This document shows, piece after piece, positions 1 to 64,000 of a stretch of DNA of 64,000 nucleotides. Within the stretch, counting starts at the first letter, position 1. Each line of letters begins with the position of its first letter. The notes below the pieces were generated by a model. The model ran no database searches. It saw only the letters and a list, made by a program, of their open reading frames with translations, and had not been told where the DNA came from. The DNA is from Chthonomonadaceae bacterium. GTDB lineage: Bacteria > Armatimonadota > Chthonomonadetes > Chthonomonadales > Chthonomonadaceae. Both the position numbers and the translations under genes were made by a program. The stretch covers positions 1-64,000 of the forward strand of contig DAIDHN010000002.1 of assembly GCA_027459665.1 (NCBI GenBank). Direction: 5' to 3'.

Positions 1-655
1 TGTAATGCACGCCGCCCTTCAGATTGCCAGAAAGGTCAAGCAGAAAGTTGTGCACTGCATTTACATTGTTCACAAGTGATGAAGCGCTTGTACGCACTGC
101 ACCATTGTAATCGAAGAAAGCGCCTCGGGAGAGGTCGCTGCGAATGCCGAAGAAGAGGTCGCCATGAATGCGGGGAAGCGTATTCACAATATGAGCAAGT
201 CGGTCTACCCGGCTGCTCAGATTGTCGAGCTTATCCTGCATTTCATGCACGTTTGCACCCAGGTTGGAAAGGTCGGTCTTGAACTCGTTCATCAGACCTT
301 TCATCTCGGCTACCTCTGCAGGGGTCATGCCAGCAGGACCTTCGGGGCCTGCGGGACCCTGATCGCCCTGAGGACCCTGTGGGCCGGCAGGACCGGCAGT
401 GCCGGCGGGCAGGTTCTTCAGAAGCCGCTCAAGGGCGACTGCAAACTCGTAGCGGGTAAGTGCGCGGTTGCCGCGGAAGTAGCCGTCCGGGTAGCCTTGC
501 AAAATGCCTTTCTGCTGCAGATCGTTTACCGCCTGGTATGCCCAGTGGTCGGTGGGGACGTCTTTGAAGGGATTGTCTTGAGCCTTCGAGGGGGTAGCCC
601 ACGCTGCAGACAGAAGGGTGAGGGAAGCGCCCAGGAAGGGCAGCATTTTTCTCAT
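1..655 (-). CDS. SLH-domain protein with collagen-like segment (3' part outside window)
   Basis: This is the N-terminal 218 codons of a secreted envelope protein; the gene runs off the left edge. The start ATG at 655 has an AGGAG site upstream. Residues 1-25 form a signal peptide (Lys/Arg n-region, hydrophobic core, Ala-x-Ala type end). An S-layer homology domain follows (about 26-80; motifs DHWAYQAV, GYPDGYF, LTRYEFA). Then comes a short Gly-x-y collagen-like run (GPAGPQGPQG and continuing, about 84-108) and a helical region before what is probably an outer-membrane beta-barrel. Proteins with one N-terminal SLH domain, a coiled segment and a porin-like barrel tether the outer membrane to the cell wall in several diderm phyla. 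The barrel is not in view, so that role is inference. Confidence 0.85.
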   Translation of the reverse strand, partial: MRKMLPFLGASLTLLSAAWATPSKAQDNPFKDVPTDHWAYQAVNDLQQKGILQGYPDGYFRGNRALTRYEFAVALERLLKNLPAGTAGPAGPQGPQGDQGPAGPEGPAGMTPAEVAEMKGLMNEFKTDLSNLGANVHEMQDKLDNLSSRVDRLAHIVNTLPRIHGDLFFGIRSDLSRGAFFDYNGAVRTSASSLVNNVNAVHNFLLDLSGNLKGGVHY

Positions 656-1205
656 AGAGTATGTCTCCTGGATAGTGTTGTACACTCTGCCGGTGGCATG
701 TGCAGCATTCCAGTACACCGAGTAAACCGGTCAGACACACACTCATTTCGCTACCCAGCCGGCACAATGAAAAGAGTTGCCATGTATCCTTGCTTTCCAT
801 TGCATCTGGCTAAAAGGTAAACAGAAAGTGTCTGTCGTACACAAATTGCTTCAGCGCAGACTGAAATTGTTGCACAAGCTCTGGCGCCTAATTCGGTACA
901 AAACGCACTTGAATTAAGTATTTATATATTGACATATTTTACTGTCAAAAATACTGTGTTTTTACAGTGCTGCACTTGCAATAGTGTCTTATTGATAAAA
1001 ACAGTCTGTTTATTTCTGTACAATACAGCCTTACCAGCATCTGCCAGGCAAAAAGCAGGTTTGCAGCGCACTGGCCGGCTTGCAGAATTTTATCTGCCGT
1101 GCCTGCTGTTTTTTGTCATGTTTTTTTATTTTTCTTGCAAAGGTGAACTATTCTGATTCAGAACGTATTCAATGTAAAAGAGATTCTAGAGGTGTGGAGG
1201 ATAGT
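656..1205. other. Intergenic region between divergent SLH gene and fdhD
   Basis: About 550 bases without a convincing gene. The right part is AT-rich and holds the likely fdhD promoter. The small open frames here lack ribosome sites and protein-like composition. The left part must hold the promoter of the minus-strand SLH gene, but I cannot point to clear boxes. Confidence 0.6.
929..957 (+). promoter_or_regulatory. Putative sigma-70 promoter for fdhD with overlapping inverted repeats
   Basis: TTGACA at 929-934, a 17-base spacer, then TACTGT at 952-957. The -35 box is the left arm of TTGACA-N8-TGTCAA (929-948). A second short inverted repeat, ACTGT-N6-ACAGT, lies at 953-968. A regulator could bind here. 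Transcription from it would give a leader of about 240 bases before fdhD. Confidence 0.4.
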
Positions 1206-2069
1206 GTGTTGCATTTACAAGGGGCGCAAACGGCTTCTATTTTACATGTTAACGAACACTGTGTACAGCAGCGCGAAGATGTGCTTGCTGCCGAAGAACC
1301 TCTGGAAATACGCCTTCACTGGGAGGAAAATGGCAAGCCGCAGAGACAGACCGTCTCTATTACCATGCGCACTCCCGGGCATGACCTGGAACTTGCAGTG
1401 GGCTTTCTATACACAGAAAATATTTTGCAAGGCCCGCATCAAATCAGAAATGTGCAGCACTGCGGGCCAGCAGCTTCTGCAGCCAATGTGGTGCGTGTAA
1501 CGCTGCAGCCAAATGTAAAAGCAAATGTAGAAAGCCTGAAACGTCACTTTTACACCAGTTCCAGCTGCGGCATATGTGGCAAGGCTTCTCTTGAAGCAGT
1601 GCAAATCTGCTCCAGCCGCCCCCCGCTCCAACAACATTTTCAAATAAAACCCGATCTAATCTACTCTCTTTCAAACAGGCTGGCAAAACAACAGGAGCTG
1701 TTTCTTCGCACAGGTGGTTTGCATGCGTCTACTCTGTTTGACCTGGAAGGAAATTTGCTCTGTTTGCGGGAAGATGTGGGCAGACACAATGCTCTGGATA
1801 AGCTGGTAGGCGCATCCCTGTCACAGCTGCCGCTCTCTACCAACATACTACTTTTAAGCGGTAGAGCCAGCTTTGAGTTAATTCAAAAGGCATTTATGGC
1901 ATCCATTCCCATGGTTGCTGCAGTAGGAGCTCCCTCCAGCCTTGCTGTTCAGCTGGCAGAGCAAATGGGCATTACTCTCCTTGGCTTCGTACGAGAACAC
2001 CGCTTCAACATCTATTCTCACAGCCAGCGCATTCAACTGGCAGAAAGAAACAAAAGGGAACTATCATGA
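1206..2069 (+). CDS. fdhD: Formate dehydrogenase accessory sulfurtransferase FdhD
   Basis: FdhD passes sulfur from a cysteine desulfurase to the molybdenum cofactor of formate-dehydrogenase-type enzymes, making them active. The 287-residue product carries the family CxxC motif (SSCGICGK; C121 and C124) and the conserved C-terminal segment with DVGRHNALDK and SGRASFELIQKA. I chose the GTG at 1206 because GGAGG sits 5 bases upstream and the resulting length fits the family. An ATG at 1080 would add 42 residues of atypical Cys/Phe-rich sequence. The gene overlaps the oxidoreductase behind it (ATGA at 2066-2069), so the two are very likely translated together and FdhD probably serves that enzyme. 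Confidence 0.92.
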   Translation: MLHLQGAQTASILHVNEHCVQQREDVLAAEEPLEIRLHWEENGKPQRQTVSITMRTPGHDLELAVGFLYTENILQGPHQIRNVQHCGPAASAANVVRVTLQPNVKANVESLKRHFYTSSSCGICGKASLEAVQICSSRPPLQQHFQIKPDLIYSLSNRLAKQQELFLRTGGLHASTLFDLEGNLLCLREDVGRHNALDKLVGASLSQLPLSTNILLLSGRASFELIQKAFMASIPMVAAVGAPSSLAVQLAEQMGITLLGFVREHRFNIYSHSQRIQLAERNKRELS

Positions 2070-4402
2070 ACCCAGAAGATACCCCGCAACAGGAACTGCG
2101 GAATGCAGCAGCTGTTCCCACAGAAAAACAGGAAGACTCCAGCATTACCCCGCGCAAAACATTTGCAGGAGGCATTCCCGCCGTTTTGGCAAGCCTGCAG
2201 CACTCACTGCAGGAAATGGGGCCGCTTCGCTCGATGCAAACCTGGCTGCATCTAAACCAGACCAACGGATTCGACTGCCCTGGGTGCGCATGGCCAGACC
2301 CGCAGGAAGACAGAAGCCGATTTGAATTTTGCGAAAACGGCATCAAGGCCATCTCCGAAGAAGCTACCACCAAACGGGTTACGCCAGAATTTTTTCAAAC
2401 GCACAGCGTTCAAGAGCTTAGTCTACTTTCAGATTACGAAATAGGCAAACTTGGCCGCATTACACACCCCATGTGGCTGCCGGCAGGCGAAAACCACTAC
2501 CAGGCCGTTACATGGGAAAAAGCCTTTCAAATCATTGCAGCAGAGCTGGCGGCGCTCCCTCATCCAAACAAGGCTGTTTTCTATACATCCGGCCGCACAA
2601 GCAACGAAGCGGCTTTTCTTTATCAGCTCTTCGTACGCGTATTCGGCTGCAACAACCTGCCCGATTGTTCAAATATGTGCCACGAATCCAGTGGTTCTGC
2701 ACTCAGCGAAACAGTAGGAGTAGGCAAAGGCACGGTGCTGCTGGAAGATTTTTACCATGCAGATGCTATCTTTATTTTTGGGCAAAACCCGGGCACCAAT
2801 CACCCGCGCATGATGACGGCACTGCAGCTTGCCAAGAAAAAAGGCTGCAAAATAGTGGCTGTCAACCCCCTGCCAGAAGCGGGCCTGCTTCGTTTCGAAC
2901 ATCCCCAGCAACCCCTCTCACCGCTCACAGGAGGCACCCCGCTTGCAGACCTCATGCTTCAAGTGCGCATCAACGGAGACATAGCATTGCTCAAGGGCAT
3001 TTTGAAAGCAATGCTGCAAATGGAAGACCAAAAACCTGGCTCTGTCATCAATCACAGCTTTATACAGCAATACACCATAGGATGGGAAGCGCTGGAAGCA
3101 GATATTCGTGCCGCAGAATGGCAGCAGATAGTACAGGAAAGCGGACTGGAGCGAAATCTGATTGAGCAGGCAGCAGAAATTGCAGCCAGCGCACAAAATG
3201 TCATCTACTGCTGGGCTATGGGGCTTACACAACACAAAAACGCAGTGGGAACCATTCAGATGGTTGTCAACCTCGCGCTGTCACGCGGGCACCTCGGTAA
3301 AACAGGTGCTGGGCTGTGCCCGGTGCGCGGCCACAGCAACGTGCAGGGCGACCGAACAATGGGCATATGGGAAAAAATGGGCGACACTTTCATGCAAAAA
3401 CTGGAACAGGAATTCAATGTCTCTCTCCCACGTGAACATGGCTATGATACAGTACAGGCAATACAAGCCATGCATGCTTCGCCTGGTCATGTTTTTCTGG
3501 CCATGGGCGGCAATTTTCTCTCTGCTGCTCCAGATACCCAATTCACTGCCAAAGCGCTGCAGCAATGCAGACTCACTGCCCACATCTCTACAAAACTCAA
3601 CCGCGCGCATCTGGTTACTGGCACACAGGCGCTCATTCTTCCCTGTCTGGGGCGTACCGAAAAAGACATGCAGGCAGGCAAAGAGCAGTTTGTAACTGTA
3701 GAAGACTCAATGAGCATGGTACATACCTCCCGTGGAACACTGCAGCCAGCTTCCGAGTTTTTGAAAAGTGAGCCTGCCATTGTTTGCGGCATCGCTGCGG
3801 CACTGCCGCAGACTGCAGAAAAAATTTCATGGCAAGACCTGGCAAAAGACTACAACCGCATTCGTGAACACATTGCCAATGTAGTGCCCGGTTTCGAAAA
3901 TTTTAACCAGCGCCTGCTTGCCCCACAAGGATTCCACCTCCCAAACAGCGCAGCACTGCTCAAGTTTAATACCCCCTCAGGCAAGGCGCTGTTCACGGTG
4001 CATCCTATTGCACAACTTCAGCTGCAGAAGGGAGAGCTGCTTCTGATGACCCTGCGCAGCCATGATCAGTACAACACCACTATTTATGGGCTGGAAGATC
4101 GATACAGGGGAATACATAATGGCAGAAGGGTAATTCTGCTCAATGCCGAAGACATTGCCAGCCAGCAGCTGCAGCCCGGCCAATGGGTAGATATCACCAG
4201 CCATTTTGAAGGTGAAACTCGTGTTGCCCGCTGTTTCAAAGTGGTAGAGTACTCTATACCACGATCTTGTGCAGCAGCATACTATCCAGAAACCAATGTA
4301 CTGGTTCCTGTTCGAAGCGTAGCAGAAAAAAGCAATACCCCAACATCTAAATCGGTGGTAATCACTCTCTCCCCTGCCCCTGTTTCCTCTGCCGAAAAAT
4401 AG
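2066..4402 (+). CDS. FdhF/YdeP-family molybdopterin oxidoreductase
   Basis: A 778-residue molybdopterin enzyme of the YdeP type, a branch of the formate-dehydrogenase-H/DMSO-reductase superfamily. Signs of the branch are CPGCAWPD (C71, C74), a DCSNMCHESSG segment where FdhF has its Mo-ligand region, the cofactor-binding stretch FGQNPGTNHPRM, and a C-terminal molydopterin-binding domain (RSHDQYNTTIYG). The N-terminal cysteines are fewer than in FdhF, as in other YdeP proteins, so the iron-sulfur cluster may be lacking or altered. The real substrate of this branch is poorly known. E. coli YdeP is linked to acid resistance, but formate oxidation is not established. No iron-sulfur or membrane partner subunit lies next to it. 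Cytoplasmic; no signal peptide seen. Confidence 0.88.
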   Translation: MNPEDTPQQELRNAAAVPTEKQEDSSITPRKTFAGGIPAVLASLQHSLQEMGPLRSMQTWLHLNQTNGFDCPGCAWPDPQEDRSRFEFCENGIKAISEEATTKRVTPEFFQTHSVQELSLLSDYEIGKLGRITHPMWLPAGENHYQAVTWEKAFQIIAAELAALPHPNKAVFYTSGRTSNEAAFLYQLFVRVFGCNNLPDCSNMCHESSGSALSETVGVGKGTVLLEDFYHADAIFIFGQNPGTNHPRMMTALQLAKKKGCKIVAVNPLPEAGLLRFEHPQQPLSPLTGGTPLADLMLQVRINGDIALLKGILKAMLQMEDQKPGSVINHSFIQQYTIGWEALEADIRAAEWQQIVQESGLERNLIEQAAEIAASAQNVIYCWAMGLTQHKNAVGTIQMVVNLALSRGHLGKTGAGLCPVRGHSNVQGDRTMGIWEKMGDTFMQKLEQEFNVSLPREHGYDTVQAIQAMHASPGHVFLAMGGNFLSAAPDTQFTAKALQQCRLTAHISTKLNRAHLVTGTQALILPCLGRTEKDMQAGKEQFVTVEDSMSMVHTSRGTLQPASEFLKSEPAIVCGIAAALPQTAEKISWQDLAKDYNRIREHIANVVPGFENFNQRLLAPQGFHLPNSAALLKFNTPSGKALFTVHPIAQLQLQKGELLLMTLRSHDQYNTTIYGLEDRYRGIHNGRRVILLNAEDIASQQLQPGQWVDITSHFEGETRVARCFKVVEYSIPRSCAAAYYPETNVLVPVRSVAEKSNTPTSKSVVITLSPAPVSSAEK

Positions 4403-4428
4403 CGCCAACTGCATAAAAATGCCATATG

Positions 4429-4462
4429 CGCTTCTGCTGCAGTTTGCACTGCAGCAGAAGCG
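4429..4462 (+). terminator. Perfect 14-bp hairpin after the oxidoreductase, no T-tract
   Basis: Stem CGCTTCTGCTGCAG (4429-4442), loop TTTGCA, and the perfect complement (4449-4462), 26 bases after the stop codon. No run of T follows. It could end transcription by a Rho-independent-like mechanism or protect the mRNA 3' end. Confidence 0.5.
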
Positions 4463-4597
4463 GTGCTTGGCCTCAGAACACATCGTGCAGGATATTTTTC
4501 AACAAAAAATCGTATTTTTGTTGAACTTGCTCCTTTTTTGTTCACAAAAAAGTATACAAATGTATGCTATATTGTACAGACAAAGCAGGAGAAAAGC

Positions 4598-5836
4598 ATG
4601 CCGCGTACACTTTTCCTCGATATGAACTCTTTTTTTGCAAGTGTAGAACAGCAGGAAAATCCTGCCTTGCAGGGCTGCCCTGTCATAGTAGCCCCCGTTA
4701 TGACCAGTACTACCTCTGCCATAGCAGCATCTTATGAAGCACGCCCATATGGAATTAAGACAGGCATCTCTGTAAGAGAAGCGCGCAAACTCTGCCCACA
4801 CATCGCCGTCGTGTCTGCCAGGCCGCAATTGTATCTGCAGTATCATCAGCGCATCATAAATGTACTGCAGCAGTACTTTGTGCAGCCGCGCGCACTCTCT
4901 ATCGACGAAATGGCATGTACCATCAGCAGGCTGCACTCTACCCTGTACCACGAAGAAAAGCTGGCAGTCTGCATCAAAACCGATATCCAAGCACAAACAG
5001 GCCTGCTTTGCTCGGTTGGCACTGGCCCCAATATTTTTCTGGCAAAAGTTGCCTCAGAGCGTCAGAAACCAAATGGCCTTACCTTATTTCATAACGGCAA
5101 TCTGCCTGAAGCTCTTTTTGCTCTGGAGTTATGCGATCTGCCCGGCATAGCAGATAAAATGATACAGCGCCTGCAAAAACATGGCATCACCACGGTGCGC
5201 GAATTGTGGGAAGCAGATGATATGCGCCTCAAGCGAGCATGGGGAAGCGTTACAGGCGCCAGATGGTACTGGATGCTGCGCGGAAGCACAGAGGCTGACT
5301 ACGGTTCTGCGCTCACCTCTCCCCGCAGGTCGCTGGGGCGTTCACATGTTTTACCTCCACAGTTTCGAACACGCGAAGGCGCTGCGCAAATTGCTCTGCG
5401 CCTGGCGGAAAAAGCGCTGCAGGCCCTCAGAGAAATTGCCATGCGGGCTTCCTCTGTAGAGATATGCATCGGCTACAAACACCAACAGGACGGCACTGGC
5501 TATGTGTGGAAAAGAAAGTGCAGAAGGCACATACATGCTTCCGACAGCCCTTCATGGATACATGTGCTTTTGAATTTACTTCGCACACTTCCGGCTACCC
5601 GCTTTCAGTACACGCCATGGCAGGCTTCTGTTACTTTTTCAGGTCTTCTGGCAGTGCAAAACTGCAATCTCAGCCTGTTTGAAGAAGACGAGGCAATAGA
5701 GAAGCTGAGTACAGTCACAGATTTACTGCTGGCCAAAGGAAGTACAGTGCTGCCAGGCAGCATGTTCTGGAACCGTGAACAGGCACCGTTAAGAATATCC
5801 TTTGGGCCGCCGCATTTTCCAAAGTGTGCAGAATAA
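4598..5836 (+). CDS. dinB: Y-family DNA polymerase (DinB/Pol IV-like)
   Basis: An error-prone translesion DNA polymerase of 412 residues. The palm carries the first metal-binding Asp (LFLDMNSFFASVEQ; D8, with the steric-gate aromatic pair), the YEARPYGIKTGISVREA segment typical of the family, and the second acidic pair in SIDE (D103, E104). A helix-hairpin-helix-like stretch (LCDLPGIADKMIQRL) and a little-finger domain follow. NLSLF at 357-361 resembles the beta-clamp-binding motif QLSLF. The ATG at 4598 has AGGAG 6 bases upstream; the frame is open further up but lacks polymerase sequence there. The thumb and little finger are diverged, so the exact subfamily (DinB or ImuB-like) is less certain than the Y-family call. 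No clear SOS box was found. Confidence 0.85.
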   Translation: MPRTLFLDMNSFFASVEQQENPALQGCPVIVAPVMTSTTSAIAASYEARPYGIKTGISVREARKLCPHIAVVSARPQLYLQYHQRIINVLQQYFVQPRALSIDEMACTISRLHSTLYHEEKLAVCIKTDIQAQTGLLCSVGTGPNIFLAKVASERQKPNGLTLFHNGNLPEALFALELCDLPGIADKMIQRLQKHGITTVRELWEADDMRLKRAWGSVTGARWYWMLRGSTEADYGSALTSPRRSLGRSHVLPPQFRTREGAAQIALRLAEKALQALREIAMRASSVEICIGYKHQQDGTGYVWKRKCRRHIHASDSPSWIHVLLNLLRTLPATRFQYTPWQASVTFSGLLAVQNCNLSLFEEDEAIEKLSTVTDLLLAKGSTVLPGSMFWNREQAPLRISFGPPHFPKCAE

Positions 5837-5840
5837 TATC

Positions 5841-5854
5841 TACGATAATTCGTA
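5841..5854. promoter_or_regulatory. Short palindrome upstream of the Co/Ni transporter
   Basis: TACGA-TAAT-TCGTA, a symmetric site next to a TATAGT (5855-5860) that could be a -10 box. It sits 29 bases before the transporter start and may be a metal-regulator operator. The 46-base gap is too short for a cobalamin riboswitch. Confidence 0.3.
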
Positions 5855-5882
5855 TATAGTAAAAAGAATTTGAAGAGGCAGT

Positions 5883-7862
5883 ATGCACATTCCCGACGGA
5901 GTATTAAGTCCATCTACATCTGCAGTATCAGCCGCAGTCATGGTTCCTGTGTGGGTTCTTTCTGCACGCAGCACACGCAAAAAACTGGGGCCGCGCCAGT
6001 TGCCCATGCTCGCTTTGGGTTCTGCGTTCTGCTTTACTATCATGATGTTCAATGTGCCTGCACCAGGCGGCACAACAGCACATCCGGTAGGAGGCACGCT
6101 GCTTGCTATTCTACTGGGGCCGTGGGCTGCAATAGTAGGCGTCAGCGTAGCACTGGCTATACAGGCTCTATTTTTTGGAGATGGAGGCATCCTCGCATAC
6201 GGGGCAAACTGCTGCACCATGGCATTTGTACTCCCGGTAATCGGCTACCTGGCATATCGCCTCATACTGGGCAAAAAACCGGCTTCGTCTCTACGACAGG
6301 CGTTTGCTGCAGCCGCAGGGTCATACATTGGCATCAATACGGCAGCAGCTGTGGTAGGGATATTGCTCGGCATTCAGCCACTACTCTTTCACAATGCGGC
6401 AGGGCAGGCGCTCTACTTCCCATTCGGTCTCAAAATCACCATGCCGGCCATGCTCGCAGCGCATCTCACTTTTGCAGGGCCTCTTGAGGCAATTGTCACA
6501 GCCCTGGTAGTGCGTGCACTGCAAAAAGACGGGTACGCATTTTATGGCGCCGCGACCGATGCCGTTTCCATAAAAGAAGGCAAAAGAGAGATGCTTTGGA
6601 TAGGGCTGCTTGCATTGATTGCCCTGTCGCCTCTCGGCCTTTTAGCACAGGGGGATGCATTTGGAGAGTGGAGTGCAAGCGGATTGAAACAGCAGCTGCA
6701 AAAAATCACAGGGCATGGCTACGTGCCCCAGGGCATGGCGAATATTCAGGCGCATGCCTACCATCCGTTGCACATGCTTGCCAACTACGGCCAGCCCGAT
6801 GCCGGCATGAGCGTATCTGGGTACCTGCTGGCTGCACTGGTTGGAACAGGCAGTATCGTAACAGTGGTGCTGCTGGCTGGCAGGCTGTTTGTTCGCAGTA
6901 GTAGTAAAGAAACAGAAACACGCAGCGATGAGGCTAAAGCAGCTCTCAGCAAAAATGATACCAGCATTCTCCCCGCCTGGATGTCAAAGCAAAACCCGCC
7001 GGATATGCGTACCCCACGGGGTAAGGCCAACCCATTTCTTAAGCGCACCCTGGCAGAACTGACTTCAGCCGGGGCAATATCCATGCGCTCTGACAAATGG
7101 GCGAATCAAGATGGGTTTCTGCAAACCATAGATGCACGTGCAAAACTGATTGGGCTGTTCATGATGATCGTAGCCGCTGCACTGCTACACTCGCTCATTC
7201 TGCTTGCACTGCTGCTGGCAATTGCAGTTGTTCTGATGCATGCCTCCAATCTTCCAACCGATTCCATTCAAAAACGCATCTGGCTCACTGTTCCGCTCTT
7301 CGTAGGAATCATGGCTCTTCCAGCCGCACTCAACAGCGTAACGCCCGGCAGAATTATACTGCCTCTCTGGCATCAGCCATACGTTGGCTTTACTATGCCG
7401 GGCATGCTTGTCGCAGCACTCATGGCAGCAAGGGTAGGCGTAACCATGTCGCTGGCAGCACTGCTTACGCTCACAACACCGTGGCAGCAGCTAATGCAGG
7501 CTATGCGCTGGCTGCGTATGCCGGCGCTGTTCGTTAGTCTCATGGGCATGACCTACAGATACATCGCCCTGCTGTTGCAAATATCCAATGAAATGTTTGT
7601 AGCACGCAACAGCAGAACGCTTGGAAGAGTAAACAATACCGAAGCAAGGCGTTTTGTTGGAACAAGTATAACAGCGCTCTTTCGCCGTACCATTGCCACA
7701 GCAGAAGAAGTCTATTTTGCCATGCTTGCCAGAGGCTATGACGGAGAAACGCATACTCTTGCAGAACCAGTTTGGAAGCTTCAGGATACTCTGTGGCTCG
7801 CCTTTGCAGCCATCACAGCATTCGCCTTTATGGCAGGAGAGTTTATACACTTACATGGTTAG
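5883..7862 (+). CDS. Cobalt/nickel ECF transporter: CbiM fused to CbiQ/EcfT
   Basis: A 659-residue membrane protein holding two normally separate subunits. Residues 1 to about 215 are the substrate-capture protein CbiM/NikM: it starts MHIPDGVLSP, where the N-terminal Met-His pair binds the metal, and has the multi-helix core with GGTTAHPVGGTL. Residues about 235-345 hold a CbiM-type C-terminal part (SPLGLLAQGDAFGEW) and another helix. From about residue 410 it is the coupling protein CbiQ/EcfT (IDARAKLIG, GMTYRYIALLLQ, and the ARG motif in AMLARGYDG that docks on the ATPase). Reading is continuous with no sign of a frameshift. The ATPase gene overlaps by 8 bases, giving a complete importer in two genes. 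Ni2+ or Co2+ cannot be told apart from the sequence; fdhD, yqjI-like padR and corrin genes give no decisive hint. Confidence 0.88.
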   Translation: MHIPDGVLSPSTSAVSAAVMVPVWVLSARSTRKKLGPRQLPMLALGSAFCFTIMMFNVPAPGGTTAHPVGGTLLAILLGPWAAIVGVSVALAIQALFFGDGGILAYGANCCTMAFVLPVIGYLAYRLILGKKPASSLRQAFAAAAGSYIGINTAAAVVGILLGIQPLLFHNAAGQALYFPFGLKITMPAMLAAHLTFAGPLEAIVTALVVRALQKDGYAFYGAATDAVSIKEGKREMLWIGLLALIALSPLGLLAQGDAFGEWSASGLKQQLQKITGHGYVPQGMANIQAHAYHPLHMLANYGQPDAGMSVSGYLLAALVGTGSIVTVVLLAGRLFVRSSSKETETRSDEAKAALSKNDTSILPAWMSKQNPPDMRTPRGKANPFLKRTLAELTSAGAISMRSDKWANQDGFLQTIDARAKLIGLFMMIVAAALLHSLILLALLLAIAVVLMHASNLPTDSIQKRIWLTVPLFVGIMALPAALNSVTPGRIILPLWHQPYVGFTMPGMLVAALMAARVGVTMSLAALLTLTTPWQQLMQAMRWLRMPALFVSLMGMTYRYIALLLQISNEMFVARNSRTLGRVNNTEARRFVGTSITALFRRTIATAEEVYFAMLARGYDGETHTLAEPVWKLQDTLWLAFAAITAFAFMAGEFIHLHG

Positions 7863-8712
7863 CCCATTGCCAGATACAAGTACCCGCAAGGCCAATACAC
7901 CGGTTTACCAACTCGACCGCCTGGGGTTTCAGTATGGAGAAGACAAGCCGGCTCTCATAGACATATCTTTCCGCATAGAGCCGGGAGAGAGAGTAGCACT
8001 CATGGGGGCCAATGGCTGCGGCAAGTCTACTCTGCTTAAAATTCTGGGAGGGCTGCAATTTGCTACATCAGGAAGAATAGAGGCGTTTGGCAAATGCCTC
8101 GAACCTGCAGCACTCGAAAAAGAGCAGGATTCCTATGCCTTTCGCAGAAGAGTGGGGTTTATTTTTCAAAACTCAGATGCACAGCTATTCTCATCAAGCG
8201 TAGAAGAAGAGATCGCATTTGGCCCGCTGCATATGGGCCTGAGCAAAAACGAAGTAAAACAGAGAATTGCAGACATAGCACAATTCACGCAGATAGAACA
8301 CCTGCTTCAGCGCGCTCCTTTTCAACTGTCAGGAGGAGAAAAGAAGAGGGTTTCACTGGCATCTGTACTGGTGTGTAACCCCGATGTTCTCCTGATGGAT
8401 GAACCTTCTGCCGCGCTCGACCCAAGAGCGCAGACCTGGCTCATCAATTTGCTGCGCCAGCTCTCTTCTACAGGAAAAACCATTGTCATAGCAACCCATG
8501 ACCTAGATACTGTTGCCGAAGTGGCGCAGCGCGCACTGATCTTTAGAGAAAATCACACGCTCGCAGCAGATATTCCTGCTTACAGCCTGAAAGATGAAAT
8601 TCCCCTGCTTATAGATGTCAATCTGATTCACGAACATGTGCATTACCACGGCAGTACTGCACACTCACATCCGCACACACATGACAAAGAACATCAGCAC
8701 ATGCATGAATAG
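7855..8712 (+). CDS. cbiO: Cobalt/nickel ECF transporter ATPase CbiO/NikO with His-rich tail
   Basis: The ATP-hydrolysing subunit of the importer, 285 residues. Walker A is GANGCGKST (51-59), the ABC signature is LSGGEKKR, Walker B is VLLMDEPSAALDP, and the switch His is in ATHDLD. These match the EcfA/CbiO family. The last 27 residues hold 11 histidines alternating with other residues, which is unusual for the ATPase and would bind divalent metal at the cytoplasmic face. The start ATG at 7855 overlaps the end of the CbiM-CbiQ fusion, which implies translational coupling. The frame is open upstream, but only inside the transporter gene. Confidence 0.92.
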   Translation: MVSPLPDTSTRKANTPVYQLDRLGFQYGEDKPALIDISFRIEPGERVALMGANGCGKSTLLKILGGLQFATSGRIEAFGKCLEPAALEKEQDSYAFRRRVGFIFQNSDAQLFSSSVEEEIAFGPLHMGLSKNEVKQRIADIAQFTQIEHLLQRAPFQLSGGEKKRVSLASVLVCNPDVLLMDEPSAALDPRAQTWLINLLRQLSSTGKTIVIATHDLDTVAEVAQRALIFRENHTLAADIPAYSLKDEIPLLIDVNLIHEHVHYHGSTAHSHPHTHDKEHQHMHE

Positions 8713-8762
8713 ATGCTGCATTCTGCTCAAATCACCTTATTGCCAAACCATGCAGCGGTCTC

Positions 8763-9746
8763 TTACAAAAGTTCGTTCAGTAAAGCGCACACCTGCTCTA
8801 TATTCCATGCCTGCACAATTCTTTCACGCAGTCTGGCAGCTCCAGCAGCGCCCTTGATATAATAGGGCAGCTGCCCGCGTAAATGGCGCACGGCACGCTC
8901 CTCTCCCATCACCCCTGCCAAATCACAAAGATGTTCCATTGCCGCTTCTATGCGCTCTGCTAATGAAGGCGAATCTGGAAGCAGCCCTGTTTGCAAATAG
9001 CAGCACGTATCACGTATCAGCCATGGATTGCCTATGGCGGCGCGCCCAATCATTACCCCGTCACACCCTGTTTCCTGCATCATGCGCGCCGCATCAAGAG
9101 GAGTGTGAATGTCTCCATTGCCTATCACCGGGCAGGTAGTTGCTGCTTTTATACCGGCAATCAAACGCCAGTCTGCATTTCCAGTATGCCCCTGTACTGC
9201 GTACCTTGCATGCAGGGCAAATGCCGCTGCCCCCTCCTGTTCCAGCCGTGCCGCCAGCCCTGCTGTGGCCAGATGTCCATAGTCCCAGCCTGCCCTCATT
9301 TTCACTGTTACAGGCGCCTTTACAGCCCGCACAACGGCTGCAGTTACCCTGCAGGCGGTATCCTCATCGCGCATCATGGCAGCCCCTGCACCGGTTTTGC
9401 ACACTTTCGGCACCCAGCAGCCCATATTAATATCTATAATATCCGCGCCTTCACCCACTGCCATTCGAGCAGCTTCTGCCATAAAATCGGCGTCAGAACC
9501 AAATAACTGTACTGCCAGGGGATGCTGATCGGGAGTAATGTCAAACATTTCCATGCTTCGTTTGCTGCCATGATGCAGGGCCGTGGTGGAAATCAGTTCG
9601 GTAACCAGCAGACCTGGGCAGCCAATTTTTTTTACCAGCCTCCGAAAAGACCCATTGGTTATATCCGCCATTGGGGCGAGTACTACCGGCGGGGAGATGG
9701 TATGACTTCCAACTTTGTATGGCCGCACAGAAACAAATTGTTCCAT
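8763..9746 (-). CDS. tRNA-dihydrouridine synthase (DusB-like)
   Basis: An FMN enzyme that reduces uridines in the D-loop of tRNA, 327 residues. It shows the N-terminal VVLAPMADIT motif, QLFGSDADFMAEAARM, the catalytic cysteine region INMGCWVPKV followed by KTGAGAAMM, KMRAGWD, HARYAVQGHTGNADW, and a flavin-phosphate site (VIGNGDIHTPLDA...GCDGVMIGRAAIGNPW). The usual GCP after the catalytic Cys is GCW here. The ATG at 9746 overlaps the stop of a 68-codon ORF in a TAATG arrangement and gives the family's usual N-terminus. An ATG at 9791 would add 15 residues. Confidence 0.9.
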   Translation of the reverse strand: MEQFVSVRPYKVGSHTISPPVVLAPMADITNGSFRRLVKKIGCPGLLVTELISTTALHHGSKRSMEMFDITPDQHPLAVQLFGSDADFMAEAARMAVGEGADIIDINMGCWVPKVCKTGAGAAMMRDEDTACRVTAAVVRAVKAPVTVKMRAGWDYGHLATAGLAARLEQEGAAAFALHARYAVQGHTGNADWRLIAGIKAATTCPVIGNGDIHTPLDAARMMQETGCDGVMIGRAAIGNPWLIRDTCCYLQTGLLPDSPSLAERIEAAMEHLCDLAGVMGEERAVRHLRGQLPYYIKGAAGAARLRERIVQAWNIEQVCALLNELL

Positions 9747-9952
9747 TAGTTTTCCATCCCTGCGGTGCCATGCATGCCAAAACTGCCCCATGCCAATTGT
9801 GCAGACTGCAGCGCCGCCTCGTCAACGCAGCTGATTGTCAGTAGCAAATTTCTGTTCAGTTTTGCACAGTTGGCTGCGGCTGCACGCAAAAAAGCATCTC
9901 TGCCCCAATCCATATCACGGTAGTTTTCAGCACCACACTGCAAAAGTATCAT
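9746..9952 (-). CDS. Small hypothetical protein coupled to the dihydrouridine synthase
   Basis: A 68-codon ORF ending in TAATG, whose last base is the first base of the dus start. Coupling of this kind suggests it is translated. The product is soluble and moderately charged (Trp, Asp and Arg in MDWGRDAF, then a short hydrophobic LLLTISCV), with no known domain. The ATG at 9952 sits directly behind GAGGA, too close for a good ribosome site; the TTG at 9943, 9 bases on, may be the true start. It could also be only a leader ORF or the remnant of a longer gene. Confidence 0.4.
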   Translation of the reverse strand: MILLQCGAENYRDMDWGRDAFLRAAAANCAKLNRNLLLTISCVDEAALQSAQLAWGSFGMHGTAGMEN

Positions 9953-10180
9953 TCCTCAAACACAATAATCCAAAAAAATTTAAAAAGAGAAAATCGAGGT
10001 CATCACCATCATATACACATTCCGTGCATGGCAAGATATTAACATTCGTTTGCAAAACATGGCTAAAGTAAGAGGAGCCGTACATTCTATACAGTCAGCA
10101 TGCCTGCAAACTGTAAATGCAGACTCCTCTGCAAAACTTTCTGCTTTCAGCAAAAACTCACGTTAAGCCGCTGCGGAAAA

Positions 10181-10438
10181 CTACTCGGCAGTCTCCTCGG
10201 CGGCAGTGGTCTCAACTGGCTTTTCTACAGGTTCTTTTCGGGCACGCGGCTGGGTAGAACGGGGAGAAGCAGTGCGCGCCGCTGGAGCTTTGGCTGCTGC
10301 GGGCTTAACCGATCGTACAGGACGTGCAGTACGACCTGTGCTGTGTACATTACGCGCTTCCTTAATGCGAGCTTTCAGGCGCTCTGCGTCGCGCTTTCGA
10401 GTGCGGCGTATCTCTTTGTTGCGGAATCGCACGGGCAA
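10181..10438 (-). CDS. Small basic, Ala/Pro/Arg-rich protein
   Basis: Up to 85 residues. The N-terminal third is very basic and helical (RFRNKEIRRTRKRDAERLKA), the middle is rich in Ala, Pro, Arg and Lys like histone or nucleoid-protein tails, and the last 15 residues are acidic. I do not recognise a family. The TTG at 10438 is 3 bases from AGGAG; the GTG at 10432 is 9 bases away and may be the better start. A TATAAC box lies about 15 bases upstream of the ribosome site. The basic part suggests binding to RNA or DNA, which is inference. Confidence 0.6.
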   Translation of the reverse strand: MPVRFRNKEIRRTRKRDAERLKARIKEARNVHSTGRTARPVRSVKPAAAKAPAARTASPRSTQPRARKEPVEKPVETTAAEETAE

Positions 10439-10630
10439 ATTCTCCTGACAGGGTTATAATATGACCACTCACGTACAATGTATATACCTGAACAGGGGCA
10501 GTTTGTCAAATGCTGCAACTGCAATTGCAATACGGCACTCTTCAAATGCAGGATTTTTTTTCTGCCGAAAAGAATGTTACCAACAATATCTTTCTCCTGC
10601 CAAAGGTGGCAGATGCTTACGGAGTTAACC

Positions 10631-11689
10631 ATGAGCGCATATCGCTATGTCATTATCGGTACTGGCCGCCCTCACCGCACAGAAGACTCTACAGGTTTCG
10701 GTATGGCGCACGCTCATTATCCGGCATTCCAGCAAACTGGCAAAGTACATCTCACTGCTGTTTCTGATCTGGTTGAAAGCCGGTCGCGATTCTTTCTTGA
10801 AAAACATCAGACAGATGCTGCCTATTACGCAGATTACCAAACCATGCTTTCAAAAGAAAAACCAGATATTGTCTCCATATGCACCTGGCCGCATTTACAT
10901 GCTGATATGACAGTTGCCGCAGCAGAAGCTGGTGCAAAAGTTATTCACTGCGAAAAGCCTATGGCAACCACCTGGGCAGACTGTAAACGCATGAAGGCGG
11001 CAGCAGACAAGACGGGTGCTCTCCTCTCTTTTGGGCACCAAAGAAGACACATTGGGGTGTTTCAAAAAACCCGAGACTTTATTCAGCAGGGCGCTGTGGG
11101 AGAACTTGTTCAGATTGAAGCAGAAGTCGGCGACATGTTCGACTGGGGTACTCACTGGCTCGACATGATGTTCTACTACAATGCAGAAACCCCAGCAGAA
11201 TGGGTAATGGCACAGATTGACAGCCGAACAGAAAAAAGCATTTTTGGTGCTTTCATGGAAAATCAGGGTATCTGCTACTTCAAATGGCGCAATGGAGTGC
11301 GCGGAATATTGGTTTCTGGTCACGAGGCGCACATAGGCTGCGTACACCGCATCATAGGCAAAAATGGAACCATCGAACTGCTCTCTGAAAGAAAACTGCG
11401 CATCAGCACCCATCAAAATCCGGCATGGGTGGAAATAGAAATTCCACAGCAAAAACCCGAATCCTTTCTCACTGCAGACGATGTTGTACGTCAGCTGGAT
11501 GAGCCTGGCCACAGGTGCCTGGTAAGTGCAAACTATGCCATACAGTCTACTGAGGTAATCTTTGCAGCTTATTACAGCAGCCTCTACCGCGGCCGCATAG
11601 ATTTGCCGCTGCAGCACCCAGGCAACGCCCTGATTGAGATGCTGCAAGACGGCAGCATTGGCCCAAACCGAAAAAAACTGGAGAACTGA
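10631..11689 (+). CDS. Gfo/Idh/MocA-family oxidoreductase
   Basis: An NAD(P)-dependent sugar or cyclitol dehydrogenase-like enzyme of 352 residues. The Rossmann fold starts YVIIGTGRPHR, with an insertion after the glycine motif. HCEKPMATTWADC has the EKP motif whose Lys takes part in catalysis, and GHQRRH and GDMFDWGTHWLDMM line the substrate pocket. The ATG at 10631 follows GGAG by 6 bases; the open frame upstream does not look like family sequence. The substrate cannot be deduced. The KTSC gene starts 3 bases after its stop, so both are probably on one transcript. Confidence 0.88.
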   Translation: MSAYRYVIIGTGRPHRTEDSTGFGMAHAHYPAFQQTGKVHLTAVSDLVESRSRFFLEKHQTDAAYYADYQTMLSKEKPDIVSICTWPHLHADMTVAAAEAGAKVIHCEKPMATTWADCKRMKAAADKTGALLSFGHQRRHIGVFQKTRDFIQQGAVGELVQIEAEVGDMFDWGTHWLDMMFYYNAETPAEWVMAQIDSRTEKSIFGAFMENQGICYFKWRNGVRGILVSGHEAHIGCVHRIIGKNGTIELLSERKLRISTHQNPAWVEIEIPQQKPESFLTADDVVRQLDEPGHRCLVSANYAIQSTEVIFAAYYSSLYRGRIDLPLQHPGNALIEMLQDGSIGPNRKKLEN

Positions 11690-11692
11690 CAC

Positions 11693-11905
11693 TTGGACAG
11701 AATGCTTGTTACAGACGAAAGAATTAAGGTTATTGGCTACGAACCGCGCAAACTTGACCTGGAAATAGTGTTTACAGAAGGGGACAAACGGCTGTACATT
11801 GGAGTGCCTGCCACTGTATATCTCGCACTTATGCAGGCTGAAAACAAAGCCGAGTTTTTCGCAAAAAAAATTGAAAACACTTTCGTTTACCATTCTTTCA
11901 AATAA
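11693..11905 (+). CDS. KTSC-domain small protein
   Basis: A 70-residue protein that matches the KTSC fold pattern: IKVIGYEPRKLDLEIVF, an aromatic strand (RLYIGVPATVYLALM) and KAEFFAKKIENTFVY. The usual Lys-Thr-Ser-Cys-like residues are only loosely kept. KTSC domains occur alone or at the ends of lysyl-tRNA synthetase-like and phage proteins, and their role is unknown; nucleic-acid binding has been suggested. The TTG at 11693 has GGAG 8 bases upstream. The ATG at 11702 is too far from it, so I prefer TTG. Confidence 0.65.
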   Translation: MDRMLVTDERIKVIGYEPRKLDLEIVFTEGDKRLYIGVPATVYLALMQAENKAEFFAKKIENTFVYHSFK

Positions 11906-11924
11906 CTGCCTGCCGCTTTTACAT

Positions 11925-12000
11925 TGACAGCAGCATTGATCTTCGTATGGCATGCTGTCATAACAGGCACACCAGCCATCTTTCTTTTTCGTTGACAGCA
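11925..12000. repeat. Three copies of TGACAGCA upstream of serA
   Basis: TGACAGCA at 11925-11932 and 11993-12000, and its reverse complement TGCTGTCA at 11953-11960. Copies one and two form an inverted repeat with a 20-base gap that could also fold as a hairpin. Copy three overlaps the -35 box of the serA promoter. This fits a regulator operator. Confidence 0.4.
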
Positions 12001-12021
12001 GCCCCTTCTTTCCGGTATGCT
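11992..12021 (+). promoter_or_regulatory. serA promoter
   Basis: TTGACA (11992-11997), an 18-base spacer and TATGCT (12016-12021), 35 bases before the serA start. A consensus -35 and a fair -10. Confidence 0.55.
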
Positions 12022-12056
12022 TTTCTACAGGCTGAAAATGGAAAGCGAGGAATACA

Positions 12057-13658
12057 ATGGTCCGGGTGCTGGTAAGCGATCCTATTGCTGAAAAGGGGTT
12101 AACTCCGCTCAGAACACTGCAGGATGCTGAAATTGATGTAAGAACCGGGTTGTCTCCCGAAGAACTCAAGGGCATTATAGGCAGTTATGATGCTCTGCTT
12201 GTGCGCAGCGAAACAAAAGTAACTGCCGCTATTCTTGAGAATGCGCACAGACTGAAAATTATTGGCCGTGCAGGAGTGGGGGTAGACAACATTGATGTAG
12301 ATGCTGCTACCAGGCATGGGGTAGTGGTGGTCAACTCGCCCGATGGCAATACCCTCGCCGCTGCAGAGCTTACTGCCGGATTGATACTTGCACTTGCCCG
12401 CAATATCCCCGCTGCAGATGCCACCATGCGACAGGGAAAATGGGACCGCAAACGTTTTACTGGCGTAGAACTTTCAGGAAAAACCCTGGGAATCATTGGG
12501 CTGGGAAGAATAGGATATGCGGTGGCACAGCGAATGCGTGCCTTTGAAATGAAGATCATTGCCTACAACCCTTTTGTTCCAGAAGAAACTACGCGCAAAC
12601 TGGGTGTGGAACCAGTTTCTTTGGATGAGCTTCTGCAGAACTCAGATTTTATCTCTGTACACACCCCGCTCAGCGATGAAACCAGGGATATGATAGGAAC
12701 CGCGCAGTTTGAAAAAATGAAGCCCGGCGCACGTATTGTCAACGTGGCCAGAGGTGGAATAGTCAATGAAAAAGCGCTGGCCGACGCAGTACGCGACGGA
12801 ATAGTGGCCGGTTTTGCCTTTGATGTTTTCAGCGCCGAACCTCCCGCAGCCGATAATCCACTTCTCAATCTGGATGCATCAGTCATCACCCCTCATCTGG
12901 GCGCTTCCACCAAAGAAGCTCAAATAAAGGTAGCCATAGATGTTTCTGAGCAAGTGGCAGAGGTACTGAACGGACGCCCTGCACGAACGCCTGTCAATTT
13001 GCCTACTCTCTCGGCAAAAGATATGGAACTTCTTGCTCCGTTTCTTACTTTGGCATCTCGCATTGGCAGCTTGCATACCCAGCTTGCCTACGGCAGCTCA
13101 ACAGAAAGCAAGCCCATTCGAGAAGTGGAAGTTGTCTTCCACGGCGACTTCGGCGGCCTGCCTACAGGCCCTATTACAAGGGCTGTGCTGCGCGGTCTGC
13201 TTACCCCTCTGCAGGAAGGTGCAGTCAACATGGTAAACGCACCCTACCTGGCAGAAATCAAAGGGATAAAAGTACTTGAACAACGACGCGACCCCACCCC
13301 CGATCACTCTTGCCTGCTTTCGGTAAAAGCGCATTTTGCAAACGGTGAACGTATTCTGTGCGGCACCGTATACGACGGAGAGGCGCACATTGTGCACATC
13401 GATGGCTACCACGTTGATATCGTGCCCCAAGGCCACATCATTGTAACACAACACATAGACAGGCCGGGCATTATTGGCAAGGTTGGCACCCTTCTGGGTG
13501 AGGGAGGGGTAAACATTGCAGGGATGCATGTAGGCCGTGAGACCATTGGCGGCAGAGCAATTATGGCGCTGCTGATAGATGAACCTGTTTCGCAGGAACT
13601 CATGGAACGCATGAGGCGGGTTGCCGGCCTCGAAGAGGCACGACTTGTCTCCCTCTGA
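12057..13658 (+). CDS. serA: D-3-phosphoglycerate dehydrogenase
   Basis: First step of serine synthesis: oxidises 3-phosphoglycerate to 3-phosphohydroxypyruvate with NAD+. At 533 residues this is the long form, with a substrate domain, a nucleotide domain (GIIGLGRIG), the catalytic Arg, Glu and His regions (VARGGIVNEKALADAV, TPHLGAST), an intervening allosteric-substrate-binding domain, and a C-terminal ACT domain (DRPGIIGKVGTLLGEGGVNIAGMHVGRE region) that usually senses serine. The ATG at 12057 has an AGCGAGGA site 6 bases upstream. The last 14 bases overlap the start of gmhA. Confidence 0.97.
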   Translation: MVRVLVSDPIAEKGLTPLRTLQDAEIDVRTGLSPEELKGIIGSYDALLVRSETKVTAAILENAHRLKIIGRAGVGVDNIDVDAATRHGVVVVNSPDGNTLAAAELTAGLILALARNIPAADATMRQGKWDRKRFTGVELSGKTLGIIGLGRIGYAVAQRMRAFEMKIIAYNPFVPEETTRKLGVEPVSLDELLQNSDFISVHTPLSDETRDMIGTAQFEKMKPGARIVNVARGGIVNEKALADAVRDGIVAGFAFDVFSAEPPAADNPLLNLDASVITPHLGASTKEAQIKVAIDVSEQVAEVLNGRPARTPVNLPTLSAKDMELLAPFLTLASRIGSLHTQLAYGSSTESKPIREVEVVFHGDFGGLPTGPITRAVLRGLLTPLQEGAVNMVNAPYLAEIKGIKVLEQRRDPTPDHSCLLSVKAHFANGERILCGTVYDGEAHIVHIDGYHVDIVPQGHIIVTQHIDRPGIIGKVGTLLGEGGVNIAGMHVGRETIGGRAIMALLIDEPVSQELMERMRRVAGLEEARLVSL

Positions 13659-14241
13659 AACAGACGAACCTCTAAAAACACTGCACTCTATTCTGCAGCA
13701 AAACCGCAAAGTGCTTAGTTTACTGCCAGAAGCCTGTGGTGAGCAGTACAGGCAAATTACAGATGCTTTTATTGCCGCATTAAAGAACGGAAACAAGGTT
13801 CTTTTCTGCGGCAATGGCGGCAGCGCTGCAGATGCGCAGCATGTTGCTGCAGAACTGGTGGGCCGATTCCAAAAACACAGACTGCCGCTGCCTGCTCTTG
13901 CTCTTACTACCGATACCTCCTTAATTACCAGCATCAGCAATGACTATGGTTATAATCACGTATTTGCCAGGCAGGTTGAGGCGCTTGCACTGCCTGGAGA
14001 TATAGTGGCAGGAATAAGCACCAGCGGTAATTCAGACTCCATTCTGATGGCGATGCACTCAGCAAAAGCGCGCAATGCCCTGGCCATAGGCTTTACGGGC
14101 AAATCGGGCGGTAAGCTTCAACAGTCATGCGACATCTGCCTCTGCGTGCCTTCAACTGTAACTGCACGCATTCAGGAAGCCCATATACTGATATGGCATG
14201 CGCTTTGTGAGGAAATCGAAGAGTATCTCTTTCCGGGGTAG
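13645..14241 (+). CDS. gmhA: Phosphoheptose isomerase (SIS domain)
   Basis: Converts sedoheptulose 7-phosphate to D-glycero-manno-heptose 7-phosphate, the first step towards ADP-heptose for LPS core. The 198-residue product has the SIS fold with GNGGSAADAQHVAAELVGRF (acidic catalytic region), LPALALTTDTSLITSISNDYGY, STSGNSDS for phosphate binding, and EAHILIWHALCEEIE with the catalytic His. It fits GmhA better than the related DiaA because the catalytic Glu and His are present. The TTG at 13645 is 6 bases behind GAGG and gives the family length; a TTG at 13621 is also in frame. Its presence supports a diderm cell with LPS-like glycolipid. Confidence 0.9.
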   Translation: MSPSETDEPLKTLHSILQQNRKVLSLLPEACGEQYRQITDAFIAALKNGNKVLFCGNGGSAADAQHVAAELVGRFQKHRLPLPALALTTDTSLITSISNDYGYNHVFARQVEALALPGDIVAGISTSGNSDSILMAMHSAKARNALAIGFTGKSGGKLQQSCDICLCVPSTVTARIQEAHILIWHALCEEIEEYLFPG

Positions 14242-14250
14242 AATATTCTA

Positions 14251-15372
14251 ATGGAAAATACCCTCCCTAAACCACATACCGGCCAGTACCAGGAAGTATC
14301 CAGCCTTCTCATACACTGGTATGCACATCACAAACGCGATCTGCCCTGGCGAACGGCAGATGCATGGGGAGTATGGGTTTCTGAAATTATGCTGCAGCAA
14401 ACCAGGGTTTCCACAGTCATTCCATTTTATCTCAAGTTTATGCAGCGCTTTCCAACTATTCAACAGTTCGCACAAACGCCCATCGAAGAAGTTCTGCACT
14501 ATTGGGCCGGCCTGGGGTACTATGCACGAGTACGCAACCTGCACAGAGCAGCGGTTCTGGTGGTACAACAGCACAATGGAATAATCCCCATGCAGATCAG
14601 GCAGCTAATCGCTCTTCCCGGAATTGGACGGTACACTGCCGGCGCCATTCTTTCACTGACTGGCAGCGTGCCTGCGCCCTTGGTAGATGCAAATGTTACT
14701 CGCATTCTCTGCAGAGTATTTGGCATCACGGGCGATCCTGCCTCTGCCGCTGTACAAAAGATGCTCTGGAACACTGCAGAGCGCATGCTGCCAATACAAG
14801 CATTCGCCGAACACAATCAGGCGCTTATGGAGCTGGGAGAAGTAATCTGCACTCCTGCCGAACCACAGTGTGACAAATGCCCCATTTGCTCCTGCTGTTA
14901 CGCAGCATCAACTCCTGCCCCTCAAGCACTTCCAGAATATGCTCCTGCCAGAAAAAAAGTGCCCCAGGTGCATGCATGCATCATAGTAGAAGGTATCCCC
15001 GGCTGTTACTTTATGGTGCAGCGGCCTTACCATGGCCTTTGGGGCGGCTTGTGGGAATTCCCGCGGGTTCTCTGCCAACCCGAAGAAACATGGAAAGAAG
15101 CGGCACAAAGAGCAGCAGATGAACTACTGGGCATTCAGGTGCGTGTTGCAAAGAAAATTGCAACTATCAAACATGTGGTTACCCACCACAACATTACCCT
15201 GCATGCATGTCTCGCCACATCTGTAAATATTGTGCGCAACAGCAGCATGGCTAAACAGATCGCTCTTTGCGACTGGCAGCGCTATCCGTGTGCTGCACCG
15301 CAGCTACTGGTACGAAAGGCAGCTGAAAAAACGCTCACTCAACCTTCTGTACAACAAATTCTGCCGCTGTAG
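14251..15372 (+). CDS. mutY: A/G-specific adenine glycosylase
   Basis: Base-excision repair enzyme removing adenine opposite 8-oxoguanine. The 373 residues include the HhH-GPD domain (WVSEIMLQQTRV with the catalytic Glu, LPGIGRYTAGAI hairpin, PLVDANVTRILCR with the catalytic Asp), four cysteines in C-x6-C-x2-C-x5-C spacing for a 4Fe-4S cluster (CTPAEPQCDKCPICSCC), and a C-terminal NUDIX-like MutT domain (GLWGGLWEFPR) that recognises the oxidised base. It starts 10 bases after gmhA. Complete. Confidence 0.96.
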   Translation: MENTLPKPHTGQYQEVSSLLIHWYAHHKRDLPWRTADAWGVWVSEIMLQQTRVSTVIPFYLKFMQRFPTIQQFAQTPIEEVLHYWAGLGYYARVRNLHRAAVLVVQQHNGIIPMQIRQLIALPGIGRYTAGAILSLTGSVPAPLVDANVTRILCRVFGITGDPASAAVQKMLWNTAERMLPIQAFAEHNQALMELGEVICTPAEPQCDKCPICSCCYAASTPAPQALPEYAPARKKVPQVHACIIVEGIPGCYFMVQRPYHGLWGGLWEFPRVLCQPEETWKEAAQRAADELLGIQVRVAKKIATIKHVVTHHNITLHACLATSVNIVRNSSMAKQIALCDWQRYPCAAPQLLVRKAAEKTLTQPSVQQILPL

Positions 15373-15395
15373 AAAGCCTGCTTCAGGGAGAACCT

Positions 15396-16520
15396 ATGAA
15401 ACCGCGTTTTCTGTTCACTATTCTGCTTGCTGCTATAGCTCTCGCACTTACGCTGGTAATTGCTGGCACTGCATTGCAGTCTAACTCGCTGCAAATAAAC
15501 ACTATGCTGAATGCTCAACAGAAAAACCCAGCTCTCATTGTTCTCGATCTGGCTGGCCTGCTCATGGTTGCTGTCGTGCTTGTAATGGGTATATCACAAA
15601 ACGTAAGCCATACAGTGCTTGCAGATCATGCCGACCGCCTGCAAGAAGAACTCAGTACTAGTCAAAAACAGAACCAGGAAGCAATAACGAAAGTACAAAA
15701 CGATCTGTTAGAAAACCTCAAGGCGCTGCAAACTGCTCAAACACAGCATGCAGAAGAACTGCATGCACTTCAATCTCACACAGAACAAAGTCTCGTCCCG
15801 CTCAAAGACCACTCAGACACTCTCACACGGCAAATCGATGCCGTACATCTTGCTCTGCAGTATCATCGTGCAGATTTGCAGCAAATAAGATACCGGCTTG
15901 CAAACCCCGCAGTTACGCAAGCTGCAGCAGGAGCTATCCCGCATGAAATCACTGCGCCACTCCCCGAATACACAAGCACTCCCTCAGATATTACTGCAAA
16001 TGCACCAGACACAACTATCGCCGCGCCAGTAACCATAGAACTTGTGAATATTCAAGCTGATACCGTACCGATGAATACTGCTCATGTTAATTTTCAGGCA
16101 GAACAGTCTGCACAGCAAATCGAAACTCAACCTATTGAAGATCAGTCCTTTGAAGAACAGCCTTTCGTACTCCCCGAAACCAATGAACATAGTAAAACAG
16201 AAGAAGAAGCTATCCAGCAGACTTCAGATGCCTTTCCTGCCAGCCCCTCAACTATTACACAAGAAGAATGGTTGATGCTTACAAAACCTCTTTCTTTGGA
16301 GGAAACTACGCCCAGCGAGGATTTTTCTATTCAGTACGAAGAAGCCGCGGAAGCACACACACAACCATTCCTGTCTGATTTCCTTGCACACAATGACATA
16401 CCTGCCGCTGCCGAAACGGAAATAGAGCAGATTTCAGAACAAAAAGTCGATTCTCAGCAAAACCATCCTCTAGCCGAATCAGACAATAATTCCAGCAATA
16501 CCTGGTTTCGCAAACTGTGA
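15396..16520 (+). CDS. Membrane-anchored coiled-coil protein, unknown function
   Basis: 374 residues. Two transmembrane helices near the N-terminus (about 4-27 and 46-68) are followed by a coiled coil (about 75-175, rich in Gln, Glu, Leu) and a long low-complexity tail rich in Thr, Pro, Glu and Gln up to a Trp-Phe-Arg end. I recognise no family. The tail is probably disordered. It could be an RmuC-like or division scaffold by architecture only, and no RmuC nuclease domain is seen. The start has GGGAGA upstream. The following DUF6062 gene overlaps in a GTGA arrangement, so the two probably act together. Confidence 0.75.
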   Translation: MKPRFLFTILLAAIALALTLVIAGTALQSNSLQINTMLNAQQKNPALIVLDLAGLLMVAVVLVMGISQNVSHTVLADHADRLQEELSTSQKQNQEAITKVQNDLLENLKALQTAQTQHAEELHALQSHTEQSLVPLKDHSDTLTRQIDAVHLALQYHRADLQQIRYRLANPAVTQAAAGAIPHEITAPLPEYTSTPSDITANAPDTTIAAPVTIELVNIQADTVPMNTAHVNFQAEQSAQQIETQPIEDQSFEEQPFVLPETNEHSKTEEEAIQQTSDAFPASPSTITQEEWLMLTKPLSLEETTPSEDFSIQYEEAAEAHTQPFLSDFLAHNDIPAAAETEIEQISEQKVDSQQNHPLAESDNNSSNTWFRKL

Positions 16521-17191
16521 ATAGCGGAGAAGCCTCACTATTTGAGATTTTGGAAGAGCTTGCAGTCTCCGATTTCTCAGGTTCTTCGCCCTGCGCAGTA
16601 TGCAGACTTCAGCGCCGCAGCGTAGAGAGAGGATTGAAGCTTCTCTACTACGAGTTGATCAATGATATGCCAACCCGAATGGAATGGAGAAAAGCAGGCG
16701 GCTTCTGCCCAGAACACACACGCACTGCCATTCAGCATGGTGACCCGCTGGGTGCGGCAATCCTCTCTCTTGACCTGGTTGACATCGCTCTTCAACGTAT
16801 AACAAAGGTGAAAAAAGGGCTGCGTAAAATCAGCATTTCTGCCAAACCTGCCCCCTGCCACATCTGTAAATTACAGCAGGAAGCAGGCAAAAGATACATA
16901 CTTGCCCTCACACAGGGGCTGAATGAGAAACAGGATGCCTGGCAGGCGCTGGAAAAATCTGAACACCTGCTCTGTATTGCACACATCAGCGCCCTGATTA
17001 GTCTGCTGTCTCCACAGCAGGCAGACAGGGTGCGCATGCTTGCACAAAAAAAGATAACGGCGCTGCAAAAGGAACTGGAAGAAGCTGTTCGTAAAAGCGA
17101 TTATCGCTTTCTGCACGAAGCTTCAGGTTCCGAACGCGATGCCTGGCTAAGGGCTATGCAGCTGCTCAATCAGCCGCATAACCACATCTAG
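16517..17191 (+). CDS. DUF6062-like cysteine-rich protein
   Basis: 224 residues with two CxxC-type pairs (PCAVCRLQ near residue 26 and PCHICKLQ near 114), plus GGFCPEHT and LLCIAHIS, where a Cys and a His follow at similar spacing. This duplicated C-x2-C plus C-x2-H pattern suggests two metal- or cluster-binding halves, and it matches the family described as DUF6062. The function is unknown. The start is GTG, overlapping the stop of the upstream gene (GTGA). Confidence 0.7.
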   Translation: MNSGEASLFEILEELAVSDFSGSSPCAVCRLQRRSVERGLKLLYYELINDMPTRMEWRKAGGFCPEHTRTAIQHGDPLGAAILSLDLVDIALQRITKVKKGLRKISISAKPAPCHICKLQQEAGKRYILALTQGLNEKQDAWQALEKSEHLLCIAHISALISLLSPQQADRVRMLAQKKITALQKELEEAVRKSDYRFLHEASGSERDAWLRAMQLLNQPHNHI

Positions 17192-17194
17192 CCC

Positions 17195-17725
17195 CTACAG
17201 ATTAATAGCATTTGCCAGATCAGAAAGCACTATCAACCATCTTTCTGCATGAGAAGGCTCTCTGTATTCAGGCACAAAACCAAGACTTCTGTAGAGCTTT
17301 ATGGCAGCAAGTCTTGTATCTTGAGTCTCCAGCACTACGTCTTTGCAGCCTATTGCTCGAAATGAATGCAGACAGGCAAGTGTGACCGCTCTTCCCAGTC
17401 TCTGCCCTCTGTGAGCCGGATGGCTGGCTACCCAGTGCAGATATCCGCTTCCCGGATATTCTTGCGGCAGCAGTCGCACAGAGGCTGTTGCAACGGGGGC
17501 TAGTTCCTGATCTATCACCCAGGTGAGCTTTACATCTGCAGCCTCCAGCAAATCCAGGCGTACACGGCCCGGCGTCCAGCTTTTGTCATCAAATGCAGCC
17601 TGCATCAACACCGCAAGAGCAATGGTATCTCCCACTGCCGCTTCCCGCAATGCATAGCCCTCTGGAAGCTGCGGCTGTTCTGGCAGGCTCTCCAAGTTGC
17701 TTCTGCGCATGAAAAGATGTGACAT
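17195..17725 (-). CDS. GNAT-family N-acetyltransferase
   Basis: A 176-residue acetyl-CoA-dependent transferase. The fold is seen in YALREAAVGDTIALAVLM (N-terminal strand and helix), LHWVASHPAHRGQRLGRAVTLACL (acetyl-CoA pyrophosphate motif with RGQRLG), and DTRLAAIKLYRSLGFVPEYR (C-terminal signature). The acceptor is unknown. The ATG at 17725 has AGGAAGG about 10 bases upstream. It lies downstream of the GH15 gene on the same strand, 80 bases away, and could share its transcript. Confidence 0.88.
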   Translation of the reverse strand: MSHLFMRRSNLESLPEQPQLPEGYALREAAVGDTIALAVLMQAAFDDKSWTPGRVRLDLLEAADVKLTWVIDQELAPVATASVRLLPQEYPGSGYLHWVASHPAHRGQRLGRAVTLACLHSFRAIGCKDVVLETQDTRLAAIKLYRSLGFVPEYREPSHAERWLIVLSDLANAINL

Positions 17726-17804
17726 GGTTTGGTTTCCTTCCTGTAAAGTCTTTATTCACTTCTACATACGCAACTCGCATAACAATCCATTTGTAACGCT
17801 TCTG

Positions 17805-19796
17805 TCAGGCTGCTTCAGCCATGTCGTCATCCTCTCCATTGTTCAGCAGCGCCCTGCGCTTATCACGCAGCAAACATACTGTAGCAACAAAAGTGGCATG
17901 TGACCATGTAAGTGGCGAGACAGAGATTGGTGAACCGTTGTACGGGTGGATCTGCTCTGCCATTACCCCCGAAGCAAGAGCATGGCGAATGCACCATCTT
18001 ATCAGTTCAACTGCTTTCTCCAACTCCTGCAGCGTTTCTGCAGCCTCTATGCGCCACTGGGCTAGCCACAAGGTACAGAGAAACCACGGGTTTCCAGGTA
18101 CGTTTTCCGTATCTTGACTTACCTGATAAAACGTATCTCTCTCATAGCGAGCCATTCCTCCTACGTGTGTCTTCACCCAGAGGGTTTTCTCCATGTGGTC
18201 CATGGTAGCACGCATTCGAGCATCTCTTGGCCCCAAGTAGCCAAACAAAAATAGCCCGGCAACACTTACATCAGTCACATAGTCACGCACAACCTGCCCC
18301 TCTTCCAGCCTCACGCCTCGCAGGTATCTGCCTTCTTCCGGGCTGTATAAATAAGTATCTGCCGCCTGTCTCACTTCTTCAGCTACTCTAAAGTAGCGTC
18401 TGGCTCTATCGCTGTCACCAAAGATATCTGCAAATTTCGAGGCGGCCATCAAGCCTGCCCATACCCCGGCAACTGTAAATGTATGCACCCCTCGCCGCTC
18501 TTCCCATAAATCCCAGCACATATCAGGCAACCCTGTTCCTGCATCCCTAAAACTCGCTAAAAAATCTCCAACAGGCTCTATCAAACTGGTGTACACACCT
18601 CTCAAATAGTCTATGTCGCTCTGTTGGTCAAAATGCCTGCCCAGTGCATAAAGTATCAGCGCTGTCTCGTCTTCCTGAATGGGCAGCTGCAAATGCCCAT
18701 TGGCATCTGCCCACGGGTGCCACGAAGAACCTACGCTTCCATCTGGGTTGTACTTGTGCCAAAAATACCCTGCGGGGTCAACCACATTGGCGCAAAAGGT
18801 AAAAAACCGCCTTGTAATTTCATGATAGCCTGCCAGGTCCAGGGCATGGGCAACCAGTGCGCCGTCACGTGGCCAAAGGTAAGAATACGAATCTCTGTTG
18901 TACTGCATAACATCCGAATCGTTGGCGGCTAGTATTGCCCCGCGGTTGTCTATCTGTGTGCGTAATACCAGCAGGCTTCGATGGTACTGCTTCAAAATGT
19001 CCTGATCAAGCTCATCAGGGTTGTCGCCTTTGGTAACCCAAAACTTCCAGTAAGTGCGCACGCGGCGCAGTATCGTTTCTGGCCCGGTCTGTCTAATGTC
19101 ATGATCCAGTCGGCTCACCTCAGACTGATTCCTGCCCGCACATATCCACATGTAGGCAGTTGCTTTCTGCTTCACGCGCACCATCACCCTGCCCACAGAG
19201 TCAACACTGCCCTGAGAAATCGGGTTGCGGCTCAATGAACCGTCTTCAGCATCCCGCCAGGTGCCCTCAGCCTGATGATGACCTATAATGCCTACCGCAT
19301 AGCTTGAAAGCCCCCACTCTCTGCCATTGGTGCCGCTGATCAAAAACCAGTGCTGCCCCTTGTAATGAATTAATGCTCTGCGAGAAGGATCGTAGTAAGC
19401 GGTGTCACCCTCGCGAGAACCTGCTATGTTCAAATCGTGATGCCAAAATAAACGCACATCTCTCTCGCCACCATGCAGATTCTCCAACTCTATGCGCCGC
19501 AAATAGGTATCCGAGCTGCAGTCTACACAGTCATGGCAAATCAGTCTCAGTCCCATTTCGCGATGCACCAGAACCACCTCGGTAACCAGTGTATCTTCTT
19601 CATACTTCAGAGACCGCTCCCAGCCCTCATCAGCCACCCACGACATTCGTCCATCGCACCATACGCCAAACCTGCACGGATACCCCATCGTATGATTGTA
19701 CTGCCCCACATATGGGTAATACAATTCGCGCAGATTGTAACGCTCATCAAAGGCAATCAACAGATTTCCATTGGATACTGGCAGGTCGCGTGGCAT
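17805..19796 (-). CDS. Glycoside hydrolase family 15 (glucoamylase-type)
   Basis: 663 residues, cytoplasmic (no signal peptide). An N-terminal beta-sandwich (about 1-260) is typical of bacterial and archaeal GH15 enzymes. The (alpha/alpha)6 barrel then carries YLWPRDGALVAHAL, the QEDETALILYAL segment, DLWEERRGVHTFTVAGVWAGL with the probable general-acid Glu, and MAEQIHPYNGSPISVSPLTWSHA with the probable general-base Glu. GH15 enzymes release glucose from alpha-1,4-glucans or trehalose, or act on dextran-type chains. The substrate here is probably stored glycogen or maltodextrin. GGAG stands 7 bases before the ATG. Confidence 0.93.
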   Translation of the reverse strand: MPRDLPVSNGNLLIAFDERYNLRELYYPYVGQYNHTMGYPCRFGVWCDGRMSWVADEGWERSLKYEEDTLVTEVVLVHREMGLRLICHDCVDCSSDTYLRRIELENLHGGERDVRLFWHHDLNIAGSREGDTAYYDPSRRALIHYKGQHWFLISGTNGREWGLSSYAVGIIGHHQAEGTWRDAEDGSLSRNPISQGSVDSVGRVMVRVKQKATAYMWICAGRNQSEVSRLDHDIRQTGPETILRRVRTYWKFWVTKGDNPDELDQDILKQYHRSLLVLRTQIDNRGAILAANDSDVMQYNRDSYSYLWPRDGALVAHALDLAGYHEITRRFFTFCANVVDPAGYFWHKYNPDGSVGSSWHPWADANGHLQLPIQEDETALILYALGRHFDQQSDIDYLRGVYTSLIEPVGDFLASFRDAGTGLPDMCWDLWEERRGVHTFTVAGVWAGLMAASKFADIFGDSDRARRYFRVAEEVRQAADTYLYSPEEGRYLRGVRLEEGQVVRDYVTDVSVAGLFLFGYLGPRDARMRATMDHMEKTLWVKTHVGGMARYERDTFYQVSQDTENVPGNPWFLCTLWLAQWRIEAAETLQELEKAVELIRWCIRHALASGVMAEQIHPYNGSPISVSPLTWSHATFVATVCLLRDKRRALLNNGEDDDMAEAA

Positions 19797-19983
19797 GTGG
19801 TCACTCCATGACTGAATAAATTTCTCATCGGTGAGATGATTAGGAACAATTTTGCTGGTTCCTGAAAAAAATGTTCCACATTCAAAACAGAAACTACTAA
19901 ACCAGCCTTAAATACATACTGAACCGCCTCCTGCACCCCCTGTGCTCATGTAATCATCTCGCCATACAATGTTTACTCCGCTC

Positions 19984-20012
19984 TTGACAAAATAGTTGTT
20001 ATAGTATATTAT
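19984..20012 (+). promoter_or_regulatory. padR promoter
   Basis: TTGACA (19984-19989), 17 bases, then TATTAT (20007-20012). The -10 box runs into the left arm of the large palindrome, so a bound repressor would block RNA polymerase. Confidence 0.65.
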
Positions 20013-20045
20013 AATAACATCACGATACATCGTGATGTTATTATA
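20010..20045. promoter_or_regulatory. 36-bp perfect palindromic operator of the PadR regulator
   Basis: Arms TATAATAACATCACGAT (20010-20026) and its exact complement (20029-20045), separated by AC. It overlaps the -10 box and ends 14 bases before the padR start. Its size and place fit an autoregulatory PadR site. Such a perfect 17-bp stem could also fold in the mRNA leader next to the AGGAG. Confidence 0.8.
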
Positions 20046-20059
20046 TAACAGGAGAAACC

Positions 20060-20755
20060 ATGAGACACAATTTAGAACACCACAAAACAGGGGCGAGCAG
20101 AAGCACACGCCATGCCGAAGCAGCACGGCATAATACGAATGAGGCCGCCGCAAAACAGAATGGCAGACACGGAGAAAAGGAAGAAAGACATGGAAGACGA
20201 GGCAGAGGAAGGCATGCAGAAGCACACGGCGCCCCAGTCGGAATAGAAAACAGAGTGCGCAGAGGAGAAGCAAGATTCATTCTGCTTGATGTTCTTTCCC
20301 ATGAACCCAGACATGGATATGAAATCATTCGCATACTGGAAGAGAAATCAAATGGTCGCTATGTGCCCAGCCCGGGCACTGTATATCCCTCTCTGCAGTA
20401 TTTGGAGGATTTAGGTCTGATTGTGGCCAAACAGGATGGTGAAAGACGCGTCTACTCTATCACTGAGGCTGGCAAAACAGAGCTTGAGGCCAAACAGGCT
20501 GAAGTAGACGCCTTTTGGCAAAGGCTGAAGGAAAATACCCCTTCTGCCTCGCAATGGGTAAATGCTGGTATTCTGCAGGAAGAAATTCAATTTCTCACGC
20601 AAACCTGCTGGCGTGCATACAAAACTGCAGAAGAGACAGGCAGCAAAGAGATAGTGCAGCAGATACAGCAGGCTCTTGAAAACTGCAGAAATGAAATACG
20701 CAGCATCATCACAAAACACTTTGCAGAACCTGCACAGGAGGAAACTAATGGCTGA
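20060..20755 (+). CDS. PadR-family regulator with His-rich N-terminus (YqjI-like)
   Basis: 231 residues. The first 60 hold 9 histidines and many Arg/Glu residues. Then comes the PadR winged helix (RGEARFILLDVLSHEPRHGYEIIRILEEKSNGRYVPSPGTVYPSLQYLEDLGLI, given here as landmarks at about 68-121) and a helical C-terminal dimerisation part. E. coli YqjI has the same plan and is a nickel-responsive repressor whose His-rich end binds metal. Metal sensing here is inference from that likeness. It overlaps the O-methyltransferase gene by 8 bases. The palindrome upstream suggests it represses its own operon. Confidence 0.9.
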   Translation: MRHNLEHHKTGASRSTRHAEAARHNTNEAAAKQNGRHGEKEERHGRRGRGRHAEAHGAPVGIENRVRRGEARFILLDVLSHEPRHGYEIIRILEEKSNGRYVPSPGTVYPSLQYLEDLGLIVAKQDGERRVYSITEAGKTELEAKQAEVDAFWQRLKENTPSASQWVNAGILQEEIQFLTQTCWRAYKTAEETGSKEIVQQIQQALENCRNEIRSIITKHFAEPAQEETNG

Positions 20756-21407
20756 ACAGTCACTAACCGGTCAGTACAATAAGTATATTGAATCGCTTTT
20801 TACCACTCCAGACCCTGTGCTGCAGCAAACTCTGGCACATATGCAGCAGCAAGACCTCCCTTCTATCAATGTATCTGCAAATGAAGGCAAACTTTTGCAC
20901 ATGCTCGCCCTAATGACTGGTACAAAAAGAATACTGGAAATAGGCACGCTTGGCGGCTACAGTGCAACATGGCTGGCCCGCGCACTGCCCGATGATGGAG
21001 AGATGATCTCACTGGAATTGGATGCGCATCATGCAGAAGTTGCACAAACTAATCTGCAAAGAGCCGGTTTGCATAACAAGGTGAAAATAATGGTTGGCCC
21101 TGCTGCAGAAAGTCTTAAAATACTTGCAGATACAAATCCCCCTGCCTTCGATCTGATTTTTGTAGATGCAGACAAAGATGGTTACACAGAATACCTCAAG
21201 CTTGCACTGCCGCTTCTCAGAGAAGGAGGCCTGATACTTGGCGACAATACACTGCCTCACGCAGTGCTGGAAGAAGGTCAGGAGAGTGGCACAAAGAGCT
21301 ACAACTCTGCTGTCGCTGCAGAACCAAGCCTCATAAGCACCATTCTCCCTATTCTTCGCGGCCAGGGACTGGATGGATTGACGGTATCTATCAAAAGAAC
21401 GGCCTGA
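20748..21407 (+). CDS. Class I SAM-dependent O-methyltransferase
   Basis: A 219-residue COMT-type methyltransferase. It has the SAM site RILEIGTLGGYSATWLARALP, SLELDAHHAEVAQTNL, DLIFVDADKDGYTEYLKLALPLLREGGLILGDN with the metal-binding Asp residues of the catechol/caffeoyl-CoA methyltransferase family, and a late Asn for the third metal ligand. Typical substrates are catechols or other vicinal diols; the real one is unknown. The ATG at 20748 has AGGAGG 6 bases upstream, inside the end of padR. PadR next to this methyltransferase type is a recurring pair in other bacteria. Confidence 0.9.
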   Translation: MAEQSLTGQYNKYIESLFTTPDPVLQQTLAHMQQQDLPSINVSANEGKLLHMLALMTGTKRILEIGTLGGYSATWLARALPDDGEMISLELDAHHAEVAQTNLQRAGLHNKVKIMVGPAAESLKILADTNPPAFDLIFVDADKDGYTEYLKLALPLLREGGLILGDNTLPHAVLEEGQESGTKSYNSAVAAEPSLISTILPILRGQGLDGLTVSIKRTA

Positions 21408-21419
21408 GTTCGCTTCTTG

Positions 21420-22451
21420 CTACGGTGTGTTTAGAGAAGAAGCAAGGTTGTTGAAATTCCAGGTATCTTTCCAGTGAATCAAAAAATCACCGTTTGGTCT
21501 GATATGAAACGGGAGCCAGATGTAGCGCGAATCTGCAAGGTTTTGCGGTTTCCATCTGTCTCCCATGTAAATGAACCAGCCGGGCTTATGAGCAACAGGC
21601 AGCACATATGTCGCCTGCGATCTATCTGAGGTAGCTGCATTTGCGCCTGTAAAGGGGTTGCCCATTGCTTTCCATGTACCTAGCAGATGCAGCGATGTGT
21701 AGTACCTGGCAGCGTTGGGCGCCCAGCCCGATGTACCGCTGCATATCATATAGTAAAGTCCCTTGTAATAAAATATAGCAGGCGCTTCGCGGTACTGACG
21801 GCGCACTGCAACCACCCAGTTCACACCTTCTCTCTGCGGGCGCTCAACATCGGTATAGCTGCTGTTTAGTTTCACTATGTACAGCGAGGCATTATTGTCT
21901 CCACTAAAAACAGTGTAAGCGGTTCCATCTTTTTTTTCATACAGGTTCATATCTCTGTAGGTACTGCCAGCAATTGGAGAAAACGCCTTTACGAATCTAA
22001 ACGGCCCCTCAGGTTTCTCTGACACTGCAACCCCTGCCAGCGAATCTACATACCCTGGGTGATCCAGATGCATCCACATCACAAATGTGTGGGTTTGTCG
22101 ATTGTAGATTACCTTTGGTCTTTCGCAAATTCCGGTAGCCCCAAATCCCTGCGGCATGTTTGCAGAAGGCAAAGCGGTAGAGACATGTTTCCAGTGAAGC
22201 AAATCTTGTGATGCATAGCAGGAAACACCTACCTTGTTCAGATATCCTTCTGACTTGTCTTCACCATACCAGTAGTACATCCCTTTGTAACGTAATATTC
22301 CGCCGCCGTGTGCCTGTATTGGTTCACCTGATTCATCCATCCAGACTGCCCCCGGATGAAAGTTTTTCTGGGCAGCTGCTGCACCGCACAATACCATAAA
22401 TAAACCGGCAGCCAATATAGTTTTCATCGTACAGTCACTCATTTGCCACAT
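21420..22451 (-). CDS. Secreted glycoside hydrolase, GH43-like five-bladed propeller
   Basis: A 343-residue exported enzyme. After the signal peptide (MKTILAAGLFMVLCGAAAAQ) the propeller begins with IQAHGGGILRYKGMYYWYGEDKSEG-type sequence, which in this GH43 branch (galactan-active type) holds first-shell residues. Later motifs are ICERPKVIYN, STYRDMNLYEKKDG, and REAPAIFYYKGLYYMICSGTSGW with the probable acid Glu. Galactan or arabinogalactan side chains are the likely substrate. The frame opens with ATG at 22451; the ATG at 22427 begins the classical signal peptide and may be the true start. Neither has a strong ribosome site. Convergent with the O-methyltransferase gene. Confidence 0.85.
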   Translation of the reverse strand: MWQMSDCTMKTILAAGLFMVLCGAAAAQKNFHPGAVWMDESGEPIQAHGGGILRYKGMYYWYGEDKSEGYLNKVGVSCYASQDLLHWKHVSTALPSANMPQGFGATGICERPKVIYNRQTHTFVMWMHLDHPGYVDSLAGVAVSEKPEGPFRFVKAFSPIAGSTYRDMNLYEKKDGTAYTVFSGDNNASLYIVKLNSSYTDVERPQREGVNWVVAVRRQYREAPAIFYYKGLYYMICSGTSGWAPNAARYYTSLHLLGTWKAMGNPFTGANAATSDRSQATYVLPVAHKPGWFIYMGDRWKPQNLADSRYIWLPFHIRPNGDFLIHWKDTWNFNNLASSLNTP

Positions 22452-22478
22452 ACTGCCCTACCTTGTCTTATGCTGATA

Positions 22479-22507
22479 TTTCTCTATCATACCTAACAGT
22501 GTATAAT
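22479..22507 (+). promoter_or_regulatory. Putative trpB promoter
   Basis: A perfect TATAAT at 22502-22507 with a weak TTTCTC 17 bases upstream, 36 bases before trpB. No attenuator or leader peptide is seen. Confidence 0.4.
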
Positions 22508-22543
22508 ACTCTTTATGATCCTGTTTGATGGAGCAATTATTTT

Positions 22544-23749
22544 ATGACTGTTCAGCAGCCTCACTCTCACCTTCCCGATGAGAAGGGAAAATTTGGGCCG
22601 TTTGGCGGCAGATACGTTCCTGAAACTCTTATCCCTGCCCTAGATGAACTTGCAAGTGAATATAAAACAGCTGTCTCAGACCCTTCTTTTCAAATGCAGA
22701 TGCAGCAAATACTTCGCCATTATGTGGGTCGTGCAACGCCGCTCTATCATGCTGAACGGCTTTCTAGCATGTACAATGCAAAAATATACCTCAAACGCGA
22801 AGACCTCTGCCACACAGGCGCACACAAAATCAACAACGCCACTGGGCAGATTCTGCTTGCACTTCGTATGAAAAAACCACGCATAATCGCCGAAACAGGA
22901 GCCGGTCAGCATGGGGTGGCAACCGCTACTGTCTGTGCCAGATTTGGCCTCAAATGTGACATCTACATGGGGCAGGAAGATGTAGAGAGACAATCGCTCA
23001 ATGTGGCGCGCATGAAGCTGCTGGGGGCAAATGTCATTCCTGTAACCAGTGGCACGGCAACTCTCAAAGATGCCACCAACGAGGCAATGCGTGACTGGGT
23101 TACAAACGTGCGCAGCACTCACTATATTATCGGCTCTGTCGTTGGCCCCCACCCTTACCCCATGATGGTGCGCGATTTTCAATCTGTAATAGGCAGAGAA
23201 GCCCGCGCACAAATCCTTGAACAAGAAGGAAAACTGCCCCACTATCTTGTTGCCTGTGTTGGAGGAGGATCTAATGCTATGGGGCTGTTTTACCCGTTTG
23301 TAAATGACACAGATGTGAAAATTATAGGTGTGGAAGCAGCAGGTGAAGGCATCCACACAGGCAGGCACTGTGCCCCGCTTTCTGCAGGTTCGCCTGGTGT
23401 TTTTCAAGGCTCTGCCAGTTACCTCATTCAAGACGCCGATGGGCAGGTCGCCCCCTCACACTCGATTTCGGCAGGTTTAGATTACCCCGGCGTTGGCCCC
23501 GAACATTCCTGGATGAAAGAGGCTGGCCGTGCGGAATATGTGTCTGTAACAGACTCAGAGGCTCTTGATGCCGTCAGGCTGACTGCAGAGCAGGAAGGGA
23601 TTATCGTGGCACTGGAAACTGCACACGCAATCGCATGGCTGAAACATATGTCCGATAGACTCCAGCCAGACACCATTGTCATCATCAATTGCTCTGGCAG
23701 AGGAGACAAAGATATGAATACCATTGTTCGCGAACTGGAGTTGGCATGA
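22544..23749 (+). CDS. trpB: Tryptophan synthase beta chain
   Basis: PLP enzyme that joins indole, delivered from the alpha chain, to serine to make tryptophan. The 401 residues include [12 protein letters not shown], the PLP lysine in HTGAHKINN, the [13 protein letters not shown] substrate loop, [15 protein letters not shown] for phosphate binding, and the C-terminal [11 protein letters not shown]. Complete and well conserved. The following trpA overlaps (ATGA). No other trp genes are in the window. Confidence 0.97.
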
Positions 23750-24552
23750 CACGACTCAAAACGCATTTTCAAAACCTTTCCGCACGTCACGAAAAGGCGC
23801 TCATATGCTTTCTAACTGCTGGCGACCCCGATATGGATACAACTTTGCAGGTTGTTCGCGCTCTCGCCGCAGCAGGTATGGATGCACTGGAACTGGGAAT
23901 ACCGTTTAGTGACCCGCTCGCCGACGGTCCGGCAATACAAGCCTCCTCTCAAAGGGCATTAGAAGCGGGTGCAACCGTCGCAAAGGTCCTTGAACTCACA
24001 CGCCAGATACGCAAACACCTGCCGAACCTGCCCATTATTCTTATGACCTACTACAACCCTCTGCTAAAATACGGCATGAACCAGTATGCTGCCGATGCTG
24101 CTGAGGCAGGAGTAGATGCACACATAGTCACCGATCTTACCCCCGAAGAAGCAGACCAGTGGAAGTCTCTTTCAGTAATGCACCAGATGGACACCATTTT
24201 TTTGCTCGCCCCTACCAGCACCCCAAAAAGGATACAGTGGGTTGCGGCTCAATGCACCGGGTTTGTGTACTGCGTTTCTCGAACAGGGGTAACTGGCGCA
24301 CGTGAAGATATTCCGGCCGAATTGTATCAAACCGTACAGAACATCAAAAGCTCTACGTCGCTGCCGGTATGCGTCGGCTTTGGCGTGTCTCAGCCAGAAC
24401 ATGTCACAACAATATCTGCCTTTGCAGATGGCGTAGTGGTTGGAAGCGCTCTGGTAAACCTCATACAGGCGCACAGGCATTCTTCAACCCTGCTGCAGCA
24501 GGTATCTGATTTTACATCTGCACTCAAACAGAAAACTCTGCCAGACGCATAG
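23746..24552 (+). CDS. trpA: Tryptophan synthase alpha chain
   Basis: Cleaves indole-3-glycerol phosphate to indole, which tunnels to TrpB. The 268 residues form a TIM barrel with [15 protein letters not shown] (catalytic Glu and Asp region), QRALEAGA, and [13 protein letters not shown] plus [11 protein letters not shown] for phosphate binding. The ATG at 23746 overlaps the trpB stop and keeps the normal N-terminus. The frame is open upstream, but only within trpB. Confidence 0.97.
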
Positions 24553-24561
24553 GGGGAAGCA

Positions 24562-24951
24562 ATGAATCAGAAGGAAGAAGCCGAAAAACTGGCCGCATTG
24601 GGAGCTGCAATGGCATTTTTGGCCGTTGCAGCAGGAGCTTTCGGTGCGCATGCATTGAAATCAAAACTGCAGCCGCTGCAAATGCATGTTTACGAAACAG
24701 GTGTGCAATACCATATGTACCATGCATTGGGTATTCTTGCAGTTGCAGCACTGGCCCAGACAATGCCTGCCAAAAAAAAGCTTTTCTACACAATTGGCAA
24801 GTTTTTTGCACTGGGAATTCTGCTCTTCTCAGGCAGCCTTTATCTGCTTGCTGTAATAAACATAAAACTGCTCGGAATCATTACTCCCTTTGGAGGGGTC
24901 TGCTTTCTGGCAGGATGGGCAATGCTGGTGCGAGCAGCTCTAAAAGACTAA
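24562..24951 (+). CDS. DUF423 membrane protein (YgdD-like)
   Basis: 129 residues with four hydrophobic helices. DUF423 hallmarks are present: AAGAFGAHALKSKL near the N-terminus, YETGVQYHMYHALGILAVA in the middle, and GIITPFGGVCFLAGWAML at the end. The function is unknown; an inner-membrane location is expected. It starts 9 bases after trpA with a GGGGGAAG-type site, so it is likely transcribed with trpBA. Confidence 0.92.
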   Translation: MNQKEEAEKLAALGAAMAFLAVAAGAFGAHALKSKLQPLQMHVYETGVQYHMYHALGILAVAALAQTMPAKKKLFYTIGKFFALGILLFSGSLYLLAVINIKLLGIITPFGGVCFLAGWAMLVRAALKD

Positions 24952-25287
24952 GTCACATTTGAAATAAGCCTCCGTTCGATTACGTATTGTATTCTGAAAC
25001 GTTCAGGGCGCGTACGGCCGCTTGCTGCAGAGCATGAAATCTGTTTCCGACAATCAAAATGTATTTCTTACATCATTTTGCATCAGAACAGATCATGTTA
25101 AGGCTGCCTAAATTCTGTTGCAAATGGTACATTCGGTCTCAACACGCTCTTAACTCATATTCGTAATAGATAAAGTACAGGGTGTCTCCCATGCACTCTG
25201 CTGTACTATTCATGCACGTGCCGCTCTGTAGAAACGTCACAATATATAATTAGGCTCTACGCAATTGCAGACAAGAGGAGGTAACGT
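24952..25287. other. Non-coding leader region before prkA
   Basis: About 336 bases with no gene-like frame. TATAAT at 25245-25250 could be a -10 box for prkA but has no recognisable -35, so another sigma factor may be used. GAGGAGGT at about 25275 is the prkA ribosome site. No strong hairpin or known riboswitch was recognised. Confidence 0.5.
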
Positions 25288-27237
25288 ATGACTGCATTTG
25301 ATACCAGAAGTTTCTTGAAGCAAATGGAAGACCAGCGCAGTCAGGAAAGAGCGCTTTCCTGGGAGGGCAGTTTTGCGGAATATATGGAGATTGTCACCCG
25401 CAACCCGCGACTTGCCTCTCTTGCACATGCACGTCTCTACAACATGGTTATCTCTGCAGGAGTTGAAGAGAATGATGGAATGCCGCGTAAATACCTCTTC
25501 TTCAAGGATGAGCTTTACGGCATGGAACACACCCTGCAGCAGCTTGTAGAAGAATACCTGAACCCGGCGGCCAGAAGGCTGGATGTACGAAAACGCATAC
25601 TCATGTTCGTAGGGCCGGTTGGCGGTGGTAAATCTACTCTGGTCACTCTGCTCAAGCGTGGAATGGAGCGGTACAGTCGAACTGAGGAGGGGGCGATTTA
25701 TGCCATCAAGGGATGCCCCATGCATGAGGAACCGCTGCATCTGATACAGGAAGAATTGCGCCAGCAGTTTAAACAGAGCCTGGGTATTCATATTGAGGGA
25801 GACCTTTGCCCCGTGTGCCGCTACCGCCTTGAACACGAATGGGGCAGTAATATTCAAAACGTGCCCGTACAGCGCATTCTGCTTTCAGAACGCAACCGAG
25901 TGGGTGTTGGCACTTTCAAGCCGGCAGACCCCAAAAGCCAGGATGTAGCCGAACTGACCGGCAGCGTGAATATTCAGGCTCTCACCGAATATGGCCAGGA
26001 ATCTGATCCGCGTGCTTACAATTTCGACGGTGAACTCAATATCGCCAACCGCGGCATTATGGAGTTTATTGAAATGCTCAAGGCCGAAAAAAGATTCTTG
26101 TATGAGCTCAACACAGTAGCAGGTGAACAAACCATCAAGGCGAGCAGGTTTGCACTCATCTACTGCGATGTCGCAGTTATCGCACACACCAATGAGTACG
26201 AATACAATTCCTACTTCTCAAACAAAGAAAACGAGGCGATGATCGATCGCATATTTGTTGTAAAAGTGCCTTACAACCTGCGCGTTGCAGAAGAAGTGCG
26301 CATCTATGAAAAGCTTATCAGCCAGTCTGATGTGCAGGATGGCATGCCGGGAGCCGAACTCAGCCTCTCAAGAGTACACATAGCGCCATACACTTTGCGT
26401 GTAGCAGCAATGTTTGCAATCCTCACCAGGCTCAAGGCGTCGCGCAAGGCTGGGCTTAGCCTCATGACCAAACTGAAACTATACGACGGGGAGAAACAGG
26501 TAGGAGATTTTGATCAGCGTACGGTTCGGGAACTGCACGAAGAATTCACCGATGAAGGCATGAATGGGGTATCCCCTCGCTTCATCATTAACCGTATCTC
26601 GGCAGCGCTGGTACGTGGCGGCAAAACTTTTGTTACCCCTATAGATATGCTTCGCACACTACGTGATGGAATTTCTGAATACACTAGCAATGAGGAAGAA
26701 CGCAAAAGACTGCTCGGTTTCATAGACGAAGTGCGAAAAGAGTTTGATGAAACTGCAAAAAAAGAAGTACAGCGCGCTTTCGTTTACTCTTACGAAGAAT
26801 CAGCCAGAACTCTGCTCGATAACTATGTAGACAACGTTGAGGCATACTGTAACCGAGAAAAAGTTAAGCATCCGGTAACTGGGGAAGATGTAGAACCAGA
26901 TGAACGACTGATGAGAAGCATTGAAGAACAAATCAATGTGACAGAAAATCAGAAACGGGAATTCAGGGAAGGGGTTATGAGGTCTGTTGCCTCACTCATG
27001 CGCAGAGGGCAAACATTCAATATCAGCTCAGATGAACGATTAAAAGAAGCAGTAGAGAAAAAGCTCTTCACCGACCTCAAGGATGTAGTGAAGATAACAA
27101 CCAGCACAAAAACCCCCGATGCCGAACAACTTAAACGAGTCAATGAAGTGGTAGAACGCATGTGCAGAGAACAGGGCTACAACCCCGAATCTGCCAATGA
27201 ACTGCTTCGCTACGTAGGCACACTGCTCAATCGCTGA
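25288..27237 (+). CDS. prkA: PrkA family AAA+ protein (serine kinase / protease)
   Basis: 649 residues. The N-terminal AAA domain has Walker A GPVGGGKST (109-117) and the family stretch CPMHEEPLHLI, with CPVCRYRLE further on. The fold continues to the C-terminal kinase-like PrkA domain (TNEYEYNSYFSNKENEAMIDRI, VPYNLRVAEEVRIYEKL). PrkA was described as a serine protein kinase in sporulation and stress regulation in Bacillus, and more recently as an ATP-dependent protease. The yhbH gene follows 15 bases on, as in most genomes; the two form a stress or starvation module. AGGAGG site before the ATG. The usual third member, spoVR, is missing. Confidence 0.95.
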   Translation: MTAFDTRSFLKQMEDQRSQERALSWEGSFAEYMEIVTRNPRLASLAHARLYNMVISAGVEENDGMPRKYLFFKDELYGMEHTLQQLVEEYLNPAARRLDVRKRILMFVGPVGGGKSTLVTLLKRGMERYSRTEEGAIYAIKGCPMHEEPLHLIQEELRQQFKQSLGIHIEGDLCPVCRYRLEHEWGSNIQNVPVQRILLSERNRVGVGTFKPADPKSQDVAELTGSVNIQALTEYGQESDPRAYNFDGELNIANRGIMEFIEMLKAEKRFLYELNTVAGEQTIKASRFALIYCDVAVIAHTNEYEYNSYFSNKENEAMIDRIFVVKVPYNLRVAEEVRIYEKLISQSDVQDGMPGAELSLSRVHIAPYTLRVAAMFAILTRLKASRKAGLSLMTKLKLYDGEKQVGDFDQRTVRELHEEFTDEGMNGVSPRFIINRISAALVRGGKTFVTPIDMLRTLRDGISEYTSNEEERKRLLGFIDEVRKEFDETAKKEVQRAFVYSYEESARTLLDNYVDNVEAYCNREKVKHPVTGEDVEPDERLMRSIEEQINVTENQKREFREGVMRSVASLMRRGQTFNISSDERLKEAVEKKLFTDLKDVVKITTSTKTPDAEQLKRVNEVVERMCREQGYNPESANELLRYVGTLLNR

Positions 27238-27252
27238 AAGGAAGGCTGTACC

Positions 27253-28416
27253 ATGTCTGGTTCACTCAGTACCGATAGCTGGGACCTTCACCGCCGTGCC
27301 GAACGAGACAGGCAGAGACACAATGAAAAGGTAAAAGAGGTCATCAGGAAAAACCTTGGTGACCTTGTCAGCCAGCAAGACATCATCACAGCAGAAAACG
27401 GAAAAATTATCAAAATTCCGGTTCGAGGTCTGGAGCTGCCTCGCATACGCTTCGACAACAATGAAAACGAACGCGTAGGGCAAGGTGCAGGCGGCACACA
27501 GCAGGGTGACATACTGGGCAAAGCCGGCCAGCCTTCTTCTGGAACAGGTAAACAGGCCAGCCAGGAACCAGGGGTAGACTTTTACGAAGCCGAACTCACC
27601 ATTGAAGAACTCACTGCACTGGTGTTTGAAGACCTGCACCTGCCCAACCTGGAGGAACGCGGTGTAAAGCAGATACAGGCTGAAAACATTGAATTCAACT
27701 CAGTCAGCCGCAGAGGCATCACCTCCAACCTCGATAGAAAACGCACTCTGATGGAAGCCTGGCGAAGAAATGCAAGAGAAGGGTCGCCCGGCTGGAAAGT
27801 ACGCAAGGAAGACCTGAGATACAAAACCTGGGAAGCAGTAACCGAGCCGCAGCGTAATGCTGTCATATTCGCCATGAGAGATGTCTCTGGCTCTATGGGA
27901 GAGTTTGAGGCATATATCTGCAGATCTTTCTACTTCTGGATGCTCCGTTTCCTGAGAAAAAAATATACCAGCGCCGAGATTGTCTTCATCACCTGCCACA
28001 CCGAGGCAAGAGAAGTAGATGAAACTGCCTTTTTCTCTCTGGGCGATTCTGGCGGAACAAAAATGAGTGAAGCCTACAAGCTGGCAATACGTATTATAGA
28101 ACAGAGATACAATCCCAGGGAATGGAATATCTACCCATTTCTCTTCTCAGATGGTTACAACTGGGGAGATCAGGAATGCGTAGATTTAATGAGGGATATG
28201 GAAGCTTACTGCAACCAGATTGGCTACGGAGAAATCGCTTCAGATACCTGGAACCAATCATCCGGTTTCGCTCCGCTTGGGCAGGCATACCAGGAGGCTT
28301 TTGCAAATGAAAAACGCATATGCCTGGTAAAAATAAACAACAAGGATGACGTATGGCCAGCTCTCAAGCGATTCTTCAGCAAATATCCCGAAGTGCAGGA
28401 AATGGAGACTTCATAG
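27253..28416 (+). CDS. yhbH: YeaH/YhbH family protein (DUF444)
   Basis: 387 residues of the DUF444 family, partner of PrkA. The N-terminus is basic and charged (HRRAERDRQRHNEKVKEVIRKNL within 15-40), then a Gly-rich linker (GQGAGGTQQGD), and a von Willebrand A-like domain with the metal site DVSGSMGEFE and SGGTKMSEAYKLA. The exact biochemical role is unknown; in E. coli the gene is part of the RpoS and nitrogen-stress response with yeaG. Runs tightly between prkA and the DUF4230 gene. Confidence 0.93.
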   Translation: MSGSLSTDSWDLHRRAERDRQRHNEKVKEVIRKNLGDLVSQQDIITAENGKIIKIPVRGLELPRIRFDNNENERVGQGAGGTQQGDILGKAGQPSSGTGKQASQEPGVDFYEAELTIEELTALVFEDLHLPNLEERGVKQIQAENIEFNSVSRRGITSNLDRKRTLMEAWRRNAREGSPGWKVRKEDLRYKTWEAVTEPQRNAVIFAMRDVSGSMGEFEAYICRSFYFWMLRFLRKKYTSAEIVFITCHTEAREVDETAFFSLGDSGGTKMSEAYKLAIRIIEQRYNPREWNIYPFLFSDGYNWGDQECVDLMRDMEAYCNQIGYGEIASDTWNQSSGFAPLGQAYQEAFANEKRICLVKINNKDDVWPALKRFFSKYPEVQEMETS

Positions 28417-28417
28417 C

Positions 28418-29053
28418 ATGACAGGCAAACAGACACTGCGCGGTTTTATAACGCTGACGGCAGCCTTTCTGGTTGGCGCACTGCTCGCCGGATGGATTCT
28501 TTATACCGGATACCAGCGCAAAAACCGCCTGCCGGCAGATACTGGTTCTGTTCTGCTGGCAGTTCAGAAACTGGGCGATCTGCACACAGTTTCCTACCGC
28601 TACAAGGACATAGTTACGCAAAACACCTCAAAATCACCCAACAGCATGTTCGAGCACATCCCCGGAGTGTCTATGCTGGTACACTGGGCCACACACAACC
28701 AGGCAGTAGTAATGGCAGTCGGTCATGTGGAAGCCGGAATCAATCTCGCACAGGTCACTCAGAACAATATAACCTGCATCCGCAGCGCAAATGGCGATAA
28801 AATTATGCAGGTGCATCTTCCACAACCAGTAATCTATTCTCCTCAGGTACATGTTCGTGTAATCAATGAAACCAGCGGTGTATTTTATCACGACAAAAAC
28901 ATTGTGCCCCGTGCAGAAGCAACTGCAGCCCATCTGTTTCGTGAAGAAGCTCTAAATCAACATATTCTTGAACAGGCAAAATCCAACGCTCTTACTCAGC
29001 TTTCGTCTCTTACACACCGGCTTGGGCTGCACAATGTGCAGTTTACGTTCTAA
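28418..29053 (+). CDS. DUF4230-like membrane-anchored protein
   Basis: 211 residues with one N-terminal transmembrane helix (about 8-31) and a soluble domain typical of DUF4230: LGDLHTVSYRYKDIVT, VVMAVGHVEAGINLAQV, VHLPQPVIYSPQV, and a helical end with EEALNQHILEQAKSNALTQL-type sequence. The function is unknown. The ATG at 28418, one base after the yhbH stop region, has GGAG 10 bases upstream. Its place where spoVR usually follows prkA and yhbH is unusual. Confidence 0.8.
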   Translation: MTGKQTLRGFITLTAAFLVGALLAGWILYTGYQRKNRLPADTGSVLLAVQKLGDLHTVSYRYKDIVTQNTSKSPNSMFEHIPGVSMLVHWATHNQAVVMAVGHVEAGINLAQVTQNNITCIRSANGDKIMQVHLPQPVIYSPQVHVRVINETSGVFYHDKNIVPRAEATAAHLFREEALNQHILEQAKSNALTQLSSLTHRLGLHNVQFTF

Positions 29054-29235
29054 TTTGCTCCAGCTCGAACACATTGCTATTCAGATTATGCATTGAGTTG
29101 TCTCTCGGCAAAACCCCTGAAGAAAATACCGATTCTCTCCGATAGTTACCCCAACCTTCCCGGTTGCAATGCGTCTGCATCATATAGAACACCACATTTT
29201 GCTGTAAAGATTAGGTGCAAACAGGAGAATTTACT

Positions 29236-29757
29236 ATGAAAATATCTGGAGAAAGCTGGGTACTTGTTATGCTGGGGCTTGCTGACTTGATGACGACTAT
29301 CGTATTCATAAAAATGCATGGCGCTCAGGAAGCAAATCCTATTTTTCACCAGTACTGGCAAATGGGCCTCGTAGCATTTATTGTTGCTAAAATGGTTTGC
29401 CTGCTCGGTCCAATTACCATACTTGAATGGGCGCGTACCAGAAACCCAGAACTGGTACGCTTTGCCCTGCGAACTGCCATATTCGGCTATGTACTGCTCT
29501 ATGGCATTGGCTTCTTTCGACTCAATAACAACAATGCAAATGCTGATCAAAAAATGACAGAAACAAGCTACATTAATCTCTCAAATATGAAGTTGAAGTA
29601 CAGAAAATCTCTTTTTATACACTCATTGAACTACCACAAAACCATTGGCAAATCTCTGAGCTGGAATTCAGTTTTCTCTACTGTACTTGATTATCATATG
29701 GGGCTTTTGAATAAACACCCCCAATATACCAGAATACCTGCTTCTGCTCAGCAATAA
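29236..29757 (+). CDS. Small membrane protein, DUF5658-like N-terminal part
   Basis: 173 residues. Residues 1-100 hold three hydrophobic helices with LADLMTTIVFIKMHGAQEANPIF, given here as a landmark: an Asp near the first helix and an NP pair, as in DUF5658 proteins. The last 70 residues are polar, Ser/Asn/Lys-rich and unlike anything I recognise. AGGAG stands 8 bases before the ATG at 29236; the frame is open further up to 29215. Function unknown. Confidence 0.65.
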   Translation: MKISGESWVLVMLGLADLMTTIVFIKMHGAQEANPIFHQYWQMGLVAFIVAKMVCLLGPITILEWARTRNPELVRFALRTAIFGYVLLYGIGFFRLNNNNANADQKMTETSYINLSNMKLKYRKSLFIHSLNYHKTIGKSLSWNSVFSTVLDYHMGLLNKHPQYTRIPASAQQ

Positions 29758-29763
29758 CCCCGC

Positions 29764-29795
29764 AGGCGGCCTGTACCTGCAGATACAGGCCGCCT
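29764..29795. terminator. Convergent 12-bp hairpin between membrane protein and cold-shock gene
   Basis: AGGCGGCCTGTA (29764-29775), an 8-base loop, and its exact complement (29784-29795), which overlaps the cold-shock stop codon. Probably serves both converging genes. No T-tract on either side. Confidence 0.55.
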
Positions 29796-30003
29796 ACATT
29801 ACAAGCCGAACATTTTTTGCCTGGCGGCCTTTCTCAGTATGTACTTCGTCATACTGTACTCGCTGCCCCTCACGCAGCGTGCGATAACCATCTGTTAAGA
29901 TCACGGTATGGTGTACAAATACATCTGCCCCGTCTTCGGCAACTATAAAGCCATATCCCTTGGCATCGTTGAACCATTTTACTTTACCTACAGACATTAC
30001 CAC
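29794..30003 (-). CDS. Cold-shock domain protein
   Basis: A 69-residue single CSD protein that binds single-stranded RNA and DNA. It has the RNP1 motif KGYGFIV and RNP2 VFVHHT, with the start KVKWFNDAKGYGF typical of CspA-like proteins. The frame begins GTG (30003), 6 bases after AGGAG; an ATG two codons on (29997), 12 bases from it, gives the more usual MSVGKVKW. Both are possible. Confidence 0.93.
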   Translation of the reverse strand: MVMSVGKVKWFNDAKGYGFIVAEDGADVFVHHTVILTDGYRTLREGQRVQYDEVHTEKGRQAKNVRLVM

Positions 30004-30030
30004 AGCTTTCTCCTCATTTGAGAGTAAATT

Positions 30031-30059
30031 ACTATACTGGCTGCATTAAGAAACTTCAA
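30031..30059 (-). promoter_or_regulatory. Promoter of the cold-shock gene
   Basis: On the minus strand: TTGAAG (30059-30054), 17 bases, TATAGT (30036-30031), about 30 bases before the coding start. Confidence 0.55.
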
Positions 30060-30103
30060 ATATAATCTAACACGTATATTGGTGAATATTGTTGACAGCA
30101 ATT

Positions 30104-30132
30104 ACCAGTTTTTTTCTCAAACTGGTTATAAT
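30104..30132 (+). promoter_or_regulatory. cynS -10 box with adjoining inverted repeat
   Basis: ACCAGTTT (30104-30111) and AAACTGGT (30119-30126) with a 7-base gap directly precede TATAAT (30127-30132). The repeat lies where a -35 box should be, so it may be an activator or repressor site. TTGACA at 30092-30097 is too far from the -10 (29 bases). Confidence 0.4.
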
Positions 30133-30200
30133 ACCTGTCTCTCGCCACCCAAGCTGACCATATTTTGAGTCGGCATACACACCATTACAGGAGAATAACC

Positions 30201-30641
30201 TTGAACCGTGAAGAAGCTACCCGCCTCATCTGTGAGGCACGCATTGCACACCGCATCACCTGGGTGCAGCTGGCAGATGCCATTGGCAGAAGCAAAGTAT
30301 GGACTACCGCCGCACTTTTGGGGCAGCACCCACTCAGCCCTGAAGAAGCCGATACAATCACCCATATACTCGGTCTCAACCAGGAAACAGCGGAAGCTCT
30401 GCAGCAAATACCTAGCCGAGGAGAACTGGCTATTCCACCTTCCGACCCAACGATATACAGATTCCAGGAGCTGATACAAGTATATGGCCCTGCACTAAAA
30501 CAGCTCATTCATGAAGAGTTTGGAGACGGTATCATGAGCGCGATCGACTTTGAAATGTCTTTAGATCGCAAACCCGACCCTGCGGGCGACAGAGTTTACA
30601 TTACCATGAGCGGTAAATTTCTTTCTTATAGAAAGTTTTGA
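30201..30641 (+). CDS. cynS: Cyanate hydratase (cyanase)
   Basis: Decomposes cyanate with bicarbonate to ammonia and carbon dioxide. The 146-residue product has the helical N-terminal DNA-binding-like domain (TWVQLADAIGRSKVWTTAALLGQHPL) and the catalytic C-terminal domain with IYRFQELIQVYGPALK (Arg and Glu of the active site) and GIMSAIDF (Ser of the active site). The end is YITMSGKFLSYRKF, typical of the family. The TTG at 30201 is 7 bases behind AGGAG and fits the family start. No carbonic anhydrase or cyanate transporter lies next to it. Confidence 0.93.
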   Translation: MNREEATRLICEARIAHRITWVQLADAIGRSKVWTTAALLGQHPLSPEEADTITHILGLNQETAEALQQIPSRGELAIPPSDPTIYRFQELIQVYGPALKQLIHEEFGDGIMSAIDFEMSLDRKPDPAGDRVYITMSGKFLSYRKF

Positions 30642-30724
30642 AAGTAATGCCATCTCAGCAAACTGAATTAAGAACGAATTTTTTCATTTTTTTTCATTTT
30701 TTTTCGAATTTTAATTGCGAATTA

Positions 30725-30753
30725 TTGCGAATTCCAATTTTGCGTGTTATACT
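30725..30753 (+). promoter_or_regulatory. Promoter of the GntR/LacI-type regulator
   Basis: TTGCGA (30725-30730), 17 bases, TATACT (30748-30753). The spacer holds TCCAATTT, a half-site of the operator below. Direct repeats ATTGCGAATT precede it. Confidence 0.6.
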
Positions 30754-30766
30754 AACTATAACTCCA

Positions 30767-30785
30767 AAATTGGACCGTCCAATTT
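30767..30785. promoter_or_regulatory. Operator palindrome at the regulator's transcription start
   Basis: AAATTGGA-CCG-TCCAATTT, 8-bp arms. Further half-sites are TCCAATTT at 30733-30740 and AAATTGG at 30797-30803. Placed just after the -10 box, it fits autorepression by the downstream GntR/LacI-type protein. Confidence 0.6.
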
Positions 30786-30825
30786 GATACTAATGCAAAT
30801 TGGCACGGTACACGAAAAGCATAAA

Positions 30826-32010
30826 ATGCCTCGAGAAACAGAATACCAACGCATAGCAGAAAAAATACGCAACACCTGGCTGCGCAACCCTGATGTTGTC
30901 CCAGGTACAAAACTGCCCACCGAACGGCAGATGCAAGCCCAGTTTGAAGTAGGTCGCTCTACCGTCTCCCGCGCACTCGCACTGCTTGCTGCAGAAAATC
31001 TGATCGAAATGAGGCAGGGCAGTGGAGTGTATGTACGAAATACCGCCAATAGCCACGAAAAACACCTGCTTGGCTTTATTACTCCCTGTCTCTTCGGTAA
31101 GGATGCAATTAGCCGCCCGGTGCTTAGTCATTTGCAGTGTGGGCTGCAAAACCGAGCTGAAGAACTGGGCTACCAGCTCCTTACCGCAAGTGCTCAAAGC
31201 AGTGTCGAGACAGAAGAATTGCTCACAGCGCACTTTCTTCGCCTCGGGGTAAAGGGCCTTATTATTTACCCGGTTGCTTCTACACAGGAACGCACAAAAA
31301 ATCAGGCACAGGCAGATTACCTAGCCCGGCGTTTTCGACATGTACCTATTGTACTAACCGACTTGGGAACAGAATCATGGAACAGAAACATGGTGGTCTT
31401 CGACAACTTTACTGCCGGAAGACAAATGACCCGCATGCTGTTGCAAAAAAGACGACGCAACATTCTTTTCATGCATATGTTTAAGCACAATTTGCACCTT
31501 TCAATACATGAAAGAGCATCTGGGTACCGTGCAGAAATGAAAGCCGCAGGTCTTGATTTGCCAGAAAGTTATCTCTCGTTCGGCAGCACTGCACAGTGTG
31601 ATATACAGGGCCTCACTGAAAATGAAGCAGACTACTGGGCAAAATCATTATTGCAAATAACTCCCCTCCCAAATGCCCTGATTGCCTGGGAAGACAGCAC
31701 TGCCATCCTGCTTATCAGGGCCTTGCAGCGTACAGGCGTGCGAGTGCCTGAAGATATAATTGTGTGCGGCTTTGATAACCTTCCTGCATCGCATTTTTTC
31801 ACTCCCCCTTTCCCTACCACTGAGCCAGACTTTGAGGCCATGGGTGAGACAGCAATTCAGCTTCTGCACCAACAGATCATAGAACCTGCCACACACCCAA
31901 GAACATACCTGCTGCCTGTGCCTCTGCTTTGGCGCGAACCAGAAGACCAGGTGCCTTCTCAACACACTGGTTACTTTGCTACATACAACACTGCATCACC
32001 TACACTCTGA
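30826..32010 (+). CDS. Transcriptional regulator: GntR DNA-binding domain with LacI-type sensor
   Basis: 394 residues. The N-terminal GntR winged helix reads [39 protein letters not shown], and MRQGSGVYV. From about residue 80 a periplasmic-binding-protein fold of the LacI sugar-sensor type follows ([88 protein letters not shown]). The ligand is probably a sugar. The ATG at 30826 gives the family N-terminus; an ATG at 30793 is also in frame. Neither has a strong ribosome site. The DUF1559 gene starts 20 bases downstream, an arrangement frequent in Armatimonadota. Confidence 0.88.
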
Positions 32011-32029
32011 GACGAGGAGGGTCTCAAAC

Positions 32030-32839
32030 ATGAAGAAACAGGCATTCACTCTGATTGAGCTGCTGGTAGTAATTGCTATTATCGCTATCCTGGCTGCCAT
32101 TCTCTTCCCCGTGTTTGCTCAGGCGAGAGAAAAGGCAAGAGCCATCACCTGCATCTCCAATCTGAAACAAATCGGGCTGGCTTTGCACATGTATGATCAG
32201 GACTATGATGAACAGTTTCCAATGGGTGGATATACGGCGCAGAGAGACTGGGAAGAAAACCCAGACGTCAACCCATACACCGCTGGGCCATGTCTCGATT
32301 TCAATCCCGCATGGAAGGGGGTAAGCATACCTTCAATACCAGGTCCGGCATTCACTGGCTGTGAGTATGGCACAGAGTTCTATCGAATCCTTATGTGGAT
32401 ACAATGCTACCCATACATCAAGAATGTACAGGTTTGGTACTGTCCATCAGACCACTACAATCAACCCAACATTACCAATGAAGAACAGGGGCAGCAGTCC
32501 TACCACTGGTTCCCCGACTGGGTTTACAATAACTGGTGCCCATCTGGCGGCCCTTTCCCATGCGTCAAATACCAGGATGGCAGCAAGCGCGACCTGTCTG
32601 GCCAGCCAGTAAGCGAGCTTTCAGACTACTACTCACAGCGCATTCTCATAACCGAGCGCGGTGTTTTCGGGTGGGAAGGTCAAGACTCTGCAAGAATCGG
32701 TGGGAACACCAGCAGTGAAAATCATCCCATTGGTTACAATGCGCTCTACTTCGACAGCCATGCGAAAATGATTCCTTTCGGCAAGAAATGGGTCACTACC
32801 CCGGCAAGCGGATGGCCGCCCAGCCAGGCTCCTCAGTAA
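32030..32839 (+). CDS. DUF1559-type protein with prepilin N-terminal cleavage site
   Basis: 269 residues. It starts [20 protein letters not shown] (type IV pilin-like signal; cleavage before Phe, Glu at mature +5), then [36 protein letters not shown], given in landmarks only, a conserved N-terminal repeat of DUF1559 proteins. The C-terminus [14 protein letters not shown] is a variant of the H-x9-DG motif. Such proteins are numerous in Planctomycetota and Armatimonadota and probably form pseudopili of unknown role. GAGGAGGG stands 6 bases before the ATG. In one operon with the sugar regulator and the small membrane protein. Confidence 0.92.
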
Positions 32840-32902
32840 ACACCATGCCTCAGCCTGCCCTCTGCTCGGCACGACAGGTTGTGGCCCAATTAAGGAGAGA
32901 TA

Positions 32903-33094
32903 ATGAAAACCGAAATACCTACTTCTCTGGCAGCAGGCATCATTCTTCTTCTGATTGCAGTGGCGGCTGGCATCTATTTCCTGCGCCCTCAACCTGCACA
33001 CCAAAAACCGCCGGGCATGCCCGCTTCTGTGGCAAAAGAATTTCAGAAACGAATGTCAGCCTATGGAAAGAACAACGGAATGGCTCATCCCTAA
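32903..33094 (+). CDS. Small single-pass membrane protein
   Basis: 63 residues: one transmembrane helix (about 9-27) and a short polar end with PGMPASVAKEFQKRM. No family recognised. AAGGAG is 5 bases before the ATG, and the terminator begins at its stop codon, so it is the last gene of the regulator-DUF1559 operon. Small proteins of this plan often follow DUF1559 genes in this phylum (from memory, not checked). Confidence 0.75.
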   Translation: MKTEIPTSLAAGIILLLIAVAAGIYFLRPQPAHQKPPGMPASVAKEFQKRMSAYGKNNGMAHP

Positions 33095-33149
33095 AACCAT
33101 TGTGCCCACTGCCTCTGTATCCAAGAAGTGGTGGGCACAATGGTTTTTT
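33093..33149 (+). terminator. Rho-independent terminator
   Basis: AAAACCATTGTGCCCAC (33093-33109) pairs exactly with 33131-33147; the last bases are TTTTTT. A 17-bp stem with a 21-base loop. It ends the regulator-DUF1559-small protein operon. Confidence 0.9.
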
Positions 33150-33192
33150 CCAGGCATGCAATCGTGCCGATGCTTTATATTAGGGCAATTTC

Positions 33193-33220
33193 TTGCGTTT
33201 TAGGCACTTTTTTGTAAAAT
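33193..33220 (+). promoter_or_regulatory. Putative promoter of the HesB/IscA gene
   Basis: TTGCGT (33193-33198), 16 bases, TAAAAT (33215-33220). Confidence 0.4.
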
Positions 33221-33326
33221 ACAAAGTAAAGAAAATTAGGTACAATTAATCTATCTGCCAATAATATCAATGCAGACTTTAGCTGCACAAATGGTAAAAC
33301 GACTTTTCAAGGAGCATCCTCTCAAT

Positions 33327-33734
33327 ATGGCTACACTAGATACAGAAACAACCGGCGGCATTGAGCTTACTGAGCGAGCCGCACAGGAAATTCTTGGTTT
33401 GCTTGAAAAACAGGGTAAAACCGACTCTGCCCTGCGAGTTTTTGTGCAGGGAGGAGGCTGCTCTGGACTCAACTATGGCATGGCAATTGATGATGAGATA
33501 GAAGAAGACGATTTCATTTTCCAGTGCAACGGTGTCAAGGTGATTGTAGACCCCATCTCCATCAACTACATCAAGGGTGCTTCAGTAGACTACGTGGAAG
33601 ATGTAATGGGAGGCGGCTTCAAGATCGATAACCCCAATGCTACCCGCTCTTGCGGATGCGGCAATTCTTTCTCAACCGATGATGGCCCGGAGGCTTCATC
33701 GGGAGGCTGCGGTTCCGGCTGCGGCTGCCATTAG
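33327..33734 (+). CDS. HesB/IscA/ErpA-family iron-sulfur protein with Cys-rich tail
   Basis: An A-type iron-sulfur carrier that hands clusters to apo-proteins, 135 residues. The three family cysteines are present: GGGCSGLNYG and SCGCGNSF. A further tail of about 22 residues (Asp/Ser/Gly linker, then GGCGSGCGCH) adds four cysteines and a His, which normal IscA and ErpA proteins lack. The ATG at 33327 has AAGGAG 12 bases upstream; an ATG at 33270 would add an unlikely 19-residue start. Confidence 0.9.
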   Translation: MATLDTETTGGIELTERAAQEILGLLEKQGKTDSALRVFVQGGGCSGLNYGMAIDDEIEEDDFIFQCNGVKVIVDPISINYIKGASVDYVEDVMGGGFKIDNPNATRSCGCGNSFSTDDGPEASSGGCGSGCGCH

Positions 33735-33743
33735 TAGTCACTG

Positions 33744-33771
33744 CGCACAGGCTGCTGGTGCAGCCTGTGCG
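33744..33771 (+). terminator. 12-bp hairpin after the HesB/IscA gene, no T-tract
   Basis: CGCACAGGCTGC (33744-33755), loop TGGT, and the exact complement (33760-33771), 10 bases after the stop codon. Confidence 0.5.
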
Positions 33772-33784
33772 AGTACAATCTCTC

Positions 33785-34780
33785 ATGCTCACTCTTACCC
33801 CAGCTCCTACTTTGCAGCAGTGGAAAAAATACCGAAAAAACAGCCTCATCGCGCTTCATCGTCTCTTGGGCTATTTTCCACCACCAAGTCTCCCTGAAAT
33901 AACATGGCTAGAAACTTTCGATCATTTTGGCCTGCCTGCCCAAAAATTTCAATTCGATAATCAAGACCCCATCTGTGGTCCTGGTTCAACAGTAGCCGGG
34001 TATTTTATAAAACCGCCCAATGCCGCTAAACCAGTGCCTGGTCTGCTCTTCTGTCACTGGCATGGAGGGCAGTATGACCTGGGCAAAAATCAGCTCTTGC
34101 AAACTTCCTCAACTGGTCTCACATACGCACAGGAACTGGTTTCAAAGGGCTACGCCGCTCTCTGCATAGACTGCCCTGGCTTTGGCGAAAGAGCAGGTAC
34201 TGGCCCAAATGGAACCACCGAACGAGGTCAGGCAGAAGAACAGGCATGGTTCAAACTGCATCTCTGGCATGGGCGAACGCTCTGGGGGGCCATGCTTCGA
34301 GACCAGTATCTGGCACTGCAAATACTGCGTTCGCTGCCAGAAATCAATCCTAACCGCATAGGCGTGCTTGGCATCAGTCTGGGCTGTTCACTGGCAACCT
34401 GGATGATGGCGCTGCATACAGAAATCAGGGTATGTGTAGGGGTAGCCTGCACAACCAGGTACCAGGAACTGATTGAAGACCACGGATTGAACCGGCACAG
34501 CATCTACTACTATGTGCCAGGCATTCTGCAGCATTTTGATATGGAGGTGCTGCATGCCCTCTGTGCCCCACGCGCCTTACTTTGTCTCAACGGCGCAGAA
34601 GATAAACTGGCCCCTCCAAAAGGGGTACGACGCATAGAAGAAGACACCGCCTCTATTTACAGTGCATACAATGCTCACAATGCCTTCAAAAGCATTGTAT
34701 ACCCAGGCGTTGGCCATGCATGGACGCCAGAGATGTGGCATGAAACGCATGCATGGCTCAACCAGTGGCTCAACGTGTAG
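33785..34780 (+). CDS. Alpha/beta hydrolase (dienelactone hydrolase/acetyl xylan esterase-like)
   Basis: 331 residues. Nucleophile elbow GISLG (Ser), oxyanion-side HWHGG, the acid in NGAEDKLAPP and the His in GVGHAWTPEM complete a Ser-Asp-His triad. The CPGFGERAG stretch before it is common in family 7 (acetyl xylan esterase/cephalosporin deacetylase) and abhydrolase-7 proteins. The substrate is probably an acylated sugar or xenobiotic ester. No signal peptide. The ATG at 33785 is after the hairpin; GTG codons at 33758 and 33767 lie inside the hairpin. The stop overlaps the end of the convergent VanW gene by 11 bases. Confidence 0.82.
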   Translation: MLTLTPAPTLQQWKKYRKNSLIALHRLLGYFPPPSLPEITWLETFDHFGLPAQKFQFDNQDPICGPGSTVAGYFIKPPNAAKPVPGLLFCHWHGGQYDLGKNQLLQTSSTGLTYAQELVSKGYAALCIDCPGFGERAGTGPNGTTERGQAEEQAWFKLHLWHGRTLWGAMLRDQYLALQILRSLPEINPNRIGVLGISLGCSLATWMMALHTEIRVCVGVACTTRYQELIEDHGLNRHSIYYYVPGILQHFDMEVLHALCAPRALLCLNGAEDKLAPPKGVRRIEEDTASIYSAYNAHNAFKSIVYPGVGHAWTPEMWHETHAWLNQWLNV

Positions 34781-35594
34781 CTGCTGCCCTGCTGCTTTCT
34801 AATGGGTCTACAATTTGCACCAATCTATTCATGGCCGCGTAGGTATCATCCCCCAGCAGCTGTCGCTGTACAATTTTGCCGTTTTTATAAAATATTCTAT
34901 ACGTGCGTACGCGATATCCTGTCATACCGGGGTTGCGCACATAAGAATGCTCCCCCATTGCCGATCTGGAATAGACCACGCGCATGAGTGAACGAGGCAT
35001 AGTTTTGGTCATAAGTACACTCACAACAGTGGCTTTGAGAGAAGGCTTGTGTGCCCCGTATATCATTTCAACCAGTCGGTTTTCTGCTACTCTGCTAACA
35101 ATTTCAACCGGCCACGAGTATGGGTTCTGCACCTGCAAATCAATATTGTACTGTGCTACTGCAGCATCTCTGCCTGGTGGCACATAATGGGCAACATAAT
35201 CATGATGATGCCGTTCTACTATTTTCAAACCTGCCAGCAACGCTGCATTATACAATGTGCTGGATGTCTGGCACACCCCTCCCCCAGGCGCCATTACAAG
35301 TTCACCGTCATAACTCACAGGCGCGGGTACATAGCCCCTGTCTGCAGACCATGAGCCTACCGATTTATTAAAGGAAAAAATTCCATGTGGTGGAATCACT
35401 TTTCCATTCAGGGCAAAAGCCGCCATTTTGGCGTTGCGCCGCTGTGCCGGGGTGCGCTGCCCGATATTGGTGGCATAGGCGGCAAGAAGATACCTGGCAG
35501 GATGTGAAGCGGTAGCTGGCCACAGAGCAAGAGCACAGCCTGAACCCAGTATCAGAAGCGCTACCCAGGCTTCTCCTGTTTCACGAAGTTTCAT
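34770..35594 (-). CDS. VanW family protein
   Basis: 274 residues with an N-terminal membrane helix or signal (about 9-28). The VanW domain shows HGIFSFNKSVG, the hallmark APGGGVCQTSSTLYNAALLAGLKIVERHHH (cited in parts) and a hydrophobic end. VanW lies in vancomycin-resistance and other envelope gene sets; its biochemistry is unresolved. The ATG at 35594 overlaps the stop of the alpha-2-macroglobulin gene (ATGA), so both are made together. Confidence 0.9.
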   Translation of the reverse strand: MKLRETGEAWVALLILGSGCALALWPATASHPARYLLAAYATNIGQRTPAQRRNAKMAAFALNGKVIPPHGIFSFNKSVGSWSADRGYVPAPVSYDGELVMAPGGGVCQTSSTLYNAALLAGLKIVERHHHDYVAHYVPPGRDAAVAQYNIDLQVQNPYSWPVEIVSRVAENRLVEMIYGAHKPSLKATVVSVLMTKTMPRSLMRVVYSRSAMGEHSYVRNPGMTGYRVRTYRIFYKNGKIVQRQLLGDDTYAAMNRLVQIVDPLESSRAAATR

Positions 35595-38500
35595 AGCGCA
35601 CCTTCCCCCTGTACTACAATGGTATCTATGCCAGACTCTGTGTGCGCCCCTGCAGAGTACATGCCTGCTGCCACAGCTGGCATGGCGTGGTAAGTACCAG
35701 GGGTTATGGCTCTCAAATTGTATTCCAGCACATGCTCCCCTGCAGGCAGACTGCTCACAAAAAACGCCACCCGGTCATCACGCACATCCACGCTGTCCCA
35801 CCAGTAATCCCAGTAATTCGTATCATCCGGTTCATCCCGAACAAGTGGTTCACAGCCAGCAGGAAAACGGTCTTCAATGAGGACATGGGTAAGCGGTTTT
35901 TTATTGGTGACTATAAGCTTCACCCGCACTCGCTCTCCCTGCTGAAGCACGCCGCCTGCGGGCGCAGTGTTCACTCCTTGTGCGCTGCTGCCGGTGATCT
36001 TCAGGTATTCCCTGCGTATCGTATATTCCTTTCCCGCTTGTAAGCGTATCTTTTTGCGGCTTCTGTTTTGAACGCTCAGTGTGTAAAAAACCGATGTGTT
36101 GCCGCCAATGCGCTGCAACGTCAACTGGTTTTTACCCTTGTGTATCAAACTAACAGGCAAATAGCATTGCAAAAGGTTCTCCTGCCTGTTTGCACTGTTC
36201 AATACAAACCGGGTGACATTTCTGCCATTCAACGTAACAGAAACGGTTCCTCCCGGCTTCTGCTGCGGTAAAATATGCAATGAACTGCATATAGCGTTTA
36301 CTGCCAGCGCCGTATCCTTTGTAGAAAACCAGTGTCCATCTGCACTCTGCAAAAGCAGCCACCTCAATCCTGGTTCTATCAGACTACTGTGCGGTCTGTT
36401 TTGCATCAGGGCATACACGGCTAATGCGGTTGCTGCTATATTATCATCCCAGGTATCCAGCTTACCAGCGCCCCAGTGAGCCAGACTGCCCTCTGTAGTC
36501 ACTCGTGCCTGCAGCAGGCGGATCGGTTGTGCAGCAGACATTCCCAATGCATTGAGAGTAAGTATTCGGTAGGCCATGCCGCTGTTACTCAACAATCGAC
36601 AGGGTGTAACAGCTATTTTCTTCTTCACTGCCTTTTTAACGCCATTCAGGGCAAGAGCATACATAAGCAGTGGCTCTGTTTCAGGGGTACATCTGTTCAA
36701 CATCCTGTAGGCTGCACGTGATGCACGGTGCAAGGCGAGAGCATCTACCTGTTCTCCGCATCGTTTGGCTTCTGCCAGTGAGTATAAACAGTAGGCAGTC
36801 ATCAGGGGGTCTTCTGCATCATAGTGCCACCACCCCCATGCTCCATCCTCCCGTTGCAGACGGTATAAACGAAACAGCTCGTCTTTTACCAGAGATGAGT
36901 TGAAACTAAAGCCCGGAATGTTTTCATGCAGCTCTGTTGCGGCTTTATTTACTCTTAACATTGCAAGCATGCCGCTTGCTGTTTGCTCCACGCTGGAGTA
37001 TGGATAGTCATCAACATATTCAACTGCCTGCCCCAGAAGATACAGGGGAGAAGGCACTATATGAAGCACTGCCAGTGAAGAAGCTGCAATATCTGCATTC
37101 CCCAGTCTGAATACCTCTGTTTGCGGCAGCGCCCCCGCCAGTTCTCCTGCGTAATGCCGTACCCTCAGCCAGCCATAAGGGTGAATGGGCAGGGAAAGCT
37201 GCACTGCATCGGTGAGCTGCGCCCCAGGCGATACGGTCCAGGCAGCTGCTTCTATCTGTGCAGTACCGTAATCAGGAGCCTTCACCTTCCAGTTTACGCT
37301 GGCAACCCCGTAAGGAGTAACAGATACCTGTGATGTGCCGCTGCCATCTATTTGCAAATTGCTGGCGATAAGTCGTACGCGGGCTGTAAATGCTCTGCCT
37401 GTCAGGTTATGTACGTAAGCAGAAAACGTTGCACTGTCGCCCTGTGTAAGGGTACGCGGCAGTTCCATCTGCACAAGAAACGGCTTTGAAACCTTTATCT
37501 TTGCATTCCCCCAGCCAAGACGTGTGTTTTTCGTTGCTGCTATCACGCTTGCACGCCAGGTGGTCAAATTGTCGGGCAGGTGTACAGTGACTTTTGCCGT
37601 GCCGTTTCTATTTGTCATCACATTTGGCAGCCACAAAGCAGTATCAGGGAATTTCTTGCGTGCGGTAATTTTAGGTTCAGCCTTGTTCGCATCTCCCAGG
37701 TAAGTTGAGTCAAAAGAATATTCAGTATCTACTGCATTGTAGCGCCAGGAATAAAAAGCGTGCATAATTGAAGAGGGATTGTCCTCACGAATGCCAAACA
37801 CAGCTTCATCCACCAAAGCAAAAGAGCAGTCTGCTGGCACTGGTTTGCCATTCTCATCTGTAGTATGTACGGTAAATACGGCTTTCTGCTCCGGCGAGTA
37901 CACTGGTTCATGACCGTCTGACCCCAATTTATCCGCGGCTATCTGTACAAGTATTCTTTTCCCTGGCACCAGCACTCTCAGCGGTGTTTCGGTAGAAGAC
38001 CATTGCCCGCTTTGAATGCAGCAGGCATCAAGATATACATCTGGCCCATATTCAGGCAGTACCTTCAAGTGCACAATCATACTGCGGTGCACCATCTTCA
38101 CTGCACGAACGGTGTAAATTCTGTTCCCCTCCATTGTAAGCAGTACGGTTTCACCGCGGTGGTCGGCATTAATCAAAACACGCGCTGTCTGCCCCGGAGC
38201 GTAGTTGCGCCGATCGGTAAGAATGCTCAGACTGCTTGTTGACTCATTGGCAAGAAACGGGCTGGAATCTACCCAAAGGGAGCTGCTGCAGCGTATCTGC
38301 CTGCCGCCCGAATCTACAGCGCGCGCTACCAGAAGCATGCTGCCCTTGTGTGGTGGAACTACAGTGAATACTGAGATGCCAAATGCATTCAGTGTCTGAT
38401 GAAGATTTTGCACTAGTATGCGCTTGTAATTGCCGTAGCTGTCCCATTTCTCGTAATACACTCCAAGAGTAACAGGAACACCTGAAACCAGTTGATTGCC

Positions 38501-40363
38501 ATAGCTTATTGCATGCACAGTGACGCGGGTTGGCGCTCCGGGCTGCCCCAGATACCCTTCGGGTTCAACACTCATGTGAAAATTACCAGTCACCACTTTC
38601 AGTGTGACGTCCCGCTCCACTCGTCTGTGCGTACCTGCTTTTACCACAACGCTCACTACATAATTGCGTATCTGCGGCAGTTCTACACCAGAAACACCAG
38701 GCTCTTTGGCCAGAAAGGATACATCAGCCTCACCATGGGTATTTAGAACAGTTTTACCACTGGTTACCTGATTACCATAGTAGCTGTTGCCGTTGGCATC
38801 TACAATATTACTGTCGCCATCATCCCAAATAGGTGAACTGTACACGCTGTAATGAACTTTTGCACCCGCAAGCGGCGAACCAAAATAGTAAGCCGAAGTG
38901 ATATGCAGCGTAATCTTTTCGCCCAGCAGATAACGGTTTTTATCTGCGTTAACCTGTACAGTAAATTCTGGTTTACGGTAGGTAGACACAACTATGTCGT
39001 GATTGCTGTTGCCGCCCTGCATGAGCAGATTGAGGGTATATACCCCTGTTGAAGCCTGCGGATAAAGCTGTACGCTGCCCGATAGCGTTCCCACATTATT
39101 TGTGTACAGCGCTTTTCTTTGTACCAATATCCCCTTTGGGTCTCGAATTTCCACTGTGACAGGCAGGTGTCGCGGCACAGAATAACGCAAATCTTCCCCG
39201 CTCTTTATCGATGCTTCTTCAAAACGGTAACTTTTCTTTTTTCGTATCAGTGCCTTGTAGAATATTTTCTGACCAGGCCGATAAATTGGTCTGTCTGTCC
39301 AGGCATGCGAAACATATTCTCCTGCTGTATCAATTTGGCCGCCAGCCGAGTACTGAATCATGCTTTCGTCCTGACCGTTCCTTACCACCAAAAGGCTGCC
39401 GGTATTGTCGCTGCTGTCTCTCCCCTGCGGCAAATCGATTTTGCACAATCCATTCTGATCTGTTTGCCCATTTGCTTTCAGAGCGCTGCCCATGTAGTAC
39501 TCAATCGGACAATGTGCAATGGGTACGCCATTGGTGGTATTTACTGCAAACGCAAGCAAATGAGAGTGAACACGCTTTGCTATCAATGAAGTATCACTTA
39601 CAAGCAGCCAGTTGCAGGCACGCTGTTTGTCATGTGTCACCTGTATCAAATACAGACCTGCTTTCAAACCTGTAAGCCGGTAGCGTTGATAATAAAAGCC
39701 TTCGCGGTCTGCATGTGTAAGAAACACTTTTTGTTTCAGAAAAGATGAAAGAGGTTTACCCTGGCTGTTTTTCAACAATGAACTCGCAAGGTACGGTGCG
39801 TTGTCATAGTCTCTGCCCACCATACGAAAAGCCTTTGCAGCAACTGGATTCATCAAAATGGTCAATAGTTTGGTTTTGTATATTGCAAGCTTGTAGTAAT
39901 CTTTGCCTGTTTTTCTGTGAGTGTCTACATAACCCCGCACTGCAAACACTGCTTTTTGGCCAATGTTGAATATTGACTGGTGCTCTACCATTGAAAGGTC
40001 TGGGTAGCTTCTGGTCATCTGCAAGGCAATCGGCGTAATTTTTCCCTCATACACATATATTTTGCTCGATTCTACCTGGTGTCTGTCGGTCGAGGCCCAA
40101 ATATCGTACTCGCCTGCCGGCACATCTCCAAAATAAAACCTGCCTCCAGTACCGCTGACAGCCAGTATAGATTCTGAGCTGCCTCCTCTTAACTGCAGTC
40201 GAACATGTGCCCCTGCAAAGGGCCTCATACTCTTTTTCAGGTAGATCAACCCTTCTACAGCACCCACAGGCGTTTGGCTGAGTACTAGAAACCTGATGCC
40301 AAATGCAAGCAGAAGCAGAGCAAATACTAACTGCACCTTCTGCCTCATAGGAAAAGTGTTCAC
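35591..40363 (-). CDS. Bacterial alpha-2-macroglobulin family protein, thioester Cys absent
   Basis: 1590 residues, with an N-terminal membrane helix (about 9-29) that places it in the periplasm. MG-type beta-sandwich domains follow, then a bait-like and alpha-2-macroglobulin domain (ALVDEAVFGI, PDTALWLPNVMTNRNG, HLPDNLTTWRASVIAAT), and the alpha/alpha thioester domain at about 1080-1400. The usual thioester motif CxEQ reads SVEQ (Ser1124-Gln1127), so the covalent trap is lost, as in the E. coli YfaS/MagD branch. Such proteins inhibit proteases or guard the wall in the periplasm. The GTG at 40363 follows GGAGG by 6 bases and overlaps the stop of the membrane-protein gene (GTGA). The ATG at 40348 is an alternative. 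Confidence 0.93.
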   Translation of the reverse strand: MNTFPMRQKVQLVFALLLLAFGIRFLVLSQTPVGAVEGLIYLKKSMRPFAGAHVRLQLRGGSSESILAVSGTGGRFYFGDVPAGEYDIWASTDRHQVESSKIYVYEGKITPIALQMTRSYPDLSMVEHQSIFNIGQKAVFAVRGYVDTHRKTGKDYYKLAIYKTKLLTILMNPVAAKAFRMVGRDYDNAPYLASSLLKNSQGKPLSSFLKQKVFLTHADREGFYYQRYRLTGLKAGLYLIQVTHDKQRACNWLLVSDTSLIAKRVHSHLLAFAVNTTNGVPIAHCPIEYYMGSALKANGQTDQNGLCKIDLPQGRDSSDNTGSLLVVRNGQDESMIQYSAGGQIDTAGEYVSHAWTDRPIYRPGQKIFYKALIRKKKSYRFEEASIKSGEDLRYSVPRHLPVTVEIRDPKGILVQRKALYTNNVGTLSGSVQLYPQASTGVYTLNLLMQGGNSNHDIVVSTYRKPEFTVQVNADKNRYLLGEKITLHITSAYYFGSPLAGAKVHYSVYSSPIWDDGDSNIVDANGNSYYGNQVTSGKTVLNTHGEADVSFLAKEPGVSGVELPQIRNYVVSVVVKAGTHRRVERDVTLKVVTGNFHMSVEPEGYLGQPGAPTRVTVHAISYGNQLVSGVPVTLGVYYEKWDSYGNYKRILVQNLHQTLNAFGISVFTVVPPHKGSMLLVARAVDSGGRQIRCSSSLWVDSSPFLANESTSSLSILTDRRNYAPGQTARVLINADHRGETVLLTMEGNRIYTVRAVKMVHRSMIVHLKVLPEYGPDVYLDACCIQSGQWSSTETPLRVLVPGKRILVQIAADKLGSDGHEPVYSPEQKAVFTVHTTDENGKPVPADCSFALVDEAVFGIREDNPSSIMHAFYSWRYNAVDTEYSFDSTYLGDANKAEPKITARKKFPDTALWLPNVMTNRNGTAKVTVHLPDNLTTWRASVIAATKNTRLGWGNAKIKVSKPFLVQMELPRTLTQGDSATFSAYVHNLTGRAFTARVRLIASNLQIDGSGTSQVSVTPYGVASVNWKVKAPDYGTAQIEAAAWTVSPGAQLTDAVQLSLPIHPYGWLRVRHYAGELAGALPQTEVFRLGNADIAASSLAVLHIVPSPLYLLGQAVEYVDDYPYSSVEQTASGMLAMLRVNKAATELHENIPGFSFNSSLVKDELFRLYRLQREDGAWGWWHYDAEDPLMTAYCLYSLAEAKRCGEQVDALALHRASRAAYRMLNRCTPETEPLLMYALALNGVKKAVKKKIAVTPCRLLSNSGMAYRILTLNALGMSAAQPIRLLQARVTTEGSLAHWGAGKLDTWDDNIAATALAVYALMQNRPHSSLIEPGLRWLLLQSADGHWFSTKDTALAVNAICSSLHILPQQKPGGTVSVTLNGRNVTRFVLNSANRQENLLQCYLPVSLIHKGKNQLTLQRIGGNTSVFYTLSVQNRSRKKIRLQAGKEYTIRREYLKITGSSAQGVNTAPAGGVLQQGERVRVKLIVTNKKPLTHVLIEDRFPAGCEPLVRDEPDDTNYWDYWWDSVDVRDDRVAFFVSSLPAGEHVLEYNLRAITPGTYHAMPAVAAGMYSAGAHTESGIDTIVVQGEGAL

Positions 40364-42039
40364 ATTACCCCTCCGCTTTTTTCAGACATTGCATTCGATT
40401 TTCGTGTTTTTACATTGATGCCAGATACCAGGCTGGCCAGTATCAGCACCACGGTTGCCAGCAGGAATAAATGCACTTTCTCTGCCCGGCTCATCCACGA
40501 AAGCGGCAGTGCAGTTGACGTCCATTCCAGTGGGGGCAGAGCCATCACGACTGCTCCCGCCAATGCGAGCGACAGACGCCGGAATACCATTGCAGCGTGA
40601 ATGCCTTCACCTTCACCCCAAAGCACAAAAAGAACACTTACAATGCAGCCGAAAAATAGTTCTGGCAGGCATTTTGTGCCAAAAATCAGCAAAATCAAAC
40701 TATCTGCTACGATGATGATGACAGCGCTCAAACAGACAGACAGTGTAAAGCGCATACTGCCAGCAGCATAGTTTCTGCAGAGCGCCTGCATGGTGGCAAG
40801 ATGCGGCACGATGGCCCCTGCTGCCAGCCCGAACAGTGCATATCTGTTTTCTATAGAGGCGCGGTACAGGTCGCTGTGAAAACGCACTTCAAACAATCTA
40901 AACATACTAACCAGGGTGACTGCAAACAATACACCAACCACATTCAGAATTCGGTTCAGCAGCATTTCATCCTGTGTAGAACCGAGCCGAAACAATGCAG
41001 GCAGAGTAGTAAGCCAAAGTGCGCACAACATGATTCCAAGCCCAAATCCTGCCTCCATTTGGTACGACACTGCAGCGGCAGTCAGTACTACCAGTACAGC
41101 CAGAGCAAGATTACGCTCTCTCAATGCCCGCTGCTGTTCAGCAGATGCATTACCCTGTGAGGGTAAAACCAGCACCAGCACGCACAAGCCAGCCATGCCT
41201 CCTGCAAGCACAATGCGCACCAGAGCAACATGGCTGGCAATACGTCCGCCAAGAACATGCACTTCCAGCGCAAGAATGCACAGCAGAAGAATGCTGCGTA
41301 GAAATACAGCTGCTGTCTCCCGCGAGGTATCGGATGCAAGTCTCTGCCCTGCCCACGAAAAGAAACCTGCCCCCGGCAGCCTTCCCCACATTCTCAAGGG
41401 GAGAGATGAAAATACCAGAAGCAGCGGGACAGGTGCAGCCGCAGCCATTGCAAATGCACTCCAGTGTATCAACTGCACTCCGGTGCCAAATGTACTCATG
41501 CCTCGAAACTCCCCTACGCTTGCAAAGGTAGAGAGAGTAATTTGATACCCCCCGGATGCCAGCATGCAGAGAGAAAGCCTGCGAGAATGAATGCTGCCTA
41601 AAAGGTTCCATGCAAGAAACAGCATGGTCACGCACATCCAGCCCATCATTACCCCGGCCTGAGAATCCAGCAGGTTCTTGCGCATGTACAATTCGGGCAG
41701 CACTGCAGCAGATGCAGCCAGGCAAAACGGGCCAACTGCTGCCGATTGTTCAAGACCATGTGCAGATGGTTCTATCTTTTCCGGCAGTTTGAACAGCGTA
41801 AATGCACCCAAAACAGCCAGCACGCTCCCAAGTGCAAACCCTTCAACTATGCCATGCCCGCTGTGTTTGCCAGGAAGCAGTAATACAATGGCGCATATGA
41901 CTACTGGCAGTAGACACAAACGAATAAGCAACGACCGTATGGCAGCAATTGATACACTGCTGCGCCAGGATGAGGCAATTGTTATCACCCAGGCAGTCAG
42001 ACTGCCCCAAAGAGTAACATCAAACAGTGTTCGCTGCAT
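40360..42039 (-). CDS. Polytopic membrane protein, unknown function
   Basis: 559 residues of mainly hydrophobic sequence with about a dozen predicted helices, no signal peptide, and conspicuous Arg-rich short cytoplasmic loops. I recognise no family and no catalytic motif. GGGAGG is 9 bases before the ATG. First gene of the operon with alpha-2-macroglobulin and VanW; by place it may be an envelope transporter or scaffold, but that is a guess. Confidence 0.8.
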   Translation of the reverse strand: MQRTLFDVTLWGSLTAWVITIASSWRSSVSIAAIRSLLIRLCLLPVVICAIVLLLPGKHSGHGIVEGFALGSVLAVLGAFTLFKLPEKIEPSAHGLEQSAAVGPFCLAASAAVLPELYMRKNLLDSQAGVMMGWMCVTMLFLAWNLLGSIHSRRLSLCMLASGGYQITLSTFASVGEFRGMSTFGTGVQLIHWSAFAMAAAAPVPLLLVFSSLPLRMWGRLPGAGFFSWAGQRLASDTSRETAAVFLRSILLLCILALEVHVLGGRIASHVALVRIVLAGGMAGLCVLVLVLPSQGNASAEQQRALRERNLALAVLVVLTAAAVSYQMEAGFGLGIMLCALWLTTLPALFRLGSTQDEMLLNRILNVVGVLFAVTLVSMFRLFEVRFHSDLYRASIENRYALFGLAAGAIVPHLATMQALCRNYAAGSMRFTLSVCLSAVIIIVADSLILLIFGTKCLPELFFGCIVSVLFVLWGEGEGIHAAMVFRRLSLALAGAVVMALPPLEWTSTALPLSWMSRAEKVHLFLLATVVLILASLVSGINVKTRKSNAMSEKSGGVM

Positions 42040-42423
42040 TTCTTTAATTCCTCCCAGAATTGGCTGGAAAGAGTTTTGTACCAGCCTGTACAGAAAAAAG
42101 TAGTATCTATCGTTTTATGTTTGAATGACAATTAGAGCAATGGATTGAAAATCAGGGCATGCGAACTAAATAAAAGGTGATCGACACAGCAGATTACTGC
42201 AGAACCGTATGTTGCAATGCAGTATGAATCACATCAGAACTCTTTTACTGCCGGGTACTGCAAGAAATAGAGAAAAAACCAATGTGACCCCTCGATTGCC
42301 TTAATACTCTGCTAAACTGCACTGGGGGAGGCATTGCAGTTACAGTAAAATTACCTGAATTATAATCTACTTCCCTGCAATTTGCAAGTTTTTTTTTCGT
42401 TATTATCTGGGTATACTTTTTTC
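42040..42423. other. Divergent promoter region
   Basis: About 380 bases without a gene, between two divergent genes. TATAAT at 42361-42366 may be the -10 for the rightward protease gene. A run of T (42390-42399) follows. No -35 is clear. Nothing else of note seen. Confidence 0.5.
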
Positions 42424-44304
42424 ATGAAAAAGATACTTCCACTCCCATTTTTTCTCACACTTTTGCTCATTCAGAGCATAACTGCATCGCAGTCACAGGT
42501 CGTTAAGGCGCCAGCCTACAACGCATATTCCTTACCAAATCCCAATGCTCTCCTGGCAGATGCTGCAACAGGTCTCACTGGTTGGAAAAGTGCTGCCGAA
42601 CACGTACTCTGGGTAGTGAAACTCATCCATACTGGGCAACTGCATATTGGCCTTTCCCTTGAACTGCCCAAATCAGACTCTTCGCAGTTTCAGCTCAATG
42701 TGCTGGGAAAACACTTTCGCGCCACCGCCAATGGAAATGGAAGTCAATCTGTCACTGTATCCTTTGGCAGTGTGAATATTGTACGCACTGGCTATGTACG
42801 TTTTGAACTCTACGGCCTTAAGAAAACCGGTGCTGTATACGGCAGTCTGCATAATCTTCTGCTTTCTGGCCAGGCATCAATCAATGCACCGGTGGTTATT
42901 CCGCCTGCTCAGCGCGGAGCGCCTTCTGTACACCTCTTTTACACTCTGCCCCAAAACTCCGACATTGTTGCCTTTTACAATCAGGTTCGTGCTCGCACAA
43001 CCCCGTTGAACACCTACTACATGGCATGCGGGTGGCAAAGAGGGTATTTTGGCATGCAGGTAAATTCACCTACAAGACGAACTATCCTTTTCTCTGTTTG
43101 GGACAACGGCAACGTGAAAATTGACCCCAATCTCACCCCGCCGAATGAAAGGGCGGGAGTTGTAAAAACAGGGAGCGGAGTGCAGTATTCAAGGTTCGGC
43201 AATGAAGGTACGGGGTCACACTGTATGTTTCGATTCCCATGGCACAAAGGTCACACCTACTGCTTCCTGGTCACAGCGCAAAGAGAACATCATTCAGCGC
43301 TTTACAGTGGTTACTTTTATGCGAAATCCATCGGACACTGGAAGCTCATTGGTACAATCCGTGTACCCAAATATCAGTCACTATACGGCCTCTACTCTTT
43401 TGATGAAGATTTCTGGGGGTCTAACGGCTATCTTCGGCGCAGCGCAGAATTCAACAACACTTGGATTCAGCAGTCCGATGGGTCATGGAGTTCGCTTAAT
43501 CAGGCAGTCTTCTCAGACACTGGCGGCAAGTGGCGATCAGATTACAACTCATACCCGGTTCACAATGGCTTCGTGCTTTCTGCCGGCGCTTTCAAAGATG
43601 GCAGCGTACAATATGGCAGCGTGCTAACCCGCCCCTACACAACAGATGTGCCCTACCATATCCCTGCCGCTCTGGGTGGCCCAACTACCCCCTATTATCC
43701 GCTGCAAATGAGTCTCAACACTACGGCCGCGCCTGACCTTGCCGCGTGGGGAGAAAAAGCTGTAAAGCTTACAGAACACTGGTTCCCTATCATCAGCCGC
43801 TTCCTGGCCTGTCCAGGTGCGCTGCCCCCAGCTCACTCTTCCATCACTATCCGCCCTATGTCTGGTGTGGCATATACTGCTGGCGGGCAAATAACTGTAT
43901 CGGCCAACTATGTGCGTTCAAACCCTAAAGATATTGGTCTGGTTGTACACGAACTCACCCATGTCGTACAGTCATACCCGCCTTCGCAGGCTGGCTGGCT
44001 GGTTGAAGGCATAGCTGATTATGTACGCTTCTGGATTTACCAGGTTCATGCACCACGTCCGTACATCAATCCAGACAAGGCAAACTATACAGATGCCTAT
44101 CAAACAACTGCTGCCTTTCTTGCCTGGGTGACAAATCACTACAATAAAAACCTGGTTCCAAAGCTCAGCTGCGCTCTGCGCAGAGGTGTTTACACCGATG
44201 ATCTGTTCCAGAAACTCACTGGCTTTACTGTACAAACGCTCTGGCAGCAGTTCACACAACAAATCCGTAATCACACTGCTCATGGTTATGTAATAGGACA
44301 GTAG
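42424..44304 (+). CDS. Secreted DUF3472/DUF5077 protein fused to a basic-secretory-protein metalloprotease
   Basis: 626 residues after choosing the ATG at 42424 (start of the signal peptide MKKILPLPFFLTLLLIQS). The N-terminal part (about 30-150) resembles DUF5077, and the middle (about 170-395) DUF3472 (SVHLFYTLPQNSDIVAFYNQV, FGNEGTGSHCMFRFPWHKG, SLYGLYSFDEDFWG given as landmarks). The C-terminal region (about 430-610) is the plant basic secretory protein (BSP) family: zinc site HELTH (509-513), then WLVEGIADYVRFWIY with a downstream acidic residue. DUF3472 proteins are linked to carbohydrate binding or hydrolysis; the combination points to a secreted glycoprotein- or plant-wall-active protease. 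Ribosome site weak; the frame is open up to 42382. Confidence 0.85.
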   Translation: MKKILPLPFFLTLLLIQSITASQSQVVKAPAYNAYSLPNPNALLADAATGLTGWKSAAEHVLWVVKLIHTGQLHIGLSLELPKSDSSQFQLNVLGKHFRATANGNGSQSVTVSFGSVNIVRTGYVRFELYGLKKTGAVYGSLHNLLLSGQASINAPVVIPPAQRGAPSVHLFYTLPQNSDIVAFYNQVRARTTPLNTYYMACGWQRGYFGMQVNSPTRRTILFSVWDNGNVKIDPNLTPPNERAGVVKTGSGVQYSRFGNEGTGSHCMFRFPWHKGHTYCFLVTAQREHHSALYSGYFYAKSIGHWKLIGTIRVPKYQSLYGLYSFDEDFWGSNGYLRRSAEFNNTWIQQSDGSWSSLNQAVFSDTGGKWRSDYNSYPVHNGFVLSAGAFKDGSVQYGSVLTRPYTTDVPYHIPAALGGPTTPYYPLQMSLNTTAAPDLAAWGEKAVKLTEHWFPIISRFLACPGALPPAHSSITIRPMSGVAYTAGGQITVSANYVRSNPKDIGLVVHELTHVVQSYPPSQAGWLVEGIADYVRFWIYQVHAPRPYINPDKANYTDAYQTTAAFLAWVTNHYNKNLVPKLSCALRRGVYTDDLFQKLTGFTVQTLWQQFTQQIRNHTAHGYVIGQ

Positions 44305-44310
44305 ACAGAA

Positions 44311-44344
44311 TTACGCCTTGACCAATAAGCAGGTCAAGGCGTAA
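44311..44344 (+). terminator. 13-bp hairpin after the protease gene, no T-tract
   Basis: TTACGCCTTGACC (44311-44323), an 8-base loop, and its exact complement (44332-44344), 7 bases after the stop codon and 15 bases before tRNA-Ser. Confidence 0.55.
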
Positions 44345-44359
44345 CATATGGCTCGATCA

Positions 44360-44444
44360 GGAGAGATGTCCGAGTGGTCTATGGTGCGGCTCTCGAAAAG
44401 CCGTGTGCTGCAAGGCACCGTGGGTTCGAATCCCACTCTCTCCG
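44360..44444 (+). tRNA. tRNA-Ser (anticodon CGA)
   Basis: 85 bases. Acceptor GGAGAGA pairs TCTCTCC; the D-arm, anticodon loop CTCGAAA (CGA), a long variable arm typical of serine tRNAs, and T-arm GTGGG-TTCGAAT-CCCAC are all present. G discriminator; CCA not encoded. Confidence 0.96.
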
Positions 44445-44482
44445 TTTCCTTCCAGTTTCTGGCCAGATGGTGGAGACTATAC

Positions 44483-45505
44483 GTGGAAGAAGAAAATATA
44501 GCTTCTACGCAACAACTTCATACCGTACTTCACTCTGTTTCACAGGAAGAAGTGGGAATGAGGCTTGATGTACTTATCACACGTCTTTTTCCAGATACCT
44601 CCCGTGCAGAAGTACAACGGTGGATAGACAAAACAACTCCCCCTGCCGTACTGGTCAACCAGACTGAGCGTACATGCAGTTACAAGGTGCGCCTGCATGA
44701 CAAGATTACTGCTGTGCCATCGCTGTCAGAACCAATTGATGCAAAACCCCAAAACCTTCCAATACGTATTGTTTATGAAGATGAGCACATAATTATTGTA
44801 GATAAGCCAAGAGGAATGGTGGTTCATCCTGCTCCCGGCACCCCGGATTCCACCCTCGTCAACGCACTGCTCGCTCATACCTCCGGCCTGTCCGATGGTT
44901 CCTCGCCACAACGGCCTGGCATAGTACACCGTCTTGACAAAGATACAGGCGGACTAATCATGATTGCGCGCAACAACGCTGCAGAACGAAGCCTGCAGTT
45001 GCAAATTCAGAACCGCACTGCTTCGCGCAAATACCTCGCTCTTGCATGGGGTATGCCAGAATGGAGTACCGCAGTAGTGGAGGCGCCTATTGGCAGACAT
45101 CCTTCTGACCGCATTAAGATGGCGGTGGTAACCAATCCGCATCTACAAGCCAGGCATGCATGTACAGAGCTGTACGTTAAACAAACTTATCTAAATACAT
45201 TCACACTGCTTGAGGCAAAACTTCAAACAGGCCGTACACATCAAATCAGGGTGCATTGCGCTCACATTCATTACCCAATTGTCGGCGACCCATTATATGG
45301 AGTGCCAAATCAACTGTATCACCTTGCACCTGCACATCGTGCTGCTGTAGATAAAGCAATCGTGCTGTTGAATGGGCAGGCCTTGCATGCATACTCACTC
45401 ACCATTCAACACCCGGTTAGCCGAGAAACCATGCAGTTTTATTCTCAACTGCCGCCAGCCTTTGAAAATCTTCTCACACTGCTCGATTCTTTTCAGGCGG
45501 CCTGA
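44483..45505 (+). CDS. rluD: RluA/RluD-family 23S rRNA pseudouridine synthase
   Basis: Isomerises uridines in 23S rRNA helix 69 or related sites. The 340 residues include an N-terminal S4 RNA-binding domain (GMRLDVLITRLFPDTSRAEVQRWI), the synthase core with HRLDKDTGG (catalytic Asp) and KLQTGRTHQIRVHCAHI, and a C-terminal tail. The GTG at 44483 has GGAG 7 bases upstream and avoids the tRNA-Ser. The frame is open through the tRNA, but translation from there would be artificial. RluD and RluC cannot be told apart for certain. Confidence 0.9.
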   Translation: MEEENIASTQQLHTVLHSVSQEEVGMRLDVLITRLFPDTSRAEVQRWIDKTTPPAVLVNQTERTCSYKVRLHDKITAVPSLSEPIDAKPQNLPIRIVYEDEHIIIVDKPRGMVVHPAPGTPDSTLVNALLAHTSGLSDGSSPQRPGIVHRLDKDTGGLIMIARNNAAERSLQLQIQNRTASRKYLALAWGMPEWSTAVVEAPIGRHPSDRIKMAVVTNPHLQARHACTELYVKQTYLNTFTLLEAKLQTGRTHQIRVHCAHIHYPIVGDPLYGVPNQLYHLAPAHRAAVDKAIVLLNGQALHAYSLTIQHPVSRETMQFYSQLPPAFENLLTLLDSFQAA

Positions 45506-46626
45506 GCAAAAGTGTACCGCATAGCATCAGCAATTTTTTTGGCAAGAATAGACTTTCTGAATGGTTTTTGCAAGTAAGGTAAAGAACCGTATTTCAACAG
45601 TGGAAGCCGGCTTACTTTTTCCCCTGTAACCAACAGTATTCTTGGGGGGGCATTCAGTTGCAGCATCCTTTTCAACAATTCCTCTCCCTCCATATCAGGC
45701 AGGTGCCAGTCCATGAGCACGAGGTCTATGCTGCCTTCCCTGACTCTGCTCAATGCCTCATTGCCACATGCAGAGGTTTGCACCCTATGCCCCATTTCCT
45801 CAAGCAGTTCAGAGAGCAGACCGCGTACAATTTCCTGATCATCTACTACAAGAATGCTCAAACTATGATTAAGTGCAGGTTCATTCACATTGTGATAATC
45901 TGGCAGTAGTTCATCTATCACAGGGGGAAATACTATCTGAAACACGCTTCCCTTGCCTACTTCAGATTCTATTTTCAGTTCTGCCCCATGCTCACGCATG
46001 ATTTCCATGCATAGTGCCAGCCCTAACCCGTGGCCCTCGGCACGGGTGGTAAAGCCAGGTGAAAGTATTCTCTTCTGAATCTCTTCAGGCATGCCTGGCC
46101 CGTTGTCTTCTACCAGCACGCATACCCTGTTATATTCATCTTCTACAACGCAAAGTTTTAGTATGCCATCCTGCCGGCTTCGTTCACACTGCAAAATCGC
46201 TTCCAGCGCATTGCGAAGCAAATTATCTAGCAACCGCTGTATGGCATCATGCTCAGCGTACACAAACGGCAAACCCTTCTGAAGATGCAACTCAAGCCTG
46301 CAGCATTCAGGCAGCACAGTCTCCCTGTATCTGTATGCCACTGCCTCTACAATCTTGCCTACATCAAGCCATTCAAAACTGAATGTACACTGATGCGGAT
46401 TTAAATTACTCTCCACCATCCGTGAGGCACGTTCTGCCTGCTCAACAATACTGGCAGCAAAACTTTTCACCTGTGATTTTGCAGAAGGATCAGACATTAT
46501 TCGGTCGGCATACAATAATATGGCAGTCAACGGACTGCGAAGGTCGTGCGCAAGACCAACTCCAGTCAACAAGAGACTTTCTTTTGCGTTTTCATCACTA
46601 TATAAGGTAAGTTTCTGTTCGCTCAT
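45493..46626 (-). CDS. Histidine kinase with C-terminal receiver domain
   Basis: 377 residues. The H-box AHDLRSPLTAILLYADR holds the phospho-acceptor His; N-box LDNLLRNALEAIL, G1 VEDNGPGMPEE and G2 GHGLGLALCM form the ATPase. A receiver follows with the acidic pair VVDDQE, phospho-acceptor Asp in VLMDWHLPDM, LVTGEK and KPF. No transmembrane segments or output domain. The ATG at 46626 leaves a 130-base divergent promoter region to queF; an earlier in-frame ATG (46761) would reach into the queF start. It overlaps the 3' end of rluD by 13 bases. Confidence 0.88.
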   Translation of the reverse strand: MSEQKLTLYSDENAKESLLLTGVGLAHDLRSPLTAILLYADRIMSDPSAKSQVKSFAASIVEQAERASRMVESNLNPHQCTFSFEWLDVGKIVEAVAYRYRETVLPECCRLELHLQKGLPFVYAEHDAIQRLLDNLLRNALEAILQCERSRQDGILKLCVVEDEYNRVCVLVEDNGPGMPEEIQKRILSPGFTTRAEGHGLGLALCMEIMREHGAELKIESEVGKGSVFQIVFPPVIDELLPDYHNVNEPALNHSLSILVVDDQEIVRGLLSELLEEMGHRVQTSACGNEALSRVREGSIDLVLMDWHLPDMEGEELLKRMLQLNAPPRILLVTGEKVSRLPLLKYGSLPYLQKPFRKSILAKKIADAMRYTFAQAA

Positions 46627-46723
46627 GCTACTATTTTCGGTGCAAAATACCTGTTGTTGCAGAGTGGCTTTTCTACTGCCTGAATATATACCCTGCTTTC
46701 GTTTTCTGATTTCTGTGGTGCGG

Positions 46724-46729
46724 TATAAT
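46724..46729 (+). promoter_or_regulatory. -10 box of queF
   Basis: TATAAT at 46724-46729, 27 bases before the start; the -35 position (46701-46706, GTTTTC) is poor. GGAG lies at 46744-46747 as a ribosome site. Confidence 0.4.
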
Positions 46730-46755
46730 ATCTCCAACTTATCTGGAGCAAACAT

Positions 46756-47136
46756 ATGCAATCTCTGTTAGAAAACCTGGAACAGCAGGAGGCAGCCAGT
46801 ATTCTGGAAACCTTTCCCAACCCCCGAACTGGCCGCAATTATCTCATAACACATCTCTGCAGCGAATTCACTTCCGTATGCCCAAAAACAGGGCAGCCCG
46901 ATTTTGCAACTATCTCAGTAGAATATGTACCCAATGCCGAATGCCTGGAACTAAAATCACTCAAACTCTATTTTTTTTCTTTCAGAAACAAAGGTATTTT
47001 TTATGAAGCAGTAATCAATCAAATACTGGATGACTTGGTTGCAGCATGCAAACCGCTAAAAATGACAGTAACAGGAGACTTCAATGTGCGGGGAGGCTTT
47101 TCATCCCTGATCACAGCATCTTATCCTCAGGAATAA
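46756..47136 (+). CDS. queF: NADPH-dependent 7-cyano-7-deazaguanine reductase (type I)
   Basis: Reduces preQ0 to preQ1 in queuosine synthesis. 126 residues with EFTSVCPKTGQPDFATI (catalytic Cys, nucleophile in the thioimide bond) and the QueF motif ELKSLKLYFFSFRNKGIFYE-type sequence (cited as landmarks), plus FNVRGG near the end. This is the unimodular YkvM-like form. GGAG 9 bases upstream of the ATG. No other queuosine genes are near. Confidence 0.95.
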   Translation: MQSLLENLEQQEAASILETFPNPRTGRNYLITHLCSEFTSVCPKTGQPDFATISVEYVPNAECLELKSLKLYFFSFRNKGIFYEAVINQILDDLVAACKPLKMTVTGDFNVRGGFSSLITASYPQE

Positions 47137-47144
47137 GCCGGATA

Positions 47145-49262
47145 ATGCAAGCTGCAAAACAGTGGCTGCTTTGCTTTATCACACTGCTTTTTCTCTGCTG
47201 CTGCATGGCTGTTCAAGCTGCACCACAGGTGATAATGCTCCTATGCCCGGGCATCATCCCAGCCACGCTCTATTCAACACGCTACCCGGCTCTTTCTGCT
47301 CTTGAACAGCATAGTGCTCTTAGTTTGATGAACACAACTGTTCCAGCCGGCTCGCATGTAATCGGTTCGGCAATGCTCACCCTTGCCTGCGGCGCCAATT
47401 CCAGGTATAGCCCGCTTTATTCCGAAGTCTACTCACCCTCAGCTATCCCCTCCGGAGAAACCTCATCAGCTCTTCAGCTTTATATACAAAGAACCTGTGC
47501 AGTACCAAATGTTCATTGCAGTATGCTGCATTTAGGCATCTCGGCGCTGTACAATAACCACATCCTGCCCAACACGCTAGGCGCAGCGCTTTCCAGTTCC
47601 ACTGCATCAATCTCTAGTGCAATCTATTTTCTGCAGCCGGTTTCTGCACAAACAAAAACAGCAGCGCTGCTTGTACTCAATTCTCTTGGCCAGGGCAGCG
47701 GCTCTCTTGGTCTGACATCGCTGCAGCAAATGGCTGCTTGCATGCTGCACACCAACAGAAGCCTGATTGTTGGCTGTCTGCCTAACAAAACTGCACTCAA
47801 CCAGTTGCTCAATACAATAGTTCCTCAATTAGCCTCCAACACAAACCTGCTCATCTGTTCTCCAATCTCCCCAAACCTGCCAGGGCTGCCTTCACAGTGG
47901 CGCGGTCTCACGGTTTTTATTGCTCATGGCACACCTTTTGGCAGCAGTTTGCTTAGATCACAAACCACCCGCACCACTGGTCTGGTTTCACTCACCGATG
48001 TTGCGCCAACCATTCTTCATCTGCTCCACAGCCCCGCTCCAGATACTTTCACAGGCCGGCCAGTTTCACCGACAGCAACTGGGCTTGACACAGGCCAGCG
48101 ATTCAGACTTCTTTGGTCTCTCAATACAATCAGTCTGCTTAATGGGCAGCACAGTCAGACTATTGCACTGGCGCTGTTTATATGGTTTTCTCTCTGGATA
48201 CTGACTGGTGTTCTGTTTTTGCGTCAAAATAAGCTGCTTGCTACCAGGTTGTTTCTGTGGTCATCTCTACAACTCCTCTCTCTTCCTGCAGCACTCATGC
48301 TGGCACCTCTGGGCAGCCCTGCCTCTCTGGGGCAGTATCTCTTGCTCATCATGCTCTGTTTAGCAGCATTGGCGCTGCTTTCCCTTCTGGCCGCGCCTAT
48401 GCTTCGTTTTTCTGCCCCCTCCTGTGTACTGTTTCTCTACTTCGTCCTTCTATTTGCAGACTTGCTTTCTGGCCAGTCACTCATCAAACTCTCGCTTATC
48501 AGCAGTTATGCATTATCAGGTATTCGCTACTATGGAATGGGAAATGAATACCTCGGCATAACACTTGCATTTATGCTGATTGGAGGCTGCTCGTTTCTCG
48601 ATGAAACTGTACACAAAGCACTGTTTCAAAAGAATATTCGTTCACTGGTCTATTTACTCTGGTTTATCACAGCAATTCTCTGCGGCAGCCCAGTCTGGGG
48701 GGCAAATGCAGGAAGTATCATCATCACCACAGTTGGCATTGGCTCAGCACTGCTCATGCTCAAAAACGTGCCTCTCAATACAGTGCGCATCCTCTTGCTA
48801 TTTACTGCTGGTATTCTGCTCACTTTTCTCGCAGCTGCAATAGATGAATGGCTGTTTGGCACACATGCTTCTCACGCCGGAAGGGCGTTGGAGGCGGCAT
48901 CCGGCGGTCTTGGTGCAGACTATCTGGCACACATTGCATTAAGAAAACTGGAAATGAATATTCACTTATTTCTGTCGCCCTGGTTATGGCTGGCTGTTGC
49001 TATCGTAGCAGCTGCAGCGGCGGCAGCACGATTTATCATCCATGCAGCAAACGATTTTTTTGCTTCAAAACCCTTTGCCTCTTTAGGCATAAAAGCACTA
49101 CAGCCAGCTTTGGCGGCTTCACTTATCTTCAAGGATTCTGGTGTTGTTACGGTAGTGTTTGCTGTAGCTGCCGCAGCGGTGCTGATGATTTCCTACAGAG
49201 TATACGATTCCGCACAGCTAAACTCCCAATCACATAACAACCCAACACTTCATGCAACATAA
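47145..49262 (+). CDS. Exported alkaline-phosphatase-like membrane protein
   Basis: 705 residues. A signal peptide (about 1-28) is followed by a soluble domain (about 29-310) with alkaline-phosphatase-superfamily-like late motifs: TVFIAHGTPFGSSLL and LTDVAPTILHLLHSPAPDTFTGRPV. The metal-binding first Asp is not obvious. After about residue 350 come eleven or so transmembrane helices with SSYALSGIRYYGMGNEYLGI and SPVWGANAGSIIITTVGIG. No named family; the plan recalls membrane-bound phosphoglycerol/phosphodiester transferases. The ATG at 47145 is 8 bases behind the queF stop with AGGA 12 bases upstream. The frame is open back to 47046. Confidence 0.72.
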   Translation: MQAAKQWLLCFITLLFLCCCMAVQAAPQVIMLLCPGIIPATLYSTRYPALSALEQHSALSLMNTTVPAGSHVIGSAMLTLACGANSRYSPLYSEVYSPSAIPSGETSSALQLYIQRTCAVPNVHCSMLHLGISALYNNHILPNTLGAALSSSTASISSAIYFLQPVSAQTKTAALLVLNSLGQGSGSLGLTSLQQMAACMLHTNRSLIVGCLPNKTALNQLLNTIVPQLASNTNLLICSPISPNLPGLPSQWRGLTVFIAHGTPFGSSLLRSQTTRTTGLVSLTDVAPTILHLLHSPAPDTFTGRPVSPTATGLDTGQRFRLLWSLNTISLLNGQHSQTIALALFIWFSLWILTGVLFLRQNKLLATRLFLWSSLQLLSLPAALMLAPLGSPASLGQYLLLIMLCLAALALLSLLAAPMLRFSAPSCVLFLYFVLLFADLLSGQSLIKLSLISSYALSGIRYYGMGNEYLGITLAFMLIGGCSFLDETVHKALFQKNIRSLVYLLWFITAILCGSPVWGANAGSIIITTVGIGSALLMLKNVPLNTVRILLLFTAGILLTFLAAAIDEWLFGTHASHAGRALEAASGGLGADYLAHIALRKLEMNIHLFLSPWLWLAVAIVAAAAAAARFIIHAANDFFASKPFASLGIKALQPALAASLIFKDSGVVTVVFAVAAAAVLMISYRVYDSAQLNSQSHNNPTLHAT

Positions 49263-49455
49263 CAGCTTGCAGTCATAATTGACCTATACGCTGATCGGTT
49301 TACAGCTGCCCAATACCCTTATGCGCCGACTTTACCGCTTGGGAAATATCATACATTATGCCCACTGGTTCCCGTAGATAAATGGGAGTGCCTAACTTTA
49401 TGGTAATATTATCTACCTCCTGTTTTGTGACTATTCAGTTAAGAAACATTTTGCC

Positions 49456-51891
49456 ATGACACTGCAGCCAAACAACAATGAAGCCCAGCCAGTAGGAACA
49501 GACCAATTTGACATCGAGGCGGGTCTGAGCCGCATATTGCAGCGGCTGCATCAATACAGAAGCCCGGCAAATGATCAACTCGTTATTCATGCTTTCAATT
49601 TTGCATGTGCCAAACACAGCGGTCAAACACGCAGCAGCGGGGAACCCTACATTCTGCACCCAATTGAAGTCGCAGAGATACTCGCTGACCTTGAAATGGA
49701 CGAAGCTACCATTGCCGCCGGATTGCTGCATGATGTAATTGAAGACTGCAACGAAAGTCTGGAAACATTGACTGCAGTTTTTGATACAGAGGTCGCAGCT
49801 ATGGTAGATGGAGTAACAAAACTGCGTGCCGCTATTGTGGATGAAGGGAAAAAAGAGCCTGCTCTTGATACGCAGCACACTCTGCATGAGGCTACTAAAA
49901 ATAGAATCAAAAAAGATGGAGAAATCGCTAAAAACGCCGCCAACCTGCGTAAAATCTTCATGGCAATGGCAAAAGACCTGCGTGTAATTATTATCAAATT
50001 AGCCGACAGGCTGCACAATATGCGCACACTAAACGCCCTCCCTAGAGAAAGACAGGTGCGAATTGCAACAGAAACCTTGCAGATATTTGCTCCGCTGGCA
50101 CACCGCCTGGGTATATGGCAGATAAAATGGCAGTTAGAAGACCTTTCCTTCCAATATGTTAACCCCGAAGCTTATCAGGAAATTTCTGCTCTGCTTGCCA
50201 GCAGACAGAACGAAAGAGAACTTGAAGTGGCTGAAGCCATTCAAACTCTTACAGAAGAACTCCAAAAGCATGGCTACGAATGTTCGAATGCACAAATGAA
50301 AACCGCTCCGACAAATACGATACCGAATGCTGCCAGCATAGACACTGCAAAAAGCACTGAAACTGTGCTCAGAAAACAAAAACGTGAAGCTCAGGTACTA
50401 GGCCGTCCGAAACATATCTATAGCATATACAACAAAATGAAGTCACAAAATATAGACTTCAATGACCTGCTAGACCTGACAGCTCTTCGTATTATCGTAG
50501 ATTCTCAGGCAGATTGTTATCTGTGTCTAGGCATCGTCAGTGGATTATGGAACCCCATACCAGGTTTGTTTACAGACTATATTGCACAAGCAAAAAGCAA
50601 TATGTACCAATCACTGCATATTAAGGTAATCGGCCCTAAAGGCACCCCGCTTGAGGTGCAGATTAGAACGTGGGAAATGCACCGTACAGCAGAATTTGGC
50701 ATTGCTGCTCACTGGCAGTACAAGGAGGGCGGAAAAGCTCAGGGAAAATATGACCGAAGGCTCTCACTGCTCAGACAACAGCTTTTTGATTGGCAGGCAG
50801 ACAGCAAAGACCACAACGAATTCATGCGCAATGTAAAAGAAGACCTTTTCACAGACCAGGTCTTTGTATTCACTCCACGAGGAGACGTGATAGACTTGCC
50901 CGCAGGCAGCACGCCAGTTGACTTTGCCTACAGAGTACACAGCGAGGTGGGAGACCACTGTGTGGGAGCCACGGTGAACGGACGCATAGTGCCTCTGAAT
51001 TATCATTTCAAAAATGGAGAGGTGGTGCAGATTCTCACAAGACCAGGAGCTAACCCGAGTCGTGACTGGCTTGCGCTGGCAAAAACTTCTCATGCCAGAA
51101 GCAAAATAAAATCTTATTTCAAAAAACTGCATCAGTCTGAAAACGTACAGCGCGGACGTGAGTTACTGGAAAAAGAACTCGTACATCAGCTTGAACGCGA
51201 ACCAAAAGCTTGGGGAGAAACCCCAAGAGACCTGCTAAAAGATGAAGCCCTGCGGTCGATTGCCACACTTTTCAACATGCCAACTGAAACAGAACTGCTG
51301 GCTTCTGTAGGATATGGCGCGATTGCACCGCTCACTATACTAAACAAAATCAAACCTACCCCCGTAGCAGAAACTGGCATTCAGATTGGAGGGCGAAGAA
51401 GCGACGACCGAAAGCTGCAGATAAGCGCGGGGGGTCTGGATACTGAAAATCTGCTTTTTCGCAGATCGCGCTGCTGCCTGCCAATACCAGGTGACGATGT
51501 AATTGGATACATTACCCGAGGAAAAGGGATGGCACTGCACCGCAGGGAATGCCCAAATGCACGGCGCAGTCTGATTTCAGAACCAGATCGCTGCACATCG
51601 GTAGAATATGTTGGGTCGGGAAACCAGGTGTTTCAGGTATATCTGGTGATAGAATGTATAGACCGCACTTTTCTGCTTGCCGATGTGGGTGCGATCATTG
51701 GTGAATGCAAGACCAACATCACTGCCGTAAAAACGCAGTCACATCGCGATCGCACTGCTACGCTGGAACTTGCAATTGAAGTAAAAGACACAGCACATCT
51801 AGAAGAAATTATGAAAAAAGTATACGGATTGGGGGACATACTAGATGTGCACCGGCCTAACGGCGGTAAGGATGAAGGCAAGGGCAAATAG
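49456..51891 (+). CDS. rel: Bifunctional (p)ppGpp synthetase/hydrolase Rel
   Basis: Makes and degrades the stringent-response alarmone. 811 residues. The HD hydrolase domain shows YILHPIEVAEIL and LLHDVIED (H92, D93), both intact, so hydrolysis is likely. The synthetase domain contains GRPKHIYSIYNKM, DLLDLTALRIIV and SNMYQSLHIKVIGPKGTPLEVQIRT. TGS (DQVFVFTPRGDVIDLPAGSTPVDFAYRVH), a zinc-finger/helical region with RSRCCLPIPGDDV, and a C-terminal ACT (FLLADVGAIIGECKTNITAV) follow. A 60-residue insertion with Thr/Ala-rich sequence (about 278-310) sits between hydrolase and synthetase. Confidence 0.96.
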   Translation: MTLQPNNNEAQPVGTDQFDIEAGLSRILQRLHQYRSPANDQLVIHAFNFACAKHSGQTRSSGEPYILHPIEVAEILADLEMDEATIAAGLLHDVIEDCNESLETLTAVFDTEVAAMVDGVTKLRAAIVDEGKKEPALDTQHTLHEATKNRIKKDGEIAKNAANLRKIFMAMAKDLRVIIIKLADRLHNMRTLNALPRERQVRIATETLQIFAPLAHRLGIWQIKWQLEDLSFQYVNPEAYQEISALLASRQNERELEVAEAIQTLTEELQKHGYECSNAQMKTAPTNTIPNAASIDTAKSTETVLRKQKREAQVLGRPKHIYSIYNKMKSQNIDFNDLLDLTALRIIVDSQADCYLCLGIVSGLWNPIPGLFTDYIAQAKSNMYQSLHIKVIGPKGTPLEVQIRTWEMHRTAEFGIAAHWQYKEGGKAQGKYDRRLSLLRQQLFDWQADSKDHNEFMRNVKEDLFTDQVFVFTPRGDVIDLPAGSTPVDFAYRVHSEVGDHCVGATVNGRIVPLNYHFKNGEVVQILTRPGANPSRDWLALAKTSHARSKIKSYFKKLHQSENVQRGRELLEKELVHQLEREPKAWGETPRDLLKDEALRSIATLFNMPTETELLASVGYGAIAPLTILNKIKPTPVAETGIQIGGRRSDDRKLQISAGGLDTENLLFRRSRCCLPIPGDDVIGYITRGKGMALHRRECPNARRSLISEPDRCTSVEYVGSGNQVFQVYLVIECIDRTFLLADVGAIIGECKTNITAVKTQSHRDRTATLELAIEVKDTAHLEEIMKKVYGLGDILDVHRPNGGKDEGKGK

Positions 51892-51932
51892 CATTCTCAA
51901 AGCCATAACATGTACAAAACAAGACAGTTTGG

Positions 51933-51960
51933 TTGTTTTCCGCCAGCAAATGGGTAAAAT
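51933..51960 (+). promoter_or_regulatory. Putative promoter of the E1-E2-carrier cluster
   Basis: TTGTTT (51933-51938), 16 bases, TAAAAT (51955-51960), 90 bases before the E1 start. Confidence 0.4.
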
Positions 51961-52050
51961 ACCTTAAGAAAAATACCTTTTCTCTGCAGCCTTTTCATTC
52001 AGCACCCAATAATGCATTTATAGGTCTACTCGAACAAGGAGTGAATTAGC

Positions 52051-54012
52051 ATGACAGACATTGCAGAAACAGTCCCCCCAGTTTCTCTGTTCCCGCAAAT
52101 CGAAAAAGCCCTGCTGATACGTTCTGTAGAAGAACGATTGTTATCTCTGTTTGCTGAAGGTAAATTATTCGGCACTGTTCACACATGCATTGGCCAGGAA
52201 TTCACAGGAGTCGCCATTGCAGAATCTCTGCAGCAAGGTGATTTAATGTGCAGCAATCACCGCGGGCATGGGCATTTTATTGCTAAGACTAATAGAGTAG
52301 AAGAGCTGATTGCAGAAATAATGGGCAGGCAAAACGGAGTCTGCGGCGGCCGGGGAGGAAGTCAGCACATCTGCGCAGATGGATTCTACAGCAATGGCAT
52401 ACAAGGCGGCATGACAGCAGTAGGAGCCGGTTTGGCGCTTTCGCTTAAACTGAAAGAACAGCCCAATATCGTAGTTGTGTTTATTGGAGATGGCACTTTG
52501 GGTGAAGGGCTGCTTTACGAAACTTTCAACATTGCATCCAAATGGAACCTGCCTCTCATGGTTGTAATCGAAAACAATCTGTATGCGCAGTCTACATCAC
52601 AAACCCAAACCCTTGCCGGGGACATTCTGGCGCGGGCAGAAGCTTTTGGCATTAAAACAAAACACGCAGATACATGGAACTATGCTGCACTCATAGACAC
52701 GGCAAAAGAAGCCGTTGAGTACGTGAGGCAGGGAAACCCTCTCTTTTTTCGCATAGATACTTACAGACTCATGGCTCACTCTAAAGGAGATGATGACAGG
52801 TCATCAGATGAAGTAGAAGGCTATCGGCTGAAAGACCCGCTTACCCGCTTTCAGGCAGAATATCCCGACAAGGCGGCAGAAATGCTTGATCGCATAAAAC
52901 TGCGCATCGACGCTGCCGTTCAGGAAGCAGACAACGCACCATATACTGCTGCAATATCGGTATCTGAAGAAGAAATTGCAAAAACACAATCGGTATGGCA
53001 CGATATTCAGATTGCTCAGCCAGAAAGAATGTCAACCCTTCTGCATGGCAGCCTGCAGCGAAATATGCAAAGCAACCCCAACATCGTAATCATCGGAGAA
53101 GATATTGAAGGCCCCTACGGAGGAGCTTTCAAGGTGACTAAAAATTTAAGCCTAGAACACCCTGGGAGGGTGCGCAATACCCCCATATCTGAAGGAATGC
53201 TGTCGGGTGCAGGGAACGGTTTGGCGCTGGGAGGGTTGATACCTGTTGTAGAGATTATGTTTGGAGACTTTCTGACACTTTGCACAGATCAGTTCATCAA
53301 CCACGCCTCAAAATTTCGCTACATGTACAACGACAAGGTGACTCTGCCGGTCATTCTGCGTACCCCCATGGGGGGCAAAAGAGGTTATGGAGCCACGCAC
53401 AGTCAGTGCCTTGAGAAACACTTTCTCGGCCTGCCTGGTACACAAGTGCTTGCACTCAACAACCGCCTCGACCCGGGAATCATCTACGACACACTCTTTG
53501 CCTCTATCGACCGGCCAACACTGGTAATAGAAAACAAAATGCTCTATGCCATGCGGGTGCAAAGCGAAGCGCCAGAGGGTTTTACATGGCAGTATGATGA
53601 AGCACAGTTCCCCACTCTGCGTCTCAAACCGTATGGCGCTGCAGACCTCACTCTTCTCTGCTATGGAGGCATGCTGCCAGATGCAGAAAAAGCAGTGGAT
53701 ACCCTTTTTGAAGAATATGACATCATCGCTGAAATCATTTGCCCAATACAGCTTTACCCCCTCAATCCGTGGCCGGTAATAGAATCTGTACAGCACAGCG
53801 GCAGGTTGATTGTAGTGGAAGAAGGTCACAATTTTGCAGCGTTTGGTTCAGAAGTAATCAGCCAAATGATGCTGCACAGCCCAGGCGCTTTGAAAAAACT
53901 GGAACGCGTTGGGCCGCCGCTACATCCAATACCCTCCTGTGGCCCTCTGGAAAAAGCGCTTCTGCCAGGGGTTTCTCATATCGTGGAAGCTGGAAAGCGA
54001 GTAATGCAATGA
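52051..54012 (+). CDS. Fused alpha-beta 2-oxoacid dehydrogenase E1 component
   Basis: Thiamine-diphosphate enzyme that decarboxylates a 2-oxoacid and passes the acyl unit to a lipoyl group. 653 residues. The alpha part (1 to about 320) has GTVHTCIGQE, HRGHGHFIAK, and the ThDP motif GDG (146-148) to NN (175-176). The beta part (about 335-653) has IGEDIEGPYGGAF, PISEGMLSGAGNGLALGGLIPVVEIMFGDF and TPMGGKRGYGATHSQ. The fused form exists in other phyla. Whether pyruvate, a branched-chain keto acid or a ketose donor is used cannot be said. The E2 gene overlaps (ATGA), and no E3 lies nearby. Confidence 0.93.
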   Translation: MTDIAETVPPVSLFPQIEKALLIRSVEERLLSLFAEGKLFGTVHTCIGQEFTGVAIAESLQQGDLMCSNHRGHGHFIAKTNRVEELIAEIMGRQNGVCGGRGGSQHICADGFYSNGIQGGMTAVGAGLALSLKLKEQPNIVVVFIGDGTLGEGLLYETFNIASKWNLPLMVVIENNLYAQSTSQTQTLAGDILARAEAFGIKTKHADTWNYAALIDTAKEAVEYVRQGNPLFFRIDTYRLMAHSKGDDDRSSDEVEGYRLKDPLTRFQAEYPDKAAEMLDRIKLRIDAAVQEADNAPYTAAISVSEEEIAKTQSVWHDIQIAQPERMSTLLHGSLQRNMQSNPNIVIIGEDIEGPYGGAFKVTKNLSLEHPGRVRNTPISEGMLSGAGNGLALGGLIPVVEIMFGDFLTLCTDQFINHASKFRYMYNDKVTLPVILRTPMGGKRGYGATHSQCLEKHFLGLPGTQVLALNNRLDPGIIYDTLFASIDRPTLVIENKMLYAMRVQSEAPEGFTWQYDEAQFPTLRLKPYGAADLTLLCYGGMLPDAEKAVDTLFEEYDIIAEIICPIQLYPLNPWPVIESVQHSGRLIVVEEGHNFAAFGSEVISQMMLHSPGALKKLERVGPPLHPIPSCGPLEKALLPGVSHIVEAGKRVMQ

Positions 54013-55538
54013 GTCAGCCAGTGCCCGTAACTGCGCCCTTGAACAATGTTAACGATGAATCTGTTGTGATACTTGAATGGCTCAAGCCGGATGGAGCAGC
54101 TGTAAGCGCAGGAGAACCTGTGGTCTCTTTCGAAACAAGCAAGGCAAATGTAGAAATAGAAGCGCCAGCCAGCGGATATCTCAAGCACTCTACTCGTGTC
54201 GGGCAGGAGGTGCCTGTTGGCGCGGTGCTCTGCTACATAGTAGAAAACGCAGATCAGCCTATCGCCAAAGCAGCCCCAGAGCCAGTACAGCAGCCCCCAG
54301 CTGCTCAGGTAAACACCGAACAATCACTGCAGCGCTTTACCCCGGTTGCCCGCAAGCTGGCACAAGAGCAGGGCCTGGAGGCGCATAATTTTGAAGGAAC
54401 CGGCCGTATTCGCAAAGAGGATGTATTGGCTCAGGCAGCCAATGGAACCTCTGCTTCTGCCCTGCAAACAGAACAGACTTGGCCGCTTGTACGTTTCAGC
54501 ACAGCCGCCAAAACATTGATGAACCAGCACAATCTTTCACCAGATAGGTTTACTGGCAAAGGGTTGATTCGCGTGCAGGATGTAGAACGCTTCCTCTCAC
54601 CACCCGCAGCACCGGTTACAGTGCAAAACCAACCCATTAGCATAGAACATCTCTCTGCTCTTCAGCATTCCCCAGCAGCTGGGGTGCCTGTTGAAAAAGA
54701 GGCTCTGCCGCGCCGCAAAAAAATGGAAATTAAAAACCTGGCAGCCGGCCTTTCAGCCTCTGTAACCAGTGCAGTTTCTGTCGCCTGCCCAACTCGAAGC
54801 CTCAAAAACGCACTCCGAAGCCACCCCGAACTGAGGGGAAGTGCTACTGCACTCATTGTATATGAATGTGCTCGTCTGCTCAAACAATTTCGTGTATTCA
54901 ATGGCTGTTACATCGCTGGAGAGGCTCTCTATTACCAGCAGGTTAACGTAGGATTTGCTATTGATGCCGGCTTTGGACTGAAAGTGCCCGTGATTCCTGT
55001 TGCAGATTCGCTTACTATTGCTGAAATAGCAGAAGAAATGAACAAACACATCCTGGCCTACATGGAAGACAAGCTGCCTCCTGAAAGCCAGAGCGGTGGC
55101 ACATTCACGATTTCCGACCTGTCAAGCGAGGGGGTATTCAGCCTGTTTCCACTCATCAGTTCCGGCCAAAGCGCTATACTGGGGGTAGGCGGTGAATTTT
55201 TCGCTTCAGAAAACAGTGAAGGTTTCTTTACTCTCACGCTCTCATTCGATCATCAACTCGGAGACGGCAGGCAGGCTGCAAAGTTTCTCAATGCGCTGCG
55301 CGACCGCCTTACTGCATATGAAGCTGCCTGCACCCCGCCCCCACTGCCTGGTCCGCCCAATATACCAGCCCATGCACCAGCTGCAGCTCCCCTGTGGAGC
55401 ACTGAAGGCGACCTGGAATGCAGCCGCTGCCTTAGAGCAATGCCCGATCTTCAACAGCTAAGTGCCTATCTTGTGCCAACCGTGCAGTCGGAAGGCAAAA
55501 TCCGTTTACTATGCTCTCTCTGCCTGGGAGGTTTTTGA
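54009..55538 (+). CDS. Dihydrolipoamide acyltransferase (E2) with C-terminal Cys4 motif
   Basis: 509 residues. A lipoyl domain (1-80) carries ETSKANVEIEAP with the lipoylated Lys45. Two peripheral-subunit-binding domains follow (about 109-143, TPVARKLAQEQGL; about 162-196, STAAKTLMNQHNL). The acyltransferase domain (about 235-440) ends with the HxxxDG active-site motif SFDHQLGDG (His415, Asp419). A proline-rich linker and CxxC-x27-CxxC (C471, C474, C502, C505) form an extra, zinc-ribbon-like end that normal E2 proteins lack. The first ATG lies within the overlap with the E1 stop; the long upstream open frame (from 53739) is only E1 sequence in another frame. In a cluster with E1 and a carrier/PPTase. 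Confidence 0.9.
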   Translation: MSQPVPVTAPLNNVNDESVVILEWLKPDGAAVSAGEPVVSFETSKANVEIEAPASGYLKHSTRVGQEVPVGAVLCYIVENADQPIAKAAPEPVQQPPAAQVNTEQSLQRFTPVARKLAQEQGLEAHNFEGTGRIRKEDVLAQAANGTSASALQTEQTWPLVRFSTAAKTLMNQHNLSPDRFTGKGLIRVQDVERFLSPPAAPVTVQNQPISIEHLSALQHSPAAGVPVEKEALPRRKKMEIKNLAAGLSASVTSAVSVACPTRSLKNALRSHPELRGSATALIVYECARLLKQFRVFNGCYIAGEALYYQQVNVGFAIDAGFGLKVPVIPVADSLTIAEIAEEMNKHILAYMEDKLPPESQSGGTFTISDLSSEGVFSLFPLISSGQSAILGVGGEFFASENSEGFFTLTLSFDHQLGDGRQAAKFLNALRDRLTAYEAACTPPPLPGPPNIPAHAPAAAPLWSTEGDLECSRCLRAMPDLQQLSAYLVPTVQSEGKIRLLCSLCLGGF

Positions 55539-56225
55539 TTGGAAGACCAGACTACCCTAAAAAACCTGATTGCTGCTTTTTTTGAGACGGATGCCAGCCA
55601 GATTTCACCAGAGTTCCTGCTGAGCGGCCCTCGCCTCTCTTCTTCATCCGCAAGGTATACTCTCGAAGCTGCAATACGCCGCAAATTGGGGCGTTCTGCT
55701 CCCGAAGTGCATACTGCTCGTACCTATGGAGAACTGGAAAAAGCTCTCGTGGGCAGCTCATCTCATCAGCCCCTTACACCAGCTGCTGCGCCGAAACCAG
55801 CTGCAATGCCAGATACTCAGCAGACGCAAATCTCTGCAGAAGCAAGACCCACAACGGTATTTCCTATGCACAACGGCCTCAAATGTGGCGTAGATATTGA
55901 GACAGCTGAGGGAATGCCACAGGCAGAAGACTACTGGACGCATTCCTTTTATGCAGAAAACTTCACTCAAAAAGAATTGGCTTACTGCCAGATGCAGCAT
56001 AATCCACGCTTGCACTTTGCGGCTCGATGGTGCGCCAAGGAGGCAGCAAAAAAATGTATTGCAGACCTACTCGCCGAACCTATGATCTCTATTGAAGTGG
56101 TACGCGAATCTTCCGGGGCGGTACACCTTATTCACCACTCCCCCCCCGGCCCAAGAAGGCTGCCGCTTGCCCTCAGCCTGTCACATTCTGGCAATATTGC
56201 AATTGCAATGGTTGTTGGCTACTAA
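55539..56225 (+). CDS. Fused acyl-carrier-like domain and phosphopantetheinyl transferase
   Basis: 228 residues. Residues about 5-70 look like an acyl carrier protein (LIAAFFETDASQISPEFLL, then RTYGELEKAL at the last helix), but the DSL site is replaced by SSSS (34-37), one of which may take the phosphopantetheine arm. A proline/alanine-rich linker (about 71-108) leads to an AcpS/Sfp-type transferase (about 115-225): CGVDIET with the metal Asp119, ARWCAKEAAKK with Glu168, and the end SLSHSGNIAIAMVVG with the His. TTG start, GGGAGG 7 bases upstream, following the E2 stop without a gap. It ends the operon. The fusion would let the transferase activate its own carrier. Confidence 0.82.
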   Translation: MEDQTTLKNLIAAFFETDASQISPEFLLSGPRLSSSSARYTLEAAIRRKLGRSAPEVHTARTYGELEKALVGSSSHQPLTPAAAPKPAAMPDTQQTQISAEARPTTVFPMHNGLKCGVDIETAEGMPQAEDYWTHSFYAENFTQKELAYCQMQHNPRLHFAARWCAKEAAKKCIADLLAEPMISIEVVRESSGAVHLIHHSPPGPRRLPLALSLSHSGNIAIAMVVGY

Positions 56226-56254
56226 ACGCTTTTTTCTATCAACCGGCTTTCACT

Positions 56255-57625
56255 ATGCAAACTCAGTACTCGCTTCTGCAAATAAACAAACATATTTCAG
56301 AATCAATCAAACAAAGCTTTCCAGCCCCAGTATGGGTGCAGGCAGAAATCGCAAAAATATCATACTCCGCGGCTGGGCACACCTATCTTGAACTGATTGA
56401 AAAAAACAACTCGACTACTGTTGCCGTGTGCAAAGGCAATATATGGGCCAGTTATTCTATATGCATGCACAATTATGTCGAAAAAGTTGGACAGCCTCTC
56501 CAGGTAGGCAGCAAGATTCTCTTTTTGGCCAGGGTAGATTTTCACGAACGCTATGGGCTGTCGCTTACAATACTTGATCTAGACACAAGTTATGCCCTGG
56601 GAGAACTGCTCAAACAGAAACAGGAAATTTTGAAGCAGCTGACCGAAGAAGGACATATTAGCCGAAACAAACAGCTTCCTTTCCCTAGCTGCCCTCAGCG
56701 CATTGCAGTCATAAGTTCCCCAACTGCAGCAGGCTTAGCCGATTTCCAGCAGAGAATGCTCAGCAATCAGCTAGGGGTTCAATTCACTCTGCAGCTGTTT
56801 CCTTCTGAAATGCAGGGAGACAATACCCCTTCTTCGCTGTGCCGGGCGCTTCAAAACATACGCAAAGAAGCAGACAATTTTGACTGTGTGGCTATACTGC
56901 GTGGCGGCGGAGCAGCTACAGACCTTCACTGTTTTGATGCGTACGAACCAGCCAGGGAAATAGCAATGTTCCCGCTGCCGGTTATCACCGGCATAGGTCA
57001 TCACACAGACCTTACCATACTCGATCTGGTTGCTTACCACTCTGCCGATACGCCAACTGCACTGGCTGAATACCTTATGCAGCACACGGCACAATTCATC
57101 GCGCAACTTGATCAATGCAGCATGTTTATTATGAATTACTCAGACAGGTATATCAACTCGCATCACACAAACCTGCAGCAGCTGGCAGACAACCTGTCGC
57201 ATTATGTCGCTATCAAATTGCAGGCAGAAAATGACTTGCTGGCAAGGTCGCTGAACAAGGCTTTTCTGGCTGTACTGGAGGTTTCTCGAATACAACGCGA
57301 AGCAATCGCAATTACTGAAACGAGCCTTATACGCCTTGCTCAACAGCATAACCGCATAGAACACAATAAAATCAATTTGCTTGCCGCCCAGCTTCAGGCC
57401 AATACAAAACGCGGATTGTTACAGAGTGAGGCTCATATCAGCACACTTGAAAAAATTGCCATGCTGCACGATCCGCAAACCCTGCTCAAAAAGGGGTTCA
57501 GCATAACACGAATTCACGGCAGGGCTATTACATCTGTATCTCGGTTACAACCAGGAGAACTGTTGGAAACCCGACTTGAGGAAGGGATTGTATTCAGCAG
57601 TGTCGAAAAGATACAGCATGCCTAA
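56255..57625 (+). CDS. xseA: Exodeoxyribonuclease VII large subunit
   Basis: 456 residues with an N-terminal OB fold (PVWVQAEIAKISYSAAGHTYLELIEK, in landmarks), the XseA catalytic region (QRIAVISSPTAAGLADFQQRM, GGGAATDLHCFDAYEPAREIA, PVITGIGHHTDLTILDLVA, SADTPTALAEYLM) and a coiled C-terminus. Degrades single-stranded DNA from both ends together with XseB. No good ribosome site before the ATG at 56255. xseB overlaps the end by 8 bases. Confidence 0.95.
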   Translation: MQTQYSLLQINKHISESIKQSFPAPVWVQAEIAKISYSAAGHTYLELIEKNNSTTVAVCKGNIWASYSICMHNYVEKVGQPLQVGSKILFLARVDFHERYGLSLTILDLDTSYALGELLKQKQEILKQLTEEGHISRNKQLPFPSCPQRIAVISSPTAAGLADFQQRMLSNQLGVQFTLQLFPSEMQGDNTPSSLCRALQNIRKEADNFDCVAILRGGGAATDLHCFDAYEPAREIAMFPLPVITGIGHHTDLTILDLVAYHSADTPTALAEYLMQHTAQFIAQLDQCSMFIMNYSDRYINSHHTNLQQLADNLSHYVAIKLQAENDLLARSLNKAFLAVLEVSRIQREAIAITETSLIRLAQQHNRIEHNKINLLAAQLQANTKRGLLQSEAHISTLEKIAMLHDPQTLLKKGFSITRIHGRAITSVSRLQPGELLETRLEEGIVFSSVEKIQHA

Positions 57626-57833
57626 AGAAGAACTGAAAACCAGTTATACTGCAGCCATGCAAAGACTGCTGCAGATAGTGGAGCAAATTGAAAACTCTGA
57701 GATAGATGTCGATTCTCTTGATGCAGCCGTAAAAGAAGCAGTAAATCTGATACAATACTGCAGAAAGAAATTGGCCGGTACAGAGGCAGTGGTGCAGGAA
57801 GCATTCAATCAGCTCAATGAACGGCAAAACTAG
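57618..57833 (+). CDS. xseB: Exodeoxyribonuclease VII small subunit
   Basis: 71 residues with the family pattern: TSYTAAMQRLLQIVEQIENSEIDVDSLDAAVKEAV followed by LIQYCRKKLAGTEAVVQE, a helical hairpin that binds XseA. The ATG at 57618 lies inside the end of xseA; an upstream open stretch is xseA sequence in another frame. Confidence 0.93.
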   Translation: MPKEELKTSYTAAMQRLLQIVEQIENSEIDVDSLDAAVKEAVNLIQYCRKKLAGTEAVVQEAFNQLNERQN

Positions 57834-58285
57834 CATCAGTTAGATCGATTAATACCATTGCTGTGCAGAGCATGCCTGTATTTTTAAGCACATTTCCCAT
57901 TGTCCCCCATCCATCTGAGACCAATAAGATGGTGCACATCATAACAGCGGTCATTGTTCTTTTTCTGCCTCTTATCGATGCGTGTCACCCTTGTGTGTTG
58001 ATTGCACGCCAGTGTGCACTGCTAGGCGTGCCTCGTGCTTCTTACTAGTATGTGCCAGCAAAGAATGATACACGCGTCTAGACAGTGCAATTTAAGAAAT
58101 ATCTATTTCTGCATTAGGAAGGTTTTCTAAACAACATAAAACACCCAGAGGAATATCAAAGTTGACTTTTTTCAATACAGAATAAGAAGCCTCAATATAC
58201 TCTGATTTTGGCTGAACACCCATAGAACGTTTACCACTCAAAAAAGTGACATGAAGCTCTGCATAAGTGAATAAAAATGGGGTAA
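57834..58285. other. Gap between xseB and the tRNA pair
   Basis: About 450 bases, AT-rich on the right. A small plus-strand frame at 57863-58048 has no ribosome site. A minus-strand frame (see next entry) reads into it from the tRNA-Asp side. No terminator stem with a T-tract was found for xseAB. Confidence 0.5.
58092..58223 (-). other. Possible gene fragment downstream of tRNA-Asp
   Basis: The frame encodes 43 residues from the first ATG (MGVQPKSEYIEASYSVLKK, then DIPLGVLCCLENL) and stays open upstream without a start into the tRNA. It has a protein-like mix of residues but no ribosome site, so it may be the 3' remnant of a gene cut at the tRNA. I recognise no family. Chance is also possible. 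Confidence 0.25.
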
Positions 58286-58358
58286 CGGGGATGACGGGAC
58301 TTGAACCCGCGGCTTCCTGCGTGACAGGCAGGCACTCTGACCACTGAGCTACACCCCC
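58286..58358 (-). tRNA. tRNA-Asp (anticodon GTC)
   Basis: 73 bases on the minus strand. Acceptor GGGGGTG pairs CATCCCC (one G-U); anticodon loop CTGTCAC gives GTC; T-arm GCGGG-TTCAAGT-CCCGT. CCA not encoded. Confidence 0.95.
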
Positions 58359-58368
58359 AGAACAGGCA

Positions 58369-58440
58369 TGGGCGAACAGGGATTCGAACCCCGGACATCT
58401 TCGGTGTAAACGAAGCGCTCTACCGCTGAGCTATTCGCCC
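58369..58440 (-). tRNA. tRNA-Val (anticodon TAC)
   Basis: 72 bases on the minus strand, 10 bases upstream of tRNA-Asp in the direction of reading. Acceptor GGGCGAA pairs TTCGCCC; anticodon loop TTTACAC gives TAC; T-arm CGGGG-TTCGAAT-CCCTG. CCA not encoded. Probably one transcript with tRNA-Asp. Confidence 0.95.
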
Positions 58441-58583
58441 CTGCGCCCGAAAGCAATAATAATATAGCACAAGGCATATTGTTCTGTCAAATACTTCACC
58501 TCCTATCAACATCTTGTACAGGGAGGATACACATACATAGACAGTGAATATAAATGCAATCTTTTATACTACTGGGTACATCC

Positions 58584-60683
58584 ATGCATACAAAGCACTC
58601 TTTCGCAGGCTGTCTACTGCTGTCAGTTCTCCTATTCGGCTCAACGCAATGTGCAAAAGCAAGCAATTCCCGCTTCTATATCATCAACCAGTCTGACTTT
58701 GGAGCAGACAAAGGCTTCTACCTGGACTTCGAAAACTCAGCCAATGGCAACACCCCCCCGCCTCTCAACACACTTCGCCTGATACTGGGTGTAGCAAATG
58801 GCAAACAATGGCAGTATCCACTGTTTCAAGGTCCGTGGCAGTACAATACACCCTACACTGTAAAAGCAATAATCAGCAGCAGCAAAAGCGTACTCTACCT
58901 CAATGGCAGGCAGGAGGCGTTTACCAACATTCAGATGATGCCCGTTCAATCCAGCATCACTGCCGGAATGATTCCCTCCTGGGCAAACTCGCCTGCACAG
59001 TACTACATAACTCTTCATACTTTGCACATCACTCAAACCCTCTCTGGCCACGGCCCTGCACAGAAAACCATCCACTTCTCACTGCCTGCAACGCCTGCCC
59101 TACTGCTGTTCAACTCCGACAACCCTCACACTTTTGTATGGAGCACCCTGCCGCAGGCAGTCACCACTATTACCGCCAGTTTTGACATCCACAGAGCAGT
59201 ATCACTCCAAAAATATGAACCACTGATAGACAAATACGGTCAACTTATTGCAGCACATTTTCCCGGCAAAGTACATTCCGACCGTGATCTAAAAAACGCC
59301 ATCCCCCTCGAAAACGCGTTTCTCAACAGCCTGAAACCAGCAAAGCATAGAGACCAATATGGCGGTGATACTGCACTGGGTTGGAAAGGGAAGGCAACAG
59401 GCTACTACCATGTTCAGCAACACAATGGGGTATGGTGGTTTATAACACCGCTTGGCAACCCCTGCTTCTACACCGGCGTCTGCTCTGCACCTCAGCTATA
59501 CTTCGACAGCACACCTGTAAGCGGAAGAAAAAACATGATGGCGCAGCTGCCGCCCATGCAGGGCAGATTTCAGGATGCATGGTCTCAATCTGCCTGGGGA
59601 CAGCAGGGCAAATACTACAATTTCAACATCAGCAACATGATTCGCAAATTCGGGCCAAACTGGATGAAACTGGGCGCTGCCGAAGCAGCCCAAAGAATAC
59701 ACAAACTCAATTTTACAGGGGCAGGGAAATGGAGCAGCCCTATGCCCAATATCCCCTGGTGCCCTGTGCTGGGTTACAGCGGCGTTCCGCTGCTGGCGGG
59801 GCACCCTGATATTTTTTCCGCCTCAGTGCGGCAGATGCTCACTCAAACTCTGTCTAGGCAAATCAAGCCTTATCTGCACAGTCCCTGGGTAACTGGCTGG
59901 TCAATAGGCAATGAACATGATGAGATCATTACTACCGACGAAATCGTCTCAATTCTTGCACAATCAGCTTCACCTGCACGCGAGGCACTTATCAAGTTTG
60001 CACTGAAACACATCTATTCAAACAATGCCAGCGCAATGGCTGCAGCATGGAAACTGCCAGATGAAAGAGTCAGCACACTGATGCAGGCCAAGCATGTGTC
60101 ACCGCCTCCTGCCGATGTAGAGGCAATGCGCAGATACTATGCAGCCAATTACTATCGCACACTATACACTATTGTAAAAAGCATAGACCCCAACCACCTT
60201 TATTTTGGCTTCTGGATTGTGCCGGGCTGGTGGCAGAACAAATCAGACTGGAGCTTAATCGCACCATGGTGTGATGTGATTGGATATGACAGGTATGCAG
60301 TACATTTCACAAACAGCTGGTTTCAGGCTCTAATTCAAAAAACACACAAACCTGTACTCTGCGGTGAATTCAGCTTTCCACCTAACCTGGTGTCACAGGG
60401 AATGGGAAGGTACCCCGTTTACGCCCAAAACGCTGAGCAGGCTGGAAAAATGTACACGCAGTATGTAACTGCTGCAGCACACAATCCTTACTGTGTGGGA
60501 ACCCTCTGGTTTGAATACAGAGACGAACCCATTACAGGCAGAGGGCCGGGACAGGGAGCAAACCTGATCTACGGTGAACACTACGCTTTTGGCCTGGTGA
60601 ACGTAACAGACCAACTTAGGAGGAACCTTGTTGTACAAATGGCAGTCATAAATGCAGAACTTAATCACCTGCACAGTCATTGA
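58584..60683 (+). CDS. Secreted clan GH-A glycoside hydrolase (agarase/GH50-like)
   Basis: 699 residues from the ATG at 58584, which begins a clear signal peptide (MHTKHSFAGCLLLSVLLFGS). An N-terminal beta-sandwich (about 30-230) precedes a TIM barrel. YYHVQQHNGVWWFITPLGNPCF, MIRKFGPNW, then the catalytic acid in GWSIGNEHDE and the nucleophile in VLCGEFSFPP mark a retaining clan GH-A enzyme. The closest plan I know is the agarase-like GH50 group, so beta-galactan or similar polysaccharides are possible substrates. An in-frame ATG at 58554 adds 10 residues; no strong ribosome site for either. Confidence 0.8.
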   Translation: MHTKHSFAGCLLLSVLLFGSTQCAKASNSRFYIINQSDFGADKGFYLDFENSANGNTPPPLNTLRLILGVANGKQWQYPLFQGPWQYNTPYTVKAIISSSKSVLYLNGRQEAFTNIQMMPVQSSITAGMIPSWANSPAQYYITLHTLHITQTLSGHGPAQKTIHFSLPATPALLLFNSDNPHTFVWSTLPQAVTTITASFDIHRAVSLQKYEPLIDKYGQLIAAHFPGKVHSDRDLKNAIPLENAFLNSLKPAKHRDQYGGDTALGWKGKATGYYHVQQHNGVWWFITPLGNPCFYTGVCSAPQLYFDSTPVSGRKNMMAQLPPMQGRFQDAWSQSAWGQQGKYYNFNISNMIRKFGPNWMKLGAAEAAQRIHKLNFTGAGKWSSPMPNIPWCPVLGYSGVPLLAGHPDIFSASVRQMLTQTLSRQIKPYLHSPWVTGWSIGNEHDEIITTDEIVSILAQSASPAREALIKFALKHIYSNNASAMAAAWKLPDERVSTLMQAKHVSPPPADVEAMRRYYAANYYRTLYTIVKSIDPNHLYFGFWIVPGWWQNKSDWSLIAPWCDVIGYDRYAVHFTNSWFQALIQKTHKPVLCGEFSFPPNLVSQGMGRYPVYAQNAEQAGKMYTQYVTAAAHNPYCVGTLWFEYRDEPITGRGPGQGANLIYGEHYAFGLVNVTDQLRRNLVVQMAVINAELNHLHSH

Positions 60684-60802
60684 TACACAAATCTTGGTAC
60701 ATTCAGCCCATTTCTGACACAAAAATGCAAACTATGTTAGGATTTGTGCCAAAATGACTTTACTTTATTCTGTACATTTACTACATGATGGAGCCATGAT
60801 GC

Positions 60803-62563
60803 ATGTCTTCTGACCTGCCAGAATCCAAACTAGAGTTAACTGAGAACCATTCTCAACACAATGCTCCCTGGCGAAGCAAACGACTGCAATATATTGCAGA
60901 TACACTTAGTACTCTTTCGCTCTCCGAACCAAACAAGGATTCTTGTGAAATCGCAGAGAGGATCAGCCATGCTTTCAATGCACATGCCTGTATTATTAGA
61001 ATGCTTTCTGAAGCAGAATTACAGCTGCTTGGACACTATGGCGTAGACTTGGATCGTCTACTTTTTTCTATCCCTGCCGATGTCGGCATCGGAAGAGAAA
61101 TGATACAAAAATGCATACCGATTCTTCTCAACAACCCCGCCAGTCAGCCAGCGATTCTCTCTAATGTAAATACCCTCATACCCGCCGATTACTTTACAGC
61201 ATACGCCGGGGCTCCATTGCGTTTCAAGGAAGAAATCATGGGCTTGATTGGCATTTACCATAGAGATGCAGCAAAAACCTTCACAGAAGAAGACCTGACA
61301 GACTTGCAGATGGTGGCTAATCATTTGGCTGTGATGCTCGTCAACTACAAACTAAACCAGCAGCTCATCGAAAAGAACAGACAACTCGATTCTGAAATCA
61401 GAATACGTATACAGGCGGAAAAACAATTTCAACTGGTTGAGAAAATGGAATCTATCGGTCGTCTGGCTGGCGGTATGGCCCATGATTTCAATAATCTGCT
61501 CACTGCTATTTCTGGCTATGCCGAAATGGCATACGATGAAATTAAAGACGACAGCGTTGCACAGCAGTACTTGCGCAGCCTGCAGCAAACGGTTGACAAA
61601 GCATCTAATCTAACCTCTAGCCTGATGGCATTTGCAAGAAAACAGCCGGGCATCAACACCTCAATCGATCTGAATACGTGCATTGAAGAAATCACACACC
61701 TCTTTGCCCCTCTTACCAGCAGCGAAATAACGATCTCGTTCAATTTGCATACCTCTGAATGCATTGTGGAGGCAGATGCCGCAAGAATAGATCAGATTCT
61801 CATGAACATGCTTGTTAATGCACGAGATGCTATGCCCCAGGGGGGAGTAATTACGCTGGAAACCAGCATCTGCAGCTTCACAAATGCAGAAGCAAAACAA
61901 ATTGGCTTGCATCATGCGGGGCGTTATGTTCTGCTCAAAGTATCTGATACCGGTGAAGGTATGACTGATGAAGTAATGGAACATATCTTTGAGCCATTCT
62001 TCACAACCCGCCCACAAGGCAGAGGAACCGGGCTTGGCTTAGCCTCTTGCTATGGCATAGTACAGCAGTACAATGGGATAATTCATGTACAGAGTGCGCC
62101 TCAGAAGGGCACTGTCTTTTCAATCTACCTGCCATACAGCAGTCAGCGCAATGTAGAACCGCCCAAAACCAAGCATTCCAGCCAAACACCCCTTATCTTG
62201 CTGGTTGAGGATGACCCTCACGTGAGAGAAATTGTCTCCAAAACACTAAGAACAGGAGATACAAGACTGATTGCGGCAGAAAATGGTCTCATTGCCCTCG
62301 AACTTGCAAGACAAAGTGCAGCAAAAATAGATTTGCTGATCACAGATATCAGAATGCCCCAAATGAACGGCATCGAACTGGCGGAAAGACTGATTGCCGT
62401 AGATAAAATTACAAGGGTACTCTTCATTTCAGGATACGCAGATGGAGAAAAACCTACCCTTTCTACTGCACATCATGCCGAATTCCTGGCAAAACCGTTC
62501 ACTCCAAAAGCCCTCAGAGCAATCGTGCAAAAAATACTGTCCCAAAACCAGACAACAACATAA
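60803..62563 (+). CDS. GAF-domain hybrid histidine kinase with receiver
   Basis: 586 residues. A GAF-type sensor (about 30-180) is followed by a coiled coil and a kinase core with H-box [21 protein letters not shown]-box [13 protein letters not shown]1 VSDTGEGM and G2 [15 protein letters not shown]. The C-terminal receiver has LVEDDP, phospho-acceptor Asp in [20 protein letters not shown] (in part), and LAKPF. No membrane helix and no DNA-binding output, so it acts in the cytosol, probably passing phosphate to an unseen partner. GGAG 10 bases before the ATG. Same general plan as the kinase at 45.5-46.6 kb. Confidence 0.9.
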
Positions 62564-62564
62564 A

Positions 62565-62593
62565 TTGCAAACACCACAGCAGGGTATTATAAA
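62565..62593 (+). promoter_or_regulatory. Promoter of the M1 peptidase gene
   Basis: TTGCAA (62565-62570), 17 bases, TATAAA (62588-62593); AAGGAG follows at 62608-62613. Confidence 0.5.
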
Positions 62594-62618
62594 CTATACT
62601 GCACTGCAAGGAGTTTAT

Positions 62619-64000
62619 ATGTACTGCTCTCGAATTGCACGTACTCTGTTACTGCTTTCTCTATCTGCCTGCACCCTTTTGCTCGCCAAAACGGCATTCG
62701 CCCAATTTCAATTCTTCCGAGGCAGTCCTTTTTCCGCTCCAGCCGCAGTCATGCACACAACACGACAGCGCTCGTACCATGTACAACACCTCAAGGTTGT
62801 ACTCAACATTCAGCCGAAAACTCATTCTGCACTATGCTCTGCTACTAATACCCTTACGCCGCTTCGCACTCATCTGCTCATGATAGAATTAGACGCAGGC
62901 GCCAGCCTCCAAATACAAGACTGTTTCATAGATGGCCTGCGCGCACTGTATGTACACAACAAAGCGAAACTTGACATCACTGCCCCCTTCCCTCTTAAAA
63001 CGGGCCATTGGTATAAAGTAAAAGTGAATTACCTGCTGCCTGGCCCTACTGGCCGCGGCGGGGTAAATGGATCCGAGGGGTTTAACTGGGCAGGGCCAGA
63101 TAAACAGCACCCCAAAAGAGTTCCGCAGTTCTATACTCAGGGAGAAACCGAATACAATCACAATTGGGTGCCGTGTTACGATTTTCCCAATGACAAATGT
63201 ACTACAGAAACCATTACAACAGTGCCAGAAAACTGGTTGGTGATAGGTAACGGTACACTGGTGCAGAACATACCTCATCCAGCTCAACATACAAGAACTT
63301 ACCACTGGGTTATGAACCAGCCACAGTCTACGTACTTACTTTCACTCGATGGTGGACTGCTTTCTCTGCGCAAAGGCGAATGGAGGGGAATACCACTCTA
63401 CTACACCGCCCCCAAGGGGCAGGGCAAAGACCTGCTGCCCTCGTATGGCAATCTGCCAGACGAGCTTTCATTTTTTTCCGATATTCTCAATTACAAATTT
63501 GCATGGCCAAAGTACGCAGAAGATGCTGTATACGACTTCAATGGCGGTATGGAAAACGTTAGCGCCACCACGCTAGATAACCATCTGAATGACTATCGAA
63601 GCGGAACTTATCCTCTTTCCAGCCTGACCTCTCATGAGCTGGCGCATCAGTGGTTTGGAGACCTCATTACCTGTCAGAATTGGGGCAATATTTGGCTCAA
63701 CGAAGGGTTTGCAAACTTTTTTGATGCACTCTACCTCAATCATGCTTTTGGCAGAAATGCCTTCCTGGCAGAAAAAGAAAGTTTCCTCAGAGGCTATCTA
63801 TTTGAAACACATAGATATGAGCGCCCAATTGTAACCGAATTCTACGCACGTCCCTCTGTCATGTTTGATGCCACCACCTACGACAAGGGCGCTCTGGTGC
63901 TTGCCATGCTTTACCATAGGCTTGGGCACAAGGTATTCTTCAAGGCACTGCACAACTACCTCAAAGAATACCAGTACAAAAATGCCAACACGCTTGAACT
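62619..64000 (+). CDS. M1-family metallopeptidase, secreted (3' part outside window)
   Basis: The first 460 residues of a zinc aminopeptidase; it continues past the right edge. A signal peptide (about 1-27) ends at AFA-Q. The family beta-saddle is followed by the exopeptidase motif FNGGMENVSATT and the zinc site HELAHQWFGD with the second Glu in WLNEGFANFF (HExxH-x18-E). Probably releases N-terminal amino acids from peptides outside the inner membrane. AAGGAG 5 bases before the ATG at 62619. No shift in codon use. Confidence 0.92.
   Translation, partial: MYCSRIARTLLLLSLSACTLLLAKTAFAQFQFFRGSPFSAPAAVMHTTRQRSYHVQHLKVVLNIQPKTHSALCSATNTLTPLRTHLLMIELDAGASLQIQDCFIDGLRALYVHNKAKLDITAPFPLKTGHWYKVKVNYLLPGPTGRGGVNGSEGFNWAGPDKQHPKRVPQFYTQGETEYNHNWVPCYDFPNDKCTTETITTVPENWLVIGNGTLVQNIPHPAQHTRTYHWVMNQPQSTYLLSLDGGLLSLRKGEWRGIPLYYTAPKGQGKDLLPSYGNLPDELSFFSDILNYKFAWPKYAEDAVYDFNGGMENVSATTLDNHLNDYRSGTYPLSSLTSHELAHQWFGDLITCQNWGNIWLNEGFANFFDALYLNHAFGRNAFLAEKESFLRGYLFETHRYERPIVTEFYARPSVMFDATTYDKGALVLAMLYHRLGHKVFFKALHNYLKEYQYKNANTLE

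Follow-up and report, generated by a model that had tools for sequence, protein, structure and literature searches.

What could be made by three linked genes that encode an E1, an E2, and a carrier protein joined to its own phosphopantetheinyl transferase (PPTase) is the question raised by positions 52051-56225 of the window, the 64,000-nucleotide stretch of a Chthonomonadaceae bacterium contig that was analyzed. A sequence-only reading had described these genes as coupled through ATGA and zero-base junctions, and all three were confirmed on the plus strand exactly as described. Specifically, the E2 start (54009) falls within the E1 stop as an ATGA overlap, and the E2 stop (55536-55538) is followed without an intervening base by a TTG start (55539) that is preceded by GGAGG. 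Support for this TTG start comes from a relative in the same family (G047), whose corresponding gene begins with an ATG that overlaps the stop of E2 (TAATG). The trio is flanked by relA, which ends 159 bp upstream, and by xseA, which starts 29 bp downstream; a scan for promoters and terminators returned nothing clearly exceeding shuffled sequences. At a distance from the trio (5883-7862), a single 659-aa frame appears by eye to join two parts of a cobalt/nickel transporter, one CbiM-like and the other CbiQ-like.

The first gene (52051..54012, +) encodes a 653-aa E1 in which the alpha and beta parts of a pyruvate/branched-chain type thiamine-diphosphate (TPP) dehydrogenase/decarboxylase are combined in one chain (Pfam E1_dh, 1.7e-48; Transket_pyr, 9.5e-24; Transketolase_C, 6.9e-14). 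Its profile matched solved E1 alpha and beta chains. The TPP motif GDG...NN (G146 D147 G148...N175 N176) was retained, as were Glu381 (TPISE) and His450 (THSQ) of the beta part, all of them invariant in alignment A1, such that the residues expected of a 2-oxo acid dehydrogenase E1 are in place. In a phylogenetic tree, the E1 proteins of trio loci fell in a distinct clade, with a branch of 2.08 changes per site between it and ordinary E1s. An HSKGDD loop is a signature of this clade and does not name the acyl group. One locus labeled as a Klebsiella pneumoniae metagenome-assembled genome (L084) grouped in the same tree with a Verrucomicrobia locus, and its label is probably wrong.

The 509-aa E2 (54009..55538, +) gave Pfam matches above cut-offs to Biotin_lipoyl, E3_binding, and 2-oxoacid_dh, and its AlphaFold model had a pLDDT of 83.5. 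Consistent with a 2-oxo acid dehydrogenase E2, it carries a lipoyl domain with attachment residue Lys45 (ETSKANVEIEAP; 54141..54143, +), a first peripheral subunit-binding domain (PSBD) for E3 or E1 (54339..54428, +; PF02817, 4e-7), and a CAT acyltransferase domain (54798..55322, +; PF00198, 6e-34) with active-site His415 (FDHQLGDG; 55251-55253, +); both Lys45 and His415 are invariant in 32/32 E2 proteins. A second PSBD-like unit (RFSTAAKTLMNQHNLSPDRFTGKGLIRVQDVERFL; 54501..54596, +) was assigned by sequence resemblance and by helices in the model (165-196), with no separate Pfam match. The protein ends in an unusual, zinc-ribbon-like Cys4 tail, CSRC-x27-CSLC (55419..55523, +), whose cysteines (C471, C474, C502, and C505) are invariant in the E2s of trio loci (32/32). 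Neither this tail nor the second PSBD-like unit had been noted in the sequence-only reading.

No E3 gene was found in the operon between relA and xseA. The earlier statement that E3 is missing therefore holds for the operon and fails for the genome, which encodes a lipoamide dehydrogenase (G000:C3:56097-57530; 540.9 bits, above the curated cut-off) as well as LipA. Many true 2-oxo acid dehydrogenase complexes share an E3, and its absence from an operon is a weak criterion; we therefore set aside the missing E3 as an argument for carrier loading.

The third gene (55539..56225, +) encodes a 228-aa protein whose C-terminal part is a PPTase domain of the AcpS/fungal fatty acid synthase type (55884..56174, +). 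This domain matched PF01648 above the cut-off (E=1.6e-12), contains the GxDxE and KEAxxK motifs of AcpS-type enzymes (CGVDIE and RWCAKEAAKK), and returned the PPT domain of fatty acid synthase and AcpS as Foldseek matches (best E about 1e-7). A C-terminal hydrophobic helix, probably membrane-anchoring, is present on the PPTase in about 20 relatives and is lacking in the window's copy.

The N-terminal domain (residues 1-72; 55539..55754, +) had no Pfam match when searched alone, PF00550 included. Four observations nevertheless identify it as a carrier, in agreement with the sequence-only reading. First, Ser36 (55644..55646, +), the predicted phosphopantetheine attachment site, is invariant in 36/36 relatives, whose carrier domains share 14-47% identity with that of the window. 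Second, the family profile aligned end-to-end with the AcpP of the same genome (hhalign, E=2.7e-5), placing Ser36 on the serine of the DSL motif. Third, of the natural proteins in the PDB, it was acyl carrier proteins (ACPs) that kept recurring at the top of the matches (2ehs, E=0.01), with designed double-psi-barrel proteins reaching similar scores over short stretches. Fourth, the AlphaFold model is a four-helix bundle (pLDDT about 95) in which helix II (36-50) begins at Ser36, the position expected of an ACP. The DSL motif itself is absent: the window has SSS and relatives mostly have [SGNT]S[LIVM], with Ser, Gly, Asn, or Thr standing in for the Asp before the serine across the family.

Given this architecture, the PPTase could be the housekeeping holo-ACP synthase of the cell, joined to a regulatory or relic carrier. 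Two PPTases were found in the genome, and this is indeed the one of AcpS type; in addition, three relatives (G048-G050) have a PPTase of the trio lineage standing alone directly after relA (L076 8564-8989; L077 6815-7240; L078 1482-1955), with no E1 of the trio clade found. Such retention indicates that the PPTase can be useful without E1, E2, and ACP, and that in this family the trio probably once occupied this site after relA and was later reduced there. The second PPTase of the genome is a longer, Sfp-like enzyme (L079 9288-10052), the only type found in relative G045; a main role for the trio PPTase as sole holo-ACP synthase was rejected on this account. Moreover, a relic carrier would not have kept an invariant Ser36, and we consider the housekeeping explanation highly improbable.

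The trio was then searched for in other Armatimonadota, a check that the sequence-only reading had proposed. Among 291 genomes it was found in that of the window, in G047, and in G028 and G030 of another family; the E1 of G047 is 67-69% identical to that of the window. Scanning GTDB contigs with the E1 alignment yielded 80 loci. The order E1-E2-ACP/PPTase was present in 39 distinct loci (the window included, and L124 and L126 among them) from at least 11 phyla, going by record titles, which argues that the arrangement is not due to chance. Cultured bacteria such as Niastella populi (L142) and Pollutibacter soli are among the carriers.

These comparisons bear on whether the trio is simply a conventional dehydrogenase complex for 2-oxo acids or acetoin that makes acyl-CoA, with the carrier/PPTase as an unrelated passenger. 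Both E1 and E2 belong to the right families with motifs intact, an E3 is available in the genome, and the E1 has an HSK pattern like that of acetoin dehydrogenases. The passenger explanation is nonetheless distinctly unlikely, as the carrier/PPTase is kept with E1 and E2 throughout the 39 loci and was seen at none of 20 ordinary E1 loci, the E1 clade sits on its long branch, and the Cys4 tail of E2 accompanies the fused ACP. This tail is missing from E2s whose ACPs are free (L119, L144, and L154) and is present at L085, L088, and L096, where no ACP/PPTase was detected. Its invariance in the trio E2s makes it a candidate dock, and it may thus hold the ACP/PPTase to E2.

Genes around the trio point to a use for the acyl group. 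The usual neighbors are glycosyltransferase, nucleotide-sugar epimerase, asparagine synthase, and DegT aminotransferase genes. An acyltransferase gene of the hexapeptide, Acyl_transf_3, or MBOAT type lay within 5 kb of 31/38 trio loci and 0/20 ordinary E1 loci, the latter all from Armatimonadota, as scored with profiles that had been built from the same trio neighborhoods. The corresponding Fisher test gave 5e-10, a value that is indicative only, as are all neighborhood p-values here, given this origin of the profiles and controls and because trio loci share ancestry and are not mutually independent. Glycan genes were nearby at 27/38 trio loci and 4/20 ordinary E1 loci. In many trio loci, a hexapeptide gene, often WcaF-like, is located immediately 5' of E1; Acyl_transf_3 genes adjoin the trio in L073, L098, and L145, and in G047 such a gene follows the PPTase by 19 bp. 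No acyltransferase was found within 5 kb of the trio at L070, L091, L092, L117, or L089. The window's own trio has relA and xseA at its flanks, with no acyltransferase or glycan gene adjoining it; 13 matches to Acyl_transf_3 above the cut-off lie elsewhere in the genome, and any of them could be a candidate consumer of acyl-ACP.

An alternative use for an acyl-ACP would be to prime or feed the synthesis of fatty acids, polyketides, or lipids rather than glycan acylation, and the sequence-only reading had suggested a primer for an unusual lipid. Some relatives fit such a role: at L120 a polyketide synthase module (KS-DH-KR-ACP) forms one protein with the E2, nonribosomal peptide synthetase (NRPS) genes stand beside L085, L088, L123, and L155, KS genes lie near L093 and L096, and KS/CLF genes adjoin E1 alpha and beta in two Armatimonadota. 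These loci are a minority, KS genes being near few relatives only, and the E1s of the KS/CLF loci fall outside the trio clade. The absence of NRPS and PKS genes from the window, as read earlier, was borne out by inspection of its frames by eye. In positions 41001-64000, NRPS and KS profiles had no matches, only E1, lipoyl, CAT, ACP, and PPT profiles being matched, and these two surveys likewise turned up no NRPS condensation or KAS III partner near the trio. Most trio loci instead adjoin glycosyltransferases, nucleotide-sugar enzymes, and sugar or O-acyltransferases, neighbors that point to glycan acylation; the lipid primer was accordingly graded weak, and a lipid or polyketide destination in general appears unlikely.

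The two KS/CLF operons (L074 3709-7840; L075 5638-13586) encode E1 alpha and E1 beta along with KS and a KS-like/CLF protein whose Cys has been replaced, to which L075 adds a lipoyl and PSBD protein lacking a CAT domain, AcpS, and FabG. They are possibly type II fatty acid or polyketide synthases fed by E1, and a link between them and the trio was rejected on the basis of the tree. Separately, contig G000:C43 of the window's genome (L165 1-3189) encodes an adenylation-PCP protein that has membrane segments as well as hexapeptide-like stretches in tandem and that resembles, by eye, poly-lysine-synthetase-like enzymes.

Natural variants of the trio help to show how it may work. At about 20 further loci, E1 is followed by a gene that joins a lipoyl domain to a hexapeptide or PglD-type amino-sugar acyltransferase, and CAT, ACP, and PPTase are all absent (L105, L100, L102, L103, L106-L108, L111, L114-L116, L118, L121, L122, L135, L136, L138, L151, and L153). 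In these loci, a type also carried by Dokdonia pacifica in its lipoyl-PglD form, the lipoyl arm apparently serves the sugar acyltransferase directly. Two of them (L121 and L122) encode an unfused PglD-type enzyme besides the lipoyl-fused one, which suggests that the fused enzyme uses a non-acetyl group. Other loci carry a free ACP: L119 (9745-15745) encodes a free ACP, E1, E2, and MBOAT in that order, L144 (6536-12921) encodes E1, E2, a free ACP, one intervening protein, and MBOAT, and in L154 the E2 is beside a free ACP. Together with the conservation of the trio, the invariant carrier serine, the polyketide synthase fusion at L120, and the precedent of pepteridine discussed below, these free-ACP relatives uphold the earlier proposal of dedicated acyl loading onto a self-activated carrier, and we regard the loading of acyl groups onto ACP by the trio as well supported.

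Overall, we favor, as somewhat the likelier outcome, a pathway in which TPP- and lipoyl-dependent production of acyl-ACP feeds the acylation of surface glycans. In such a pathway, E1 would use TPP to decarboxylate a 2-oxo acid, or to cleave a related ketone or ketose donor, and would hand the resulting acyl group to E2 on its lipoyl arm. The CAT domain would then transfer it to the phosphopantetheine thiol of ACP, which would replace CoA, the arm having been placed on Ser36 by the fused PPTase; the shared E3 of the genome, recruited by the PSBDs, would reoxidize the lipoyl arm. Acyl-ACP would finally act as donor for a hexapeptide, Acyl_transf_3, or MBOAT acyltransferase whose target is a surface polysaccharide or a sugar precursor. 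The catalytic residues, the predicted carrier fold, and the linkage of the genes are read from the sequence itself. The E1, lipoyl, and CAT transfer chemistry would follow from the enzyme families, and the transfers up to lipoyl reoxidation from family chemistry and precedent; ACP is the putative acceptor on account of co-conservation and precedent. Use of acyl-ACP for glycan acylation is deduced from the neighborhoods of relatives. The group transferred is probably something other than acetyl, for which acetyl-CoA would suffice.

We further consider it about evenly balanced whether the E1 clade as a whole serves a widespread route of glycan acylation, supplying non-acetyl acyl groups either through lipoyl-acyltransferase fusions or through E2 and a self-activating ACP/PPTase. 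If so, many bacteria would turn central metabolites into dedicated acyl-ACP that decorates surface polysaccharides, by a donor pathway apparently overlooked in exopolysaccharide annotation. The trio could then yield new polysaccharide modifications, and its enzymes could provide a compact, portable means of charging carrier proteins without CoA thioesters. In the literature searched, we found neither the ACP/PPTase fusion, the Cys4-tailed E2, or the separate E1 clade, nor lipoyl-acyltransferase fusions or a link of E1/E2 to glycan acylation. Nothing relevant was found there that connects the trio with polysaccharides, MBOAT, or hexapeptide enzymes; most subscription papers lay outside its coverage, and novelty is not proven.

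The charging of a carrier by E1 and E2 is a principle already known from a few natural-product pathways, and the trio likewise encodes E1 and E2 together with a carrier protein. In naphthyridinomycin-type pathways, the two-carbon unit reportedly derives from ketose phosphates, for which Peng 2012 is cited. Like the trio, the naphthyridinomycin, quinocarcin, and dnacin clusters (NapB, NapC, NapD, and NapE) encode thiamine proteins, transketolase-like ones in this case, together with a small ACP. Unlike in the trio, the ACP is a separate protein of 76 aa, and transketolase-like proteins of 306 and 754 aa take the place of a fused E1 plus E2 (all sizes being those in dnacin); KAS III and NRPS genes are also present, and a PPTase fusion is lacking (PMC7570522). 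In pepteridine biosynthesis of Photorhabdus, E1-like and E2-like proteins encoded in a cluster without E3 have been proposed to prime a carrier rather than CoA, with the E3 of the host (PMC5384830). That system differs from the trio in having an E2 fused to both the carrier and an NRPS C domain and in placing its acyl group on a pterin, and neither a PPTase fusion nor glycan genes are described for it (PMC5384830).

Pyruvate, branched-chain, and acetoin dehydrogenases share with the trio the domain order of E1 and E2, the TPP/lipoyl chemistry, and a shared E3, but have CoA as acceptor, no ACP/PPTase partner, and E1s that are distant in the tree. Their E2s are not known to carry a Cys4 tail. 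In Dlt D-alanylation (DltA, DltC, DltB, and DltD), a dedicated carrier supplies the acyl group for acylation of a surface polymer by an MBOAT protein, and the layouts of L119 and L144 suggest a similar pairing of dedicated carrier and MBOAT. The Dlt carrier is charged by ATP-dependent adenylation of D-Ala, whereas loading by E1 and E2 is proposed for the trio; if the widespread route of glycan acylation exists, acyl-lipoyl or acyl-ACP from TPP chemistry would be a third kind of donor besides acetyl-CoA and adenylated carriers.
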